DNA from: a bacterium
GTDB lineage: Bacteria > Pseudomonadota > Gammaproteobacteria > Pseudomonadales > Moraxellaceae
DNA length: 64,000 bases
Direction of reading: 5' to 3'
NCBI GenBank assembly: GCA_029945725.1
Contig: JAQSDB010000008.1
Span: 124,001 to 188,000 of the forward strand
Part shown: positions 1-64,000 of the stretch, one piece after another
Layout: each line of letters begins with the position of its first letter
Numbering within the stretch: the first letter of the stretch is position 1
Translations under genes and position numbers: made by a program
Notes under the pieces: model-generated
Databases searched by the model: none
What the model saw: the letters and a program-made list of their open reading frames with translations, nothing else
Told to the model about the DNA's origin: nothing

Positions 1-63
1 CCAGCGATTCGGCGCCGACTTGAACGCCGGGAGATCGCGCCGCAGATCAAAAAGATGAAACAT
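1..63 (-). CDS. Possible 5' end of a minus-strand gene leaving the left edge
   Basis: An ATG at 63 opens a minus-strand frame that stays open for 21 codons to the window edge (MFHLFDLRRD...). It is preceded by a good Shine-Dalgarno sequence (GGAG, about 6 nt upstream). Only these 21 residues are visible and they match no family I recognise, so neither the function nor the reality of the gene can be confirmed from this window. Confidence 0.35.
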   Translation of the reverse strand, partial: MFHLFDLRRDLPAFKSAPNRW

Positions 64-358
64 GAAACGCTCCGCACACACGCCCGCCCGGGCCGGCGCC
101 GTGTTGGTGACGATACAGGAGATCATCAAAAACCGTGGACCCTGCCGGGTCAGAAACAGCCAGCGGCGAGGCCGGCAGCAACAGGGGATAAACCAGCGAG
201 GGCATCCATCGCAAGCGGACCAGAATCACAGCCTGCTCCGTGCACCGGCCCGAAGCAGATTCCTGCCCCCTGAAAACGCGCCGACTTTAACAAAGTATCC
301 CGGCAACGTGCCCCGATGGAGATATTAAATTTTGGTCATATCAGGCGGCTGCCGGCAC
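64..358. other. Apparently non-coding stretch
   Basis: This is the space between the putative left-edge gene and the antiporter. The short ORFs here have no ribosome binding site, no recognisable domain and arginine/proline-rich compositions typical of chance frames in GC-rich DNA. It may hold the promoter of the leftward partial gene. I see no hairpin or RNA gene. Confidence 0.4.
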
Positions 359-1522
359 TCAGTCGCGCCGCAGTTTTTCTGATACCGCAATCGGGTTGGG
401 GTAATTGAACACCACGATATAAGAGGAAATCACAAAGGTCAGGATCGCCGTGGCCTCAATCACGTGCGCCGCCTCGCGCCCGATGAGGCCGCTGGCCAGC
501 GCCATGAAGGCAATCAGCAGGGAAAACTCGCTGATCTGGCCGAGACGAAAACCGACATCCCAGGCCAGCCCCGGACCTTCACTGAAGCGCGCCAGCAACA
601 GGCGGAACACCACCGGCTTCACCGCCACCACCAGCAGCGCCAGCACCAGCGAGGGCAGCCAGATACTGTGCAGCAGACGGGAATCAAAACCGGCGCCGAG
701 CGCAAAGAAAAACAGGATGAGAAAGAAATCACGCAGGGGCCGCAGATTGAGGGCGAGGTATTGCGAAACAGGGTGACTGGCCAGGGTGATGCCGGCGATG
801 AAAGCCCCGGTTTCCGCAGACAGTCCGAACACATGGGCCAGCTGCGCCACGCCGAGACACCAGCCGATGGTCATCAGGAACAGGTATTCGTGAAAGCGGT
901 CAAAGCGCGAGTACAGCGGGATCATCAGATAACGCACGGCCAGCCAGGCGCCCAGCACCAGCAACGGCAGGCCGCCGACGATGCGCAGCAGCATGAGGCC
1001 GCTGGCACCGCCACTGGCCATGGCGGCCAGCGCAATCAGGATGAAGAGTGCAATAAAGTCCTGCAGCAGGAGCAGGCCTATCATCAGCTCGCCCATGTGC
1101 TTGTGATGCAGCACGGTGGTCGGCAGCAGCTTGAGCCCGATGATGGTGCTGGAGTTGATCAGGGCGAGGCCGACCACCAGGCATTCGCGCCCGCTAAAAC
1201 CGAACAGTGCCGCCACGCCATAACCGAGAGCAAAAAACAGCAGGCTGGAAAGCAGCGTCACCCACGAGGCCTTGCGCAATACCGCCAGCAGGGCGGCAGG
1301 CTGCATGTCCAGCCCCAGCAGGAAAAGCAGGAACATGATGCCGACCGAGGCCATTTGCTGCAGGGCTCCCACATCCGTGACCAGGGCGAAACCGTAGGGA
1401 CCGATCAGTGCACCGAGGACGATATAGGCCATCAGCAGCGGCTGACGCGTATAGAGCGCCAGCGTGGCGAGCACCGCCGCGCCGGCAAAGATCAGGAAAA
1501 AGGCAAAAGACAGTGATTCCAC
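359..1522 (-). CDS. CPA2-family cation:proton antiporter (KefB/KefC-like membrane domain only)
   Basis: Polytopic inner-membrane protein with about 12 hydrophobic segments and the CPA2 exchanger fold, probably exchanging K+ or Na+ for protons. The segment around LLLLQDFIAL carries the conserved QD pair found in KefB/KefC-type carriers. The protein ends about 10 residues after the last membrane segment, so it lacks the C-terminal TrkA-N (RCK) domain of true KefB/KefC. The ORF could start at 1579, but that ATG has no spaced ribosome binding site. A GTG at 1522 has AGGAG six bases upstream and starts right before the first membrane helix (MESLSFAFFLIF), so I prefer it (387 aa). Ion specificity cannot be read from sequence. 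Confidence 0.85.
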   Translation of the reverse strand: MESLSFAFFLIFAGAAVLATLALYTRQPLLMAYIVLGALIGPYGFALVTDVGALQQMASVGIMFLLFLLGLDMQPAALLAVLRKASWVTLLSSLLFFALGYGVAALFGFSGRECLVVGLALINSSTIIGLKLLPTTVLHHKHMGELMIGLLLLQDFIALFILIALAAMASGGASGLMLLRIVGGLPLLVLGAWLAVRYLMIPLYSRFDRFHEYLFLMTIGWCLGVAQLAHVFGLSAETGAFIAGITLASHPVSQYLALNLRPLRDFFLILFFFALGAGFDSRLLHSIWLPSLVLALLVVAVKPVVFRLLLARFSEGPGLAWDVGFRLGQISEFSLLIAFMALASGLIGREAAHVIEATAILTFVISSYIVVFNYPNPIAVSEKLRRD

Positions 1523-1810
1523 AACAAGCTCCTGCACCAGACGACGGATGCCCTGGCTCAAACAATCACGGTAAAACATCCCTGATCATGCCATCCGGAC
1601 CAGACAAGCCGGACCGGATCATCCTGCCCGGATGGCCTCCCGTTTCCAACGTCTTTGTAGCGCCGCCGGACCGGTCCGCGGGTACCCGCACCGGTCTTGC
1701 CTGCAAGCATGGCCGGCTTCCGACAAACACGGCATAATCGGCCGGCCGCAATGCCGGCAAGTACTGAAGAAAACCGGATATAACAACGAGAATAAAAAAG
1801 AGGACTCACC

Positions 1811-2314
1811 ATGCGCCTTCAGGGATCGACACTTGCCGCACTGCTTGTCAGCCTCCTTGCAACCCTGCTCCCCGCTCATGCTGCCGCCGGCCCCCTGGAT
1901 CCGAAGATCATACCGGCCCTGCTCTTCTCGGCCGGCCGCGTCGACAGTCGCAATGACGCCTCGGGGGTTGGCAACGGCTTCTTCCTGGATGCCAACTACA
2001 CGCGCACCTTTCTCAACGGGGGGGTGAGCTACAAGAATTTCGGCCTCAAGGATGATCTCGCCAACGTCTATGTCGGTGTGGGCATCTCCAACATCCTGCA
2101 ATTGCAGGCGGGCCTGAGCACCCAGGGCGGCCTGGTCACGCGCGTACGCCATGACCTCAACCTGCCCTCCCTGTATGACTTTTTCACCGGCACCAAACGC
2201 AACCGTTACAACACCAGTCTGGGTACGCGCATGACGCTGACCTTCGCCCTTGAGCACTACCAGAACGATGATCGCCAGGACAACTTCCATATCGGCGCGG
2301 GCCTGCTTTATTAA
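1811..2314 (+). CDS. Exported beta-rich protein of unknown function (possible outer-membrane or periplasmic)
   Basis: 167-residue protein with a clear signal peptide (hydrophobic stretch to about residue 25, AHAAA cleavage site). The mature part alternates polar and hydrophobic residues, is rich in Gly, Asn, Thr and Tyr, and ends in a tyrosine (GAGLLY). This pattern suggests a small beta-barrel or a beta-sandwich secreted domain. The start has a GAGGA ribosome binding site. It sits alone between the antiporter and an M14 peptidase, 19 bp before the maximal peptidase ORF, so the two might be co-transcribed. I do not recognise the family. Confidence 0.7.
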   Translation: MRLQGSTLAALLVSLLATLLPAHAAAGPLDPKIIPALLFSAGRVDSRNDASGVGNGFFLDANYTRTFLNGGVSYKNFGLKDDLANVYVGVGISNILQLQAGLSTQGGLVTRVRHDLNLPSLYDFFTGTKRNRYNTSLGTRMTLTFALEHYQNDDRQDNFHIGAGLLY

Positions 2315-2333
2315 ACCGGCCTGAAAAAGACTT

Positions 2334-3467
2334 GTGAACCCGGGGGCGCCTTGCCCCCGGCCTGTTGCACCGCCCTGTCACTCCCCCGTCATCAAACTGT
2401 CGTCCAATTGCCGCTCGGGTCTTTCCCGGGACCGAGAGGATGACATCCTGAACACCACCAGCTTTCCTGAACTGCTCGCCCTCGAGGCGCTGCTCAAGCG
2501 CGGTCGTCCGCACCTGCGCGCCGAGGTTGTCACCTGCATCAACGTCAATGGCAGTGAGTTGCCCATCTGGTGCCTGGAGGCTGGCACCACGGACATTCGT
2601 GCGCCTGCGATCGGTTTTTTCGGCGGCGTGCACGGCATGGAGCGCATCGGCACCCAGGTACTGATTGCCTATCTGCACACCCTGATCGAGCGCCTGAAAT
2701 GGGACAGCAATTTTTCACGCCTGCTGGAAAATGTGCGGCTGGTGTTCATGCCCATGGTGAATCCGGGTGGCCTCATGCTCAGCACCCGCTCCAATCCGGA
2801 CGGCGTCGACCTGATGCGCAGTGCACCTGTCGATGCACAAGGCAGCGTACCGCTGCTCGCCGGCGGTCATCGCCTGAGCCGGCACATTCCCTGGTATCGC
2901 GGCCGTGTTGAAGACGATCTGCCGCCGGAGGCCGCCGCCCTGTTTGAAATCGTGCGCGCACGCCTGCATCCGCACCCCTTTTCCATCGCCATGGATTGCC
3001 ACTCCGGCTTTGGTTTCCGCGACCGCATCTGGTTTCCCTATGCGCGCAGCACGGAACCCGCACCCAACCTGCCGGAAGCCTTTGCCGTGCGTGCGCTGTT
3101 CAATCGCACCTACCCCAATCACAGCTTTTACCTGATGGAGCCGCAATCGCTGAGCTACACCACACATGGTGACCTCTGGGATTTCCTCTACGACGAATTC
3201 CAGCAGCGCCGGCCCGGTGTGTTCCTGCCGTTTACGCTGGAAATGGGATCATGGCTGTGGGTGAAAAAAAACCCGCGCCAGTTTTTTTCCTGGTTCGGGC
3301 ATTTCAATCCGATTCTGCCGCACCGCCTTGAACGCGTGCTGCGCCGTCATCTCACCCTGTTTGATTTCCTGATTGCCGCCACCGCGTCGTATCAGGAATG
3401 GATGCCCACCGGCATGACCCGGGAAGCCTACCGGCGCGAAGCCATGAAGCGCTGGTTCGGGGCATGA
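2334..3467 (+). CDS. M14-family zinc metallopeptidase (carboxypeptidase-like)
   Basis: The protein has the metal-binding layout of M14 metallopeptidases: an HxxE pair in GGVHGMERIG, a third ligand in AMDCHSGFG and a candidate catalytic glutamate in FTLEMGSW. NPDGVDLMR matches the substrate-pocket region. No signal peptide is evident, so it is probably cytoplasmic; substrate unknown. Start choice is unclear. The maximal ORF begins with GTG at 2334, but its first 38 residues look non-coding. The only well-placed ribosome binding site (AGAGGA, 2435-2440) precedes a CTG at 2448, which would give a 339-residue protein. A bidirectional terminator follows. Confidence 0.8.
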   Translation: MNPGAPCPRPVAPPCHSPVIKLSSNCRSGLSRDREDDILNTTSFPELLALEALLKRGRPHLRAEVVTCINVNGSELPIWCLEAGTTDIRAPAIGFFGGVHGMERIGTQVLIAYLHTLIERLKWDSNFSRLLENVRLVFMPMVNPGGLMLSTRSNPDGVDLMRSAPVDAQGSVPLLAGGHRLSRHIPWYRGRVEDDLPPEAAALFEIVRARLHPHPFSIAMDCHSGFGFRDRIWFPYARSTEPAPNLPEAFAVRALFNRTYPNHSFYLMEPQSLSYTTHGDLWDFLYDEFQQRRPGVFLPFTLEMGSWLWVKKNPRQFFSWFGHFNPILPHRLERVLRRHLTLFDFLIAATASYQEWMPTGMTREAYRREAMKRWFGA

Positions 3468-3501
3468 GCCAGCGCCGGAAATAACCGGCAGAACGACAAA
3501 T

Positions 3502-3528
3502 AAAAAGGCCGCTTTCGCGGCCTTTTTT
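3502..3528. terminator. Bidirectional rho-independent terminator
   Basis: Stem AAAAAGGCCGC / GCGGCCTTTTT with a TTTC loop. It carries A- and T-tracts on both sides and lies between the converging M14 peptidase and the minus-strand cytochrome operon. Confidence 0.85.
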
Positions 3529-3529
3529 C

Positions 3530-5749
3530 TCAGGGGCAGCCCGCATCGACCGGCAGTGGATTGCTGCCACAGACCGCGCCTGTACGAATCCAGTTGACGA
3601 TGGTGCTGTAATCCGCCAGACCGGATGGTGTGCTGGTATCTATCAGCAGACCGCCGCCGTGATTGAGGCTGCCGGGTTTGGTCAGCAAGCGGCTGTTTTC
3701 CGGATCCCGCAGGTCAACACGTGCCATGACCCGCTGATAAAGCTTCACGCCATTAGCATCCGTTTCATCCGACCAGTACACGGGAATACCGGCAATGCCC
3801 GTGCTCTTGTGGCAGGCAGTACAGCCGTAGGACGAAAACAAGGGCCTGACATCGTCGACAAACGTGAGCTCTGTCTGCAGTTTTGGCAGGCTGTTGTTCA
3901 CGGCGTAAACAACATGGGCGGTATTGCTGCCTTTGCTGTTGGTCACCGTCAGCGACAACTGCACGCTGCCGCTGGTAGGCGCGGTCAGTACCGGACGCGC
4001 AGTCCCGGCATTGGTCAGGGTGGCATCCAGTGGGCCACTGACAATGGCCCACGCATAGGTGCCGGCAAATGAACTGGCATTCCCGTCCAGCTGCACCGGA
4101 GATTTTACCGTACGGTCCGCACCCGGCCTTGCCACCGGCAATCCTGGCTGAATCACTTTGCCAGTGGCATCAAAAAGTGCCGGATCGGCAAGAAAAGCCG
4201 CCAGCAATGACGGCCCGCGTTCCGGTGCACTCCAGAAACTTTCAAAATTGCGCAGTGACATCGGCATGATGCCGCGCTGGTAGACATAGTCGATGATGCG
4301 ACTGCGGTTGCTGATGAATTTTTCGTAGGAAGAAAAATTAATGGCGTTGCCCAGGTTGCCCGTGCCGTCCACGCCCGGCTCATGACTGGCCGCCAGACCC
4401 TGCAGGGCGTGGCAGCCGGCACAATGCGGCCCTACCACTTCCCGGAACAGCTGGGACACGCCGGCAGGCCGGCCACTGCCTTCCTGCCAGCCGGCGGGCA
4501 CAAAATCATCCACAAAAGTTGCAGAGAGTCCGTTGTTGTAGCGCCCGGCCATCAGCTCGCGGGCAAAATCTGCCGACCACTTTCCCTGCGTGGTGGTGAT
4601 GTCGCGAGCCTTCATGGCCGTGAACGTGCCGGCGACATAGTCGTTGATGGTCCGCAGCCCCGGCTCCAGCTGCGCCCGGTGATAACCGTTCTGCAGGGAA
4701 TACTCGAGATGATCGACATCGATGAAATTAACTTTCGCCGAACGCAGGGACTGCGCCTGGAATTTCCTGTTTTCATCCAGCGGCAGCGTCTGGCCGCCAT
4801 GGCAGGCCCAGCACATGCCCGGCATGTGCTTGACGCCGCGACCATCCAGATCGGCCGAGGTAATGCGGTTCCCTTTCTTGTCGAAGGTGAAAAACTTGGC
4901 AATCATCATGCTGCCGTTCGGATCTGCCGGATCATCCTGGTTGGCAGGACTGAACTCGATGGCGTTACTCCCCTGGAAGTAGCGGGCATCGCCAGAAATC
5001 GCCGCATCCACATTCAACGGCCCGTAATTCGAACTGCTGCCCGGCTGCAGCGCCACCACATAATTATTGACGAAAACCGCAATTGAACCGTCGCCGTTCT
5101 TGCGTGCATACATGTCACGGCCGTAGCCGAGATCCTTGGCATCGCGGAAAGTGACGTGGCTGTCGACGCCGGCATCAAAACCGTTTTTCTGTTTCCAGGC
5201 AGCCAGCGTGGTGCGTGCACCGGCAGGATCGACAGCGGTGTAATACGCCGTTGCATAGTCTGCCGAACTGATACGGCTCACCGGCATGTCCAGCAGGGAA
5301 TGGCCGCTGCCGTCGGCGGTGCTTTGCGCCACCACCTGGTTACCCACCTGATTCTTGCGGCGCAGATAGACATAGCCCGTGGCCGGCAACACGGCCTGCA
5401 ACTCGATGCGCAGGCCACCGGCGTGCGCGAGCGTGACGGGGTACACCGGATTGCCGGCCGCCGTCGGGCTCGGGCCACCAGATGATGACCAGCTGCCATT
5501 CACGGTTTGCATGCTGCCGTCATCCCGCGTGATGACCAGCTTGTAAGTCCCCGACTGCGCAGGCGCGGGCGTGGCCACCACGACGTCATAATCACCGGCC
5601 GCCAGACTGGCCTGGGTATTCGGATAGGTCAGAAAGGAATCGGGGGAATCGGCAGGCACCGTTGCCCGCTCGACGACGGTGTCACCGTTGCCGACACAAC
5701 CCGCCAGCAATACAGCCATGCCCGCTGCAAGGAAAGTCCGGATAATCAT
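3530..5749 (-). CDS. Tri-haem c-type cytochrome lipoprotein with PKD-like domain
   Basis: 739-residue lipoprotein. The N-terminus is a signal peptide with lipobox LLAGC (Cys 18), so it is acylated and probably sits in the outer membrane. Three covalent haem-binding motifs are visible: CWACH (about 313-317), CAGCH (about 443-447) and CTACH (about 643-647). A beta-rich N-terminal region (about 40-130) precedes them. A PKD/Ig-like domain (about 540-620) lies between the second and third haem motifs. It is the last gene of a three-gene operon: its ATG lies 2 bp after the stop of the upstream beta-barrel gene. The architecture suggests an extracytoplasmic electron carrier or redox enzyme; no catalytic domain is recognised. 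A strong terminator lies immediately downstream. Confidence 0.85.
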   Translation of the reverse strand: MIIRTFLAAGMAVLLAGCVGNGDTVVERATVPADSPDSFLTYPNTQASLAAGDYDVVVATPAPAQSGTYKLVITRDDGSMQTVNGSWSSSGGPSPTAAGNPVYPVTLAHAGGLRIELQAVLPATGYVYLRRKNQVGNQVVAQSTADGSGHSLLDMPVSRISSADYATAYYTAVDPAGARTTLAAWKQKNGFDAGVDSHVTFRDAKDLGYGRDMYARKNGDGSIAVFVNNYVVALQPGSSSNYGPLNVDAAISGDARYFQGSNAIEFSPANQDDPADPNGSMMIAKFFTFDKKGNRITSADLDGRGVKHMPGMCWACHGGQTLPLDENRKFQAQSLRSAKVNFIDVDHLEYSLQNGYHRAQLEPGLRTINDYVAGTFTAMKARDITTTQGKWSADFARELMAGRYNNGLSATFVDDFVPAGWQEGSGRPAGVSQLFREVVGPHCAGCHALQGLAASHEPGVDGTGNLGNAINFSSYEKFISNRSRIIDYVYQRGIMPMSLRNFESFWSAPERGPSLLAAFLADPALFDATGKVIQPGLPVARPGADRTVKSPVQLDGNASSFAGTYAWAIVSGPLDATLTNAGTARPVLTAPTSGSVQLSLTVTNSKGSNTAHVVYAVNNSLPKLQTELTFVDDVRPLFSSYGCTACHKSTGIAGIPVYWSDETDANGVKLYQRVMARVDLRDPENSRLLTKPGSLNHGGGLLIDTSTPSGLADYSTIVNWIRTGAVCGSNPLPVDAGCP

Positions 5750-5751
5750 GA

Positions 5752-6648
5752 TCAGAATCTCGCCAGCAGACCCAGACGCACAAGCAGGCGCTGGTAGTTG
5801 TTGTCACCCTTGGCATTCACATCGATACCCTGCACGGAAAAATCCGCCGAGAGCTTGTGACTGAAGGCATTATTAAGCCCGAGCGTTAACGCATGTGTGT
5901 CGGCCTTGAGACGGTACGCCAGCCAGCTGCCACAGAATTTTTCGTTAAAGGCCTCGTCGGTTTCCAGCGCATCGCTGGCCTTGATCAGGCCGAAAATATC
6001 GTTGGCCACGACGCCATTGCAAAACGAGACCTGGGCGGACGAAATGGTATCGCCATGCAGATAGCTGTAGGCGGCGTATGCACTCACATCATCGGTCAGC
6101 GCAAAATCGGCATTGATGAAAAGACGGGTGTGGGTGGTATCAAACACGGTGCCATCGGAACGTCGTTGCACACCTTCAATCCCGTAGGCCAGCGTGGTGC
6201 GGTCGTTGACGTGCTGTGAAGCAAATGCCTGCGCCGTGTAAACCATGCTGTCGCGCTGCTTAACGTCGTAATCATCAAGCTGGGCGGTGAGGTTGAGCTG
6301 GTAAACCGGCGCCGTGAATGTCACCACGGGTTGCCAGCGTCCCATGACCTGGCCACCGGCGCTGGCACGATTGAGCGTGGTGATTTCACGATAAGCTTCC
6401 CCCTCAACAAAACCGCGCACATTGAGGGCGGTGTTGAGGGTGGGCTCGGCGCTGAAAACCACCGCCAGACTGGCCAGCAGGCTTTCATCACTGAGGACAT
6501 CGCGGGTGCGCTCGGCACGACTGACATTACTGTCATAGGTCGTCGTTGCTTCCCCGTCGACCGCCCACTCTGCCCGCACATCAGTCGCCAGCACCAGCGC
6601 CAGCAACATGCCCCACGGGGCCCCTGGTTTCCTGAACAAAGACATCAT
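5752..6648 (-). CDS. Outer-membrane beta-barrel protein of the cytochrome operon
   Basis: 298 residues with a signal peptide (MMSLFRKPG... to about residue 27, VRAEW). The mature sequence is a series of amphipathic beta-strands with acidic turns, and the final residue is phenylalanine (LLARF), as expected for BAM-assembled barrels. The early mature sequence [10 protein letters not shown] resembles uncharacterised outer-membrane barrel proteins. Its ATG overlaps the stop of the giant upstream gene (ATGA), so the two are translationally coupled. It could be the outer-membrane conduit or anchor for the two haem proteins encoded on either side. Two cysteines in the central region may form a disulfide. 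Function is otherwise unknown. Confidence 0.8.
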
Positions 6649-9600
6649 TGCGCCTGCTCCTTGCGGCGAAGAACGAGAATGGCCACTGCCAGTAACAGCA
6701 GGGTGTAAAGATCCAGCGCACCCCCGCTCTGGCTTTCCGTGGGTGCGGTAGCAGCAGCCACACTGCGCGACACGGCCGGTGCGGCTGTCACACGCACAAC
6801 ACCATTCACCTGGCCATCGGCGTCATTGGCACCACCGTCAGTAATAGTGAGCTGTATGCAGTCGTTACCGGCGATGAGGCCGGGCAGATAAGCCGCATCC
6901 TGCGGTGCCGGACACTGGCCGTTCACGCGTTGCGCAGAACGTATGTCGTCACCACCGGTAAAGGCGAAACCGATCCAGCGGTTAGCCGCAGAAAGCTCCC
7001 GCCACTGTGCGCCGGCTGGCAGTGCCACCGGCAAGGGCAAAACCACATGCGCCGTTCCGTTGAGGGCGGACAAGCCGCTCACTTCGAAATCATAAATGGC
7101 ACCAATGGCAGCATCATCGGCGTCCACAATCACCGTACTGCCGATCGCCACCTGCGTCTCGAAAATCTGGATGCCGGCTTGCGGGGTTTGCGCCGATTGC
7201 GCAGCAATGGCGAAGCGGCCGGCGCTCATGTGCAGGCCACTGTCTGCCACTGCCATCAGCAAACGCGTACTGCCTGACCCCATGCGCAGCAAAATGGATT
7301 CGGGCGACTCGCCGCCAAACGCTTCGAGATAATCCAGCAAGCCGTTGCCGTTGCTGTCGACATTGCCCTCGGTACTGTCCGGCACGCCGTCACCGTCGGT
7401 ATCTGCGGCCGTGAGCACGGGCGCACTGCCGTCAAGCAGCGACAGGGTGATGTCACGAGTGATCTGGCGGCTGCCGTCCGACACCGTCACCGCCAGGGCA
7501 TAAACACCGGCGGCAAGCCCCGAAGGATCACTGATCACTACCTGGCAACCCGAGACCGTTACCGGTGTCAGCGCGCCGGTATTCCAGCCGCTGCACACTG
7601 GCGTGGTGCCATTGGGATCGCTCACCCACGCATTCACGCTGATGGCGCCATCCTGGCGATAAACTACCTGGCGGATTTCGCTGTTCTGGGATACCTGCAG
7701 CGAGACCACCACCGGTGCAGCGGCAAAGTGCGTGATCAGGATCCGGTGCGTGGTGCTGCTGCCGAGCGCGGCCGACCCCGTCAGGCCGGGAAGCAGCGCC
7801 AGCAGCATCGTCTTGTCTGCCGCCACGCCGGTGTTGGCCAGCGTCACCGGAATGTATTTCAGGGTTTCACCGTTGTTGAAAACAACCGCCGTGGAAGGCA
7901 CGGTGTAATCCGTCGCCGTGACGCCGCTGACACTGAAGTTCACGGTAACCGGATAGGTCGGCGACAGGCCGTTGAGACGCACCGGCACACTCACCAGTTG
8001 CCCGGGCCCGGCGACTTCACTGCCGCCCATGGTCACGAGCGGTCGCACGATGACGGTCTGGGTCGTGGTGGCGACATGGGCAACCATGTCGGCAGAAACC
8101 CACGGCGTGCTCCACGTCACCGTGTGCTGCCCCGGACGGAAGGGACTGCCCGGATCATGGCTCAGCGTCAGGGCTCCAGCGGGGCCGGTGGCTGATGCCG
8201 TCAGCGTCACGGGCGTGTAATAGCCCGTCGCCGTGGTGACGATATCGCCATTGGTGACAATGACCGGATTGCTCAGCGCATAGCAGGTGATCGAACCGCC
8301 ACAGGCAAGATACTCGTTCAGGTTCGTTATGCCGTTGCCATTGAGGTCGCCGCCGGCATCAGCCGCATCAAACGGATTCAGGCCATTGGCGATTTCCACC
8401 GTATCGGGAATGCCGTCGTTGTCGTCATCGCTGTCGCAGGCATCACCGAGACCATCCTTGTCGTTGTCAGCCTGTGCAAGCGCCGGAGGAATGATCGGAT
8501 TGGCAACGGTGGGGCAGTTGTCGTGATAATCGGCAATGCCGTCACCGTCCTGGTCAAGCTTCACCACCGTCAGCGTGAAGCTGGTTGATGCAGGCAGCGC
8601 GCCATTCTCGCCACCATCGTTAACGCGCACGGTAACGGGGTAACTGCCGCTCGAATCCTTTGGCGGTGCCATGTGCAGCAGGCCGGTGTTGCTGATCGTG
8701 ACCCAGGCCGGGCCGGTAGTGACCTTCCAGGCCAGCGCGGTACCGTCGTTGGCATCATCCGGATCGTTCACGTTCACCTGCAAGTCCTGGGTTTGCAGCT
8801 CGGTGATGGAACCGCTGCTGATGCTGCCGATAAGGGGCGCATCGTTCACCGGTGTGATGGCAATGGTGAAGGACTGGGTAGCCGTGAGCGCACCGGTGCC
8901 GTTGTCCTGCACCAGCACCACAACATTGACGGAAGCGTTCGAGTTCAGCGGCGGCGTCCAGCTGATCACGCCGGTAGACGAATTGATCGTCATGCCGCTG
9001 GGCCGTTGCGAAAATCCGTAGGTCAGTGTGTCGCCATCCACATCGGTGGCATTCACGTCATAGCTGTAGGCCGTGTCTTCCGTGAGCGTGGTCACGGGAG
9101 TCGATACAATCACGGGCGCATCGTTGACCGGCGTAATGCTGATCGTGAAAGACTGGTTGACCGTGTTGGTACCGTCGCTCACGGCCACCACCACATTCAC
9201 AGCGGCGTTGGAGTCCTGTGGCGGCATCCAGTTGATCACGCCGGTGCCGGCATTGATGGTCATGCCGGCAGGTTTGGTGGTCAGGCTGTAGGTCAGTGTC
9301 TGGCCTTCGGGATCACTGGCATTGACGTCGTAAACGTAGGCCGTGTCTTCCAGCAGGGTCGTCACGGCAGTGGTTGATATCACTGGCGCATCATTGTTGG
9401 CACTCACCGTAATGGTAAAGCTGTGCGGCACATTGTTGGTGCCGTCACTGACCTGCACCGTGACATTCGCGGTGTAGTTGCTCAGGGCTTCAGGCGGCAT
9501 CCAGCTGATCACGCCCGTCGTCGCATCAATCGTCATGCCGGCGGGACTGGCGGTCAGGCTGTAAGACAGCGCGCCGCCTTCAGGGTCGGTCGCGTTGACA

Positions 9601-11450
9601 TCGTAGGAGTAGGCAAGCGACTCCGCGGCGCTGGTGACATCAACCGAGGTGAACACGGGAGGATCATTGGAGCTGCTCACCGTGATCGTGAAACTGTGGG
9701 CGACATTGTTGGTGCCATCACTGACCTGCACCGTGACATTCGCGGTGTAATTGCTCCCGGCCTGGGGTGGCGACCAGCTGATCACGCCCGTCGTTGCGTC
9801 TATCGTCATGCCGGCGGGATTGGCAGTCAGGCTGTAAGTCAGCGCCTGGCTTTCCGGGTCGGTGGCATTCACGTCATAGCTGTAGGGCACCAGCTCGGCC
9901 GCCGTGGTGACATCCACGGAACTGAAACTCGGCGCATCATTATTGGCGCTCACCGTGATGGTGAAGCTTTGCGTGACCGTGTTGCTGCCATCGCTGATTT
10001 GTACCGTGACATTCGCGCTGTAGTTGCTCAGCGCTTCGGGAGGTGTCCAGTTGATCACGCCCGTCGTCGCATCAATCGTCATGCCCGCAGGATTGGCGGT
10101 CAGGCTGTAGGTAATGGCGGTGCCTTCCGGGTCGGTGGCATCAACGTCGTAGCTGTAGGCCACACTCTCCGTCGCCGTGGTATGGCCGACGGCAGAGGTC
10201 GTAAAAACGGGCGCATTGTTGCTCGCGGTCACGGTGACCGTGAACGACTGTGTGGCGGACTTGTTGTTGGGAACCCCGTTCTCGCTGCCGTTGTCCAGCA
10301 CCTGCACCGTGACATTGGCGGTGTAGTTGCCGGTGGCCTGCGGCGGTGTCCAGCTGATGACGCCGGTGCTGGGATCAATGCTCATGCCGGCAGGAAAAAC
10401 CGTCAGGCTGTACGTCAGGGTATCGCTTTCGATATCGCTGGCATTCACGTCATAGCTGTAGGCGACGGACTCCGTGGCGGTGGTGACAGCCGACGAAGAA
10501 ATAGCGGGCGCATCATTCACCGGCGTCACCGTGACGCTCATGGGATAGTCGCTGGTGGTGGTGCCGTCATCAACGCGCACCGTAAACGGATAAATCGTAT
10601 TGGACTTGGGCGAATCCGGCGTGCTTGCCGCCGTCCAGCCGATGATGCCCGAGTTGATGGCCATGCCCGTCGGCGCGCCTATCAGCTGGTAGGTCGTGAC
10701 ACCGCCCGTGGTGTTGACGGTGATGCTGAAGTCCAGTTTTTCGGAGCGCGTGGTGAAACCACTGGTGCCAGTGACCGCCGGACAGGCCGGTGTTGTGAAG
10801 GTATTGTCGCCACCGTTGGTGGTGTTGACGGAATTGGTGCCGCGAGCACGGAAATGATAGGTCGTCTCGCAGGAAAGGCCGCTGATACCGCTACTGATGC
10901 CGACCGCAGAAACACCGCCACCAGTACCCGTGGTGGTCAGCGTGCCGGTGGTCGAGCCATAGCCTGTTGTGGTGCCGTACTGGAAGACATAGCTGGCATC
11001 GGCACCGTTGTCGTTCACCGAGGCCGCGAGCGTGGCGGAATACTTGCCGACGGAAGATGCGCTGCCGGTGGTGACATCCGGAGCAGCGGAGTTCAGCTTG
11101 CCGCCGTCTATCCAGGATTGCAGCAGAGTCTTTTCCGTACTGTTGAGGGGAACAATGGCGTTCTGCGCATTGTTGTAGGGCATGGCATCGGCCTGGACAT
11201 AGGTGTTGGCGATGTCACCGCTGGTATTGGCCACGGCATAGGTATTGAAGTCATACCCCACCGGCGCGCTGTTGCGGCTGGCACCGCTCAGCGCCGTACT
11301 GTGACAGCTAGTGCACGCACGCACGGAGTTGCTATTGAAGATGTTGGCCTGCACGCCCCCCGTGCCGCTGTAGGTCACCGTCGCCAGTGCCGGCACCGCC
11401 ACACAAAGCCACAACACCCCCATGGCCTGCGTCAAAAAACGGAATGGCAT
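6645..11450 (-). CDS. Giant secreted mono-haem protein with Ig/cadherin-like repeats, calcium repeats and C-terminal sorting-like tail
   Basis: 1601 residues from the ATG at 11450, which has GGAGGGA upstream and opens directly into a signal peptide ([10 protein letters not shown]...ALA). The ORF track start at 11630 adds an untranslated leader. Order: a CTSCH haem motif (46-50); an FN3-like domain (about 125-215); eight tandem Ig/cadherin-like repeats of about 90 residues, typified by [14 protein letters not shown]; thrombospondin-3/EF-type calcium stretches ([15 protein letters not shown] and neighbours); further beta domains; a region resembling the choice-of-anchor U domain ([15 protein letters not shown]). 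The tail is Gly-Gly, one hydrophobic helix and RRKE, like GlyGly- or JDVT-CTERM signals. It is probably exported and surface-displayed. First gene of the operon. Confidence 0.88.
8850..10510 (-). repeat. Tandem approximately 270-bp repeats encoding Ig/cadherin-like domains
   Basis: Repeats 2-7 of the giant protein are recognisable at DNA level. For example, the stretch encoding [11 protein letters not shown] recurs near 9520, 9790 and 10060, a period of about 270 bp. Each unit encodes strands of the form [28 protein letters not shown] and SFTITVS. Near-identity of some units suggests recent duplication or homogenisation. Confidence 0.85.
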
Positions 11451-11729
11451 AACGGTTCCCTCCAGAAAATGCGGCATCGCTGATGCCTGGCGGCTGATCC
11501 TTGGCACTGCCCGGAAAACCACCAGGGCCGGTTCCGTGACAAAATACCTACGGATGATATGGAGAGTCGCTACAAAAGCCCAGCCGCCTGATGACAAGAC
11601 GAAGGGTCCGGAAATTGGGACGATAGTCATGATAGTGCGCCTGCCACCACGCCTGCCGGTGCGATATAGTCACCCGGGTTCGCTGCCACGACGTGACAAG
11701 GCGTCCGGCATTACCAGGAGACACCCTTT
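11451..11729. promoter_or_regulatory. Divergent promoter region between the giant cytochrome operon and the fecR-cyclase pair
   Basis: 279 bp separate the two divergent start codons. The region must hold the promoter of the three-gene minus-strand operon and that of the FecR gene. A TATAGT hexamer at 11665-11670 could be a -10 element for the plus strand, but its -35 is poor. No clear operator palindrome was seen. Confidence 0.4.
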
Positions 11730-12455
11730 ATGGACCGCGACGATCCGCTAGAAACCCGCCGCCACTTTTTGCGCATGCTCATGGCCACCAGCGGGGTTGC
11801 CGTGACCGGCAGCCTGCTCGCGCCTCTCGTTCATGCTTTCGGCAAGGTGCCGCGGCAACTCCCGCCGGGTCAGTCGGTTTACGACCTGCGCGGCAAGGTG
11901 CTGGTCGATGGCAAGCCGGCCAACCCGGGCACGCGCATCAAGACTGATTCGCTGATCGAAACCACCAGCAACAGCTATGTGATTTTTGCGGTCGGCCAGG
12001 ATGCGCACATCCTGCGCGAAAACAGCCGCATGCAACTGGCCGGCAAGGATGACTTGGCCGATGCCATGCGCCTGTTCACCGGCAAGGTATTGTCCGTCTT
12101 CGGTCACCGCAGTGGCGGCCAGAAGCTCGCCATCCATACCACCACCGCCACCATCGGTATCCGTGGCACCGGCGTCTACACCGAGTCGCACGCTGACAGC
12201 AGCTATGTCTGCACCTGTTACGGCCTTACCCAGATTGCGTCAAAGTCAGACCCCGGCGTCACCGAAGATGTGGTGTCGCATCATCACGATGCGCCGCGCT
12301 ACATCGTCAACAATCCGGAAGGCGGCAAACTCATCCTGCCGGCACCGATGAAAAACCATACCGATGAAGAACTGATGCTGGTGGAGACACTGGTCGGCCG
12401 TACGCCGCCCTTTTCTGCCGCCGGCGGTTACAGCGCGCCACGCCGCGGCTACTGA
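11730..12455 (+). CDS. Tat-exported FecR-domain protein
   Basis: 241 residues. The N-terminus has a twin-arginine signal (TRRHFLRM followed by a hydrophobic stretch ending near residue 35), so it is probably exported folded through Tat. The mature part holds a FecR-like beta domain (about 55-165) with typical segments: KVLVDGKPANPGTRIKT, SNSYVIFAVG and TTATIGIRGTGVY. A CTCYG cysteine pair follows. There is no cytoplasmic anti-sigma segment, so this is not a classical FecR sigma regulator. AGGAG precedes the ATG. The next gene, a CHASE2 cyclase, begins 23 bp downstream, so they probably form an operon with a periplasmic sensing role. Confidence 0.82.
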   Translation: MDRDDPLETRRHFLRMLMATSGVAVTGSLLAPLVHAFGKVPRQLPPGQSVYDLRGKVLVDGKPANPGTRIKTDSLIETTSNSYVIFAVGQDAHILRENSRMQLAGKDDLADAMRLFTGKVLSVFGHRSGGQKLAIHTTTATIGIRGTGVYTESHADSSYVCTCYGLTQIASKSDPGVTEDVVSHHHDAPRYIVNNPEGGKLILPAPMKNHTDEELMLVETLVGRTPPFSAAGGYSAPRRGY

Positions 12456-12478
12456 AAGCCTTCTTTCAAGGAACAGAC

Positions 12479-14695
12479 ATGCAGGGAATGCTGCGCCGGC
12501 TGCGCTCACAGCCACGGTTTTTTCTCGGACTGCTGATTTTTTTTCTCTTTCTGCTGAATGCCGTATGGCAGCTGGGCGCCCTCGACGGCCTGGAGCGCAA
12601 GGCCTACGACATGCGCGTACGCGCCACCGTGCCCAACACCGTGGACGAACGCATTGTCATTGCCGACATTGATGAAAAAAGCCTGAAGGCACTGGGGCGC
12701 TGGCCCTGGAGCCGTGATGTCATGGCGCGCCTTGTCGACACCCTGTTCAGTCATTATCAAATCCGCGTCGCGGGTTTTGACGTGGTCTTTGCCGAGCCGG
12801 AAAAAAATTCCGGCCTCGCCCTGATGAACGAGCTGGCACGCGGCCCGCTGAAGAATGACGGCGGTTTTCTTGCCGAATACCAGAAACGCAGCAACAGCCT
12901 TGATAACGACGCCCTCTTTGCCAGGGCACTGGCTGGCAGGAACGTGGTCCTTGGCATGGTATTCAGTGCCGGCAATGGCACTGACACGAACACGGCGCCG
13001 GCTCCGTTCGCGACGCTGACGGCCGCCGGCGCCAGCGCCCTGCCTGATCTGCCGCATCCGCGCAGCTACACCGCGAATCTTGATGCCTTCAGCCGGAATG
13101 CGGCCAGCTCCGGCTTCTTCGATAACCCGCAGATTGATGCCGATGGCATTTTCCGGCGCGTGCCGCTGTTCCAGCTCTACCAGAACAGGCTTTATCCCTC
13201 GCTGGCCCTGGCCACGGTGCACATGGCACTGGGCGCACCGCAGGTGCAGCTGCACAAGGGCCGCTCCGGTGACTACGAAGCCTTTGAAGGCATCACGCTC
13301 GGTGATGTTTCCGTGCCCACCGATGCACACTCATCGGTGCTCGTCCCCTGGCGCGGCCGTCATGGCGACAGCTTCAATTATTATTCCATCAGCGACATCC
13401 TCGAGAAAAAAATCCCGCTGGAAACGCTGAAGAACCGCATTGTGCTGGTTGGCACCACGGCCCCCGGCCTGCTCGACTTACGCTCCACGCCGCTGGAAAA
13501 AACCTATCCCGGTGTTGAAGTTCACGCCAACATCATTTCCGGCATTCTTGACGACATGGTGCGGCAGGAGCCGGCCTGGGGCGTGGGCATGGAAATCCTC
13601 ATGCTGCTCGCCGTCACCCTGATCACGCTGCTGCTGACCACGCGCCTGGCGCCACACTGGCAGGTCGTGATCACGCTGCTGCTGGCGGGCGGCATTATCG
13701 GCATCAATTTTCTGGCCTGGAACAGGGGCCTGGTCATGCCCCTGGCCTCGCCGCTGTTGCTGCTGCTGATCCTGTTCACCTACACCATGGCCTTCGGATT
13801 TTTTGTCGAGACACAGGGCAAGCGCGCCATCACGCGCCTGTTCGGACAATACGTGCCGCCCGATCTCGTCGATGAAATGGCGAAGCATCCGGAAGCCATC
13901 TCCCTGGAAGGCGAATCGCGCGAAATGACCGTACTGTTCTCCGACGTGCGTGATTTCACCTCGATCTCCGAAGGCCTTTCGGCCACCGAGCTCTCCGCGC
14001 TCATGAACGTCTACCTCACCGCCATGACGCGCCTGATCCAGAAGCACCGTGGCACCATCGATAAATATATCGGCGATGCCATCATGGCGTTCTGGGGCGC
14101 CCCGCTGCGCGATGCCGATCACACCCGCCTCGCCCTGCTCACCGCCATGGACATGGAAGCCGAGCTGCTTGCCCTGGCGCAGGAATTCCGCGCGCGCGGC
14201 TGGCCCGTGCTCAAAATCGGCATCGGCCTCAATGCCGGCACCATGAACGTCGGCAATATGGGCTCCGAATTCCGCATGGCCTACACCGTCATGGGTGACG
14301 CCGTGAATCTCGGTGCGCGCCTCGAAAGCCTCTCCAAGAATTATGGCGTGACCATTGTGGTCAGTGAATCAGTACGCAGTGCCGTGCCTGACTTTGCTTA
14401 TCGCAGCCTTGATTGCGTACGCGTAAAAGGCAAACAGGAACCGGTACGCATCTACGAACCGCTGGGCCTGCAGGATGCGCTGAGTACCGCCAGCCGCGAA
14501 CAACTCGCGCGCTGGGAAAGCGCCATCAGCGCGTACTGCCAGCAGCACTGGGACGAAGCCGAAAATGCGCTGCGTGCTCTCGTCAACAGTGATGATCACC
14601 CGCTCTACCGCCTGTATCTCGAACGCATTGCGCAATTCCGCGAAACGCCACCACCGGCCGACTGGGATGGCGTTTACACCTACACCAGCAAATAA
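12479..14695 (+). CDS. CHASE2-domain class III adenylate/guanylate cyclase
   Basis: 738 residues: a short N-terminal membrane helix (about 14-32), a periplasmic CHASE2 sensor (about 40-360, beginning KAYDMRVRAT and IADIDEKSLKALGRWPW), three closely spaced membrane helices (about 370-450) and a class III nucleotide cyclase domain (about 475-680). Catalytic features are present: metal aspartates in LFSDVRDFTS and DKYIGDAIMAFWG, and the transition-state Asn/Arg pair in VMGDAVNLGARLE. The lysine of DKYIGD and threonine of YTVMGD favour ATP as substrate, so cAMP is the likely product; this is inference from family patterns. AAGGA precedes the start. The CHASE2 domain faces the periplasm, where the FecR partner also resides. 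Confidence 0.93.
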   Translation: MQGMLRRLRSQPRFFLGLLIFFLFLLNAVWQLGALDGLERKAYDMRVRATVPNTVDERIVIADIDEKSLKALGRWPWSRDVMARLVDTLFSHYQIRVAGFDVVFAEPEKNSGLALMNELARGPLKNDGGFLAEYQKRSNSLDNDALFARALAGRNVVLGMVFSAGNGTDTNTAPAPFATLTAAGASALPDLPHPRSYTANLDAFSRNAASSGFFDNPQIDADGIFRRVPLFQLYQNRLYPSLALATVHMALGAPQVQLHKGRSGDYEAFEGITLGDVSVPTDAHSSVLVPWRGRHGDSFNYYSISDILEKKIPLETLKNRIVLVGTTAPGLLDLRSTPLEKTYPGVEVHANIISGILDDMVRQEPAWGVGMEILMLLAVTLITLLLTTRLAPHWQVVITLLLAGGIIGINFLAWNRGLVMPLASPLLLLLILFTYTMAFGFFVETQGKRAITRLFGQYVPPDLVDEMAKHPEAISLEGESREMTVLFSDVRDFTSISEGLSATELSALMNVYLTAMTRLIQKHRGTIDKYIGDAIMAFWGAPLRDADHTRLALLTAMDMEAELLALAQEFRARGWPVLKIGIGLNAGTMNVGNMGSEFRMAYTVMGDAVNLGARLESLSKNYGVTIVVSESVRSAVPDFAYRSLDCVRVKGKQEPVRIYEPLGLQDALSTASREQLARWESAISAYCQQHWDEAENALRALVNSDDHPLYRLYLERIAQFRETPPPADWDGVYTYTSK

Positions 14696-14769
14696 AAAAA
14701 CGGCGGCACCTGCCGCCGCCAGATTGATTGTCATATAGTCAGGTCATCACTCCGCAAAGGCAGCTTGCG

Positions 14770-15522
14770 ATGGCACAAACAACCTGGGTTTTTCTGCGCG
14801 GACTGATCCGCCAGCACCGCCACTGGGAAGACTTTCCCGCACGCTTTCAGTCCGCATTCCCGGATGCCCGCATCATTCTGCTTGACCTGCCCGGCAACGG
14901 CGATCTCTACCAGCACGAAAGCCCGGGCAGCATCAGCGGCATGGTCGAGTCGGTGCGCGAACAACTCGATCTCCGCAACGTACAGGGCCCCGTCAATGTG
15001 CTGGCACTCTCGCTGGGTGCCATGACCGCCATTGAGTGGATGGAGCGTTATCCTTTCGATATCGAACGCGCCGTACTGATGAATACTTCCTTGCGCGGCA
15101 TGAGCAGCTTCACCGAGCGCATGCGGCCGGAAAACTATCTCGACATCCTGAAAAGCCTGATCTTCAATTCCAAAGTCGAGCGTGAAAAACTCATCCTCGA
15201 CATCAGCACCAATCTTTATACGCACAAGGCCGAGCTGGCCGAGAAATGGGTGGGCTATGCCAGGGCGCAGCCCACTTCGCGCATGAACGGCCTGCGCCAG
15301 CTATTCGCCGCCGCCACTTACACCGCCCCCGAAGCACGCCCGCACGAACATGTCATGATGCTGCAAAGTCTGGGCGATCACCTGGTCAATCCTGTCTGCT
15401 CCACCCGCATTGCCGAGAGGTGGCGCTGGCCGCTGGTCTCGCACCCCGCCGCCGGCCATGACCTGACGCTGGATGATGGCGACTGGGTCATCCGGCAAAT
15501 CAAGCACTGGCTGCCGCACTGA
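14770..15522 (+). CDS. Alpha/beta-fold hydrolase
   Basis: A 250-residue alpha/beta hydrolase. The nucleophile elbow LALSLGAM (Ser about 81) and the late histidine in AAGHDLTLDD fit a Ser-Asp-His triad. An Arg-Gly oxyanion-region motif (VFLRGLIRQHRHW) lies near the N-terminus. The ORF opens at 14728, but the ATG at 14770 fits the fold better: AAAGG lies upstream and the protein begins directly in the first beta strand (MAQTTWVFL). It has no signal peptide, so it is cytoplasmic. Substrate is unknown. It follows the cyclase by 74 bp, and a bidirectional terminator lies downstream. Confidence 0.85.
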   Translation: MAQTTWVFLRGLIRQHRHWEDFPARFQSAFPDARIILLDLPGNGDLYQHESPGSISGMVESVREQLDLRNVQGPVNVLALSLGAMTAIEWMERYPFDIERAVLMNTSLRGMSSFTERMRPENYLDILKSLIFNSKVEREKLILDISTNLYTHKAELAEKWVGYARAQPTSRMNGLRQLFAAATYTAPEARPHEHVMMLQSLGDHLVNPVCSTRIAERWRWPLVSHPAAGHDLTLDDGDWVIRQIKHWLPH

Positions 15523-15554
15523 AGCTTCATGCGGCCCGGAAACCGTTCGCCATG

Positions 15555-15587
15555 AAAAAAGGCGCTGTGAATGACAGCGCCTTTTTT
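15555..15587. terminator. Bidirectional rho-independent terminator
   Basis: Hairpin AAAAAAGGCGCTGT / ACAGCGCCTTTTTT with a short GAATG-type loop. It separates the plus-strand hydrolase from the minus-strand gst gene. Confidence 0.88.
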
Positions 15588-15610
15588 CGTATTCACCTCA
15601 AGCCGTCGCT

Positions 15611-16216
15611 TCAGGCAAGCCCTTCTGCCTTCAGCGCAGCCTGCACGGCGGGACGCGCCATGATGCGCTCGACATAGCTGGCAAGCACCGGCCATTTACC
15701 GAGATCAATGCCGGTGTAACGGGTCCAGGTCAGGATGACAAAGAGATAACAGTCGGCCACCGTGAACTGCTCTCCCATGAGAAAGGGATTGCTGCCAAGC
15801 TGCTGCTGCACCCAGTCGAAGCGACTGCCAAGACTGGCGCGAATGGCATTCTTTTGCTCTTCCGTCGTCGCTGGCGAAAACAACGGGCCGAATGTTTTAT
15901 GCAGCTCGGAATTGATATAGCCCAGCCACTCCTGCAGGCGGTAACGCTCGAAGCTGCCGTTGGGCGGTGCCAGATGCTTTTCCGGAGCACGGTCGGCAAT
16001 GTACTGCACGATGGCCGGGCCTTCGGTCAGGCGCGCACCGTCAAACAGTTCCAGCACCGGCACATAGCCCTTGGCATTGATGGCGTAAAAATCACTGCCA
16101 TCCTCCGTCTTGTGGGTTTTCGTGCTGACTTTCACCAGCTCCGGATCAATCCCGATCTCGCGCAAGGCGATATGCGGCGAGAGCGAGCAGGCGCCCGGCG
16201 AATAATAAAGTTTCAT
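15611..16216 (-). CDS. gstA: Glutathione S-transferase, beta class (GstA-like)
   Basis: 201 residues. The N-terminal thioredoxin-like domain starts MKLYYSPGACSLSPH and carries Cys10, the catalytic cysteine of bacterial beta-class GSTs. LHKTFGPLF in the helical domain holds the second conserved histidine. It conjugates glutathione to electrophiles, or may reduce disulfides, in the cytoplasm. The ATG at 16216 has AAGGAGA upstream; the ORF track start at 16249 would overlap the upstream gene. It lies about 29 bp downstream of an OYE-family ene-reductase, so the two probably form a detoxification operon. Confidence 0.92.
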   Translation of the reverse strand: MKLYYSPGACSLSPHIALREIGIDPELVKVSTKTHKTEDGSDFYAINAKGYVPVLELFDGARLTEGPAIVQYIADRAPEKHLAPPNGSFERYRLQEWLGYINSELHKTFGPLFSPATTEEQKNAIRASLGSRFDWVQQQLGSNPFLMGEQFTVADCYLFVILTWTRYTGIDLGKWPVLASYVERIMARPAVQAALKAEGLA

Positions 16217-16245
16217 GATCGTCTCCTTGTTGAACTGTTCCGGCC

Positions 16246-17340
16246 TCATGCCAGTGCAGGGTAATCCGTATAGCCTTCGGCACCACCGCCATAGAGTGTA
16301 GCGGCGACCACCGTATTGAGCTCAGCCGCCGTGCGCAGGCGTTCCGGCAAATCGGGATTGGCAATAAAGGCACGGCCGAAAGCGGCGGCATCAATAAAGC
16401 CGTTTCCCAGCAAGGCGTCGGCTTTTTCCACCGTGTAATTGCCGGCACCGATGATGACGCCGGGGAATTTTTCGCGCAGGGCACGACGGAATTCATCCGT
16501 GTGTGCCGGGCCGCCGGCCCAGTCCGGCTCGGACAAATGCAGATAGGCAAGGCCGCGTTTGGCGAAGGCGTCGGCAAGATACAGCGCCATGTCCAGACCC
16601 TCGGCATCGTCGAGACCGTTGAAGATGCCCAGGGGCGAAATGCGGATGCCGACATGGCTGGCATCCCAGGCGCCAATCACGGCATCGAGCACTTCCAGCG
16701 TCAGGCGCGCACGGTTTTCCAGCGAGCCACCGTAATTGTCCGTGCGGTGGTTGCTGACCGCCGACTGGAACTGGTGCAGCAGGTAACCGTGGGCCGCGTG
16801 CAGCTCGACCATGTCAAAACCGGCGTCGCGCGAATTCACGGTAGCGCGGCGGTAATCCTCGATCAGCCCGGGAATTTCATGCAGCTCCAGCGCACGCGGC
16901 GTATCGCAGTCCACGCGTTTCGGCTTGCCGTTTTCATCGCGCACCGTGGTGCGGTTTTCATACGGCAGGGCCGATGCCGACACCGGCAATTGATTGTCCG
17001 GCTGCAGCGAATGATGCGAGACACGTCCAACATGCCAGAGCTGGAGACACATCAGGCCATGGGCTGCATGCACGGCCGCGGTGATTTTCTTCCAGCCGGC
17101 CACCTGCTCCGCGCTGTAGATGCCCGGCGTATCCATGTAACCCTTGCCCTGCGGTGAAATCTGCGTGGCTTCGGTAATGATGAGACCGGCACTGGCACGC
17201 TGCACGTAATAGGTTTGCATCAGGTCATTGGGCACATCACCGGGCGGCGTGGCACGCATGCGGGTCAGTGGCGCCATGATGACGCGGTTGCGCAGGCTCA
17301 GGGAACCGACACTGAGGGGCGTGAAAAGTTTTCCGGACAT
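16246..17340 (-). CDS. nemA: Old yellow enzyme family NADH:flavin oxidoreductase (N-ethylmaleimide reductase type)
   Basis: 364-residue FMN-dependent ene-reductase with a TIM-barrel layout: [26 protein letters not shown] at the start (first barrel strand), the substrate-binding segment [12 protein letters not shown], and the His pair region [13 protein letters not shown]. It reduces activated alkenes, nitro compounds and maleimides using NAD(P)H. The ATG at 17340 has GGAGA upstream and matches the usual family start, whereas the track start adds 14 unlikely residues. It is co-oriented with the GST gene downstream. No regulator such as NemR is adjacent. Confidence 0.92.
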
Positions 17341-17405
17341 GGCTCTGTCTCCAGCAGGTGGGTATGAAGACGACGGTGGCATGGCTTATGTTTGAAAGGA
17401 AGTGA

Positions 17406-18443
17406 TCAAACGTTGCGCCCCTCACCTTCTTTCAGCACGCGGAAATCCGCCGCCGCCACTTCCAGTTTTTGCAGGGCAGCGTCCAGATCAATCACTGGCT
17501 GCCCGATGCTTTCATCAGTGAGCTGGAAAGTATTGAAATGGATCGCCAGTGATTCGCGTGCACCCAGATCACGGTGCGCGAGCACGGCGTCTTCGGGATT
17601 CATGTGCACCGGGCCCATGAACCAGCGCGGCTCATAGGCACCAATCGGCAGCAGCGCCAGGCGTGGCTGCCCGAGGCGCCGGGCAATTTCCTTGAAGTGC
17701 GGGCTGTAGCCGGTATCACCGGCAAAAAACAGGCTTCCCGCCGCGGTTTCAACAAAAAGCCCGCCCCACAAGGTCATGTCGCGATCACGTACACCACGGC
17801 CGGAAAAATGCTGGGCCGGGGTGAAATGGATTTTCAGGTCTTTGTGTTCAACCGACTGCCACCAGTCCAGCTCGCTGACGTGCTTGATGCCGTTGGCATG
17901 CAGCAGCGCGCCCACCCCCAGACCGGTGACGATGTGCGGATTGTCGCGCTTCTCCAGATATTTCAGGGTAGCGAGATCAAGATGGTCATAGTGGTTATGG
18001 CTGAGCAGCACGACATGGATCGGGGGCAAATCCTTCAGCGCCACACCGGCGGCGCGCACCCGGCGCGGCCCCAGATTCCTGAACGGGCTGACGCGCTCCG
18101 ACCACACCGGATCGGTAATCAGGTTGTAGGGACCGATCTGCAGCAGCACCGTGGCGTGATTGATAAAGGTCACGCGCCAGTCACGAACCTGGCTGGAGTG
18201 CTGAGCGGCGGGCAGCGGGAAGCTTTCGTTTTCCGCCCAGCCCGGCCAGCGTGAAGGCTTGCGCGTGCGCAGCCAGGTAAACACATCACGCAGGCCGCGG
18301 GCATTCCGGTGCAGATTGAAAAAATGCCGGCCATTGTGGTGATCCGACTCGGAATGACGCGCTGACGGACGCGCCACCAGCACTTCACGTATTTTTTCAT
18401 AACGCAGATGTGATTCATGCTGCCGGGACGGCTTGTCACTCAT
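17406..18443 (-). CDS. MBL-fold metal-dependent hydrolase (NAPE-PLD/UlaG-like)
   Basis: 345 residues. Metallo-beta-lactamase-fold motifs are clear: SHNHYDHLD (HxHxDH-type metal site with an Asn in the second position), FAGDTGYSPHF (metal-bridging Asp) and MGPVHMNPEDAV near the C-terminus. The overall pattern, with a leader region rich in His and Arg followed by WRVTFINHATVLLQIGPYNLITDPVW, resembles NAPE-hydrolysing phospholipase D-like and RomA-like proteins. No signal peptide is visible. Its start overlaps the stop of the upstream TfoX_N gene by 8 bp, so translation is probably coupled. The substrate could be a phospholipid, but this is inference. Confidence 0.88.
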   Translation of the reverse strand: MSDKPSRQHESHLRYEKIREVLVARPSARHSESDHHNGRHFFNLHRNARGLRDVFTWLRTRKPSRWPGWAENESFPLPAAQHSSQVRDWRVTFINHATVLLQIGPYNLITDPVWSERVSPFRNLGPRRVRAAGVALKDLPPIHVVLLSHNHYDHLDLATLKYLEKRDNPHIVTGLGVGALLHANGIKHVSELDWWQSVEHKDLKIHFTPAQHFSGRGVRDRDMTLWGGLFVETAAGSLFFAGDTGYSPHFKEIARRLGQPRLALLPIGAYEPRWFMGPVHMNPEDAVLAHRDLGARESLAIHFNTFQLTDESIGQPVIDLDAALQKLEVAAADFRVLKEGEGRNV

Positions 18444-18999
18444 GGGGCGTTCCTGATCCGGTTTTGCCGCCAGACTTTCCGGCGGCCCTGACTTTATTTA
18501 CGACGGATTTACCCGCGACTTTCTCTACCGCACTTTTCTCTGCCGAGCTTTTCCCGGGGGCGCTTTTTCCGGCAGCGGATTGGCGTGCCGGCGGTTTTTC
18601 ACCGGTCGCTTTCTTCACCGGCCGGCGCGTGCGCAAGGCTGCTGCCAGCGCCAGCCGGCCCCACAGCAGCAACTCGTCTTCTTCATCAAAGATGGCCTCC
18701 GGTGGCCGGAAATAGTTCATGTGCACCGGTTTGCCTTCCTTCTCGTACACCCACTCCTCAAGACCAGCCGCCTCGAACTGCGGACGCGTGAGGGCATCAG
18801 TCTTGAAATAGAGCTGCCCGCCGATCACCAGCGCAAAGAAAAGCTCATCGGCATAAATGCCGTAACCACCAAACATGCGGCGCAGGCGAATGCGGCCGAG
18901 CGGCTGCAGGATGTCCTGCAGGTAATCCGTGTCTTCATCCCTGCCCTGCTTCTGCTTCACGCCACCTGCCCTGCCGTTTTTTTTCAGGAAATTCCGCAT
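18436..18999 (-). CDS. TfoX N-terminal domain protein with Lys/Ala-rich histone-like tail
   Basis: 187 residues. Residues about 24-110 form a TfoX_N domain (LGRIRLRRMFGGYGIYADELFFALV and GQLYFKTDALTR). The TfoX_C helical domain is absent. Instead, the last 65 residues or so are a low-complexity Lys/Ala/Ser/Gly tail (KSAPGKSSAEKSAVEKVAGK) reminiscent of histone H1-like and AlgP-type DNA-binding tails. TfoX_N proteins without the C-terminal half are common, and their role is not established. The start is uncertain because the ribosome binding site is only moderate. It overlaps the downstream MBL gene by 8 bp. Confidence 0.8.
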   Translation of the reverse strand: MRNFLKKNGRAGGVKQKQGRDEDTDYLQDILQPLGRIRLRRMFGGYGIYADELFFALVIGGQLYFKTDALTRPQFEAAGLEEWVYEKEGKPVHMNYFRPPEAIFDEEDELLLWGRLALAAALRTRRPVKKATGEKPPARQSAAGKSAPGKSSAEKSAVEKVAGKSVVNKVRAAGKSGGKTGSGTPHE

Positions 19000-19035
19000 G
19001 CCTGCACAACCTGGCCCTGGCCTGTCCGGCCCGGG

Positions 19036-20133
19036 TTACGGTTTGAGATACAGCACCAGCGCATCATGATCCGAGCTGCGCAAGGCACTTTTGTCGGTGT
19101 CATCCCCGCGCCCGCGCACACCGGCATTGCCACGGCTGACGGCCAGCGCGCGCACGGCCGGCTGCAGGGCCGCACTCACCAGCACATGATCCAGCGCTTC
19201 CGGACGGCAGTCATGCACATAGCTGTAACGCTCGGCCGCCGGCAAACGCCCCCACTGGTCCTGCAGGCCCTCGGCCTGCAGGATGCGCATCACATCCACA
19301 CCGCCCAGCACATCGGGTGACGCCTCGGCGGCAACCTCGGGAGCGAGATAAGCAGAGGCATTGAAATCCCCCAGCACCAGCAGTGCCTCCGGTGCCGGCC
19401 GGGCCAGATACAGCGCCACCCATTCTGCCAGCGCCTCGGCCTGGCGCTGGCGTTTGCGCGCGGTTCTTTTCGCCACCGCCGGATCATCGCTGCCATACAG
19501 TGATTTCAGATGCACATTGACCAGATCCAGCACACGCCCTTCGGGCGTTTGCAGGCGCAACCACAGGGGCGGCCGGTCAAACAGGACCGCCCTGTCCAGT
19601 CGCCGCGTTTTAAGCAGTTGTTCCTGGCTCAGCACCTTCAGGTCAGCCCGCACCAGAAAACCGGTATTGATACCGCCGCGATCATGCCCCTCCAGCAGAA
19701 TGCCCTGATAGGTCTTTCCGCCCTGTGCGGCAATTGCCACGGCCAGATCGTTGAGGGCTTTCATGCCTTCCACTTCCTGCACCGCCAGTACATCGGGACT
19801 GCGCAGCAGCTGCACAATCTGCCGCGAAAGTTTTTGCAGGCGCTGCTGGTATTCCTCCGTCGTCGCTACCGCGCCACGGCCATCGTCGACATCATCAAAC
19901 AGGCGGTGCAGGTTTTGCGTAGCGATGGTGAAGGTACCGGACTCCGCTACCGGCACCGGCCGCACGGCACTGACGCGTACGGCGCACGTTGCGGCAGAGG
20001 CTTGCGCCAGCGTGCTGACCGGCAGGGCGAACAGGCAGCACAGCCAGCACACCCGCAGATAGCCACGGCGCCGGGCAAGGGCTAGGCTGTAGCGATCGGC
20101 ATTTCCATGTAATTCAGTGCAGAGGTTCATCAT
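19036..20133 (-). CDS. Exported endonuclease/exonuclease/phosphatase-family protein
   Basis: 365 residues from the ATG at 20133, which has AAGGAAGG upstream. A hydrophobic stretch (about 28-45, ending TLAQASA) looks like a signal peptide with an unusually long n-region. The remainder is an EEP-fold (DNase I/sphingomyelinase-like) domain: IATQNLHRLFDDVDDGRG, LAVQEVEG (metal Glu), LVNVHLKS, LVLGDFNAS (catalytic Asp/Asn) and SSDHDALVL (catalytic His). It probably cleaves phosphodiester bonds in the periplasm or outside the cell. The substrate could be nucleic acid or phospholipid. Its start codon overlaps that of the divergent lipoprotein gene. The ORF track start at 20262 lies inside that gene and is unlikely. 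Confidence 0.85.
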   Translation of the reverse strand: MMNLCTELHGNADRYSLALARRRGYLRVCWLCCLFALPVSTLAQASAATCAVRVSAVRPVPVAESGTFTIATQNLHRLFDDVDDGRGAVATTEEYQQRLQKLSRQIVQLLRSPDVLAVQEVEGMKALNDLAVAIAAQGGKTYQGILLEGHDRGGINTGFLVRADLKVLSQEQLLKTRRLDRAVLFDRPPLWLRLQTPEGRVLDLVNVHLKSLYGSDDPAVAKRTARKRQRQAEALAEWVALYLARPAPEALLVLGDFNASAYLAPEVAAEASPDVLGGVDVMRILQAEGLQDQWGRLPAAERYSYVHDCRPEALDHVLVSAALQPAVRALAVSRGNAGVRGRGDDTDKSALRSSDHDALVLYLKP

Positions 20134-20521
20134 GCGCCCTTCCTTGCTGTTTCCCTTGCCTGTCATCACCGGTCTTTTGCTCTCGTGTTGCCTGCTGGCG
20201 GCCTGCAAGACCACACCGCAGCAGCGTGTCGTGATCGACCCCAAGGGGATCGACCAGGTCACCTATGAAAGGGACCTGGCGGAATGTAACACCCTGGCCG
20301 AGAACGCCGGAAAAACCGGCTCCGCCGGCAAGGGCGCCCTTGGCGGTGCCGTTATCGGCGGCGCCATCGGCGGCATTCTGGGTAACCGCACCAGCGCCGC
20401 GCGCCTTGGCGGTGTCGGTGCCGTGGTTGGCGGCGCCAAAGGTGCCGGCAAGGAAGGCAGCAACAAGGACCAGATCCTGAAAAACTGCATGAGCGGCCGT
20501 GGTTACCGTGTCCTGAACTGA
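20132..20521 (+). CDS. Glycine-zipper lipoprotein
   Basis: 129 residues. The signal peptide ends in the lipobox LAAC (CCLLAACKTTPQ), so the mature protein is acylated. The middle (about 65-110) is a glycine-zipper stretch with repeated GxxxG spacing (GGAVIGGAIGGILGN and GGVGAVVGGAKGAG), as in SlyB/YmgG-type outer-membrane lipoproteins thought to insert into or stabilise membranes. The C-terminus carries a conserved cysteine (KNCMSGRGYRVLN). The ATG at 20132 has AGAGG upstream and shares the CATG palindrome with the start of the divergent EEP gene. A strong palindromic terminator follows. Confidence 0.85.
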   Translation: MRPSLLFPLPVITGLLLSCCLLAACKTTPQQRVVIDPKGIDQVTYERDLAECNTLAENAGKTGSAGKGALGGAVIGGAIGGILGNRTSAARLGGVGAVVGGAKGAGKEGSNKDQILKNCMSGRGYRVLN

Positions 20522-20531
20522 ACTTCCTGCA

Positions 20532-20566
20532 CATGAAAAAGCCCGGAAATTCCGGGCTTTTTCATG
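20532..20566. terminator. Bidirectional palindromic terminator
   Basis: Near-perfect palindrome CATGAAAAAGCCCGGAA / TTCCGGGCTTTTTCATG with a single-base centre. It separates the plus-strand lipoprotein from the minus-strand RND operon and can serve both directions. Confidence 0.88.
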
Positions 20567-20571
20567 CCGGC

Positions 20572-23500
20572 TCAGGACGCCGGATCGTCCTTGTGTGCCT
20601 CGTCCTCTTTTTCAAACTCGTGCGTGTAGAGCTTGCGCTGACGCTCGCTGCCCGTGAAGACACTGCGCACCAGCATGAAGAACACGGGCACAAAGAAGAT
20701 GCCCAGCGCCACCGCCAGGATCATGCCGCCGATGACGCCGGTACCGATGGCACGCTGGCTGGCCGAGCCGGCACCAGAGGCCATCGCCAGCGGCAGGACG
20801 CCGAGGATGAAGGCCATGGAGGTCATCAGGATGGGGCGGAAACGCAGATGCACCGCTTCCAGAATCGAGTCGCGCACACTCTTGCCCTGCGCCTGCAGGT
20901 CCTTGGCAAACTCCACGATCAGGATCGCGTTCTTCGCCGAAAGACCGACGATGGCAATCAGGCCGACCTTGAAATACACATCATCCGGCATGCCGCGCAA
21001 GGTAACGCCAAGCACCGCACCGAGAATCCCCAGCGGTACCGCCAGAATCACCGTGAAGGGAATCGACCAGGATTCGTAGAGCGCTGCCAGCACCAGGAAC
21101 ACGATGAGAATGGACAGCGCATACAGCACGGGTGCCTGTGAACCGGAAATGCGCTCTTCATAGGACTGCCCCGACCACTCGAAACCGAAACCGGGCGGCA
21201 GCTGCCGGAACATGCGCTCCATTTCATTCATGGCCTCGCCCGTGCTCTGGCCGGGCGCAGCCGAGCCGGCCAGCTTGACTGCCGGAAAGCCGTTATAGCG
21301 TTCCAGACGCGGCGAACCCGTCACCCAGTGCGAGGACGCGAAGGTCGAGAACGGCACCATGGTGCCGGCGCTGTTGCGCACACGCAGCTGCATGACGTCT
21401 TCCGGCAACATGCGTTCCGGCGCATCGGCCTGCACCATCACCTTGAGCACGCGGCCTTCACGCACGAAGTCATTCACATACGCGGAACCGAACGCCACAC
21501 CAAGCGTGCTGTTGATGTCGCCAATCGCAATGCCGAGCGCACGCGCCTTTTCGCGATCCACATCCACCTGCAGCTGCGGCGTGTCTTCCTGGCCTTCCGG
21601 ACGCACACCGGCAACCACTTTGCTCTGCGCGGCCAGACCCAGCATCATGTTGCGCGCATCCATCAGCGCCGCATGGCCCTTGCCGCCGCGATCCTGCAAT
21701 CGGAAATCGAAGCCGGAGGAATTACCCAGCTCCGGAATCGGTGGCGGATTGAGCGGGAAGATGATGGCGTCCTTCACGCTCATGAAATAACCGAAGGCAC
21801 GACCGACCACCGCTGACACATGGCTGTCAGGTGTCTTGCGTTCGTCCCAGGGCTTGAGCGTGGTGAAGGCGATGCCGCCGTTCTGGCCGCGGCCAAAGAA
21901 ACTGAAACCGGCCACGGTCACTACCTGGTCCACATTCTTTTCGCTGCTGGTGTAGTAGTGCTCGAGCTTGCCCAGCACATCAAGCGTGCGCTCCTGGGTA
22001 GCGCCGGCCGGCAGCATGATCACGTTGAGGAAATAACCCTGGTCTTCTTCCGGCAGGAAGGAAGACGGCAGCCGTGCAAACAGCAGGCCCATGGCCACCA
22101 CGATCAGCACATAAACCACCATGAAGCGACCGGCACGACCGATGATGCGGCCGACCAGGCTCTGGTAGCTGCGCGAGGTGCGATTGAAGCTGCGGTTGAA
22201 CCAGCCGAAGAAACCAGTCTTTTCGTGATGATGGCCTGCTTGCACCGGCTTCAGCAGCGTCGCGCAAAGCGCCGGTGTCAGCGACAGCGCCAGGATGGCC
22301 GAGAAACCGATCGAGGCCACCAGCGCCAGCGAGAACTGGCGATAGATATTGCCCACCGAGCCGGCGAAAAACGCCATCGGAATAAACACGGCAATCAGCA
22401 CCAGCGTCATGCCGATGATGGCGCCTGTGATCTGGCCCATGGCCTTGCGCGTGGCATCACGCGGCGACAATCCCTCTTCGCTCATGATGCGCTCGACGTT
22501 TTCCACCACCACGATGGCATCGTCCACGAGAATGCCGATGGCAAGCACCATGCCGAACATTGTCAGCACATTGATGGAAAAGCCGAAGGCGAGCATCGCC
22601 GCCAGCGTGCCGAGCAGGGCAATCGGCACCACCACGGTGGGAATCAGGGTGGCGCGGAAATTCTGCAGGAAGAGATAGATCACCAGGAACACCAGGATCA
22701 TGGCTTCCACCAGGGTCTTGATCACTTCCTCGATGGAAATCTTCACGAACTTGGAGGTGTCGTAAGGCACCGCGTAATCCATGCCTTCGGGGAAGTAGGG
22801 CTTGAGTTCGGCCATCTTGGCCTTGACCGCATCCGCCGTCGCCAGCGCATTGGCGGTTGGCGTCAGCTTGATGCCGAGCCCTGCCACCGGCTTGCCGTTG
22901 AGGCGGGCCTCCACGGAATAATCGGAAGCGCCGAGCTCGACGCGCGCCACGTCATGCAGACGCACCGCCGAGCCATCGCTGTTGGCGCGCAGGATGATGT
23001 TGCCGAAGGCCTCCGGTGTGGACAGGCGCGAGCCCGGCACCACCACGGTGGCATTGATCTGCTGGTTTTTGGTGGCCGGCAGGCTGCCGAGGGCACCGCC
23101 GGCAATCTGCACGTTCTGGTCGGCAATCGCCTTCGTCACATCCGCCGGCGTCAGCTGCAGGCCGGTCAGGCGGGCCGGGTCCAGCCAGATGCGCATGGCG
23201 TATTCGGCACCGAAGAGGGTGACATCACCGACACCGGCCACACGCCGGACGGGGTCGAGCACGCTGGCCGTGGCATAGCTGGCCAGATCGGTACGCGACA
23301 TCTTGCCGTCGGTGGATTTCAGGATGACGAACATCAGGAAGTTGTTGGCGGCCTTGTCGACGCGCACGCCCTGGGCGCGCACTTCCGAGGGCAGGCGCGG
23401 CTCCACGCGCTTGAGGCGGTTCTGCACCTCGACGCTGGCCAGATCAATGTTGGTGCCGGGCTTGAACGACAGCGTAATCGCCGCCGCCCCCGAAGACTCC

Positions 23501-23745
23501 GACGTCGAATACATGTACTGCAGGCCTTCGGCTCCGTTCATTTCCTGTTCAATGACGGCGGTCACCGCATCTTCCAGGGTTTGTGCGGAGGCGCCCGGAT
23601 AGGTCGCGGTGACGGCAATCGAGGGCGGTGCAATCGAGGGGTACTGCGCAATCGGCAGGCTCTTGATGGAGAGCAGGCCGGCCAGCGCAATGATCAGCGC
23701 CAGCACCCACGCAAAAACGGGGCGATCTACGAAAAACTTGGCCAT
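20572..23745 (-). CDS. RND efflux pump inner-membrane transporter, HAE1 family (AcrB/MexB-like)
   Basis: 1057-residue proton-driven drug exporter. It starts MAKFFVDRPVFAWVLALIIA, as AcrB homologues do, and has 12 predicted membrane segments with two large periplasmic loops. The proton-relay aspartate pair is present in TM4 (GILVDDAIVVVENVERI, about 407-408). TM10-12 contain the GLSAKNAILIVEFAKD signature. It forms a trimer and joins the periplasmic adaptor encoded 12 bp upstream in the same operon. AAGGAG precedes the start. Two features are missing from the locus: an outer-membrane channel gene and a TetR or two-component regulator. It must use a TolC/OprM channel encoded elsewhere. Drug range cannot be inferred. 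Confidence 0.95.
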   Translation of the reverse strand: MAKFFVDRPVFAWVLALIIALAGLLSIKSLPIAQYPSIAPPSIAVTATYPGASAQTLEDAVTAVIEQEMNGAEGLQYMYSTSESSGAAAITLSFKPGTNIDLASVEVQNRLKRVEPRLPSEVRAQGVRVDKAANNFLMFVILKSTDGKMSRTDLASYATASVLDPVRRVAGVGDVTLFGAEYAMRIWLDPARLTGLQLTPADVTKAIADQNVQIAGGALGSLPATKNQQINATVVVPGSRLSTPEAFGNIILRANSDGSAVRLHDVARVELGASDYSVEARLNGKPVAGLGIKLTPTANALATADAVKAKMAELKPYFPEGMDYAVPYDTSKFVKISIEEVIKTLVEAMILVFLVIYLFLQNFRATLIPTVVVPIALLGTLAAMLAFGFSINVLTMFGMVLAIGILVDDAIVVVENVERIMSEEGLSPRDATRKAMGQITGAIIGMTLVLIAVFIPMAFFAGSVGNIYRQFSLALVASIGFSAILALSLTPALCATLLKPVQAGHHHEKTGFFGWFNRSFNRTSRSYQSLVGRIIGRAGRFMVVYVLIVVAMGLLFARLPSSFLPEEDQGYFLNVIMLPAGATQERTLDVLGKLEHYYTSSEKNVDQVVTVAGFSFFGRGQNGGIAFTTLKPWDERKTPDSHVSAVVGRAFGYFMSVKDAIIFPLNPPPIPELGNSSGFDFRLQDRGGKGHAALMDARNMMLGLAAQSKVVAGVRPEGQEDTPQLQVDVDREKARALGIAIGDINSTLGVAFGSAYVNDFVREGRVLKVMVQADAPERMLPEDVMQLRVRNSAGTMVPFSTFASSHWVTGSPRLERYNGFPAVKLAGSAAPGQSTGEAMNEMERMFRQLPPGFGFEWSGQSYEERISGSQAPVLYALSILIVFLVLAALYESWSIPFTVILAVPLGILGAVLGVTLRGMPDDVYFKVGLIAIVGLSAKNAILIVEFAKDLQAQGKSVRDSILEAVHLRFRPILMTSMAFILGVLPLAMASGAGSASQRAIGTGVIGGMILAVALGIFFVPVFFMLVRSVFTGSERQRKLYTHEFEKEDEAHKDDPAS

Positions 23746-23757
23746 GGGACAGGCTCC

Positions 23758-24993
23758 TTATTTGGCCGCAGGCGCTGGTTTGGCTGCAGCGGCTGGCTTG
23801 GCTGCCGCATCAGGCTTGAGCGCTGGCGCCGCTGCCGGATCGGCAGGCGCTGCCGCAAACGGCACGCCTTTGGCGTCGGCACCGGGCTTGATCTTCTGCA
23901 CGCCTTCGACGATGACCTGCTCGCCGCCGCTGAGTCCGCGGCTGACGACCCAGACATCGGCCTGGGCCGAGCTCACTTCCACCGGACGCACTGCCACCTT
24001 GCCGTTTTCGAGAATGAAGACAAAAGCGCCTTGCGGACCGCGCTGCAGGGCCCGCTGCGGCACCGTAATGGCGTTGTTGTTGATGGCCTGTTCCAGACGC
24101 ACGCGCACATACATGCCGGGCAGCAGCAGGCCGTTCGTGTTGGCGAACTCGGCACGCAGGTTGATGCTGCCGGTGTCCGGGTTCACGGCCAGATCGGTAA
24201 AGAGCAGCTTGCCCTTCTGCGGATACTCGCTGCCGTCTTCCATCAGCAGCGTCACCTCGGCCTGACCACCGACACTTTTCAGCTGGCCGCTGTCGAGCGC
24301 GCGCTTGAGCTTGAGCACTTCGACGCTGGACTGGGAGAAATTCACATAGACATGATCGAGCTGCTGGATCAGGGCCAGCTGCGTGGCTTCGCCCTGTCCC
24401 ACCAGCGCGCCTTCGGTAACGAGGGCGCGACCGATACGACCGGAAATCGGGGCCGTCACCGTGGCATAGCCAAGATTCAGGCGCGCCGAATCCTGCGCGG
24501 CCCTGGCGGCGGCCACCTCGGCCAGGGCCTGCCTGGCATTGGCGATGGCGAGATCGTAATCGGACTGGCTGATCATTTTCTTGCCGATCAGCGATTCGGC
24601 TCGACTGGCCTGCGCCCTTGTCTGGTCACGCACGGCTTCGGCACGGGACACCGCCGCTGCCGCACTGTCGGCGGCGGCCTTGAACGGTGCCGGATCAATG
24701 CGGAACAGCACATCGCCGGCATTCACATCACTGCCTTCGCGAAACACCCGCTGCTTGACGATGCCGGCAACACGGGCGCGCACCTCGGCAGTTCGCACGG
24801 CCTCAAGACGACCGGGCAATTCACTGGTCAGCGCCAGCTTGCCGGGAGTCACGGTGACAACACCGACTTCCGCCGGCGGCATGCCACCCGCACCGGCTGC
24901 CCCGCCTTTCTGGTCGCCACCACAGGCGCCCAGCGCCAGCATGGCCACGAGCGGCAAAACCGGGGAAGAAAAAACACGTTTGATGACACGCAT
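23758..24993 (-). CDS. RND efflux periplasmic adaptor lipoprotein (AcrA/MexA-like)
   Basis: 411 residues from the ATG at 24993 (GGAG upstream). The signal peptide ends in a lipobox (LALGACGG), so it is acylated. The membrane-fusion layout follows: barrel-sandwich/lipoyl strands (LPGRLEAVRTAEVRARVAG), an alpha-helical hairpin rich in Ala/Arg, and the second lipoyl half (LNLGYATVTAPISGRIGRA). Beta-barrel and membrane-proximal domains complete it. The last 40 residues or so are an unusual Ala/Pro/Lys repeat (AAAKPAAAAKPAPAAK). It links the RND pump encoded downstream with an outer-membrane channel. The ORF track start at 25170 adds a non-signal leader and is rejected. Confidence 0.93.
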   Translation of the reverse strand: MRVIKRVFSSPVLPLVAMLALGACGGDQKGGAAGAGGMPPAEVGVVTVTPGKLALTSELPGRLEAVRTAEVRARVAGIVKQRVFREGSDVNAGDVLFRIDPAPFKAAADSAAAAVSRAEAVRDQTRAQASRAESLIGKKMISQSDYDLAIANARQALAEVAAARAAQDSARLNLGYATVTAPISGRIGRALVTEGALVGQGEATQLALIQQLDHVYVNFSQSSVEVLKLKRALDSGQLKSVGGQAEVTLLMEDGSEYPQKGKLLFTDLAVNPDTGSINLRAEFANTNGLLLPGMYVRVRLEQAINNNAITVPQRALQRGPQGAFVFILENGKVAVRPVEVSSAQADVWVVSRGLSGGEQVIVEGVQKIKPGADAKGVPFAAAPADPAAAPALKPDAAAKPAAAAKPAPAAK

Positions 24994-25290
24994 GGTGTGC
25001 TCCAGGCATTCGAAATTCAGGAAAGCTTTTGACTGATGGCTCAGTGCTGGCCAGGCAACGAGTGCCGGCTTTTGCCCTGTGCGACACAGGACATGACAAC
25101 GCTTGAGTCCGGACATGGCCGGCAAGGGAGAGGACGCTAGCAGCATCCCCGTTTGAAACAAAGCGCACAAAACCAGCCCGGGGAAACCCCCGCGGCCTGC
25201 TCAGCGCAAGCCCGTCGACATGAAACGCGCCATGGATTGAAACGGCAGGCAGGTTTCCAGCATTTCGTCAGCACAAATGAACCGGCGCAA

Positions 25291-25827
25291 TCAGTGCGAA
25301 GCGTGACCGGCAGGAGCCGCGCCAACCTCCATTGCACGCACTTCGGCTTGCACGGTGATCAAGCCGGCATTGCGGAATTTCAGCGTCAGCGGCACCGTGT
25401 CGCCCGCCTTCAGGGGCTGCTTCATGTTGATCAGCATCATGTGACGGCCACCTGGCGCAAACGCCAGCACGGCATGCGGCGCGAGATTGATCACCGGCAG
25501 GTAAAGCATGCGCATGATGCCGCCGGCCATGCTCATTTGATGAAATTCGGCTGTTTCTGCCGCCGGCGTTTCCACCCCCAGCAAGACATCCTGACGGGCA
25601 CCGTTCTTCACCGTCACAAAAGCCGCATTGTTTCTGGCCACCGGAGGCGCCTCGCTGATCCAGGCATTGCTGATCACCGGCAGCAGGGTTGCCGCATCGG
25701 CCTTGTTTTTTGCCAGCTTCGTCGTGCCGGCGGGCATTGCACTTTTGCCCTCCTGACCGACGGCCGCATTAACCACCGCTGCCTCCAGGGCACCCGCCAC
25801 CAGCAAAACCGCCATCACCATCTTCAT
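25291..25827 (-). CDS. PCu(A)C-type periplasmic copper chaperone
   Basis: 178 residues with a signal peptide (to about residue 22). A DUF461/PCu(A)C beta domain carries the Cu(I) site HxM-type ligands: EFHQMSMAGGIMRM and, about 30 residues later, GGRHMMLI. Such proteins deliver copper to the CuA or CuB centre of haem-copper oxidases, often together with SCO proteins. The gene directly follows an SCO gene by 17 bp in the same orientation, which supports that pathway. The C-terminus is His-containing (AGHASH). No cytochrome oxidase genes are in the window. Confidence 0.9.
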   Translation of the reverse strand: MKMVMAVLLVAGALEAAVVNAAVGQEGKSAMPAGTTKLAKNKADAATLLPVISNAWISEAPPVARNNAAFVTVKNGARQDVLLGVETPAAETAEFHQMSMAGGIMRMLYLPVINLAPHAVLAFAPGGRHMMLINMKQPLKAGDTVPLTLKFRNAGLITVQAEVRAMEVGAAPAGHASH

Positions 25828-25844
25828 GAAAAAATTCCCGGATC

Positions 25845-26471
25845 TCAGAAAAGAATATTGTCGGCGCGCAGCAGCAACCGCACATCGGCGGCCATGTCCG
25901 CTGTTTTTGCATCACTGCTGTAGAGCTTGCGTACGCGTCCCTGACTGTCCAGCAGATAGATATAGTCGCTGTGCGCAAAATCATAGCCGGATGCCGAGCC
26001 GTTGTTTTCTTTCAGATACACCACGCCATAACGCGCCGCCACGGTGGCAATCTCGGCATCCGTGCCCGTGGCACCGATGATGTCGGGACTGAAATGCTGC
26101 ACATAGGCCGTCAATAACGGCAAGGTGTCGCGCGCAGGATCGAAGGAGACAAACACGACCTGCAGTTTTGCCGCATCCGGTCCCGCCTCCCTGAGCACCT
26201 GACGCAAACGCGCCAGCACCAGGGGACAGACATCCGGGCAGGAGGCAAAACCGAAATTCAGCAGCACCACCTTGCCGTGCAGGCTGGACAAATCCAGTGG
26301 CCGCCCCAGCGTGGAGGGGAGGACAAAATTGCCGCCCATTTTCGTGTTCACCGGCAGGCTTTCCAGCGCCCGCTTTTTGGCCAGCATCTGCAGGGTCGCG
26401 AGAACAGCGACGACCAGCACCAGCGCCGCCACGGAAAAGAAAGCCAGTCGTTTCAGCAAGGGTTTGTTCAT
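25845..26471 (-). CDS. SCO1/SenC-family copper-binding thioredoxin-fold protein
   Basis: 208 residues with one N-terminal membrane anchor (about 10-30) and a periplasmic thioredoxin-fold domain. The SCO copper site is intact: CPDVC (in FGFASCPDVCPLVL) plus the distant histidine in DFAHSDYIYLLD. It participates in CuA-centre assembly of cytochrome c oxidase by thiol-disulfide exchange and copper transfer. It is the first gene of a two-gene unit with the PCu(A)C chaperone downstream. The 47 bp upstream, back to the slt stop, contains no clear terminator, so read-through from slt is possible. Confidence 0.92.
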   Translation of the reverse strand: MNKPLLKRLAFFSVAALVLVVAVLATLQMLAKKRALESLPVNTKMGGNFVLPSTLGRPLDLSSLHGKVVLLNFGFASCPDVCPLVLARLRQVLREAGPDAAKLQVVFVSFDPARDTLPLLTAYVQHFSPDIIGATGTDAEIATVAARYGVVYLKENNGSASGYDFAHSDYIYLLDSQGRVRKLYSSDAKTADMAADVRLLLRADNILF

Positions 26472-26518
26472 GAATTCATCCGGACGTTAAAGACAGGGCT
26501 GCGATTTAATGCAGCCCG

Positions 26519-28447
26519 TCAGGGCCCTTCAATGGCTTGCGGATTGCGCGGCGGAATACTGCCGATACGCGCCGTGAATGACTGCCGGCCCTGGCCAAAC
26601 GCCATGGCGTAATGCGCGGCATTGGTCATCACTTTTTTCTCGTAGTCGCGCGTTTCACTGAAGGGAATGCTTTCAATATAAATGGCGGCTTCCATGGGCT
26701 TGCCGTCAGGCTGCCAGCTGCGCGCACGGTTGGGACCGGCGTTGTAGGCCGCCGTGGCCAGCACCGGCTGGTTACTCAGCACGTCCATGACGTGCTTGAG
26801 GTAAAAGGTGCCCAGCTTCACATTGGTGCCGGCATCACTGACCATGCTGGCGTGATACTTCAGGCCCATGCGGTTCGCCACCCACTGCGCCGTCGCCGGC
26901 ATCAGCTGCATCAGGCCGCCGGCTCCCACGCCGGAGCGTGCCGCCGACACAAAACGGCTTTCCTGACGCATCAGACCGAATACCCAGGCCTCGTCCAGGC
27001 CCATTTCCCTGGCATAACCCCGGGTCACCTCGCGATACGGGGCGACATAGCGCAACTCGTAATTGTGCAGGGCCTTCGTGCGTTCTGCGGCATAAATGGC
27101 GCGGTCATACCACATGGCCTGGTTCGCGGCCTCCGCCGCTGCCAGCAGGAAGCGGTCATCCATGCCGCGCAACGCCCAGTTCCACTCGCGCGTGGCTTCG
27201 GTGCGCAGCTCCATCTGGTTCAGCAGCAAGGCGCGCTGCAGGCCGGCACTGGCCGCCACGCGGCGGGCATCCTCGTCAGTGACCTTGTACACCGTCTTGC
27301 CGGGCCCGATGACAGGCCCCAGACGGTCACGTGCGAGCAGGCCGTAGAAATCATCGTCAATACTGAGGCCGGCAAACAGCTTGCTGGCCTCTGCGCTGGA
27401 TTTCTTCGCCTCAAGGGCACGCCCCAGCCAGTACTGCCAGCCGCGCTCGTTCTGCTTTTCATCGCTGAGCAGGCGGATCGAGGTACTGACGGCATCCCAG
27501 TCTTCGGCGCGCAGGGCCAGGCGGATCCGCCATTCCAGCGCGGTATCCGTCCAGGCCAGCTTGCTGTCGTCGGTATGCGCAAACCACTCGAGGGCGCGCA
27601 GGTCATGGCGGAAAGCCGCTATGGTGGCAAGACGGCGCAGGCCGTAAACCTGCACCTCGTCATCAAGGCGGGCACGCCAGTTCTGGAACTGCGCATAAGC
27701 GGCATCCACATCCGTACGGGCAAGACGGGCCATCGCAAAAACCGCCAGTTCCTGCTGCAGGCGCCCGCTGTTGCCGGGCTTTTTCAGCCAGGCGTCCGGC
27801 GTATTGACCATGCGCTGCAGGTCGGCCGCCTTCAGCTCCTGACCCAGCTGCCCGGCGAGAAACCGCGCCAGTCCCGGGGCATTGGCTTCCAGCGCCAGAC
27901 GCAGGCGCTCGCGGATATCGTCCTCGCTCACCACGCCGCTGCGGATGAGTTCGGCCATCAGGGGATCGCAGGCATCCGTAGGCAGGTCCTTGGCGGAAAA
28001 CCAGAGCTGGGCACGCGCCTGGCTCAGCGCTTTCGGGTCCTTGTTGTCGAGACGGGCGCGGAACTGGTAGCAATTGAGCTCGGCGCCCGGGTCTTCGCTC
28101 AGCTGCGCGTACTGCTCGCGAAAACGCAGCCAGTCACCACGACGGCCCAGGCTGCGCAGCCAGTCGCCGCGCAGTTTTTCTGCCAGCCAACTGCCCTGGT
28201 AGAAGGCCAGAAAAGGCTGGATCTGTTCAGGCGTCACCCGCTCGATCTGCTGCGACAGCAGCCAGTAGCGCGGATAAATCCCCAAAGGGTCCCGCGAAAG
28301 GGCCTCGGCCTTCGCCGCCACCATGTTGAGATCACCCTTCTGCAGCGCCTCGCGCGCCGCCAGAAAATCCGCCTTGTTGTCCGCCCAGGCTGTTGTTGAT
28401 AGTGCTGCTGCCAGCCACATCAGGGCGATTAACCATCCACTCCTCAC
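26519..28447 (-). CDS. slt: Soluble lytic murein transglycosylase (Slt70-like)
   Basis: 642 residues from the GTG at 28447, which has AGGGAG six bases upstream and leads straight into a signal peptide (MRSGWLIALMW...AWA). The ATG-less start at 28480 adds 11 unlikely residues. An Ala/Leu-rich alpha-superhelical U/L-domain (about 25-440) precedes the C-terminal lysozyme-like catalytic domain. The catalytic glutamate lies in MRQESRFVSAARS (about 496), followed by the family signature GAGGLMQLMPATAQW and AYNAGPNRARSW. It cleaves peptidoglycan glycan strands to 1,6-anhydromuropeptides in the periplasm. It diverges from miaB. Confidence 0.95.
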   Translation of the reverse strand: MRSGWLIALMWLAAALSTTAWADNKADFLAAREALQKGDLNMVAAKAEALSRDPLGIYPRYWLLSQQIERVTPEQIQPFLAFYQGSWLAEKLRGDWLRSLGRRGDWLRFREQYAQLSEDPGAELNCYQFRARLDNKDPKALSQARAQLWFSAKDLPTDACDPLMAELIRSGVVSEDDIRERLRLALEANAPGLARFLAGQLGQELKAADLQRMVNTPDAWLKKPGNSGRLQQELAVFAMARLARTDVDAAYAQFQNWRARLDDEVQVYGLRRLATIAAFRHDLRALEWFAHTDDSKLAWTDTALEWRIRLALRAEDWDAVSTSIRLLSDEKQNERGWQYWLGRALEAKKSSAEASKLFAGLSIDDDFYGLLARDRLGPVIGPGKTVYKVTDEDARRVAASAGLQRALLLNQMELRTEATREWNWALRGMDDRFLLAAAEAANQAMWYDRAIYAAERTKALHNYELRYVAPYREVTRGYAREMGLDEAWVFGLMRQESRFVSAARSGVGAGGLMQLMPATAQWVANRMGLKYHASMVSDAGTNVKLGTFYLKHVMDVLSNQPVLATAAYNAGPNRARSWQPDGKPMEAAIYIESIPFSETRDYEKKVMTNAAHYAMAFGQGRQSFTARIGSIPPRNPQAIEGP

Positions 28448-28580
28448 ACCGCTCTCCCTGGGACGTCGTACACCGGGCACACGTCCGCTTGTCGAAGCGG
28501 CAAGGATACGGGCAGGCCCGCAGCGATGAAACCTTGTTTTTGCAGGCTGGAGGTATAAGCAATGTCAGCGCCAAACGAGC

Positions 28581-28610
28581 CTGTCACCCGCCTTGCGGCA
28601 TCGCTATAAT
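28581..28610 (+). promoter_or_regulatory. Probable sigma-70 promoter of miaB
   Basis: A perfect -10 hexamer TATAAT (28605-28610) is preceded at 18 bp by CTGTCA, which matches TTGACA at four of six positions. It lies 42 bp before the miaB ATG. Confidence 0.5.
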
Positions 28611-28651
28611 CGCCGCCCTTCCTGATTGCCCGCGCACCGAGCGCCCAAACC

Positions 28652-29995
28652 ATGGCCAAAAAGCTTTATATCGAAACCCAGGGTTGCCAGATGAACGAGT
28701 ACGACAGCTCGCGCATGGCCGACCTGCTGGGCGATACGCATGGCATGGAGCTGACCACCAATCCCGAGGAGGCCGATGTGCTGCTCCTCAATACCTGCTC
28801 CATTCGCGAAAAGGCGCAGGAGAAGGTGTTCTCGCAGCTGGGCCGCTGGCGCAAGCTGAAAGCCGCCCGCCCGGAGGTGGTGATTGGTGTCGGTGGCTGC
28901 GTGGCCTCGCAGGAGGGCGCTGCCATCCAGAAGCGCGCGCCCTATGTGGATCTCGTTTTCGGCCCGCAAACCCTGCATCGCCTGCCACAGATGCTGAATG
29001 CGCGCGACAGCAAAAAAATCACCATGGTCGACGTCAGCTTTCCGGAAAACGAGAAATTCGATTTTCTGCCGGAGCCGCGCGTGGATGGCTACAAGGCCTT
29101 TGTCTCCATCATGGAAGGCTGCTCGAAATACTGCAGTTTCTGCGTGGTGCCTTACACGCGTGGCGAAGAAATATCGCGCCCCTTTGATGACGTGATTGCA
29201 GAAATTGCCGTGCTCGCCGGCAAGGGCGTGCGCGAAGTCACGCTGCTCGGCCAGAACGTCAATGGTTTTCGCGGCCCGCATCACGACGGCACGATCTGTT
29301 CCTTCGCCGAACTCCTGCGTCATGTTGCCGGCATTCCCGGCATCGACCGCATCCGCTACACCACCTCGCATCCGCTGGAATTCAACGACGACCTCATTGC
29401 CGTCTACGCCGACACGCCCAAGCTGGTCTCGCACCTGCACCTGCCCGTGCAGTCCGGCAGCAATGCCGTGCTCGCCGGCATGAAACGCAATCACACCGCC
29501 GCCGATTATCTGGAGCGTATCCGCAAGCTGAAAGCGGTGCGCCCGGACATCCATATCTCTTCCGATTTCATCATCGGCTTTCCCGGCGAAACCGAACAGG
29601 ATTTCATGGACACCATGCAGCTGATCAGCGACGTGGATTACGACCACTCCTACAGCTTCATCTATTCAAAACGCCCCGGCACGCCGGCCGCCGAACTGCC
29701 GGACGACACCCCGGACGAGGTAAAAAAACAGCGCCTGCAGATACTGAAAGACCAGATCGCGCGCAATACCGGCCGCAAGACCGACGCCATGATCGGCTCG
29801 CGGCAACGCCTGCTGGTGGATCGCAAATCCGAACGCATGCCGGGCCATCTGATCGGCATTGCCGAAAACACGCGCTGGGTGCATTTCCCCTGCGCGGATG
29901 AAAACCTGATCGGCAAGTTTGTCGATGTGGACATCACCAAAGCCATCAGCATCAATGCCCTCTGCGCCAGTGCCCCGCTGTGGATCGAAAGCTGA
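28652..29995 (+). CDS. miaB: tRNA-2-methylthio-N6-dimethylallyladenosine synthase MiaB
   Basis: 447-residue radical-SAM methylthiotransferase. It has three UPF0004 cysteines for the auxiliary [4Fe-4S] cluster ([35 protein letters not shown]), the radical-SAM CxxxCxxC in CSKYCSFC (about 157-164) and a C-terminal TRAM RNA-binding domain (about 380-445). It adds the 2-methylthio group to i6A37 of tRNAs reading U-initial codons. Length and motifs are normal for the family. In many gammaproteobacteria miaB is followed directly by phoH; here a terminator and about 6.6 kb of other genes intervene. Confidence 0.97.
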
Positions 29996-30042
29996 CCGCC
30001 CGCCATCCCGCAGGCAAAACCATGACAGCCTCATGAGTTCGT

Positions 30043-30075
30043 CAAAAAGCCCCGGCAAAACCGGGGCTTTTTTTA
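30043..30075 (+). terminator. Rho-independent terminator after miaB
   Basis: Hairpin AAAAAGCCCCGG / CCGGGGCTTTTTTT with a CAAAA loop and a strong T-tract, about 50 bp after the miaB stop. Confidence 0.88.
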
Positions 30076-30190
30076 TGCCAGCCGGCAGGGATTCCTGTCC
30101 ACCGGGTGGCGCTACGTGGCGTGATTCGTCAAGACGGTGCAGCCGGGCTGGCTAGACTGGAGCCTGTTTTTTCATCCGGATATTGTTCCC

Positions 30191-32119
30191 ATGCCCCTGG
30201 CTCGCCCTGCACTGGCCGGCTCATCGCGTCTCCAGGCCAGAAGCCTGATTGAAGCGCTGTTTCCTGCCGGCGACACCTTGCCTGCCGCCGACGTGGAGGA
30301 ATTGCTCGGCGCCGTCGACGCCATCGTGGGCGACAGCGTTCCCTTGCGACGTGCGCTTGCTGCCATGCTGTGGGGGCTGGAGTGGCGCTATCGCCTCAGC
30401 CATCGCCAGCGTTTCTCGCAAGCATCGCGCGAGGCGCGCAGTGCCTTCTTGCGCACGCAATCGCAACACCTTCTCGGCGGCGGCTTTCTGCGCCTGCTGT
30501 CGGCGCCGTTTCGCACCGCTTATTTACTGGACGCCTCCACGCAGGCGCCGCTGCAACTGGGTAACGGCATCCGTGTCCCGGCCGCCATCGAGCAGGCACG
30601 CTGGCGCCAGCAGGTCAGCACCGCCGCCAGCTTCAGCGACAACCAGGAAATCGAATGTGATGTGGTGGTAATTGGCACCGGTGCCGGCGGTGCCGCCGCC
30701 GCCTACGAGCTGGCCAGCCAGGGTCTGGCGGTAGTGCTGCTGGAAGAAGGCCATTACTACGATCGCCGTGATTTCAACGGCAAGCACACGGAAATGATTC
30801 CGCGTCTTTATCGCAACATGGGCACGACCACGGCCATCGGCAGCACACTGATTCCGATTCCGATCGGCCGCTCCGTGGGCGGCACCACCACGATCAATTC
30901 GGGCACCTGCCTGCGCACACCGGAAAGCACGCTGGCGGCATGGCGAGCCGAAGGCTTGAGCGAATTCACCAGCGAAAACCTGCAGCCCTATTTCGAGCAG
31001 GTGGAAGCCATACTGAAAGTGCAGCGCGCCGATCCCCGTTATGTGGGTGAAATCGGCGAGGTCATCGGCGCAGGAGCACGCCGCATCGGCATGGTCAATG
31101 CCATGCCGCTCACACGCAATGCCGAAGGTTGCGATGGCCAGGGCGTATGCCAGTTCGGTTGCCCGACCGATGCCAAGCAATCGACCAATGTCAGTTTTGT
31201 GCCCCGCGCACTCGAAGCAGGCGCCTTCCTGTTTACCGGCTTTCGTGCCGACACCCTGTTGCGTGACGGCGCTGCCGTCAGCGGCGTGGTGGCCGAAGGC
31301 CGCGGCAAAAACGGCAAGACCATTACCCTGACCGTGAAAGCGCGCGCCACGGTGGTGGCCATGGGCACGCTGATGACGCCGGTTTTCCTGCGCAGCAATG
31401 GCGTGCGCAATGCCTGGCTGGGCAACAACCTGTCGATCCATCCCGCAGGCGCGCTGACAGCGTATTTTCCGGACCGCGATTTCAATCACGCGCGCACGAT
31501 TCCGCAAGGCTATGGCGTCTATGACCTGAAGGAAGAGGGACTGATGTTCGAGGGCGGCACCATTCCCTTTATCGGGCACGGCATGATGAATCCGCTGCAG
31601 GCGGAAGACTTTGTGCGCTTTACCGAACGCTACCAGCAAACCGCCTATTTCGGCCTGATGGTGAAGGACAGCAGCCGTGGCAAGGTCAGGCGCGGCCCGA
31701 CGCGTGACATGCCGCTGATTACCTACAGCATGAATGACACCGATTTCCGCCTGTTCAAGAAAGGCATAGCCCTGCTCGCCCGAATGTATTTCGCCGCCGG
31801 TGCGGCCGAAGTCTGCATTCCGGGGCTGACGCGCATGACCGTGGTCAAAAACGAGGCGGAACTGGCCGCGTTTCTTGCCGGCAATCCCAAACCCCGCCAT
31901 TTCCTCATCACCGCCTATCACCCGCTGGGCACGGCGCGCATTGCCGACAGTGCCAGCCGGGGCGTGTGCGACCCCGACCATAAGGTGTGGGACGTTGACG
32001 GACTTTATGTCATGGATGGCGCCAGCGTGCCGTCCTCGCTGGGCGCCAATCCGCAAGTCACCATCATGACCATGGCCATGCGTGCCGCACGGCGTCTGGC
32101 AGAAAAACTAAATGCATAA
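30191..32119 (+). CDS. GMC-family FAD-dependent oxidoreductase
   Basis: 642 residues from the ATG at 30191; the ribosome binding site is weak, and a GTG at 30137 would add 18 residues. An N-terminal helical region (about 1-150) precedes the FAD-binding Rossmann motif (DVVVIGTGAGGAAAAYELASQG, about 155-175). A Cys-containing loop (GCDGQGVCQFGCPTDAKQS) follows, and the GMC_C domain carries the catalytic His region (AYHPLGTARIADSA) and the final FAD contact (DASVPSSLGANPQ-like). The long N-terminal part resembles long-chain alcohol or sterol oxidases of the GMC group, so the substrate may be a lipid alcohol; this is inference. It heads an apparent operon with two unknown genes. Confidence 0.9.
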   Translation: MPLARPALAGSSRLQARSLIEALFPAGDTLPAADVEELLGAVDAIVGDSVPLRRALAAMLWGLEWRYRLSHRQRFSQASREARSAFLRTQSQHLLGGGFLRLLSAPFRTAYLLDASTQAPLQLGNGIRVPAAIEQARWRQQVSTAASFSDNQEIECDVVVIGTGAGGAAAAYELASQGLAVVLLEEGHYYDRRDFNGKHTEMIPRLYRNMGTTTAIGSTLIPIPIGRSVGGTTTINSGTCLRTPESTLAAWRAEGLSEFTSENLQPYFEQVEAILKVQRADPRYVGEIGEVIGAGARRIGMVNAMPLTRNAEGCDGQGVCQFGCPTDAKQSTNVSFVPRALEAGAFLFTGFRADTLLRDGAAVSGVVAEGRGKNGKTITLTVKARATVVAMGTLMTPVFLRSNGVRNAWLGNNLSIHPAGALTAYFPDRDFNHARTIPQGYGVYDLKEEGLMFEGGTIPFIGHGMMNPLQAEDFVRFTERYQQTAYFGLMVKDSSRGKVRRGPTRDMPLITYSMNDTDFRLFKKGIALLARMYFAAGAAEVCIPGLTRMTVVKNEAELAAFLAGNPKPRHFLITAYHPLGTARIADSASRGVCDPDHKVWDVDGLYVMDGASVPSSLGANPQVTIMTMAMRAARRLAEKLNA

Positions 32120-32143
32120 CCCCACCGTTACACGGAGAGCACT

Positions 32144-32584
32144 ATGAGCATCGGCATGGTTCTGGAAGAAACAATGAGCGGCTGGATAAAAATCCAGGCA
32201 GGAGCAAGCAAGCAACCGTTCAGTTTTACGATTCGTGCGTTCAGCAAGAATCCGCTGGCGGTGACGGCGCCACGCGAGTTTCGCGGTGTCGCCACCATTG
32301 GAACTGACACAATGCCGGTGCGGGGCTCCCTCACCATTCTGCTGACAGGGCCGCGTTACGAGCTTGATCTCGATCATCCGGAACTGGGCACGCTACATAT
32401 TGCCGGCGAGAAAACCTACAGCCTGAGTGGTTTGCTGGCATCACTCACGACCTGTCCACTGACGGTTTACCGTGATGGCAAGGTGTGCGGCAGCGCCGAA
32501 GTGGCCTACCGCGACTCGATGCTGTCTTTTCCGTTCAAGGCCATAAAATTTGTAGGCCGTGACCGGGCCTTCGGCCCGTACTGA
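32144..32584 (+). CDS. Small beta-rich protein of the GMC oxidoreductase operon, function unknown
   Basis: 146 residues, no signal peptide, GGAGA ribosome binding site, 24 bp after the GMC gene. The sequence is beta-rich. Its opening (MVLEETMSGWIKI) resembles, from memory, a small domain that some bacterial GMC/sterol-oxidase and hydrolase polyproteins carry fused after the oxidoreductase (FTEEMKG-like start). If so, this is a stand-alone version, which would explain its position. I cannot confirm this without a profile search. Two cysteines (TTCPLTVYRDGKVCGS) are the only obvious reactive residues. Confidence 0.75.
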   Translation: MSIGMVLEETMSGWIKIQAGASKQPFSFTIRAFSKNPLAVTAPREFRGVATIGTDTMPVRGSLTILLTGPRYELDLDHPELGTLHIAGEKTYSLSGLLASLTTCPLTVYRDGKVCGSAEVAYRDSMLSFPFKAIKFVGRDRAFGPY

Positions 32585-32665
32585 GCAAAAACAGGGCGGT
32601 TTCTGCTTCGCCTCAATCACTGCCGCGGTCACACCCTCAAATACCGACCTGATCAGGAGTCATGC

Positions 32666-33658
32666 ATGCGCGACGTTTCAAGCTGGCAAGGCGCCCGCTA
32701 CCAGCCAGGCCTGTCGACAGGACATTACGAAAGCTGGTTCCTGCGCGCCAATCACCCCGTGCGCAAGCAGGCCTTCTGGATTCGCTACACGATTTTTTCG
32801 CCCAAGGATCATCCGGAAAAAACCATTGGTGAATTGTGGGCTGTGTATTCCGATGGCGAAACCGGCCGCATTCATGCCGCAAAATCCGAAGTACCGGTCA
32901 GGGACTGCAGTTTTTCCGCCGGGACACTGGCGGTAAAGATCGGCAACGCTTTTCTGCAGCCGGGCGTATTGCAGGGAGAGGCGCGCGGGCCGCAGAAAAT
33001 CTGCTGGAACCTGACATATGACGGCGGCGGTGCACCGCTGGTTTTTCTGCCGGAAAATCTTTACAGCACCGCCCTGCCCAAAGCCAAGGCGGTGACGCCG
33101 CGGCCGTTTGTGCGCTTTGCCGGCAGCCTCGACATCAATGGTGAAACCGTTGACGTCACGGACTGGATCGGCAGCGAAAACCACAACTGGGGCAGCAAGC
33201 ACACCGACACCTATGCCTGGGGCCAGGTCGCCGGTTTTGACAATGCACCGGATGCGTTTCTGGAAGCGGCAACGGCCAAACTGAAAGTGGGGCCGTTGTG
33301 GACGCCGCCCTTGACCGTGATGGTGCTGCGTGTGGGCGATGAGGAATATCGCCTGAATACCCTGGCGCGTTCCTTTCTGGCAAAAGGCCGGTGGCATTAT
33401 TTTGACTGGACGTTTGCCGCGGCCCATGAAGGCGTGCGCATCACGGGAAGAATGCATGCGGCCCGCGAGGATTTTGTCGGGCTCACCTATTACAACCCGC
33501 CCGGTGGCAGCCATACCTGCCTCAATTCAAAAGTGGCCGCCTGCGAAATCCGGCTGGAACGAAAAAACCGTCCCGTGTTTACCCTGCGCACGGCTCACCG
33601 TGCCGCCTTTGAAATCCTCACGGACGATCAGGATCATGGCGTGCCGGTTGTTGCATGA
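32666..33658 (+). CDS. Lipocalin/AttH-CrtC-like protein of the GMC operon
   Basis: 330 residues, no signal peptide, AGGAG ribosome binding site. The N-terminal segment (GHYESWFLRANHPVRKQAFW) and the central HNWGSKHTDTYAWGQV region resemble the two lipocalin-like halves of the AttH/CrtC (carotenoid 1,2-hydratase-like) superfamily, where the HNWG stretch is characteristic. A role in modifying an isoprenoid or other lipid would fit with the GMC oxidoreductase two genes upstream. The family assignment is from motif recall, not a search. It ends before a perfect palindromic terminator, closing the three-gene unit. Confidence 0.72.
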   Translation: MRDVSSWQGARYQPGLSTGHYESWFLRANHPVRKQAFWIRYTIFSPKDHPEKTIGELWAVYSDGETGRIHAAKSEVPVRDCSFSAGTLAVKIGNAFLQPGVLQGEARGPQKICWNLTYDGGGAPLVFLPENLYSTALPKAKAVTPRPFVRFAGSLDINGETVDVTDWIGSENHNWGSKHTDTYAWGQVAGFDNAPDAFLEAATAKLKVGPLWTPPLTVMVLRVGDEEYRLNTLARSFLAKGRWHYFDWTFAAAHEGVRITGRMHAAREDFVGLTYYNPPGGSHTCLNSKVAACEIRLERKNRPVFTLRTAHRAAFEILTDDQDHGVPVVA

Positions 33659-33745
33659 ACCGGTTGTTGCCCGAGAAAACCTGCATGAGTGCGGCATGAG
33701 TACCGCCTGAAATCCGCTGCCATCAACAGCGGATGGCCACCCCGC

Positions 33746-33783
33746 AAACAGAAGGCCCGCTGCATGCAGCGGGCCTTCTGTTT
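33746..33783. terminator. Perfect palindromic bidirectional terminator
   Basis: A 38-nt perfect palindrome (AAACAGAAGGCCCGCTGCA and its complement) lies between the plus-strand GMC operon and the minus-strand gene at 33811-34245. Confidence 0.85.
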
Positions 33784-33810
33784 CACACCATTCCCGGCAA
33801 CGGAAAAAAA

Positions 33811-34245
33811 TCAGTGATGGCCCTTGCCATGGCCTTTGCCGTTGTCATGCCCACGATCCCCGCCCTGGTCACCGCGGTCGCCGTAATCACCCCGGTCACC
33901 GTCGTCATGGCCATGGCGTTCGCGGTATTGCGGCGCATAGGTATTGTTGTACCAGTCATCGCGCACGAAATAGACCGGACGACCACAGGCGTTATAGGCG
34001 CCGCAGTGCTTTCTCCAGTTTTTCGCATGGCCGGGCGGAACGCGCAGATAGATCGGCTCCTGCACAACCCGGGCAGGCTGGATCACGACCGGCTGCGCGT
34101 AAATCACTTGCGGACGCGTGTTGCCGATATCGATGGTGCCGTAAAAACCGGGCTGGCCAATGCTGACGGAAACGCCGACATCGGCGGCGGCAAAGGCTGC
34201 CGGGGCGGCAAGGGCAAGAGCCGCTGCACAGAGAATGCGTTTCAT
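33811..34245 (-). CDS. Exported protein with His/Gly/Asp-rich tail, function unknown
   Basis: 144 residues with a clear signal peptide (MKRILCAAALALAAPAAFAA) and AAGGAG upstream. The mature N-terminus (VGVSVSIGQPGFYG) and middle (PIYLRVPPGHAKNWRKHCGAYNACGRPVYFV) resemble small uncharacterised periplasmic proteins of proteobacteria with a conserved two-cysteine core. The last 35 residues or so are a low-complexity RGDYGDRGDQGGDRGHDNGKGHGKGHH-type tail. The His and Asp content could bind metal, but this is speculation. It stands alone, flanked by a terminator and an empty 336-bp region. Confidence 0.75.
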   Translation of the reverse strand: MKRILCAAALALAAPAAFAAADVGVSVSIGQPGFYGTIDIGNTRPQVIYAQPVVIQPARVVQEPIYLRVPPGHAKNWRKHCGAYNACGRPVYFVRDDWYNNTYAPQYRERHGHDDGDRGDYGDRGDQGGDRGHDNGKGHGKGHH

Positions 34246-34581
34246 GGTGGGATACTCCTTGAGGGGATAGCTGTTTTAACGCACAGCATCCCGAATGGTT
34301 GACCGCTGTCGTGCTTTAACGCGGCGGTTTCGATACTGGCTTTTCCCGCAGGCAAAGAACAACGGTGTTGGTGTAGCGTTTTAACCACGAACAATGTCCA
34401 TGCCAAGGGCTGCCGGCAGGATCCCAGAATGGCTTGTTCCTGCAGGGCGGTCTGTGCGCTGGCGAACGCATGAACGCACTGCCGTTCAAACCAGGTCGAT
34501 GCAAGGTGCCTGACCGTGACACACGTGCCGGCACCGGCAGACAGGGTCGCCCGCACCCGCGGCGATAACGAAGACGCCTTT
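34246..34581. other. 336-bp stretch without a supported gene
   Basis: It lies between two minus-strand genes. It should contain the promoter of the gene ending at 33811, but I could not pick a convincing -35/-10 pair. Overlapping ORFs here have no ribosome binding site and no recognisable domain. No hairpin terminator for the upstream FecR gene was found. Confidence 0.4.
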
Positions 34582-35481
34582 TCAGCGAGGCGAAGGTTTC
34601 TTTTCCCAGGGGGCGGGCAAGGCACCGGCATCGAATGCCTGCGGCGCCGGCCAGGGTGCTGCAGGCGACATGAACAGCTCTTCGCCGGCGTGCACCAGAA
34701 CGGCTTCACCCCCGGCACCGGGCGTTACCGCGACCACGCCGTCGAACACCTGAACGCGGTCACCGCCGGCGGCGGTCGCCACCGCAAAGTCGGTACCGCG
34801 TACCGAGGTCACGGCAGACGGCGTGCGCACCTCGAATTTCCTGCCCTTTGCGCGCACCCAGGCCCGCATGCGCATGAACCCGTTGTTGAGGAGGCCCTCA
34901 AAATCCGTGTCCGGCGCATCCTGGGTCACAACAAATTCCGTGCTCTCCGCCAGCGCCACCTCGGCATCGCCACCGGCCACAAAGAGGCGGGCCGTTGCTC
35001 CCTTGCCGGTCTCGACACGCTCGCCCGGGCGCAGCATGCCGCTGCCTTCGGTGATCGCCGTACCGTCTTTTGCATAGCGGCGAACATCCCCTTCAACCGG
35101 TACCAGCAGCGCACGCGGTGGCGTTTTGGCGTCCAGCCAGAAATGCATGTCGTCGGCCGTCTTGCTGCGCGCCGCCAGCAATGCCGTGGCGCGCTGCAGC
35201 AGCTGCCGGGCATCGCGCACGCCGGCGGCAGCCATTGTCACGGCTTCGCCGGCGACGGCCATTGCCTCGCGGTCACCGGCAAGCCGTGCGTCCGCATCCA
35301 CCCTTGACGCCAGCTGCACATCGGCCTCGGCAGCAGCCACGCGATCACGCGCGACTGCCACCATGGCGGCAGCGTCATCACGCACTTTCTGCGCATAAGC
35401 CACGGCCCTTTGTGCCACATCAGCCGCTTGCGCCTCCCCCGCCACCGCTACCAGCGCCAGCACCACCGCAAACATCCGCAT
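34582..35481 (-). CDS. Exported FecR-domain protein with N-terminal coiled-coil region
   Basis: 299 residues with a signal peptide (to about residue 19, GEAQAAD). Residues about 20-105 are an Ala/Arg/Glu/Asp-rich helix predicted to form a coiled coil. A FecR-like beta domain follows (about 120-265), with VEGDVRRYAKDG, PGERVETGKGATARLFV, FEVRTPSAVTSVRGTDFAV and VQVFDGVVAVT. The SVRGTDF signature is typical of FecR domains outside the sigma-regulator context. AAGGA precedes the start. No sigma factor or receptor lies nearby, so a role in envelope sensing or scaffolding is more likely than iron regulation. This is the second exported FecR protein in the window. Confidence 0.82.
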   Translation of the reverse strand: MRMFAVVLALVAVAGEAQAADVAQRAVAYAQKVRDDAAAMVAVARDRVAAAEADVQLASRVDADARLAGDREAMAVAGEAVTMAAAGVRDARQLLQRATALLAARSKTADDMHFWLDAKTPPRALLVPVEGDVRRYAKDGTAITEGSGMLRPGERVETGKGATARLFVAGGDAEVALAESTEFVVTQDAPDTDFEGLLNNGFMRMRAWVRAKGRKFEVRTPSAVTSVRGTDFAVATAAGGDRVQVFDGVVAVTPGAGGEAVLVHAGEELFMSPAAPWPAPQAFDAGALPAPWEKKPSPR

Positions 35482-35547
35482 GTCCTTCCCCTGTTCCCTT
35501 GTGCCGTCCGGCCATCATCACCGCACGTCAATGCGTGGCCGATCGTT

Positions 35548-36531
35548 TCAGGCCGCCCTTTTCGCCGGCACCTCGCCTCGCTCCACCATGCCCACAAACC
35601 GTGCCATATGGCGATACGCCATTTTTGCTTCCGGCAGCCACAGGGCAAACATCTGGAATACATGCGGCATGCCGCGCCATTCTTCATAGAGGACGTGCAC
35701 GCCCTGGTCATGCGCACGCTGGGCAACGCGGCGAGAATCATCACGCAACACTTCGGTCGAACCGGCCGTGATCATCAGCGGCGGCAAGCCGGAAAAATCA
35801 CCGTGCAGGGGCGAGATCAGCGGATGATAGGGATCACGTTCGCGCCGGTAATAACGCGCCAGATGCGCCACGGCACGCGCGGAAAACATGGGATCGCGGA
35901 ACCGGTTGCGCTGATAGGACGCACCTTCGCAGGACAAGTCAGTCCAGGGCGAGAAACACAGGCCGGCACGCGGCAGCGGCAGGCCGGCATCACGGATGGC
36001 CTGCAGGGTGATGAGCGTGAGATGGCCGCCGGCCGAGTCACCGCCGATCAGGATGTTTTCCGGCGGGTAGCCGAGTTCCAGCAAATGCCGGTAGGCCGTC
36101 AGGGCATCGTCACGGCAATGCTCGAAATCATGGTCAATGCCCTGACGGTAATTGATGGCCAGTACCGGACGCCGCGCCATGCGCGACAGGCGCCAGGTGA
36201 GGGGCCGGTGTGCCTGGGCCGAGCTGAAGCAGTAACCGCCACCATGCAGGTAGAGCATGGCGCGATCTTCATCCAGACCGCGGCCGGCGCGCAGCCACTC
36301 GCCATCAAAGTGTCCGAAATGCACCGCCTCCACGGCCACAAAACCGGGCAGGCGCTCCAGCAGCACGCCGGCGGCCTTGTAGAGGCGATCCATGATGCGC
36401 ATGGTGAAGGGGTTGACCGGCGCCAGCTCCAGCACCGGTTTGATGGAGACCATGAGAGCCAGGTTGAAAGCGCGGGCCTGCCAGCTCAGGGGATAGGCTG
36501 GCCGGGATACCTGGTGCAGGGCGGGATGCAT
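35548..36531 (-). CDS. Alpha/beta hydrolase, hormone-sensitive-lipase-type esterase
   Basis: 327 residues. The HSL-family oxyanion motif HGGG (YLHGGGYCFSS) and nucleophile motif GDSAGG (LIGGDSAGGHLTL) are both present. The acid/histidine end of the triad falls in GMPHVFQMF near residue 295. It has no signal peptide and a strong AAGGAG ribosome binding site. It probably hydrolyses short to medium acyl esters. It is monocistronic by context, being divergent from phoH. The C-terminus is basic (ERGEVPAKRAA). Confidence 0.9.
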   Translation of the reverse strand: MHPALHQVSRPAYPLSWQARAFNLALMVSIKPVLELAPVNPFTMRIMDRLYKAAGVLLERLPGFVAVEAVHFGHFDGEWLRAGRGLDEDRAMLYLHGGGYCFSSAQAHRPLTWRLSRMARRPVLAINYRQGIDHDFEHCRDDALTAYRHLLELGYPPENILIGGDSAGGHLTLITLQAIRDAGLPLPRAGLCFSPWTDLSCEGASYQRNRFRDPMFSARAVAHLARYYRRERDPYHPLISPLHGDFSGLPPLMITAGSTEVLRDDSRRVAQRAHDQGVHVLYEEWRGMPHVFQMFALWLPEAKMAYRHMARFVGMVERGEVPAKRAA

Positions 36532-36762
36532 GCGGGCTCCTTCGCTGGAGTGACGTCCGTTGTCACACTTGTTCTTGTAATGGAGGGCCGGTATCCGGCC
36601 TGCTCGACACCTGCCGCAAGGACAAAACAGACCATGCGGTCATTGCTCTGCCCGACCAATAGCACATAGCCCCGCCAGCCGTCCCTAAACTGCCTGACAA
36701 TTCACGCGCCATCTCCCGGATGGCCACTCCTGACGACCAAAGCCGGCCGCAGATGCTTCATG

Positions 36763-36791
36763 CTGACGCCCCTCCCCCTTTGGGGTATTCT
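36763..36791 (+). promoter_or_regulatory. Possible phoH promoter
   Basis: CTGACG and TATTCT are separated by 17 bp, each matching the sigma-70 consensus at four of six positions. If used, transcription would start near 36798, downstream of the ORF-track ATG of phoH and just before the TTG at 36822. Confidence 0.35.
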
Positions 36792-36821
36792 GGCCGCCCG
36801 GATTTCCGAGCCACTTTCCGC

Positions 36822-37865
36822 TTGAACAGTAGCGCCGCCTCACGCCGCCAGCTCACGCTGGAACCCCACGATACCCGCCGCCTCAGCGAGCTTTGCGGGC
36901 AATTCCACGAGCACATCAAACTCATTGAGCAACACCTCGGCGTGACGATCCACAGCCGCGGCAACGGCTTTCGCGTGGAAGGCCCGGCCAGCGCCGTGAA
37001 CAGCGCAGTGAATGTGCTGGAAACGCTGTATGCGGAAACCGGCAGCCGCGACCATCTCGATAGCGAAGCCGTGCACCTGCTGCTCGCCACGCTGGAAGAG
37101 GCGTCACCATTGCACGAAGCTCCGGACGGCGATGCCGGCATGCTGACCCGGCGCGGTGCCGTCAAACCGCGCGGTGCCAACCAGAAAAACTACATCAAGG
37201 CCCTGCTCGGCAACGACATCAGTTTTGGCGTCGGCCCGGCCGGAACCGGCAAGACCTACCTCGCCGTGGCGGCCGCCGTGCACCTGCTGGAAAAAGACGA
37301 AATCCGCCGCATCATGCTGGTGCGCCCGGCCGTGGAAGCCGGCGAAAAACTCGGCTTCCTGCCCGGCGATCTCTCGGAAAAAATCAATCCCTACCTGCGT
37401 CCGCTCTACGATGCCCTGTACGAAATGCTGGGTTTTGAGCGGGTCGCCAAGCTGATTGAAAAACAGGTGATTGAAATCGCGCCGCTGGCCTATATGCGCG
37501 GCCGCACGCTGAACAATGCCTTCATCATTCTCGACGAAGGCCAGAACACCACGCCGGAACAGATGAAGATGTTTCTCACCCGTCTCGGCTTTGGCTCCAA
37601 GGCCGTGATTACCGGCGACCCGACGCAGGTGGATCTGCCACGCGGCCAGGAATCCGGCCTTGCCCACGCCCTGAACGTATTGAGCGACGTGAAAGGCATC
37701 CACATCACCCGCTTCACCTCGCGCGACGTGGTACGTCACCGTCTGGTGCAGGTCATCGTCGAGGCCTATGAGGCGTTTGACGCCAGGCAGCCCGCAAAAA
37801 AGACCGGCAAGCGCGCGGCCACCGACAACAGCATCAACATCGACAGCGACAGCGAAGCGGAGTAA
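36822..37865 (+). CDS. phoH: PhoH-family ATPase (PhoH-like, YbeZ)
   Basis: 347 residues from a TTG at 36822, the start that best matches family N-termini (about ten residues before the first conserved LEP block, here QLTLEPHDTRRLSELCGQF). The track ORF begins at an ATG at 36720 without a clear ribosome binding site and overlaps a candidate promoter. An N-terminal KH-like region precedes the ATPase core: Walker A GPAGTGKTYLA, Walker B FIILDEGQN and the ITGDPTQVDLP sensor. YbeZ-type proteins work with YbeY, encoded 5 bp downstream, in rRNA processing and RNA quality control. The acidic C-terminal tail (NIDSDSEAE) is poorly conserved. Confidence 0.92.
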   Translation: MNSSAASRRQLTLEPHDTRRLSELCGQFHEHIKLIEQHLGVTIHSRGNGFRVEGPASAVNSAVNVLETLYAETGSRDHLDSEAVHLLLATLEEASPLHEAPDGDAGMLTRRGAVKPRGANQKNYIKALLGNDISFGVGPAGTGKTYLAVAAAVHLLEKDEIRRIMLVRPAVEAGEKLGFLPGDLSEKINPYLRPLYDALYEMLGFERVAKLIEKQVIEIAPLAYMRGRTLNNAFIILDEGQNTTPEQMKMFLTRLGFGSKAVITGDPTQVDLPRGQESGLAHALNVLSDVKGIHITRFTSRDVVRHRLVQVIVEAYEAFDARQPAKKTGKRAATDNSINIDSDSEAE

Positions 37866-37870
37866 CCGGC

Positions 37871-38413
37871 ATGCAATCTGCTTCCACTACCATCATTGAC
37901 CTCCAGATCGTGCTGGACGCCACCGGCATCCCCGGCGAAGCGGACTTCCGGCAATGGGCAGATGTGGCCCTGAGCCATGCCCGGGATCAGGAGCAGGACG
38001 GCAAGGGCCTGGCGCAGCCGGTGGAAATCACCGTGCGCGTGGTGGACGAAAATGAAAGCCGCCAGCTCAACCACGAATACCGGGACAAAGACAACGCCAC
38101 CAACGTGCTGTCCTTTCCCAATGAACTGCCGGATTTCCTGCGCGGGCAACTCGACACCCTGCCGCTCGGGGATCTGGTGATCTGTGCTCCCGTGGTCACT
38201 GCGGAGGCGGCTGCACAGCACAAGAACGTGCGCGAGCACTGGGCGCACCTCACCATACATGGCGTCCTGCACCTGCTCGGTTTTGATCATCTTGAGGATG
38301 ACGAAGCCGAAGCCATGGAAGCCATGGAAATTTCTGCCCTGCAGCAATTGGGCATCAGCAATCCGTATGAAGCGGATGAAGAAAAAGACAGACAAGGACA
38401 ACATCATGAGTGA
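37871..38413 (+). CDS. ybeY: Endoribonuclease YbeY
   Basis: 180 residues. The zinc-binding catalytic motif HGVLHLLGFDHLED (HxxxHxxGxxH) lies at about 131-141, and NHEYRDKDNATNVLSFP is the conserved substrate-binding arginine region. YbeY processes the 3' end of 16S rRNA and takes part in late ribosome quality control. GGAG precedes the ATG by nine bases. The 3' end overlaps corC by 8 bp. The order phoH-ybeY-corC-lnt is the standard gammaproteobacterial unit. Confidence 0.96.
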   Translation: MQSASTTIIDLQIVLDATGIPGEADFRQWADVALSHARDQEQDGKGLAQPVEITVRVVDENESRQLNHEYRDKDNATNVLSFPNELPDFLRGQLDTLPLGDLVICAPVVTAEAAAQHKNVREHWAHLTIHGVLHLLGFDHLEDDEAEAMEAMEISALQQLGISNPYEADEEKDRQGQHHE

Positions 38414-39254
38414 CGAGCGATCGTCCGGCGACCACCACAAGTCGTGGTTGAGCCGGCTGACACAGGCATTGAGCGGCGAACCGCAAAGCCGCGAGGATCT
38501 GGCAGAACTCATCCAGAGCGCCGGCGAACGCGGCCTGCTTGATCCGGATGCCCTGCGCATTATCGAAGCCACGCTGCAGGTATCCGAGCGCCAGGTGCGG
38601 GAAATCATGATTCCGCGTGCGCAAATGGTCGCCGTGCGCGCCAACATGGAAACGCGCGAACTCCTGTCCGTGCTCGTCGAGTCCGCACACTCGCGCTTTC
38701 CCGTGCTTGATGCCGACAACTCCGATGAAGTCATCGGCATCATCTGCGCCAAGGACCTGCTCAAGCTGCTGCGCGATCCGCGCAATGACGGCTTTGACCT
38801 CAAGGACTACCTGCGCAAGGCGTTTTTTGTGCCGGAGTCCACGCATCTGGATCGCCTGCTGAAAGAGTTCCGCTCCAAGCGCAATCACATGGCCATTGTG
38901 GTGAATGAATACGGCGGCATCGCCGGCCTCGTCACCATGGAAGATGCGCTTGAGCAGATTGTTGGCGAGATTGATGACGAGCACGATCTGGAAAACGACG
39001 AAGACGTCCTCATACACGAAATTTCCCCGGGTGAATTCACCGTCAAGGCCATCACCCCGATTGCCGAATTCAACGAGCATTTCCACACCAGCTTCAGCAA
39101 TGATGACTTCGACACCATCGGCGGCATAATCATGAATGCTTTCGAGCACATGCCGGAGCGTGATGAAAACATCGTGGTCGGCGCCTGGAAGTTCACCGTG
39201 CTGGCCGCCGACTCGCGTGCGATTCGCCTGCTCAAGGTCGAAAAGAAAAACTGA
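38406..39254 (+). CDS. corC: CorC/HlyC-type CBS-domain transporter-associated protein
   Basis: 282 residues from the ATG at 38406 (AAGGA upstream, overlapping ybeY by 8 bp). The ORF-track start at 38184 lies inside ybeY and is rejected. Features: an N-terminal helical leader, two CBS domains (about 65-190; IMIPRAQMVAVRANM and FVPESTHLDRLLKEFRSKRNH, VVNEYGGIAGLVTMEDALEQIVGEI) and a C-terminal CorC_HlyC domain (about 205-280). It has no membrane segment, unlike full-length CNNM/CorB proteins. Historically it is linked to Mg2+/Co2+ efflux. Confidence 0.95.
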   Translation: MSDERSSGDHHKSWLSRLTQALSGEPQSREDLAELIQSAGERGLLDPDALRIIEATLQVSERQVREIMIPRAQMVAVRANMETRELLSVLVESAHSRFPVLDADNSDEVIGIICAKDLLKLLRDPRNDGFDLKDYLRKAFFVPESTHLDRLLKEFRSKRNHMAIVVNEYGGIAGLVTMEDALEQIVGEIDDEHDLENDEDVLIHEISPGEFTVKAITPIAEFNEHFHTSFSNDDFDTIGGIIMNAFEHMPERDENIVVGAWKFTVLAADSRAIRLLKVEKKN

Positions 39255-39265
39255 TTCCGTTTCTG

Positions 39266-39293
39266 CTGCGGGAGCATCCGCTTGCTCCCGCAG
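39266..39293 (+). terminator. Hairpin after corC (attenuator or weak terminator)
   Basis: Inverted repeat CTGCGGGAGCA / TGCTCCCGCAG with a 6-nt loop, 12 bp after the corC stop and 24 bp before lnt. It has no T-tract, so it may stabilise the upstream mRNA or partially reduce lnt expression rather than terminate. Confidence 0.45.
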
Positions 39294-39316
39294 ATCACTC
39301 CTGACGCAAGCACGCC

Positions 39317-40831
39317 ATGCCCGCCATCAACAGCTTTCTTGAAAAAATCCGCAGTCACCGCCTGTTGCCGCTGCTCATGCTGGCACTCGGTGCACTGACG
39401 CCATTGTGTTTTGCGCCGTTTGGCCTGTGGCCGGTCGCCCTGTTCACCATCGGCCTCGCCGGTGAACTGCTGCGCGGACACTCGCCGGCGCGCACGGCCT
39501 GGCTGGGGTTTTGTCACGGCTTCGGACTCTGGGCCTACGGCGCCTCGTGGCTTTATGTCTCCATCCACGATTACGGTTACACGCCGCCCTGGCTGGCCAT
39601 TCCCATGGTGGGTCTTGTTGCCTCGGTAATGGGACTCTTTTTCGCGCTGGCGGGTTTTGTCTATGCACGTTTTCGTCTCGACCGTGCCGCCCTGCTGACA
39701 CTGCCCGCGCTCTGGATTGGCGGTGAATGGCTGCGCTCCTGGCTGCTGACCGGGTTTCCCTGGCTCTTTACCGGCTATGCCTTCATTGATACGCCGCTGG
39801 CCGCGTATGCACCGGTGCTCGGCGTTTTTGGTGTCAGCCTGATCGCCGTTTTTTCCGCACAGGCCGTTTTCCGCACGCTGGCCGACCGGAAATCCTGGCC
39901 CGCGCTTGCCGTTGCCGTAGCGCTCTGGATCACGGGTCTGGCACTGCAACAGGTGCCGTGGACGCAGCCCACGGGCGAGCATCTTTCCGTCAGCATTGTG
40001 CAGGGCAATATTCCGCAGGAATCAAAATGGCAGCTGGAGTGGCGCGACAAGACCGTTGATATCTATCGCGAACTGTCCAAAAGCGAATGGGGCCGCGACC
40101 TCGTGATCTGGCCGGAAGCGGCCATTCCCATGTTTTATCACGAAGCCATTCCGGCCCTCATGGAAATGCGGGAAAACGCCCTCGTCAGTCATTCCGCCTT
40201 TGTCACCGGCATTCCTTTCATGGAAGTGAACGAACGCGCGCAGGAATTCCATATCTACAACAGCATTCTTGCCGAAGGCGAAGGCAGCGGCCTGTATTTC
40301 AAACAGCGCCTCGTGCCTTTTGGTGAATACATTCCGCTGGAAGCCTGGCTGCGCGGCACCCTGCCGTTTTTTGACATGCCCATGACCAGCTTTACCGCCG
40401 GTGGCCCGGACCAGGCACCGCTGCAGGTACAGAAAATGAAACTGGGGCCGATGATCTGCTACGAAATCGCCTACCCGGATCTGGTGCGGAAGATTGCCGG
40501 GCAAAGTGATGTGCTGGCCACCATTTCCAATGACGGCTGGTTTGGCAACTCCATCGGGCCCTACCAGCATTTTGAAATGGTGCGCATGCGCGCGAAAGAA
40601 ACCGGCCGGGAAGTCATCCGCGCCACCAACAACGGCATTTCCGCCATTATCGACAGCCAGGGAAAGGTGCGTGAGCATGCGCCACAGTTCAAGCGACTGG
40701 TGCTGCGCGCCAGCGTGAATGGCTATCGCGGTCTGACGCCCTATGTGGTGCTGGGCAATGCGCCCGTGCTGCTGCTGTGTGCCTTGCTGCTGGCACTGGG
40801 ATGGCGGCGGCGCAAAACCGCCACGGTGTAA
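39317..40831 (+). CDS. lnt: Apolipoprotein N-acyltransferase Lnt
   Basis: 504 residues: about seven hydrophobic segments in the first 200 residues, then a periplasmic nitrilase-like (CN-hydrolase) domain and a C-terminal membrane helix ending in basic residues. The catalytic triad is present: Glu in VIWPEAAIP (about 266), Lys in YFKQRLVPFGEY (about 328) and Cys in MICYEIAY (about 380). It transfers the third acyl chain to the N-terminal cysteine of lipoproteins in the inner membrane. It is the last gene of the phoH-ybeY-corC-lnt run. Confidence 0.96.
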   Translation: MPAINSFLEKIRSHRLLPLLMLALGALTPLCFAPFGLWPVALFTIGLAGELLRGHSPARTAWLGFCHGFGLWAYGASWLYVSIHDYGYTPPWLAIPMVGLVASVMGLFFALAGFVYARFRLDRAALLTLPALWIGGEWLRSWLLTGFPWLFTGYAFIDTPLAAYAPVLGVFGVSLIAVFSAQAVFRTLADRKSWPALAVAVALWITGLALQQVPWTQPTGEHLSVSIVQGNIPQESKWQLEWRDKTVDIYRELSKSEWGRDLVIWPEAAIPMFYHEAIPALMEMRENALVSHSAFVTGIPFMEVNERAQEFHIYNSILAEGEGSGLYFKQRLVPFGEYIPLEAWLRGTLPFFDMPMTSFTAGGPDQAPLQVQKMKLGPMICYEIAYPDLVRKIAGQSDVLATISNDGWFGNSIGPYQHFEMVRMRAKETGREVIRATNNGISAIIDSQGKVREHAPQFKRLVLRASVNGYRGLTPYVVLGNAPVLLLCALLLALGWRRRKTATV

Positions 40832-40870
40832 AACTCAGCATCTTTTTTATTTTCGTTTTTCTTTTCTTCT

Positions 40871-40935
40871 GCAGGAGCGGCTTCAGCCGCGAACATGATC
40901 AGGCACCAACGGTTCGCGGCTGAAGCCGCTCCTGC
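40871..40935. repeat. REP-like inverted repeat after lnt
   Basis: A perfect 24-bp inverted repeat (GCAGGAGCGGCTTCAGCCGCGAAC and its complement) flanks a 17-nt loop. The arm sequence matches the GGAGCGGCTTCAGCCGCGA-type repetitive extragenic palindromes common in Pseudomonas and relatives. It lies between the ends of lnt and the COG0523 gene and could act as a bidirectional terminator or mRNA stabiliser. Confidence 0.75.
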
Positions 40936-40971
40936 GAAAATAAAACCTGCTCTCGACGCTCCCGCAAAAAC

Positions 40972-41982
40972 CTATACCGGCTCCTGCCGGCACGATAACA
41001 ACGCGGCTTCCAGCGCCGCCCAGTCCTGGGCCTGAGCCATGATCACTTCAAGACGGCTGTCGGCGCGCGAAGGCTCGCTGTTCACCGCCGTTTCATGGCG
41101 CGTGGCATTGAAGAATATCCAGCCCTTGTCGGTGTGAAACACGCCTTTCACGCGCATCGCCTCGCGAATGCCGAACAACACGCCGAGGAGGGCATCGTGG
41201 GCAAACACCCAGTCGCGCGGAAACACCCAGCCCGCCAGCGCCACGCCGGCCAGTACCTCGCTGTAGTGGTACGGTGGCTCGCGGTCTTCCGTCTCCACCG
41301 GAACACCCGCTGCGGGAGGCCGATGCAGCAGGGAACGGCGCAGTGCCTGTGATCGTGCCGGCAAGTCCAGCCACTCGCGCGGCAACTGCCCGCCGGCCAT
41401 GAAATGCACATGGGCTTTCGGCGGCACCAGGCCGGCAGAAAATTCCCGCGCACGCTCACGCTCGCTCTCGCCCAGCACATCATTCTTGCTGAAGACCAGC
41501 ACATCAGCGGCCTCGATCTGGGCGCGGAAGGTTTCATGGGTCAGCACGCGCGCATCGGCCAGTTCGCGGGCATCCACCAGCGTGATGGTGGCCCGCACCT
41601 CCAGTGCATCGCGCCAGTGCGCTTCGCGCAGCGCATCGAGCAAACGCGCCGGATGGCCAAGGCCGGTGGGCTCGATCAGCACGCGATCCGGCCGCACGCG
41701 GCTCAGCAACTGCGACAGCGCCACCTGCAGGGGGAGGTGATTGGTGCAGCAAAGACAGCCACCCGGCACTTCCCTGACCGTAATGCCGCCACTGTTTTCG
41801 GCATCGGCCAGCACCGCCTGATCAATGCCGATCTTGCCAAACTCGTTGACCAGCACCGCCCAGCGCTCGTCCTGCCGGCCATGTTCCAGCAGGTAACGGA
41901 TCGCCGTGGTTTTACCGGCACCGAGAAACCCCGTGACGACATTGAGGGGAACCGCACGAGACACTGCACGAACAACCGCCAT
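40972..41982 (-). CDS. COG0523 (CobW/P47K-family) metal-chaperone GTPase
   Basis: 336 residues. GTPase motifs: Walker A GFLGAGKTTAIRYLL, the family metal-binding CxCC motif in GGCLCCTNHLPLQ, guanine-contact region SKND and Walker B-like DRVLIEPTGLGHP. A C-terminal CobW_C domain (about 235-335) follows; unlike many zinc-responsive members, it has no His-rich stretch. COG0523 proteins insert or ferry metals such as zinc or cobalt; the client cannot be inferred here. GGAG lies upstream of the ATG. It diverges from the yfcH-like epimerase. Confidence 0.92.
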   Translation of the reverse strand: MAVVRAVSRAVPLNVVTGFLGAGKTTAIRYLLEHGRQDERWAVLVNEFGKIGIDQAVLADAENSGGITVREVPGGCLCCTNHLPLQVALSQLLSRVRPDRVLIEPTGLGHPARLLDALREAHWRDALEVRATITLVDARELADARVLTHETFRAQIEAADVLVFSKNDVLGESERERAREFSAGLVPPKAHVHFMAGGQLPREWLDLPARSQALRRSLLHRPPAAGVPVETEDREPPYHYSEVLAGVALAGWVFPRDWVFAHDALLGVLFGIREAMRVKGVFHTDKGWIFFNATRHETAVNSEPSRADSRLEVIMAQAQDWAALEAALLSCRQEPV

Positions 41983-42120
41983 CCAGAAAACACTCCGGTA
42001 AAGAAGCGCGCAGTGTAAGGGCTGCGCCTGTCACGGCGAAAGGCGACGCGGCACGGGCCTCTTCCGGGAGCGCGCCCGGCCTCATACACTCCAGCCACCT
42101 CCCATCGCTGCAGTGACCTC

Positions 42121-43038
42121 ATGCATATCCTGATTACCGGCGGCACCGGCTTTATCGGCAGCACGCTCTGCCCGCAACTGCTCATCGACGGGCACCGGCT
42201 CACCCTGCTCAGCCGTGATCCGGCCAAAGTGCTGCGCGCCTATGGCTCCCGCGTGAAGGTCATTCGCACACTGACCGAGTTCCCGCGTGACGAGCCTCTG
42301 GATGCCGTCATCAATCTGGCCGGTGCCGGCATCGCTGATCGCCCGTGGACGGTAAGCCGCAAACAGCAGCTGCATGCCAGCCGCATCACCCTGACCGAAG
42401 AGCTGGTGAATGTGCTGCGCCGGCGCGAACAGCGTCCGCGCGTGATGATTTCCGGATCGGCCACCGGCTGGTATGGCGATCAGGGCGACAGCGTGCTGGA
42501 GGAAACCAGCACGCTGCGGGCGCGAGACAGCAATGCCCACGAGGAATACATCCATACCCTGTGTCAGGACTGGGAAACGGCTGCCCGGGCCGTCGAATCC
42601 ATGGGCGTGCGCCTGTGCATCCTGCGCACCGGCGTCGTACTCGGGCAAAGCGGTGGCATGCTGAAGCGCCTGCTGCCGGTATTCGGTCTCGGCCTCGGCG
42701 GCAGACTGGGCTCGGGGCAGCAATGGCTGTCGTGGATTGCGCTCGGGGATTTCGTGAATATCGTGCGCGCCCTGCTCGTTGATGAAAGCCAGTCCGGCAT
42801 TTTCAACGCCACCGCGCCCAAGCCGGTGACCAATGCCGAATTCACCGCCGTCGTCGCGCATGCGCTGAACCGCCCCGCACTGCTGCCGATTCCCGGCGCC
42901 CTGCTCAGGCTCGCCATGGGCGAAATGAGCGTGCTGCTGCTGGGCAGCCAGCGCGTGCTGCCGAGCCGCATGCTGGAGGCCGGCTTCCGCTTCCGTTCGC
43001 GCACCCTGGAAGACTGTTTGCGCAACGAGCTGCACTGA
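42121..43038 (+). CDS. yfcH: TIGR01777-family SDR epimerase (YfcH-like)
   Basis: 305 residues. Extended-SDR features: NAD(P)-binding glycine motif ITGGTGFIGSTL at the very N-terminus, VINLAGAGIADRPW, SGSATGWYGDQG and a C-terminal DUF1731-like segment (LGSQRVLPSRMLEAGF). The YfcH group has no firmly assigned reaction. The gene ends 12 bp from the convergent stop of the DUF218 gene, with no terminator between them. Confidence 0.92.
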   Translation: MHILITGGTGFIGSTLCPQLLIDGHRLTLLSRDPAKVLRAYGSRVKVIRTLTEFPRDEPLDAVINLAGAGIADRPWTVSRKQQLHASRITLTEELVNVLRRREQRPRVMISGSATGWYGDQGDSVLEETSTLRARDSNAHEEYIHTLCQDWETAARAVESMGVRLCILRTGVVLGQSGGMLKRLLPVFGLGLGGRLGSGQQWLSWIALGDFVNIVRALLVDESQSGIFNATAPKPVTNAEFTAVVAHALNRPALLPIPGALLRLAMGEMSVLLLGSQRVLPSRMLEAGFRFRSRTLEDCLRNELH

Positions 43039-43050
43039 ATTGCGTGCGCA

Positions 43051-43842
43051 TCAGTTCATCAGGGCACGCACCCGGTAAGCCAGCAGCCCTGCATATTCGT
43101 GACAGGCCTGCGCCGAAAACAGCAGGCGCTCCGCACGTGGCGCCAGCCGCAGCAGCCAGGGCAGGCGTGCATTATCCGTTTCAGCATCAATCGGCGCCGG
43201 CAGCACGGTAAAACCGGCCTGGCGGAAGGCCAGCAGCGCACGCGGCATGTGCAGTGCCTGCGTCACCAGCACAATGCGGTCCACGCCTTGCGGGTGCAGC
43301 AGCGCATACGTCTTCGCCGCATTTTCCCAGGTCGTGGCGCTGCCGCCTTCCTGCCAGCGCACATTCACCACGTAATCACGCTGCAGGCTGGCGGCCATGA
43401 TCGCCGCCTCGGCGACTACCGCCTGCCCCGTTGCACTCGCCTCGCCGGGCGCCGCGCCGCCACTGACGGCAATCGGCAAGCCGCTCTGCCGGTAAAGCAG
43501 GGCGGCATAGCGCAGGCGGCTGGCGGCCCAGACATTGGGAACATCGACGCCACCGTACTCCGGCGCCGCATAATCGCGGCCGGCACCCGGCACCACGATG
43601 GCCTGCCAGTGTCCGGCAGCGAGTGCTGCCGGCAGTGGCAGGGGCGGATACCCCTCGAGACCGCGCGCGAGCAGGGAGGCTCCCCATGGCGTGGCCATGA
43701 ACCAGAGGCTGGCGAGAGCAAGCGTGATCAGGCCGCGCCCCCACCAGCGGCGCTGACGGTGCAGGCAGGCGAGCCCCGCCAGCACGAGCAGGATCTGCAG
43801 GGCGGGCGGCGACAGCAGGCTGCGCAGGAATACATAAATCAT
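43051..43842 (-). CDS. DUF218 (YdcF/ElyC-like) membrane-anchored protein
   Basis: About 263 residues. Two N-terminal membrane helices (about 5-25 and 33-55) are followed by a DUF218 domain: AIVVPGAGRDYAAPEYGG, LPIAVSGGAAPGEASATG, EGGSATTWENAAKTYALL and IVLVTQALHMPRALLAF. This is the layout of ElyC/SanA-type proteins linked to peptidoglycan and envelope integrity. The ATG at 43842, or the GTG just before it (with AGGGA upstream), fits a start immediately before the first helix. The ORF-track start at 43950 would overlap leuS and is unlikely. It diverges from leuS. Confidence 0.87.
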   Translation of the reverse strand: MIYVFLRSLLSPPALQILLVLAGLACLHRQRRWWGRGLITLALASLWFMATPWGASLLARGLEGYPPLPLPAALAAGHWQAIVVPGAGRDYAAPEYGGVDVPNVWAASRLRYAALLYRQSGLPIAVSGGAAPGEASATGQAVVAEAAIMAASLQRDYVVNVRWQEGGSATTWENAAKTYALLHPQGVDRIVLVTQALHMPRALLAFRQAGFTVLPAPIDAETDNARLPWLLRLAPRAERLLFSAQACHEYAGLLAYRVRALMN

Positions 43843-43903
43843 CACGGGGAAGTCCCTGTCCATGGCCTCGTATCGGCCGGTAGGGTATGCTGGCGACCCT
43901 TGA

Positions 43904-46651
<2,748 letters not shown>

Positions 46652-46673
46652 GCTCAAACAAACAGGTGCAGCC

Positions 46674-47294
46674 GTGAGAAAAATGATGTCATTCAGGCAG
46701 ACTGAAAACCGGGCCATGCGGCGCGCGCCGCGCATCGCCGCCTTTGTGCTTGGCTGCCTGCTGCTCTCCGCCTGCGGCTTTCATTTGCGCGGCAACTATC
46801 ATCCGCCGGCCTTCCTGCACGAGGTGACCTTGCGCACGCCGGCCAACAGTCGCGACCTGAACACGGAGCTGCAACTGGCGCTGGCACGCAACAATATCGT
46901 TCCGGAAGGCGGCGAAGTGCTGCTGGAAGTGGTGCGGGAAAACCTGACACGACAGACATCAACGGTCGACAGCAGCGCCAAGGCGGCCGAATACACCCTG
47001 ACCTATACCGTTGATTTCCGCGTCAGCGACACGCAAGGCCTGGCCACCGGCATCACCCAGTCGCTGATACTGCGGCGCAGCTACCAGTACAGCACCACGA
47101 ATATTGTCGGTAAAAGCACGGAAGAAGACACCCTGGTGCATGAACTGCGCATTGATGCGGCGCAGCAGATCGTGCGTCAGCTCGCCGCCATGAAGGAGCC
47201 ACCCCGGCCGGCTCCTGCGGCAAACCAGAGCGCCATGCCGGTACCGGCTCCCGCCGCCACCCCGGCCGCTGAAAAAGCCGCCACCACGCCATGA
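46674..47294 (+). CDS. lptE: LPS-assembly lipoprotein LptE
   Basis: About 206 residues from a GTG at 46674 (AGGTG upstream); ATG codons at 46683, 46686 and 46716 are alternatives. The signal peptide ends in the lipobox LLSACGFHLRG, and the CGFHLRG sequence after the acylated cysteine is the LptE hallmark. The mature alpha/beta domain plugs the LptD barrel and helps deliver LPS to the cell surface. The C-terminus has an Ala/Pro-rich extension (PAPAATPAAEKAATTP). It starts 22 bp after leuS and overlaps holA by 4 bp (ATGA), so translation is coupled. Confidence 0.93.
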   Translation: MRKMMSFRQTENRAMRRAPRIAAFVLGCLLLSACGFHLRGNYHPPAFLHEVTLRTPANSRDLNTELQLALARNNIVPEGGEVLLEVVRENLTRQTSTVDSSAKAAEYTLTYTVDFRVSDTQGLATGITQSLILRRSYQYSTTNIVGKSTEEDTLVHELRIDAAQQIVRQLAAMKEPPRPAPAANQSAMPVPAPAATPAAEKAATTP

Positions 47295-48316
47295 AATTGC
47301 GCGCGGACCAGTTGCCACGCCATGTCAGCGAGCCGCTGCGCCCGCTCTATGTGGTCTTTGGCGATGAAATCCTGCTGCAGCAGGAAGCCGCCGACACACT
47401 GCGCAAGGCCGCACGTGCGCAAGGCTACAGCGAACGCGAACTGCACCATGCCGAACGCGGCTCCGACTGGAACGAACTGCTGGCCAGCGCCAACAACCTG
47501 TCGCTGTTCGGCGACAAAAAAATCCTGGAAATCCGTTTCAGCGGCAAACCGGATACAACGGCCGCGGCCACTCTGGAACGCTACGCCAGCGATCCGTCCC
47601 CCGACACCCTGCTGCTGTTGCTGTTGCCCAAGCTCGACGGCACGGCGCAAAAAGCAAAATGGTTTGTCGCCTGTGAAAATGCCGGCGCCTCCGTAGCCGT
47701 GCCGCAAATCGATGCCCACTCCCTGCCCGACTGGCTGCGCAATCGCCTGCAGCAGGCAGGCCTGCGTGGCGATGCCGAGGCATTTTCACTGCTGCTGGAA
47801 CGCGTGGAAGGCAATTTGCTGGCGGCGCAGCAGGAAGTCGAAAAACTGCGCCTGCTCGCCACCGATGGCCTGCTCACCGCCGAGCTTGTGCGTCATGCGG
47901 TCGGTGACAGCTCGCGCTACAACGTTTACGACCTCGCCGATTGCGCGCTCGCCGGCGATGCCGTGAAGGCAGCGCGCATGCTCGCCGGCCTGCGCGCCGA
48001 AGGACAGGCCGACTCCGTGGTGATGTGGGCGCTGGCAAAAGATGCCCGCGCGCTCGCCGCCTTGCGTGAAGGCCTTGATGCCGGCCAGCCCCTGAATGCC
48101 CTGCTGCAGCAAAACGGCATCTGGCAAAAGCGCCAGCCCCTGTTCCAGCGTGCCCTGCAACGCACCGGTACGGCACTGGCGCGCACACTGGTACAGGAAT
48201 CGCTGGCGCTGGATCAGGCCATCAAGGGACAAAGCCCTGAACGTGCCGGTGATGTCTTGTTGCGCCTGACCATGGCCATCGCCGGGCATCCCCTGTTTAT
48301 TCCTGCTGCCGGATAA
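47291..48316 (+). CDS. holA: DNA polymerase III delta subunit HolA
   Basis: 341 residues. Typical HolA segments: MKLRADQLPRHV, LYVVFGDEILLQQEAADTLRKAA, LLLLLLPKLDGTAQKAKW and the helical GDVLLRLTMAIAGHP C-terminal collar domain. The delta subunit opens the beta sliding clamp within the clamp loader. Its ATG overlaps the lptE stop (ATGA). The N-terminal AAA+-like domain lacks a functional P-loop, as is normal for delta. The gene order leuS-lptE-holA is conserved across gammaproteobacteria. Confidence 0.95.
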   Translation: MKLRADQLPRHVSEPLRPLYVVFGDEILLQQEAADTLRKAARAQGYSERELHHAERGSDWNELLASANNLSLFGDKKILEIRFSGKPDTTAAATLERYASDPSPDTLLLLLLPKLDGTAQKAKWFVACENAGASVAVPQIDAHSLPDWLRNRLQQAGLRGDAEAFSLLLERVEGNLLAAQQEVEKLRLLATDGLLTAELVRHAVGDSSRYNVYDLADCALAGDAVKAARMLAGLRAEGQADSVVMWALAKDARALAALREGLDAGQPLNALLQQNGIWQKRQPLFQRALQRTGTALARTLVQESLALDQAIKGQSPERAGDVLLRLTMAIAGHPLFIPAAG

Positions 48317-48390
48317 TTTTCACCGCCGCCACAATCCTCTCCGCTCTGTCGCCATCCTGGCAGGCAGGCTGCAACAACCCGTGATCACTT

Positions 48391-48648
48391 ATGCGCAATG
48401 ACCAGCAGACTCCTGAACAGCTCGCGCTGCGTCGCCAGATTCGCCGTGACGTGATTATCGACACCCTGGGCAACACCGCACTCGCGCTCGGCCTCTGGGG
48501 CTGGCTGGGTGAGCCCGGCTACTGGAACCAGTTACTGAAAGAACCGGCCCTGTTTATCTGCCTGACGGCCAGCGGCATTCTCAATCTCGTGCACATGCCC
48601 AAACGCCTGATCCGTCTGCGGCAATGGCAGAAGCTCAAAAACAAATAA
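48391..48648 (+). CDS. Small two-helix membrane protein, function unknown
   Basis: 85 residues: a charged N-terminus (RNDQQTPEQLALRRQIRRD), two hydrophobic segments (about 24-45 and 50-68) and a basic C-terminus (LIRLRQWQKLKNK). This fits an inner-membrane protein with both ends in the cytoplasm. The ribosome binding site is weak. Codon usage resembles neighbours. Homologues are probably uncharacterised. It might be co-transcribed with holA, 74 bp upstream. Confidence 0.7.
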   Translation: MRNDQQTPEQLALRRQIRRDVIIDTLGNTALALGLWGWLGEPGYWNQLLKEPALFICLTASGILNLVHMPKRLIRLRQWQKLKNK

Positions 48649-48811
48649 GCCACAGCGACAAACCGGTCGGGCGGCCTGCACCGGCAAATTTTTTCAGCAC
48701 GGACATTGCCGTGGCGGGGACGCGAATAACACCATCCCCTTTTCCGTATTTTTTTATTGGCCCGTAAATGAAACCTGCAGACCCTCGCGGGCCGCACAAC
48801 AAAACGGCCGC

Positions 48812-49450
48812 CTAGCTGCCGGCCATCAGGTCATTCCATTTCTGCATCAGGTCCGTGAGCATCCGGATCTGGCGATCCAGGCTTTGCAGCTCCTCAACCG
48901 TGTTTTTTTCACCCGTGAAGGTCTCCACCTGCTGCAGTATCTGCCAAAGCGGATTATCCGGTATCTGCATGCGGTAGACGCCCAGCTTCCAGCGCGTGTT
49001 GTGCGTCACCATGCGCCACAGGATCAGCTTGGTAGAAAGCTTGATCTTGCTGAAGTCGGTCAGCGCGCCAAAGGGAGTGAAGTCGGTACCAAACAACTGG
49101 GCACGGGAAGATTTCGGATCGGCCACAAGGGTCGCCGTACGCGGGGCGTCACACAACAGTGCCAGCACCCCGACTGCCTGGCCGGCCGACAGGTAATTCA
49201 GCGCCCGGCGCGATTTTTTTCCATCCGGATACACCACCAGCTGCCCGGTCAGCAGAAAGTAAAAAATCTTGTCGCGCGCGCCCTTCTCGATCACGACCTC
49301 TCCGGGAGCCGGCTCGTACACACTGGAGTGACGCAACAGGATGGCCATCTGTTCCGGATCACTGAATGACAGGTCCTTGTAGAAGGGAATGCCGGACAGC
49401 AGGACATCCAGGGTATCGGCCGGGTAAGTGCCAAGGGCAATGCATTTCAT
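48812..49450 (-). CDS. Cyclic nucleotide-binding-fold protein without a DNA-binding domain
   Basis: 212 residues from the ATG at 49450, which has GGAGG upstream. Residues about 15-140 form a CAP-like cyclic-nucleotide-binding domain (EVVIEKGARDKIFYFLLTGQLVVY, LSAGQAVGVLALLCDAPRTATLVA). The phosphate-binding cassette keeps Arg (PRTAT), but the ribose-contacting Glu of the usual GELAL is Val (GVLAL), so affinity for cAMP is doubtful. The C-terminal 60 residues are helical (VEELQSLDRQIRMLTDLMQKW) and lack a winged-helix HTH, so it is not a Crp-type transcription factor. It diverges from arfA. Confidence 0.82.
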   Translation of the reverse strand: MKCIALGTYPADTLDVLLSGIPFYKDLSFSDPEQMAILLRHSSVYEPAPGEVVIEKGARDKIFYFLLTGQLVVYPDGKKSRRALNYLSAGQAVGVLALLCDAPRTATLVADPKSSRAQLFGTDFTPFGALTDFSKIKLSTKLILWRMVTHNTRWKLGVYRMQIPDNPLWQILQQVETFTGEKNTVEELQSLDRQIRMLTDLMQKWNDLMAGS

Positions 49451-49667
49451 GAAAGAACCTCCGTGGTCGCCGAGTATAGGCATGACATGCTGCCGCATAC
49501 AAAGCAGCCGCCATGCCACTGCCGGTGTGCCGCAGGCACGGCTGTAACCGTCTCCGTCTGCCGTGAAGGGATCGGGCCGGCGACCAGTGCCCCTTCCCTG
49601 CCGCCAGCGCTTGCCGCATCATCGCCGCGCCCGCCCCGGGCCCATGACTGAGCCAAAGGAAACCCGC

Positions 49668-49832
49668 ATGAAAAGACGGCATCGCAGCGCCAAGGCGCTG
49701 GTCTTTGATCCCCTGTTTCGCTCCCGCCAGGAAAAAGCGAAAAAAGGCAAAGGCAGTTATAAGCGCAGGCCCCGCAATCCCCGCCAGGATTCGGGGCCTT
49801 CTCTTTTTCCGGCGCGGGCAACGGTTGCCTGA
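49668..49832 (+). CDS. arfA: Alternative ribosome-rescue factor ArfA
   Basis: 54 codons. The ArfA core is unmistakable: ALVFDPLFRSRQEKAKKGKGSYKRR corresponds to the E. coli [25 protein letters not shown] block. ArfA recruits RF2 to ribosomes stalled on truncated mRNAs when trans-translation fails. AAAGGA precedes the ATG at 49668. A rho-independent terminator lies inside the reading frame, about 24 bp before the stop codon, so transcripts should lack a stop and be targeted by tmRNA. This is the known self-regulatory logic of arfA. The codons after the hairpin (LFPARATVA) are probably rarely or never translated. Confidence 0.88.
   Translation: MKRRHRSAKALVFDPLFRSRQEKAKKGKGSYKRRPRNPRQDSGPSLFPARATVA
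49768..49808 (+). terminator. Intragenic terminator of arfA
   Basis: GGCCCCGCAATCC pairs with GGATTCGGGGCC (one bulge, 6-nt loop), followed by TTCTCTTTTT. It lies entirely before the arfA stop codon at 49830-49832 and would generate nonstop arfA mRNA. Confidence 0.82.
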
Positions 49833-49877
49833 AAAGATCGACACCGGCATTATCGGCGCACGCTTTTGGATGCCCCC

Positions 49878-50750
49878 ATGAAAAACAACAATGACAGCTC
49901 CAGCATTTCCTTTACCGCGCATTACACCGGTTTTATCTGGCACCACTACGGTCTCTCCGAAGCCGCTTTCGCCACCACGCAGGGTCGCCTTTATTTTTCC
50001 CTGCTGCTGCCTTTCGAATGTCTGGCTCGACGGATAGTGGGCAGCGACATCAAGACCACCCTGCTGCAGCGTCATGCCCTGATTGATCGCGAACTCGAGA
50101 CAATGATTGCCCGCCACCCGGACCTGCAGGTACTGGAAATTGCCTGCGGCCTTTCACCTCGCGGGCATCGCTTCTCGCGCAAACACCCCGGCATCACCTA
50201 TGTGGAAGCGGATCTGCCGGGCATGGTGGCGCGCAAAAAACCCTTGCTCGAATCACTGCAGTCACTGAACCGCCGGCACCGGCTTGTCACCTGCAACATT
50301 CTCGACACGGGCAGTGCGGACAGCCTGGAAAACGTGATCGCGCGTGAATTCCGGCACGACAAGGCGCTCGTGGTCATCAGTGAAGGGCTGGTGAATTATT
50401 TTGAACTGCCGCTGATCAGTTCCGTATGGCAACGCCTGGCCACGACCCTGAAAACCTTTGTGCAGGGCAGCTATCTCACGGATGTTTATCCCGAGGTCGA
50501 GGGCCATCGCTTCTCCGGCATCATCCGTGCCGCCAATCGCAGCCTGCGCATCGCCTCACGCAGCGCTTTCTGCCTGCATTTTGGCAGCGATGACAGCATG
50601 CAGCAGCATTTTGAAAGCATGGGCTTTGCCCGTGTCCGTGTCTTCAATCCCGACCATGAGCCGGCGCTGGTACAGGCGCGCGGTGGCGCGCTGGTTCGCG
50701 TCATCAACGCGAACGCCGGCGAGCCGTCGCAAGAAACGCTGCCGGCATGA
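49878..50750 (+). CDS. Leucine carboxyl methyltransferase-family (PPM-like) SAM methyltransferase
   Basis: About 290 residues. The class I methyltransferase fold shows motif I LQVLEIACGLSPRGHRFSR, an acidic ribose contact in TYVEADLPGMVARK and motif VVISEGLVNYFELP, the arrangement seen in LCM/PPM-family O-methyltransferases and related polyketide-type enzymes. It has no signal peptide. The ATG at 49878 is preferred over the TTG at 49866; both have weak ribosome binding sites. It follows arfA by 45 bp, but the arfA terminator suggests an own promoter. The methyl acceptor is unknown. A strong terminator follows. Confidence 0.85.
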   Translation: MKNNNDSSSISFTAHYTGFIWHHYGLSEAAFATTQGRLYFSLLLPFECLARRIVGSDIKTTLLQRHALIDRELETMIARHPDLQVLEIACGLSPRGHRFSRKHPGITYVEADLPGMVARKKPLLESLQSLNRRHRLVTCNILDTGSADSLENVIAREFRHDKALVVISEGLVNYFELPLISSVWQRLATTLKTFVQGSYLTDVYPEVEGHRFSGIIRAANRSLRIASRSAFCLHFGSDDSMQQHFESMGFARVRVFNPDHEPALVQARGGALVRVINANAGEPSQETLPA

Positions 50751-50758
50751 CTGAAGCC

Positions 50759-50791
50759 ATAAAAAAACCCGCCTCAGGCGGGTTTTTTTAT
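50759..50791. terminator. Bidirectional rho-independent terminator
   Basis: Stem ATAAAAAAACCCGCC / GGCGGGTTTTTTTAT with a TCA loop. It lies between the methyltransferase and the convergent alpha/beta hydrolase-PilZ gene. Confidence 0.9.
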
Positions 50792-50807
50792 GGCAGCGAG
50801 GCATCGC

Positions 50808-52112
50808 TCAGCGATAGATGGTCCAGAGCTTCTGCTCCCCGCTGTCGGCTTTAAGCGCAGCGGGACGGCGGAAAAAAAGCTCGTCATCCAGCAGCATCCT
50901 CAGCTCGTCGGCGACATCAAAACTGCCGTGCTTGAACAGGCAGCGCATGGTGCCGTCCTGCTGCTCGAACACCAGCATTTCAATACGCAGCGCCGTGCCT
51001 TCCGGACAGAGGATCAGGTCGCGCGCATGTTTTTCCAGTGGCGAGTCCGTGTGCTCGTATTCCAGCACGCAGCCAAAGAAATTCATGTCGCGGATTTTCA
51101 CTTTCATGTCGATGGAAAGCGCACCATCCACATGCGAGAAACTGATGATGCGGGCGTGCGGATTCACCGGCACCAGACGTGCCTCGCCACGGCGCTCCAT
51201 GGCTTCGCACTGCTGTTTGTCCAGTACCTCGATGCCCTTCAGGGCATGCAGGTCATCGCCGCGCAAAAAGGCCGCAAACATGGCCACGGACTCGTCACGC
51301 TTTTCCAGCTGCGCCACATGATCCGCACCCTTGATCAAGGCAAAGGTGGCGTTGGCACAGCGCGAGGCAAACAGGGCATTTTCAAACGGCAGCGTGAAGC
51401 TGTCGTACTCGCCGGTAGACACAAGGGTTTCACAGCCGGGGTAGCCGAGAATGGATTCCACTTCGAGCAGGCGGGCGACATTGATGCGGTAACGCTGCTG
51501 CTCATTGGCATGAAAGCTGCGCATCTGGCGATGAAAGAGGCGACGCGTGATGTCGGTGATTTCCGTTTCTTTCAGGCGCGCGTGATTAACAAGATACAGC
51601 ACCACCGCCTGACCGAACTCGTCAAGGCGGCCTTCATCCAGCACCTTCAGCGATTCTTCCAGCAGCATGCGCCAGGATTTGCGCGGGCGAATGACAATGC
51701 CGGTGACGATCAGTTTATGCGTGTGCTCCGGGCGCTTGTAGGCAAAGGTCGAAGCCACCACCGAACCCAGCGACAGTCCCATCAGGGAAACCTGCGGCAG
51801 GCCGGCACGCTGCGTCCACTGGAACAGCAGATCCGCCAGATCCTCCATGCCGAGCTCGGGCGCCAGCTGGTCGTTGTTCCCCAGCGACGGCAGGTCAATC
51901 AGGATGACGGGCACATCCAGCAGGATCTGCTCGACGCAGTATTTGTAGGAATTGAAATTCTGGAAGGCCCCGCCGAGCACAATCAGCGGCACCTTGTGCG
52001 CGTTCTCCGGCGTACTGAAAGCCAGATATTCCACGCGCCACTTGCCCACCAGATCCGTCCGGGGAGGCTGCTTGAGCGAAGAGCGGTTATAGACCTCATA
52101 CGAGATGGTCAT
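50808..52112 (-). CDS. Alpha/beta hydrolase fused to a C-terminal PilZ-like domain
   Basis: 434 residues. Residues about 25-280 are an alpha/beta hydrolase: oxyanion-region [10 protein letters not shown], nucleophile elbow [12 protein letters not shown] (Ser about 112), acid in [10 protein letters not shown] and His in [10 protein letters not shown] (about 258). Residues about 300-410 look like a PilZ domain: an RRGEARLVP stretch (RxxxR-like) and, about 35 residues later, [16 protein letters not shown], where DMNFFG matches the D/NxSxxG motif with Asn for Ser. If PilZ is functional, c-di-GMP may control the hydrolase. The substrate is unknown. AAAGGGGGA precedes the ATG. It diverges from proA. 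Confidence 0.85.
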
Positions 52113-52403
52113 GATTCCCCCTTTAGGGTGGATGGGTGGCTACAGCCACTTCTTGTTGTTGATCGCATTATTGCCCATGAGCGCATCGATGGCGCGGTGC
52201 CCTGCGGACGCGGCAGGCACTTTTCTGCTGGGAGGTCGATCGTACCACCGGTGTTTGCGACTGCCCACCCGACACCACTCGTCCTTAATCACCATCGGCG
52301 ACTGCAATCGACAACCGGTCGCCATCCTGCCAGCTTCGGGGAAGTAGGGCACCGGCACAGGCAGCAGGTATACTGCCCGCCTGATTCCTGCAGGACTTTG
52401 ACC

Positions 52404-53669
52404 GTGAACCGCCCGCTTGATGTTTCCGCCTACATGCAAACGCTGGGACGCAGTGCCCGCGAAGCCTCCCGTGCCACCGCCCGCGCCAGCACGAAGGAAA
52501 AGAACGCCGCCCTGTCGGCTATTTACGACACCCTCGCCGCCGCCAAATCCGATGTGCTGGCCGCCAATGCGAAGGATGTAGACGCCGGCCGTGCCAGTGG
52601 CCTGGATGCCGCCATGCTGGATCGCCTGACCATCAGCGAAAAAGGCTTTGCCGGCATGCTTGAAGGCCTGCGCCAGGTGATTGACCTGGCCGATCCCATC
52701 GGCGCCATCACCGACATGGTCTATCGCCCGAGCGGCATCCAGGTCGGCAAGATGCGCGTCCCGCTGGGCGTCATCGGCATCATCTACGAATCCCGTCCCA
52801 ATGTGACGCTGGAAGCGGCCTCGCTCTGCCTCAAGTCCGGCAACGCAACGATATTGCGTGGCGGCTCTGAAGCCATTCACTCCAACCGCGCCATCGCCGT
52901 CTGCATCCAGCAGGGTCTGGAACAGGCCGGCCTGCCACGCAACGCCGTACAGGTCGTGGAAACCACGGACCGGGCGGCGGTCGGCCAGCTCATCACCATG
53001 CCCGAGTTTGTCGATGTCATCGTGCCGCGCGGCGGCAAGAGCCTGATCGAACGTGTCTCCCGCGAAGCCCGGGTGCCGGTGATCAAGCATCTTGATGGCA
53101 ACTGCCATGTCTGGATTGACGACGAAGCCGATCTCGCCAAGGCCGTCCCGATTGCCCTCAACGCCAAGACGCATCGTTATGGCGTCTGCAATGCCATGGA
53201 AACCCTGCTGGTGCACAGCGCGGTTGCCGCCCGTGTGCTGCCGGAACTGGCCCGCCTTTACGCCGAAAAAGGCGTGGAGCTGCGCGGCTGCGAACGCACC
53301 CGCGCCATCATCGAGGCCAAAGTGGCGACCGAGGAAGACTGGTACGAAGAGTATCTGGCGCCGGTACTGGCCATCAGGGTCCTCGATGATCTGGACCAGG
53401 CCATCGCCCATATCAACCAGTACGGCTCGCACCACACCGACGCCATCATTACCGAGAACTACACAAAATCGCGCCGCTTCCTCAATGAAGTGGACTCGAG
53501 CTCGGTCATGGTGAATGCCTCCACGCGCTTTGCCGACGGCTTTGAATACGGCCTCGGTGCCGAGATCGGCATTTCCACCGACAAGATCCACGCCCGTGGT
53601 CCGGTCGGCCTGGAAGGCCTCACCTCGCAGAAGTGGGTCGTGCTCGGAGACGGCCAGATCCGTGGGTGA
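52404..53669 (+). CDS. proA: Gamma-glutamyl phosphate reductase
   Basis: 421 residues from the GTG at 52404 (AGGA upstream). The ORF track shows a 959-residue frame from 50790 only because the antisense of the neighbouring gene happens to be open. NADPH-dependent aldehyde dehydrogenase-fold enzyme: [20 protein letters not shown] (cofactor loop), [13 protein letters not shown] and the catalytic cysteine in [16 protein letters not shown] (about 262). It reduces gamma-glutamyl phosphate to the semialdehyde, the second step of proline synthesis. The stop overlaps the presumed nadD start (GTGGGTGA) by 8 bp. Confidence 0.96.
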
Positions 53670-54366
53670 TCTCCCCCTCACCCCAACCCTCTCCCCGCCA
53701 GCGGGGAGAGGGAGCCACTCTCTAACAGGCCTCTTCGGCGGCTCCTTTGATCCCGTGCACCTCGGCCATGTGGCCACGGCCGAGGAGCTGTACCGCCGCT
53801 TTCCCTTCCGTGAAATCCGCTTCCTGCCGGCCGCCCGCTCTCCGCTCAAGGCCGGCGCCAGTGTCCGCACCGACAGACTGGCGCTCCTTCAGCTGGCTCT
53901 TGCCGGTAAGCAAGGACTTACGGTTGATGAAAGCGAACTGCGCCGGCCGGCGCCGTCCTACAGCATCGACACCCTGCGCGAGCAGCGCGCCGAACTCGGG
54001 CCGGCGGCGTCACTGGTGTTCATCCTCGGCATGGACAGCTTTCTCGACCTGCCGCGCTGGAAGGACTGGCCGCATCTGACCGATTACGCCCACCTGCTGG
54101 TGGTGAGCCGGCCGGGCAGCCAGCCGGTGTTTTCACCCGTGCTTTCGGCCTGGCTAGAAAAGCATCGAATTACCGACGCACAATCGCTAGAATCGCGCCC
54201 CCTTGGCGGGGTACTGCTGGTGGAAACCACGCCGCATGCCATCGCCAGCCGTGAGATTCGTGCGGCCATTGCCTCCGGGCAGGACACAAGCCACTGGCTG
54301 AATCCCGCGGTGCGGGACTATATTGAACAGCACCGCCTCTACTCTGGAGATGCAGACCCCGAATGA
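53662..54366 (+). CDS. nadD: Nicotinate-nucleotide adenylyltransferase with repeat-encoded N-terminal extension
   Basis: 234 residues from a GTG at 53662, overlapping the proA stop by 8 bp. The conserved domain starts only at residue about 22 with [17 protein letters not shown], the nucleotidyltransferase phosphate-binding loop with the HxGH motif. [16 protein letters not shown] and [10 protein letters not shown] (ISSTxIR-like) follow. It forms NaAD from NaMN and ATP. The preceding residues ([18 protein letters not shown]) are encoded by a dispersed-type hairpin repeat. No ATG, GTG or TTG lies between the repeat and the domain, so translation must either include the repeat or use a non-standard start. 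The stop overlaps rsfS by 4 bp. Confidence 0.9.
53674..53715. repeat. Dispersed-type hairpin repeat at the nadD N-terminus
   Basis: The sequence CCCCTCACCCCAACCCTCTC...GAGAGGGAG contains a perfect 12-bp stem (CCCTCTCCCCGC / GCGGGGAGAGGG, 53687-53712) with a 2-nt loop. Its translation ([12 protein letters not shown]) is a well-known signature of short intergenic repeats in many proteobacterial genomes. Here it lies in frame within nadD. Confidence 0.8.
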
Positions 54367-54731
54367 ATGAGTTTGATAGCACCACCCAACAACTGCTCGA
54401 TGCCTCGCTTGCTGCCCTCGCCGACCTCAAAGCCAAAGATGTGCTGACCATTGATGTGCGCTCCCTCACCGGGCTCGCCGATGTCATGGTGATTGCCTCC
54501 GGCACCTCCAGCCGCCACGTCAAATCCCTGGCCGACAATGTCATGGTCAAGGTCAAGGAAGCCGGCTTCACGCCGCTGGGCCAGGAAGGCGAGCGCGATG
54601 GCGAATGGATCCTGATTGACCTGGCCGGCGTCATCGTCCATGTCATGCTGCCCTCCACCCGTGCCTTTTACGACCTGGAGCGCCTGTGGACACCGGGCGC
54701 CAGCGCCCACATCACGGCCCCCGGCGCCTGA
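54363..54731 (+). CDS. rsfS: Ribosomal silencing factor RsfS
   Basis: 122 residues. The RsfS/Iojap fold is recognisable from [40 protein letters not shown] and [30 protein letters not shown]. It binds L14 of the 50S subunit and blocks subunit joining in stationary phase or starvation. Its ATG overlaps the nadD stop (ATGA), and rlmH follows 12 bp downstream. nadD-rsfS-rlmH is a widely conserved unit. Confidence 0.96.
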
Positions 54732-54743
54732 GCGCCGCTGTTC

Positions 54744-55211
54744 ATGCGCCTGCGCCTGCTCGCTGTCGGCACCCGCATGCCGGGCTGGGTAGACGAAGGC
54801 TTTGGCGAATACGCCAAACGCCTCTCCGGCGACATCAGTCTTGAACTGGTGGAAATCAGCGCCGGCAAACGCACCAAGGGCGCCGATCTCGCCCGTCTCA
54901 AGGAACAGGAAGGCGAGGCCCTGCTCGCCGCGATCAAACCGCAGGAACGCGTCATTGCCCTTGATGTCCTGGGCCGCACCCTCTCCACCGGCGACATGGC
55001 CGATACCCTGAAAAACTGGCAGGTGGACGGCCGCCCGGCCGCCTTGCTGGTGGGTGGCCCGGAAGGGCTGAGTCGTGCCGTGCTGGAGCGCGCCGACGAG
55101 AAGTGGTCCTTGTCCCGTCTCACCCTGCCGCACCCGCTGGTGCGCATCGTCATTGCCGAGCAGGTCTATCGCGCCTGGAGCCTGCTCAAGGGCCACCCCT
55201 ACCATCGCTGA
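54744..55211 (+). CDS. rlmH: 23S rRNA (pseudouridine1915-N3)-methyltransferase RlmH
   Basis: 155 residues, the usual RlmH length. The SPOUT knot features are clear: LLVGGPEGLS (SAM-binding loop), LSRLTLPHPLVRIVIAEQVYRAWSLLKGHPYHR at the C-terminus, with the invariant YHR end. It methylates pseudouridine 1915 in helix 69 of 23S rRNA after subunit assembly. It is separated from mrdA by 139 bp, which could hold an mrdA promoter. Confidence 0.96.
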   Translation: MRLRLLAVGTRMPGWVDEGFGEYAKRLSGDISLELVEISAGKRTKGADLARLKEQEGEALLAAIKPQERVIALDVLGRTLSTGDMADTLKNWQVDGRPAALLVGGPEGLSRAVLERADEKWSLSRLTLPHPLVRIVIAEQVYRAWSLLKGHPYHR

Positions 55212-55350
55212 AGAAGCCTGGGCCGCCATCACGTCCGGAAAGACCCGCGCCGGCACGATCAGCGCACACTTCGCACGCGTCGTTACGATTTTCCCTAGTT
55301 TTGTCGGCGCGCTTACGTGAAAATCGCCCGTCACCGCGATCCCCAGAGCC

Positions 55351-57249
55351 ATGCGCAGAATCAAAAGCAATCCCTACACCCTCAAGGATAATCAGCTGGA
55401 AGCCGTGTTGTTCCGGCGCCGGGCGACTGTCGCCGGCATTTTCGTGCTGCTCATGTTTCTGCTGCTGATTGGCCGCTATTACTACCTGCAGGTCGTTGCC
55501 TACGACACCTACGCCACCCTCTCTGAAAACAACCGCGTGCATCTCGAAGCGATTTCGCCGCCGCGCGGTTTCATTTTTGACCGCAAGGGCCTGCTGCTCG
55601 CCGACAACCAGCCCACCTTTTCACTGACGATGAACCGCCAGCAGGTTCCGGATGTTGACGCCATGATCCAGCGTCTGGTGCCCATACTGGGCCTGACACC
55701 GGACGATGTACGGCGCTTTCGCACCCGCATGCGCGTGGCGCGGAAGTTTGAAGAAATTCCCGTCAAGCTGCGCCTGACCGAAGAGGATATTGCCCGTTTC
55801 TCCGAAGCCCGCTACGAGCTCACCGGCGTCAACATCAATGTCGAGCTGTCGCGCCACTATCCTTATGGCGACCTGTTCGCGCATGCGGTCGGTTATGTCT
55901 CGCGCATTTCCGAAAAAGAAGAAGAGCTGCTGGATCCGGTGGAATATGCCGGCACCAACCTGATCGGCAAGATCGGCATCGAAAAAACCTACGAAAAGAT
56001 CCTGCACGGAAAAGTCGGCTACCAGCATGTGGAAACCAATGCGCATGGCCGCCTCATTCGCGTCCTCAAGCGCACCCCGCCCACACGCGGCACCGATCTC
56101 ACCCTGTACCTTGATTACCAGCTGCAGAAAATTGCACGCGACCAGCTCGCCGGACGCCGCGGCGCCGTCGTCGCCATCGACCCCAATACCGGCGGCATCC
56201 TGGCCTTTGTCAGCACGCCGAGTTTTGACCCCAACGCCTTTGTCGGCGGCATTCCCTATCAGCTCTACGCACAATACCGCGACGACCCTGATCGCCCGCT
56301 TTACAACCGCGCGCTGCAGGGCACCTATCCTCCGGGCTCCACCATCAAGCCCTTTGAGGGCCTGGGCGGGCTCAATTACGGCCTCGTCGACTGGGACTTC
56401 CAGATTTCCGACCCCGGCTCCTACCACATTCCGGGCGACTCCCATATTTTCCGTGACTGGAAAAAAGAAGGTCATGGCATCGTTACCCTGCACAAGGCCA
56501 TCGAACAATCCTGTGATGTTTATTTCTACCAGCTCGCCGGTCGCATGGGCGTCGACAAGTTCCACGACTGGATGCAGAACTTCGGCTTTGGCACAAAAAC
56601 CGGTGTTGACCTGATCAATGAACTAAGCGGCACCCTGCCGTCCACGCAGTGGAAACGGGAAAAGCTGAAAGCGCCCTGGTATCCCGGTGAAATGATGTCC
56701 GTCGGCATTGGCCAGGGCTATTTCACCGTGACCCCGCTGCAGCTGGCCATGGCCACCGCCATCATGGCCAACAAGGGCAAACACATACGTCCGCATTTGC
56801 TGAAAAGCACCTCGGGCGCACAAACCGTCGACCCCGGCAACCATCCGGACGGACAAGTGCCGCTGCAGGGCGATCCGAACAACTGGGAGCTGATCAAGGA
56901 AGCCATGAAGGCCGTGGTGCACGGGCCTGGCGGCACTGCCAAGGCGCTGGCCAACGGCATTCTCAACTACACCATCGCCGGCAAGACCGGTACGGCACAG
57001 GTAAAGGGCATCAAGCAGGGCGAGAAATACGACGAATCAAAAATGGATGCGCGCCATTTCGACCATGCCTGGTTTATCGGATTCGCGCCGGCCGATGCGC
57101 CGCGGATTGCCGTCGCCGTACTGGTGGAAAACGGCAGGCACGGTGGCAGCGCCGCCGGCCCGATTGCGCGCGCCCTGTTCGATTATGAAATCAACGGCAT
57201 CATTCCCGCGCCGCCCAAAACCGACGGCACTACAGGCATCGACGAATGA
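55351..57249 (+). CDS. mrdA: Penicillin-binding protein 2 (peptidoglycan DD-transpeptidase)
   Basis: 632 residues: a short cytoplasmic tail, one membrane anchor (about 28-50), a PBP dimerisation region (about 65-240) and a transpeptidase domain. Active-site motifs: SxxK in GSTIKPFEGLGG (about 329), SxN-type SCD (about 386) and KTG in AGKTGTAQ (about 545). It cross-links peptidoglycan during cell elongation with RodA, whose gene overlaps this one by 4 bp. Length and motifs are normal. Confidence 0.97.
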   Translation: MRRIKSNPYTLKDNQLEAVLFRRRATVAGIFVLLMFLLLIGRYYYLQVVAYDTYATLSENNRVHLEAISPPRGFIFDRKGLLLADNQPTFSLTMNRQQVPDVDAMIQRLVPILGLTPDDVRRFRTRMRVARKFEEIPVKLRLTEEDIARFSEARYELTGVNINVELSRHYPYGDLFAHAVGYVSRISEKEEELLDPVEYAGTNLIGKIGIEKTYEKILHGKVGYQHVETNAHGRLIRVLKRTPPTRGTDLTLYLDYQLQKIARDQLAGRRGAVVAIDPNTGGILAFVSTPSFDPNAFVGGIPYQLYAQYRDDPDRPLYNRALQGTYPPGSTIKPFEGLGGLNYGLVDWDFQISDPGSYHIPGDSHIFRDWKKEGHGIVTLHKAIEQSCDVYFYQLAGRMGVDKFHDWMQNFGFGTKTGVDLINELSGTLPSTQWKREKLKAPWYPGEMMSVGIGQGYFTVTPLQLAMATAIMANKGKHIRPHLLKSTSGAQTVDPGNHPDGQVPLQGDPNNWELIKEAMKAVVHGPGGTAKALANGILNYTIAGKTGTAQVKGIKQGEKYDESKMDARHFDHAWFIGFAPADAPRIAVAVLVENGRHGGSAAGPIARALFDYEINGIIPAPPKTDGTTGIDE

Positions 57250-58391
57250 GTACCCAGGACAAGTTTCTGCGGCACATGCCGCACGACGGCACCCGCTTCG
57301 CACGCAAGTTCGACCTCTGGGGCTTCCTGCATCTTGACCCCATCCTGACCCTGGCCCTGATCATTACTGCCGGCATCGGTCTCGTCGAACTCTACTCGGC
57401 TTCCGGCAAACACTGGGACATGACGCTGAAACAGATCATGAGTTACGGCATCGGCCTCACCGTCATGTTTGTGCTGGCGCAAATTCCGCCGCGCACCTAC
57501 CAGTCCGTTTCACCGTGGTTTTATGCGGGCGGCCTTGTACTGCTGCTCGCCGTTACCGTCGCCGGCGATGTACGCATGGGGGCGCAACGCTGGCTCAGCA
57601 TTCCCGGCATCGGCAGCGTGCAGCCCTCGGAGTTCATGAAACTGGCGATGCCCATGATGCTGGCCTGGTTCCTCGCCGGCCGGGTGTTGCCGCCCTCCTT
57701 TGTCGCGGTGGTGCTGTCCATCGTGCTGATCGGCGTACCCGCCGCCCTGATTGCCAAACAACCGGATCTGGGCACCGCCATCCTGGTGTCGGCGAGCGGA
57801 CTCTTCGTGCTTTTTCTCGCCGGCCTGCCGTGGTGGATGATCACCAGTTTCGTGGCGCTGGTGAGTGCGATGGCACCGGTCGCCTGGAACTTCATGCACG
57901 ATTATCAGCGCCAGCGCATTCTCACGCTGTTCAATCCCGAGTCTGATCCGCTCGGCAATGGCTGGAACATCATCCAGTCAAAAACCGCCATTGGTTCGGG
58001 AGGCATTCTCGGTAAAGGCTGGCTGCACGGCTCGCAATCACATCTCGAGTTCCTGCCGGAAGGCCACACCGACTTCGTCATTGCCGCCTACTCGGAAGAG
58101 TTCGGACTGATCGGCGTATTCATTCTCCTCAGCCTGTATCTGGTGATTATCGCGCGCGGGCTTTTCATTGCGACAACCGCCCAGGACAGCTACAGCCGCC
58201 TGCTGGCGGGTGCCATTACCCTGTCCTTCTTTGTCTACGTTCTCGTCAATGCCGGCATGGTCAGCGGCTTGCTGCCCGTCGTCGGCGTGCCGCTGCCTTT
58301 TGTGAGCTATGGCGGCACCGCCATCATCACGCTGATGTCCGGCTTTGGTGTATTGATGTCGATACAGACTCACAAAAAACTGATTGGCTGA
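57246..58391 (+). CDS. rodA: Peptidoglycan glycosyltransferase RodA
   Basis: 381 residues with about ten membrane segments of the SEDS family. The family signature region is intact: LEFLPEGHTDFVIAAYSEEFGLIG contains the catalytic Asp, and PLPFVSYGGTAIITLMSGFGVLMS closes the protein. It polymerises lipid II for lateral wall growth with PBP2. Its start overlaps the mrdA stop (ATGA) and its stop overlaps an upstream alternative start of mltB. Confidence 0.97.
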   Translation: MSTQDKFLRHMPHDGTRFARKFDLWGFLHLDPILTLALIITAGIGLVELYSASGKHWDMTLKQIMSYGIGLTVMFVLAQIPPRTYQSVSPWFYAGGLVLLLAVTVAGDVRMGAQRWLSIPGIGSVQPSEFMKLAMPMMLAWFLAGRVLPPSFVAVVLSIVLIGVPAALIAKQPDLGTAILVSASGLFVLFLAGLPWWMITSFVALVSAMAPVAWNFMHDYQRQRILTLFNPESDPLGNGWNIIQSKTAIGSGGILGKGWLHGSQSHLEFLPEGHTDFVIAAYSEEFGLIGVFILLSLYLVIIARGLFIATTAQDSYSRLLAGAITLSFFVYVLVNAGMVSGLLPVVGVPLPFVSYGGTAIITLMSGFGVLMSIQTHKKLIG

Positions 58392-58435
58392 TGCTCGCGA
58401 AGCGCACGCCAAGCACTTTTCTGAAGGAAGCGTTC

Positions 58436-59458
58436 ATGCTGAAGTCACTGCTTTGCCTGCTCATCGGCAGCTACTGCGCCCACGCCCCCGCCGCTCATGC
58501 CATGGGCGAGTACCTGCAATATGAAGAACTCGGCGCCCTGATCACGCAACTCGAAAAAGAACAGGTCTATGCCCCCGGCGAACTCTCTGCCCTCTTCGCC
58601 CAGGTCACGCGCGACGACGGCGTGCTGAAGGCGATTGCCCGGCCGGCAGAAGGCACGAAAGAGTGGAAGGATTACCGCCCGCTGTTCCTGAGTGAGGAAC
58701 GCGTGCAAAAAGGCGTGGCGTTCTGGAACCAGCATGCCGACGTGCTGGCCCGCGCTGAAGCCACCTATGGCGTGCCGGCAGAAATGATCGTCGCGATTAT
58801 TGGCGTGGAAACCAAATACGGCGGCAACAAGGGCCGCAATCGTGTCATTGATGCGCTGACCACGCTCGGGCTCGACTACCCGCCGCGCGCGCCCTTTTTT
58901 CGCAAGGAGCTGCGCGAGTTCCTGATGCTGGCAAAGGAAAACGGGCTGGATCCGCTCACCACCTTCGGCTCCTATGCCGGCGCCATGGGCTATCCGCAAT
59001 TCATGCCCTCCAGCTGGCGCAGCCTCGCCGTGGATTTTGACGGCGACGGCAAGCGCGACCTCATCAACAATCCGGTCGATGCCATCGGTTCTGTCGCCCA
59101 TTATTTCCAGGCCAATGGCTGGAAAACCGGCGAGGCCGTGATCGTGCCCGCGCGCATCATCAGCCAGGATTACGACAGCGTCATCAACAAGGATCTCGGC
59201 ACCAGCAGCACCCTCGGCGAGATCGCCAAAAAAGGCCTGATCCCGCGCGAAGCCGGCACCTATCTCGCCGCCACGCCTGCCTCGGCCATTCGCCTGCAAG
59301 GCGATCATGGTGGCGAATTCTGGCTCGGCCTCACCAACTACTACGTCATCACCAAATACAATCGCAGCCTGCTCTATGCCATGGCGGCGTACCAGTTGAG
59401 CCAGGCGGTAAAAACCGCGCATGATGCGCAAGCAGCGGCCGCCCCGCCCGCTCCCTGA
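58436..59458 (+). CDS. mltB: Membrane-bound lytic murein transglycosylase B-type
   Basis: 340 residues from the ATG at 58436 (GAAGGAAG upstream), which opens a signal peptide (MLKSLLCLLIGSYCAHAPAAHA). There is a cysteine in the hydrophobic core but no canonical lipobox, so the protein may be soluble periplasmic, as in SltB-type homologues, rather than a lipoprotein. The GH103 catalytic region is clear: AIIGVETKYGGNKGRNRVIDAL contains the catalytic Glu, followed by GSYAGAMGYPQFMPSSW and a calcium-loop-like DFDGDGKRDL. It cleaves glycan strands to 1,6-anhydro products. Confidence 0.94.
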   Translation: MLKSLLCLLIGSYCAHAPAAHAMGEYLQYEELGALITQLEKEQVYAPGELSALFAQVTRDDGVLKAIARPAEGTKEWKDYRPLFLSEERVQKGVAFWNQHADVLARAEATYGVPAEMIVAIIGVETKYGGNKGRNRVIDALTTLGLDYPPRAPFFRKELREFLMLAKENGLDPLTTFGSYAGAMGYPQFMPSSWRSLAVDFDGDGKRDLINNPVDAIGSVAHYFQANGWKTGEAVIVPARIISQDYDSVINKDLGTSSTLGEIAKKGLIPREAGTYLAATPASAIRLQGDHGGEFWLGLTNYYVITKYNRSLLYAMAAYQLSQAVKTAHDAQAAAAPPAP

Positions 59459-59490
59459 GTTCGCCCGACAAAACAACAAGGAACTGCCCC

Positions 59491-60462
59491 ATGCGAGCGA
59501 CATCATCAGGACTGATGATTATTTTCACGAGTGCCCTGCTGGCCGCCTGCAGCAGCGCCCCCCTGAAAAAAACCGCAGCGCCGGCAGCGGCCAGCTCCGC
59601 AAAGAAAATCACCACCAAAGTAAATCCCATCAGCCGCCTGCCACCGCAAACCCTGCCCGTGCCCAAACTCTCGGACATGCCGGCGTTTGGCAGCGACGAG
59701 TTCAACCGCATCAAGGATGTCGCCCCCGACTCCCCCCCCGATGTCAGCCAGGTGCCGGATGCCGTCCCGGTCGATGAACCGCTTTCCGAATACGGCAACA
59801 AGAGTCCTTATCAGGCGCTCGGTGAAACCTACAAGGTGATGGAGGATGCCAGGGGTTTTACCCAGACCGGCAAGGCCTCGTGGTATGGCAAGAAATTTCA
59901 CGGCCTGAGAACGTCGAGCGGCGAAAAATACAATATGTACAAGATGACGGCCGCGCATACCACGCTGCCCATTCCCACCTATGTGCGCGTCACCAATCTG
60001 GCCAACGACAAAAGCGTGATTGTGAAAGTGAATGACCGCGGTCCCTTCCACTCCGAGCGCATCATGGATCTTTCCTATGCGGCCGCGGCACGGCTGGACT
60101 ATCTCAAGACCGGTACGGCCAATGTGCGCATTGAAGTCGTGACCGCCGACGAGTTCCGCGGCAAGCCGGCGAAGACCGATAAAAAAGAAAAGGCCGGCGC
60201 CGATGACAGCAGCGCCGGCGCGGCCGAGTCCCGGATTTTTGTCCAGGTGGGTGCCTTCAGTGCACGCGGCAACGCGACCGCCCTGCAAGGCAAGCTGGCG
60301 GACCTGATCAACTCCCCCATCGTCGTTATTCGCGATGAAAACAGCAGCAACGGCATCAGCCGCGTGCGCATCGGACCGTTCACCAGCGCGGAAGAGGCCG
60401 AAAAGGCCGCCAGCATTATCCGCGACAACAATCTCGGCAAGCCCATCATCCTCAAGCGCTGA
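59491..60462 (+). CDS. rlpA: Septal-ring lytic transglycosylase RlpA (lipoprotein)
   Basis: 323 residues. The signal peptide ends in the lipobox LLAACSS. A Pro/Ala/Ser-rich linker (about 25-110) leads to the double-psi beta-barrel domain (GKASWYGKKFHGLRTSSGEKY, about 130; VNDRGPFHSERIMDLSYAAA) and a C-terminal SPOR domain (about 245-322; FVQVGAFSARGNATAL) that binds denuded glycan at division sites. AAGGA precedes the ATG. It closes the mrdA-rodA-mltB-rlpA run and is followed by a bidirectional terminator. Confidence 0.95.
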   Translation: MRATSSGLMIIFTSALLAACSSAPLKKTAAPAAASSAKKITTKVNPISRLPPQTLPVPKLSDMPAFGSDEFNRIKDVAPDSPPDVSQVPDAVPVDEPLSEYGNKSPYQALGETYKVMEDARGFTQTGKASWYGKKFHGLRTSSGEKYNMYKMTAAHTTLPIPTYVRVTNLANDKSVIVKVNDRGPFHSERIMDLSYAAAARLDYLKTGTANVRIEVVTADEFRGKPAKTDKKEKAGADDSSAGAAESRIFVQVGAFSARGNATALQGKLADLINSPIVVIRDENSSNGISRVRIGPFTSAEEAEKAASIIRDNNLGKPIILKR

Positions 60463-60480
60463 GCAGCTCTCCAGCGGAAT

Positions 60481-60511
60481 ATAAAAAGGCCGCATTCATG
60501 CGGCCTTTTTA
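60481..60511. terminator. Bidirectional rho-independent terminator
   Basis: Hairpin ATAAAAAGGCCGCAT / ATGCGGCCTTTTTAT with a short loop. It separates rlpA from the convergent nirBD genes. Confidence 0.9.
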
Positions 60512-60532
60512 TCTCAACAGTGCCGCAGGCAT

Positions 60533-60883
60533 TCACGCCAGAATACTGACCTGGTCGCCCTCCACCTGCACGGCATAGACCGGAAGGCTGACACTGTCAT
60601 CCTCAAGGCACTGTCCCGTTGCCAGATTGAAGTGCTGCTTGTAGAGCGGCGAAGCCACCACCTTGACGCCCTTGAGATCTCCCGTGATGCCGCGCGACAT
60701 CACATTGGCGCCTGAAAAAGGATCGTGATTCCCGACGGCGTAAACATCGCCATTACGCAGGCGAAAAAGCGCGACCTGCTGGCCGTTCACCAGTGCCGCG
60801 ATGCCGATACCCGGCGTCAGGTCCTCCAGGGTGCATACCGCCACCGGCGCAATGGCCCGGGCAAGATTGTTGCGTGCATTCAT
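60533..60883 (-). CDS. nirD: Assimilatory nitrite reductase small subunit NirD
   Basis: 116 residues. Rieske-like fold without the cluster ligands, as in NirD: VYAVGNHDPFSGANVMSRGI and SPLYKQHFNLATGQCLED, where the usual CxH pairs are absent. It partners NirB in NADH-dependent reduction of nitrite to ammonium. AAGGAGA precedes the ATG, and it begins 24 bp after the nirB stop. Only the cytoplasmic assimilatory type has this arrangement. Confidence 0.95.
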   Translation of the reverse strand: MNARNNLARAIAPVAVCTLEDLTPGIGIAALVNGQQVALFRLRNGDVYAVGNHDPFSGANVMSRGITGDLKGVKVVASPLYKQHFNLATGQCLEDDSVSLPVYAVQVEGDQVSILA

Positions 60884-60907
60884 GTCAGTTCTCCTTCAGC
60901 GACTGAT

Positions 60908-63466
60908 TCAGACAGCCACGGTTTCAATACGGCCCTTTTTCTCGGCCGGGCTTGCCGGGCGAATCTGGCCACGCTCCTCCACAAACACCACGTTCGCATC
61001 CCTGTCATCACTGTTGATGAAATGCCGGAAGCGTTTCATTTTTTCCGGGTCCTCGATGGTGGTTTTCCATTCGCACTGGTAGGTGTCCACCAGATGCTGC
61101 ATGTCGGTTTCCAGTTCAGCGGCCAGCCCCAGCGAATCATTGATGACCACATCCTGCAGGTAGGCGAGACCGCCTTCCAGATTGTCACGCCAGACGCTGG
61201 TGCGCTGCAGGCGATCGGCGGTGCGGATATAGAACATCAGGAAGCGGTCGACATACTTCACCAGTGTTTCCGTATCGATATCACCGGCCAGCAGTTCGGC
61301 ATGGCGCGGCTTCATGCCGCCATTACCGCAGACATACAGGTTCCAGCCTTTTTCGGTGGCGATGATGCCGACATCCTTGCTCTGGGCTTCGGCACATTCA
61401 CGCGTGCAGCCGCTGACACCGAACTTGAGCTTGTGCGGCGAGCGCACGCCGCGATAACGCTTTTCCAGATCAATCGCGGTAGCCACCGAATCCTGCACGC
61501 CATAACGGCACCACGTAGAACCGACACAGGACTTCACCGTGCGCAGTGATTTTCCGTAGGCATGGCCGGACTCAAAACCGGCCTCGATCAGCTCACGCCA
61601 TATCTCCGGCAGCTCGTGCACCTGTGCGCCAAAGAGATCGACACGCTGGCCACCGGTGAGCTTGGTGTAGAGACCGTATTTTTTGGCAACGGCACCCACC
61701 GCCATCAGGCCGTCCGGTGTCACCTCACCACCGGGCATGCGCGGCACCACCGAGTAGGTGCCGTCCTTCTGCATGTTGGCCATGAAATAATCATTGGTAT
61801 CCTGCAGACCGGCGTGGTCTTTTTTCAGGATGTGATCGTTCCAGGTGGAAGCGAGAATCGAGGCCGTGGTCGGCTTGCAGATATCGCAACCATCACCGCG
61901 ACCGTGCTTCTCCAGCATTTCCTCAAAGGTGCGGATCTTTTCAATTTTGATAAGGTGATACATTTCCTGGCGCGAGTAAGCGAAGTGTTCACAGAGATCC
62001 TTCTTGACCTCGACACCACGCTTGCCGAGTTCGCATTTCAGTATCTGCCCCACCAGTGCCGTGCAGCCGCCGCAACTGGTCGCGGCCCTGGTCGCCGACT
62101 TGATGTCACCGACTTCCATGGCGCCGGCATCAATCGCGGCACAGATATCGCCCTTGCTGACGTTGTTGCAGGAACAGATCTGTGCGGTTGCCGGCAGCGC
62201 ATCGGCACCAAAGGCGGCCGGGGCCGAGCCATCGCGCGACGGCAAAATCAGCGCATCCGGATGCTCCGGCAACTCCATCCTGTTCAGCATGAACTGCAGC
62301 AGCGTGCCGTAGGCATCGACATCGCCCACCATTACCGCACCGAGCAGGGTCTTGCCGTCAGACGAGACCACGATTTTCTTGTAAATCTCCTTCGGCTCGT
62401 CGATGTAGAAATAACTCTGCGCGCCGGGCGTGGTGCCCATGGCATCACCGATGGAGCCGACATCGACGCCCATCAGCTTGAGCTTGGTGGACATGTCGGC
62501 GCCCTTGAATTCACTGGCTGCACTCGCCGTCAAATGATCTGCCACCACAGCTGCCATCTGGTAACCCGGCGCCACCAGACCGTAAATGCGGCCGTTCCAC
62601 AGCGCCGATTCACCAATGGAATAAATATCGGCATCCGAAGTCTGGCAGAAATCATTGACGACAATGCCGCCGCGCGCACCCGTCTCCAGGCCAGACTGGC
62701 GGCCCAGTTCATCGCGCGGACGGATGCCGGCAGAAAACAGGATCAGGTCGGTTTCCAGCTCGGCGCCGCAGGCAAACTTCATGACATGGCGGTGCGTTGC
62801 ACCATCGACAATTTCCAGCGTGTTCTTTTCCGTGTGGACCTTCACGCCCAGCGCCTCGATCTTGCGCCGCAGCACTTTCGCACCGCCATCGTCGAGCTGC
62901 ACGGCCATGAGGCGCGGTGCAAATTCCACCACATGCGTTTCCAGTCCCAGATCGCGCAGCGCCTTGGCCGCTTCCAGACCGAGCAGGCCGCCACCGACCA
63001 CCACACCGACTTTCGACTGCGCGGCACCGGCACTGATGGCTTCAAGATCTTCAATGGTGCGATAGACCAGGCAATGCTCGCGGTCATGCCCCGGCACCGG
63101 CGGTACAAAAGGATAGGAGCCGGTAGCCAGCACCAGCTTGTCATAGGAAAGCATTTCACCGGCAGCCGTGGTGACCGTCTTCGCCACCCTGTCGATGGCC
63201 ACGGCTTTGGTATTGAGCCTGAGGGCAATGTTTTTCTCGGAAAAAAAATCGCCCTGCACGAGACTGAGATCGGCGGCCGTCTTGCCGGAAAAATACGAGG
63301 AGAGATAAACGCGGTCATAGGCGGCGCGTGGCTCTTCTGCCAGCACGATGACCTCGAATACGTCATGGCCGCCGCGATCACTCAGGGCTTCAAGAAACTT
63401 GTGGCCGACCATGCCGTTGCCGATCACGATGACGCGGGATTTTTTAACGACGGACTGCGTGCTCAT
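60908..63466 (-). CDS. nirB: Assimilatory nitrite reductase [NAD(P)H] large subunit NirB
   Basis: 852 residues from the ATG at 63466 (GGAGG upstream); the ORF-track start at 63535 adds 23 unlikely residues. Order: FAD and NAD(H)-binding domains (about 12-300, VIVIGNGMVGHKFLE), a BFD-like [2Fe-2S] domain (CSCNNVSKGDICAAI and CGGC, about 430-480), and the NiR/SiR half with siroheme-[4Fe-4S] ligands in CVGSTWCRYG (about 642) and GCTRECAEAQ (about 683). It reduces nitrite to ammonium with six electrons from NAD(P)H. It is followed by nirD and preceded, 219 bp upstream, by a nitrate reductase gene, so the region encodes nitrate assimilation. Confidence 0.96.
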   Translation of the reverse strand: MSTQSVVKKSRVIVIGNGMVGHKFLEALSDRGGHDVFEVIVLAEEPRAAYDRVYLSSYFSGKTAADLSLVQGDFFSEKNIALRLNTKAVAIDRVAKTVTTAAGEMLSYDKLVLATGSYPFVPPVPGHDREHCLVYRTIEDLEAISAGAAQSKVGVVVGGGLLGLEAAKALRDLGLETHVVEFAPRLMAVQLDDGGAKVLRRKIEALGVKVHTEKNTLEIVDGATHRHVMKFACGAELETDLILFSAGIRPRDELGRQSGLETGARGGIVVNDFCQTSDADIYSIGESALWNGRIYGLVAPGYQMAAVVADHLTASAASEFKGADMSTKLKLMGVDVGSIGDAMGTTPGAQSYFYIDEPKEIYKKIVVSSDGKTLLGAVMVGDVDAYGTLLQFMLNRMELPEHPDALILPSRDGSAPAAFGADALPATAQICSCNNVSKGDICAAIDAGAMEVGDIKSATRAATSCGGCTALVGQILKCELGKRGVEVKKDLCEHFAYSRQEMYHLIKIEKIRTFEEMLEKHGRGDGCDICKPTTASILASTWNDHILKKDHAGLQDTNDYFMANMQKDGTYSVVPRMPGGEVTPDGLMAVGAVAKKYGLYTKLTGGQRVDLFGAQVHELPEIWRELIEAGFESGHAYGKSLRTVKSCVGSTWCRYGVQDSVATAIDLEKRYRGVRSPHKLKFGVSGCTRECAEAQSKDVGIIATEKGWNLYVCGNGGMKPRHAELLAGDIDTETLVKYVDRFLMFYIRTADRLQRTSVWRDNLEGGLAYLQDVVINDSLGLAAELETDMQHLVDTYQCEWKTTIEDPEKMKRFRHFINSDDRDANVVFVEERGQIRPASPAEKKGRIETVAV

Positions 63467-63685
63467 ACCAACCTCCGAAGGCGCCCGCTTGTGCATAGGG
63501 TTGCAGGCGGGGGTTTGCTTTCGGCCCGAGGGCATTTCCTCGCAGGAAACGGGGAAATACGCAGACAGGGGCCGTGCTTGTGTAAAAAGTGCCTGAAAGC
63601 ACTTGCAAGCCCCGTTGCCTGCGAATCAAAACAGCACCGACAACCACGTTGTCATCAGCACTTTCAAACGGTTCCGCAGCGGCCA

Positions 63686-64000
63686 TCAGGCCGGCGTTTT
63701 TTCCACTACCTGACAGCTCGCCAGAATCTGTTTCAGTTCCGGCTGGCAGGAACCGCAATTGCTTCCTGCCTTCAAACACGCACCGATGGCGGCCACCGAA
63801 TCGAGATTCTGCGTGGCAATCGCCCGGCGTATGGTTTTCTCACCCACCGCAAAACAGGCACAGATGATATTGCCCACGTCCGCCGCCGGATCGGCCGCAC
63901 GGCCGGAAAGCAGTGCCCGCCGGTCCAGTGCGGAAAGCGGACCACCGATCAGGCCAGCCAGCCAGCGCCGCTCCGGCAGCCCGGAGTCCGGACCGATGAA
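63686..64000 (-). CDS. nasA: 3' end of assimilatory nitrate reductase catalytic subunit (partial)
   Basis: The frame is open from the window edge to the stop at 63686, giving the last 104 residues. They contain GPDSGLPERRWLAGLI and a C-terminal BFD-like [2Fe-2S] domain with cysteines in IICACFAVGEKTIRRAI and GSNCGSCQPELKQIL. This is the layout of NasA/NasC-type molybdenum nitrate reductases whose C-terminus carries a BFD domain. The gene is cut by the right edge, so molybdopterin motifs cannot be checked. It lies upstream of nirBD in the same orientation. Confidence 0.85.
   Translation of the reverse strand, partial: FIGPDSGLPERRWLAGLIGGPLSALDRRALLSGRAADPAADVGNIICACFAVGEKTIRRAIATQNLDSVAAIGACLKAGSNCGSCQPELKQILASCQVVEKTPA

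Follow-up and report, generated by a model that had tools for sequence, protein, structure and literature searches.

The locus considered here lies in a window of 64,000 nucleotides (the whole stretch of DNA that was analysed) from a Moraxellaceae genome. It raises the question of whether a FecR-like protein and a CHASE2 adenylate cyclase, encoded side by side and divergently from a surface haem operon, act on that operon or simply adjoin it. An earlier note on this DNA had proposed that the pair may sense the envelope and control the surface proteins through cAMP, from an intergenic promoter region shared with the operon. The open reading frames, domains and coordinates of the divergent arrangement were confirmed, and the arrangement is conserved in the genus.

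The FecR-like protein

The FecR-like protein (241 amino acids) is encoded on the plus strand at 11730-12455. The reading frame is preceded by AGGAG, and a Tat-type signal with an RR-x-F-L motif lies close to the N-terminus. The TIGR01409 Tat signal model scores 15.3, slightly under its cut-off of 16.7, and the RR pair is near-invariant across 103 relatives. Alone, the window protein reaches 18.8 bits with Pfam FecR (PF04773), for which the cut-off is 24; among its aligned relatives 11 of 11 match this family at the loose threshold of E <= 0.05 that was used for them (best 2.8e-7). Searching with the AlphaFold model (pLDDT 78.5) gave structure matches below E 0.001 solely to 4m0h/4m0n and to PupR 6ovk_R, with TM scores of 0.44-0.50. 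Judged by this predicted model, the protein has the fold of the FecR/PupR-type anti-sigma (sigma-regulator) periplasmic domains. An anti-sigma domain and a membrane helix are absent from the 241 residues, which contain the twin-arginine start and the FecR match alone. When the FecR profile was searched against PDB sequences, a chance ribosomal match was all that was returned.

A set of six residues, C161-x-C163, H186 and H210-x-D212-x-E214, characterizes the subfamily. C161, C163 and H186 are present in 103/103 non-redundant relatives, and H210, D212 and E214 in 99%. Since the scan that yielded the named loci used a pattern including C-x-C-Y-G, and so selected for C-x-C, the residue check was repeated on 35 FecR sequences from outside that scan; C161, C163, H186 and D212 occur in 35/35 of these, and H210 and E214 in 34/35. 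Two other FecR-type proteins that adjoin other CHASE2 cyclases (L144, L146) contain no such C-x-C in the parts read. From its composition, the set resembles a metal, haem or thiol site.

In one reading, the FecR-like protein would carry a metal, haem or redox-active thiols and would either sense or join electron transfer within the surface haem complex; this reading is compatible with both a sensor and an output role. Besides the invariant and near-invariant residues, it is favored by the Tat-type export and by the genes that adjoin FecR in several betaproteobacterial loci (L092:1601-4731, L104:7479-10505, and also L095, L110 and L112), where a SelR methionine sulfoxide reductase and a DsbD/thioredoxin fusion follow it; the SelR of L092 has a Tat-like RR start. 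Against it, these residues may have a structural role, such as forming a buried disulfide, and the C-x-C motif was itself selected for by the pattern scan. On balance, we regard this reading as rather unlikely.

The CHASE2 adenylate cyclase

The cyclase gene (12479-14695, plus strand, 738 amino acids) starts 23 bases past the end of the FecR gene. Its product matches Pfam CHASE2 with 214 bits and Guanylate_cyc with 75 bits, each over the cut-off. In class III cyclases two aspartates bind metal, a Lys/Thr pair selects the base and an Asn/Arg pair serves the transition state. The corresponding residues of the window protein are D489 and D533, K529 and T603, and N610 and R614, and all three pairs are invariant in 13 FecR-linked cyclases. 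The protein is thus a CHASE2 adenylate cyclase with intact catalytic residues, its base selectivity being predicted from those residues. In a tree that also held other CHASE2 cyclases from the order, the FecR-linked ones group together; the others include a paralogue from the window's own genome, for which no FecR neighbor was detected.

A GC-rich hairpin lies right behind the cyclase gene at 14701-14718; the position of its A-rich side indicates that it would act as an intrinsic terminator for minus-strand but not for plus-strand transcription. The genome encodes four further CHASE2 proteins, namely a paralogous CHASE2 cyclase near a divergent hybrid histidine kinase (L033, G000:C8:100221-102341), a CHASE2-only protein (L034, G000 C11:62176-63099), a CHASE2 Ser/Thr kinase near a PP2C-like phosphatase (L035, G000 C11:79485-80594) and a CHASE2 cyclase (L036, G000 C3:63337-64248). 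In a separate locus, L176:1391-11305, a CHASE2 cyclase is clustered with a second CHASE2-like protein, with a PP2C-like phosphatase and an FHA-like protein, and with a protein of the metallo-beta-lactamase fold, which by eye resembles a cyclic nucleotide phosphodiesterase.

The divergent surface operon

Three minus-strand genes (window 3530-11450), whose ends overlap or almost touch (11450-6645, 6648-5752 and 5749-3530), make up the divergent operon. The first (6645-11450) encodes a large Ig-repeat protein. It has a single N-terminal CXXCH, and in its C-terminal part a hydrophobic segment precedes RRK; by eye this C-terminus resembles GlyGly-CTERM, and a rhombosortase is present in the genome. 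The second (5752-6648) encodes a 12-strand outer-membrane β-barrel of 298 amino acids (AlphaFold pLDDT 92.5) with a long loop past strand 9, in which two cysteines are mostly conserved. No Pfam STN or plug match was found in the barrel, and its size and strand number identify it neither as a TonB-dependent transducer nor as a large porin of the MtrB/PioB type; a single one of 17 barrel members matches MtrB_PioB, weakly (E 0.006). The third gene (3530-5749) encodes a tri-haem protein with three CXXCH motifs, a lipobox cysteine at C18 and a PKD-like domain; the profile of this cytochrome matches PKD domains in the PDB and, weakly, cytochrome-like proteins.

Fused forms of these proteins were also seen. 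The Ig-repeat protein and the barrel form one polypeptide in L055:3096-7787, and in the betaproteobacterial loci L072:921-3719 and L075:11996-14704 Ig-like domains are fused with an autotransporter domain and a further barrel-like C-terminus.

Conservation and gene order

The five genes, whose co-occurrence the earlier note had suggested testing, do co-occur. The block is present in 5/5 genus relatives with long enough contigs and is cut by the contig end in a sixth, and because it is kept in these genomes the arrangement is not due to chance. FecR was not seen in two incomplete genus genomes (59% and 82%). Beyond the genus, FecR tracks the tri-haem gene.

Among 80 named FecR loci, four of which belong to the window's genus, the gene immediately after FecR on its own strand encodes a cyclase in 18; a window-family barrel lies within ~11 kb in 30, and a tri-haem gene within that distance in 14. 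Wherever a linked cyclase exists (18/18 of the named loci having one), it is directly downstream of FecR. A class-wide HMM survey added 27 FecR loci, with a linked cyclase in none, a barrel in 14 and a tri-haem gene in four. The FecR-barrel association is therefore broad and the cyclase linkage narrower, the latter having been observed among relatives from the same order and in a few other gammaproteobacteria, e.g. Catenovulum and Psychrosphaera. Some public MAG titles are apparently wrong (L038, L079, L109); a contig titled Pedobacter holds genes of the window's Moraxellaceae-like genus, and MAGs titled Bordetella parapertussis hold FecR loci of the window family.

That FecR, barrel and cytochrome are commonly found without a linked cyclase suits an explanation in which FecR belongs to the surface complex as a functional or assembly component, an output rather than a sensor, with the cyclase sensing alone and FecR co-regulated through cAMP. 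This is a serious rival because the FecR gene of Sinorhizobium (S. meliloti) is such a cAMP-regulated output: the gene for SMc02177 lies close to that of the CHASE2 cyclase CyaD1 and is targeted by Clr/cAMP, and the protein is dispensable for signal perception (PMC5498481). On the other side stand the invariable position of the linked cyclase directly downstream of FecR and the recurrence of FecR-CHASE2 clustering with histidine kinases and in other phyla (PMC5192318, PMC9239204). A pure output role appears unlikely, if less so than the metal or redox role considered above.

Gene orientation varies among the loci. Relative to FecR, the tri-haem gene is convergent in seven, divergent in five and co-directional in two of the 14 named loci, and divergent in three and co-directional in one of the four class-survey loci. 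A divergent shared promoter, to which the earlier note had pointed, was therefore rejected as a conserved feature. The promoter region common to FecR and the operon is incidental, since the association holds with other gene orders and without linkage.

The intergenic region and CRP-type receptors

The region between FecR and the operon (11451-11729) is poorly conserved, its DNA alignment with relatives showing little conservation, and contains one sigma-70-like match at 11641-11670 (plus strand). CRP sites, which the earlier note had suggested seeking here, did not materialize: a scan of seven intergenic regions detected no CRP-like site over chance in 11451-11729, and among the relatives a single marginal case (L025, P 0.03). 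The window's genome does encode a CRP/Vfr-like receptor, of which a 154-residue fragment was scored, with 225.6 bits against a whole-protein cut-off of 266. In another genome (G726), the genes that come next to a cytochrome operon without FecR (L237:5894-11754), downstream and on its strand, encode a CRP-family regulator, an FHA-domain class III cyclase and a Ser/Thr protein kinase. Here a cyclase and a regulator adjoin the surface operon in a single independent instance, which could be coincidence.

Genome-wide co-occurrence

Across 295 genomes of the order, the full-length tri-haem cytochrome was found in six and full-length FecR in eight, with FecR present in 6/6 of the tri-haem genomes against 8/295 overall. 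In three genomes (G042, G085, G143) the distance between FecR and the cytochrome is ~17 kb or 51 kb, or the two genes lie on different contigs. Across 369 genomes of the class, FecR is present in 7/9 tri-haem genomes against 31/369 overall. The hypergeometric probabilities, 3e-11 for the order and 5e-7 for the class, ignore relatedness, though the cases come from several families. Where a genome has more than one FecR copy (G511, G718, G733), one of them is kept beside the cytochrome operon. Because the co-occurrence persists without linkage and with varied gene orders, a functional link between FecR and the surface operon is probable on these genomic grounds. Together with the G726 operon, this upholds the part of the earlier regulatory proposal that joins pair and operon functionally, and leaves aside the part that rested on their common promoter.

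A pair regularly found apart from the cytochrome operon was the case that the earlier note had named against itself, and on this the picture is mixed: among 17 distinct FecR-cyclase lineages, the tri-haem gene is present somewhere in the genome in ten and absent in seven. These seven lineages, and the poor conservation of the intergenic region, would fit a pair that is adjacent to the operon by descent alone and senses something unrelated. However, the association outlasts rearrangement and loss of linkage, and in five of the seven the pair has a same-family barrel close by; we consider adjacency by descent quite improbable.

In genomes with an unlinked FecR, a CHASE2 cyclase is encoded elsewhere in 22/24, a figure counted in FecR-positive genomes alone. 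The statement that an unlinked FecR always keeps a partner cyclase was dropped, as many such cyclases sit in clusters of their own, one of which was read as kinase-type, phosphatase and FHA genes.

Relation to known systems

The recurrence of FecR domains tied to CHASE2 cyclases, asserted in the earlier note, is borne out by published work. In Campylobacterota, a CHASE2 class III adenylate cyclase is clustered with a FecR outer-membrane protein, a TPR protein and a phosphodiesterase (PMC9239204). The cyclase is encoded there, as here, with a FecR-domain envelope protein, but the present FecR is of the Tat type with the C-x-C/His set and is accompanied by a surface haem/barrel operon, and TPR and phosphodiesterase genes are absent beside it. 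The BiofilmReg operon likewise pairs a FecR protein with a CHASE2 receptor; it differs in that the receptor is a histidine kinase with response regulator output and the FecR protein carries a LysM domain (PMC5192318). The S. meliloti CyaD1/Clr/SMc02177/SMc02178 system shares the close encoding of a CHASE2 cyclase, a CRP-type receptor and a FecR protein, and differs in the role of FecR noted above and in that no cytochrome operon is described; SMc02177 is likened to the window subfamily by its description as a FecR protein (PMC5498481). FecR sensing in the present locus is putative, and this sole experimental precedent found points away from FecR as sensor.

The FecA-FecR-FecI and PupB-PupR systems have a FecR-type periplasmic fold and an outer-membrane barrel partner, here a proposed one, and the PupR signaling domain binds the outer-membrane receptor (PMC7186176). 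Unlike in those systems, the window FecR has neither the anti-sigma domain nor the membrane helix, the barrel is not a TonB-dependent receptor and a cyclase forms the output. Another likeness, in gene content, is to the porin-cytochrome conduits (Pcc/Mtr; PMC4245776), in which an outer-membrane barrel is likewise encoded with c-type cytochromes; the present operon departs from them in its 12-strand barrel, few haems and Ig-repeat surface protein. With partial literature coverage, no publication was found that joins the FecR-CHASE2 pairing to a surface cytochrome or barrel. The pairing itself is already known, and the surface partner set is new and well supported.

Proposed mechanism and significance

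The domains, catalytic residues, gene order, FecR-barrel-cytochrome co-occurrence and FecR-cyclase adjacency are direct observations. Building on them, we tentatively favor, at somewhat short of an even chance, an envelope signaling chain for the outer-membrane barrel/haem assembly that acts via cAMP. FecR would be its periplasmic part and the CHASE2 cyclase its inner-membrane part, the chain being dedicated to the 12-strand barrel, often together with the haem-bearing Ig-repeat surface protein and the tri-haem lipoprotein. The Tat-exported FecR would touch the barrel side of the assembly, the CHASE2 domain would read the state of FecR and thereby set cAMP synthesis, and cAMP would act through a CRP/Vfr-type receptor on surface-protein expression. 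The physical contacts, the direction of the signal, the control of the operon and the targets of cAMP are what we infer.

Counted in favor of this chain are the genus-wide five-gene block, the constant place of the cyclase behind FecR, the proximity of the barrel, the co-occurrence of the tri-haem gene with FecR, the grouping of FecR-linked cyclases in the tree and the copy retained beside the cytochrome operon in multi-FecR genomes. So are the fold match to the receptor-binding PupR signaling domain, the G726 operon with its cyclase and CRP-family regulator, and the CRP-like protein of the window's genome. The strongest counter-evidence is the dispensability of SMc02177 for perception (PMC5498481). 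Also counted against it are the intergenic region without a CRP site, the many FecR loci without a linked cyclase (including 27/27 in the class survey), the barrel without an STN-type signaling domain and the co-occurrence values, which ignore relatedness.

A more specific version, a redox- or metal-gated cyclase, appears improbable; in it the Tat-exported FecR, as a metalloprotein or thiol switch, would read the extracellular haem complex via the barrel and pass its state to CHASE2. If true, it would provide the first defined input for CHASE2 receptors, an input stated to be unknown (PMC5192318). The partnership of this FecR subfamily with the barrel and the haem proteins of the surface supplies specific candidates for that input, testable gene by gene, and the signaling chain, if true, would extend FecR-type envelope signaling from sigma factors to cAMP.
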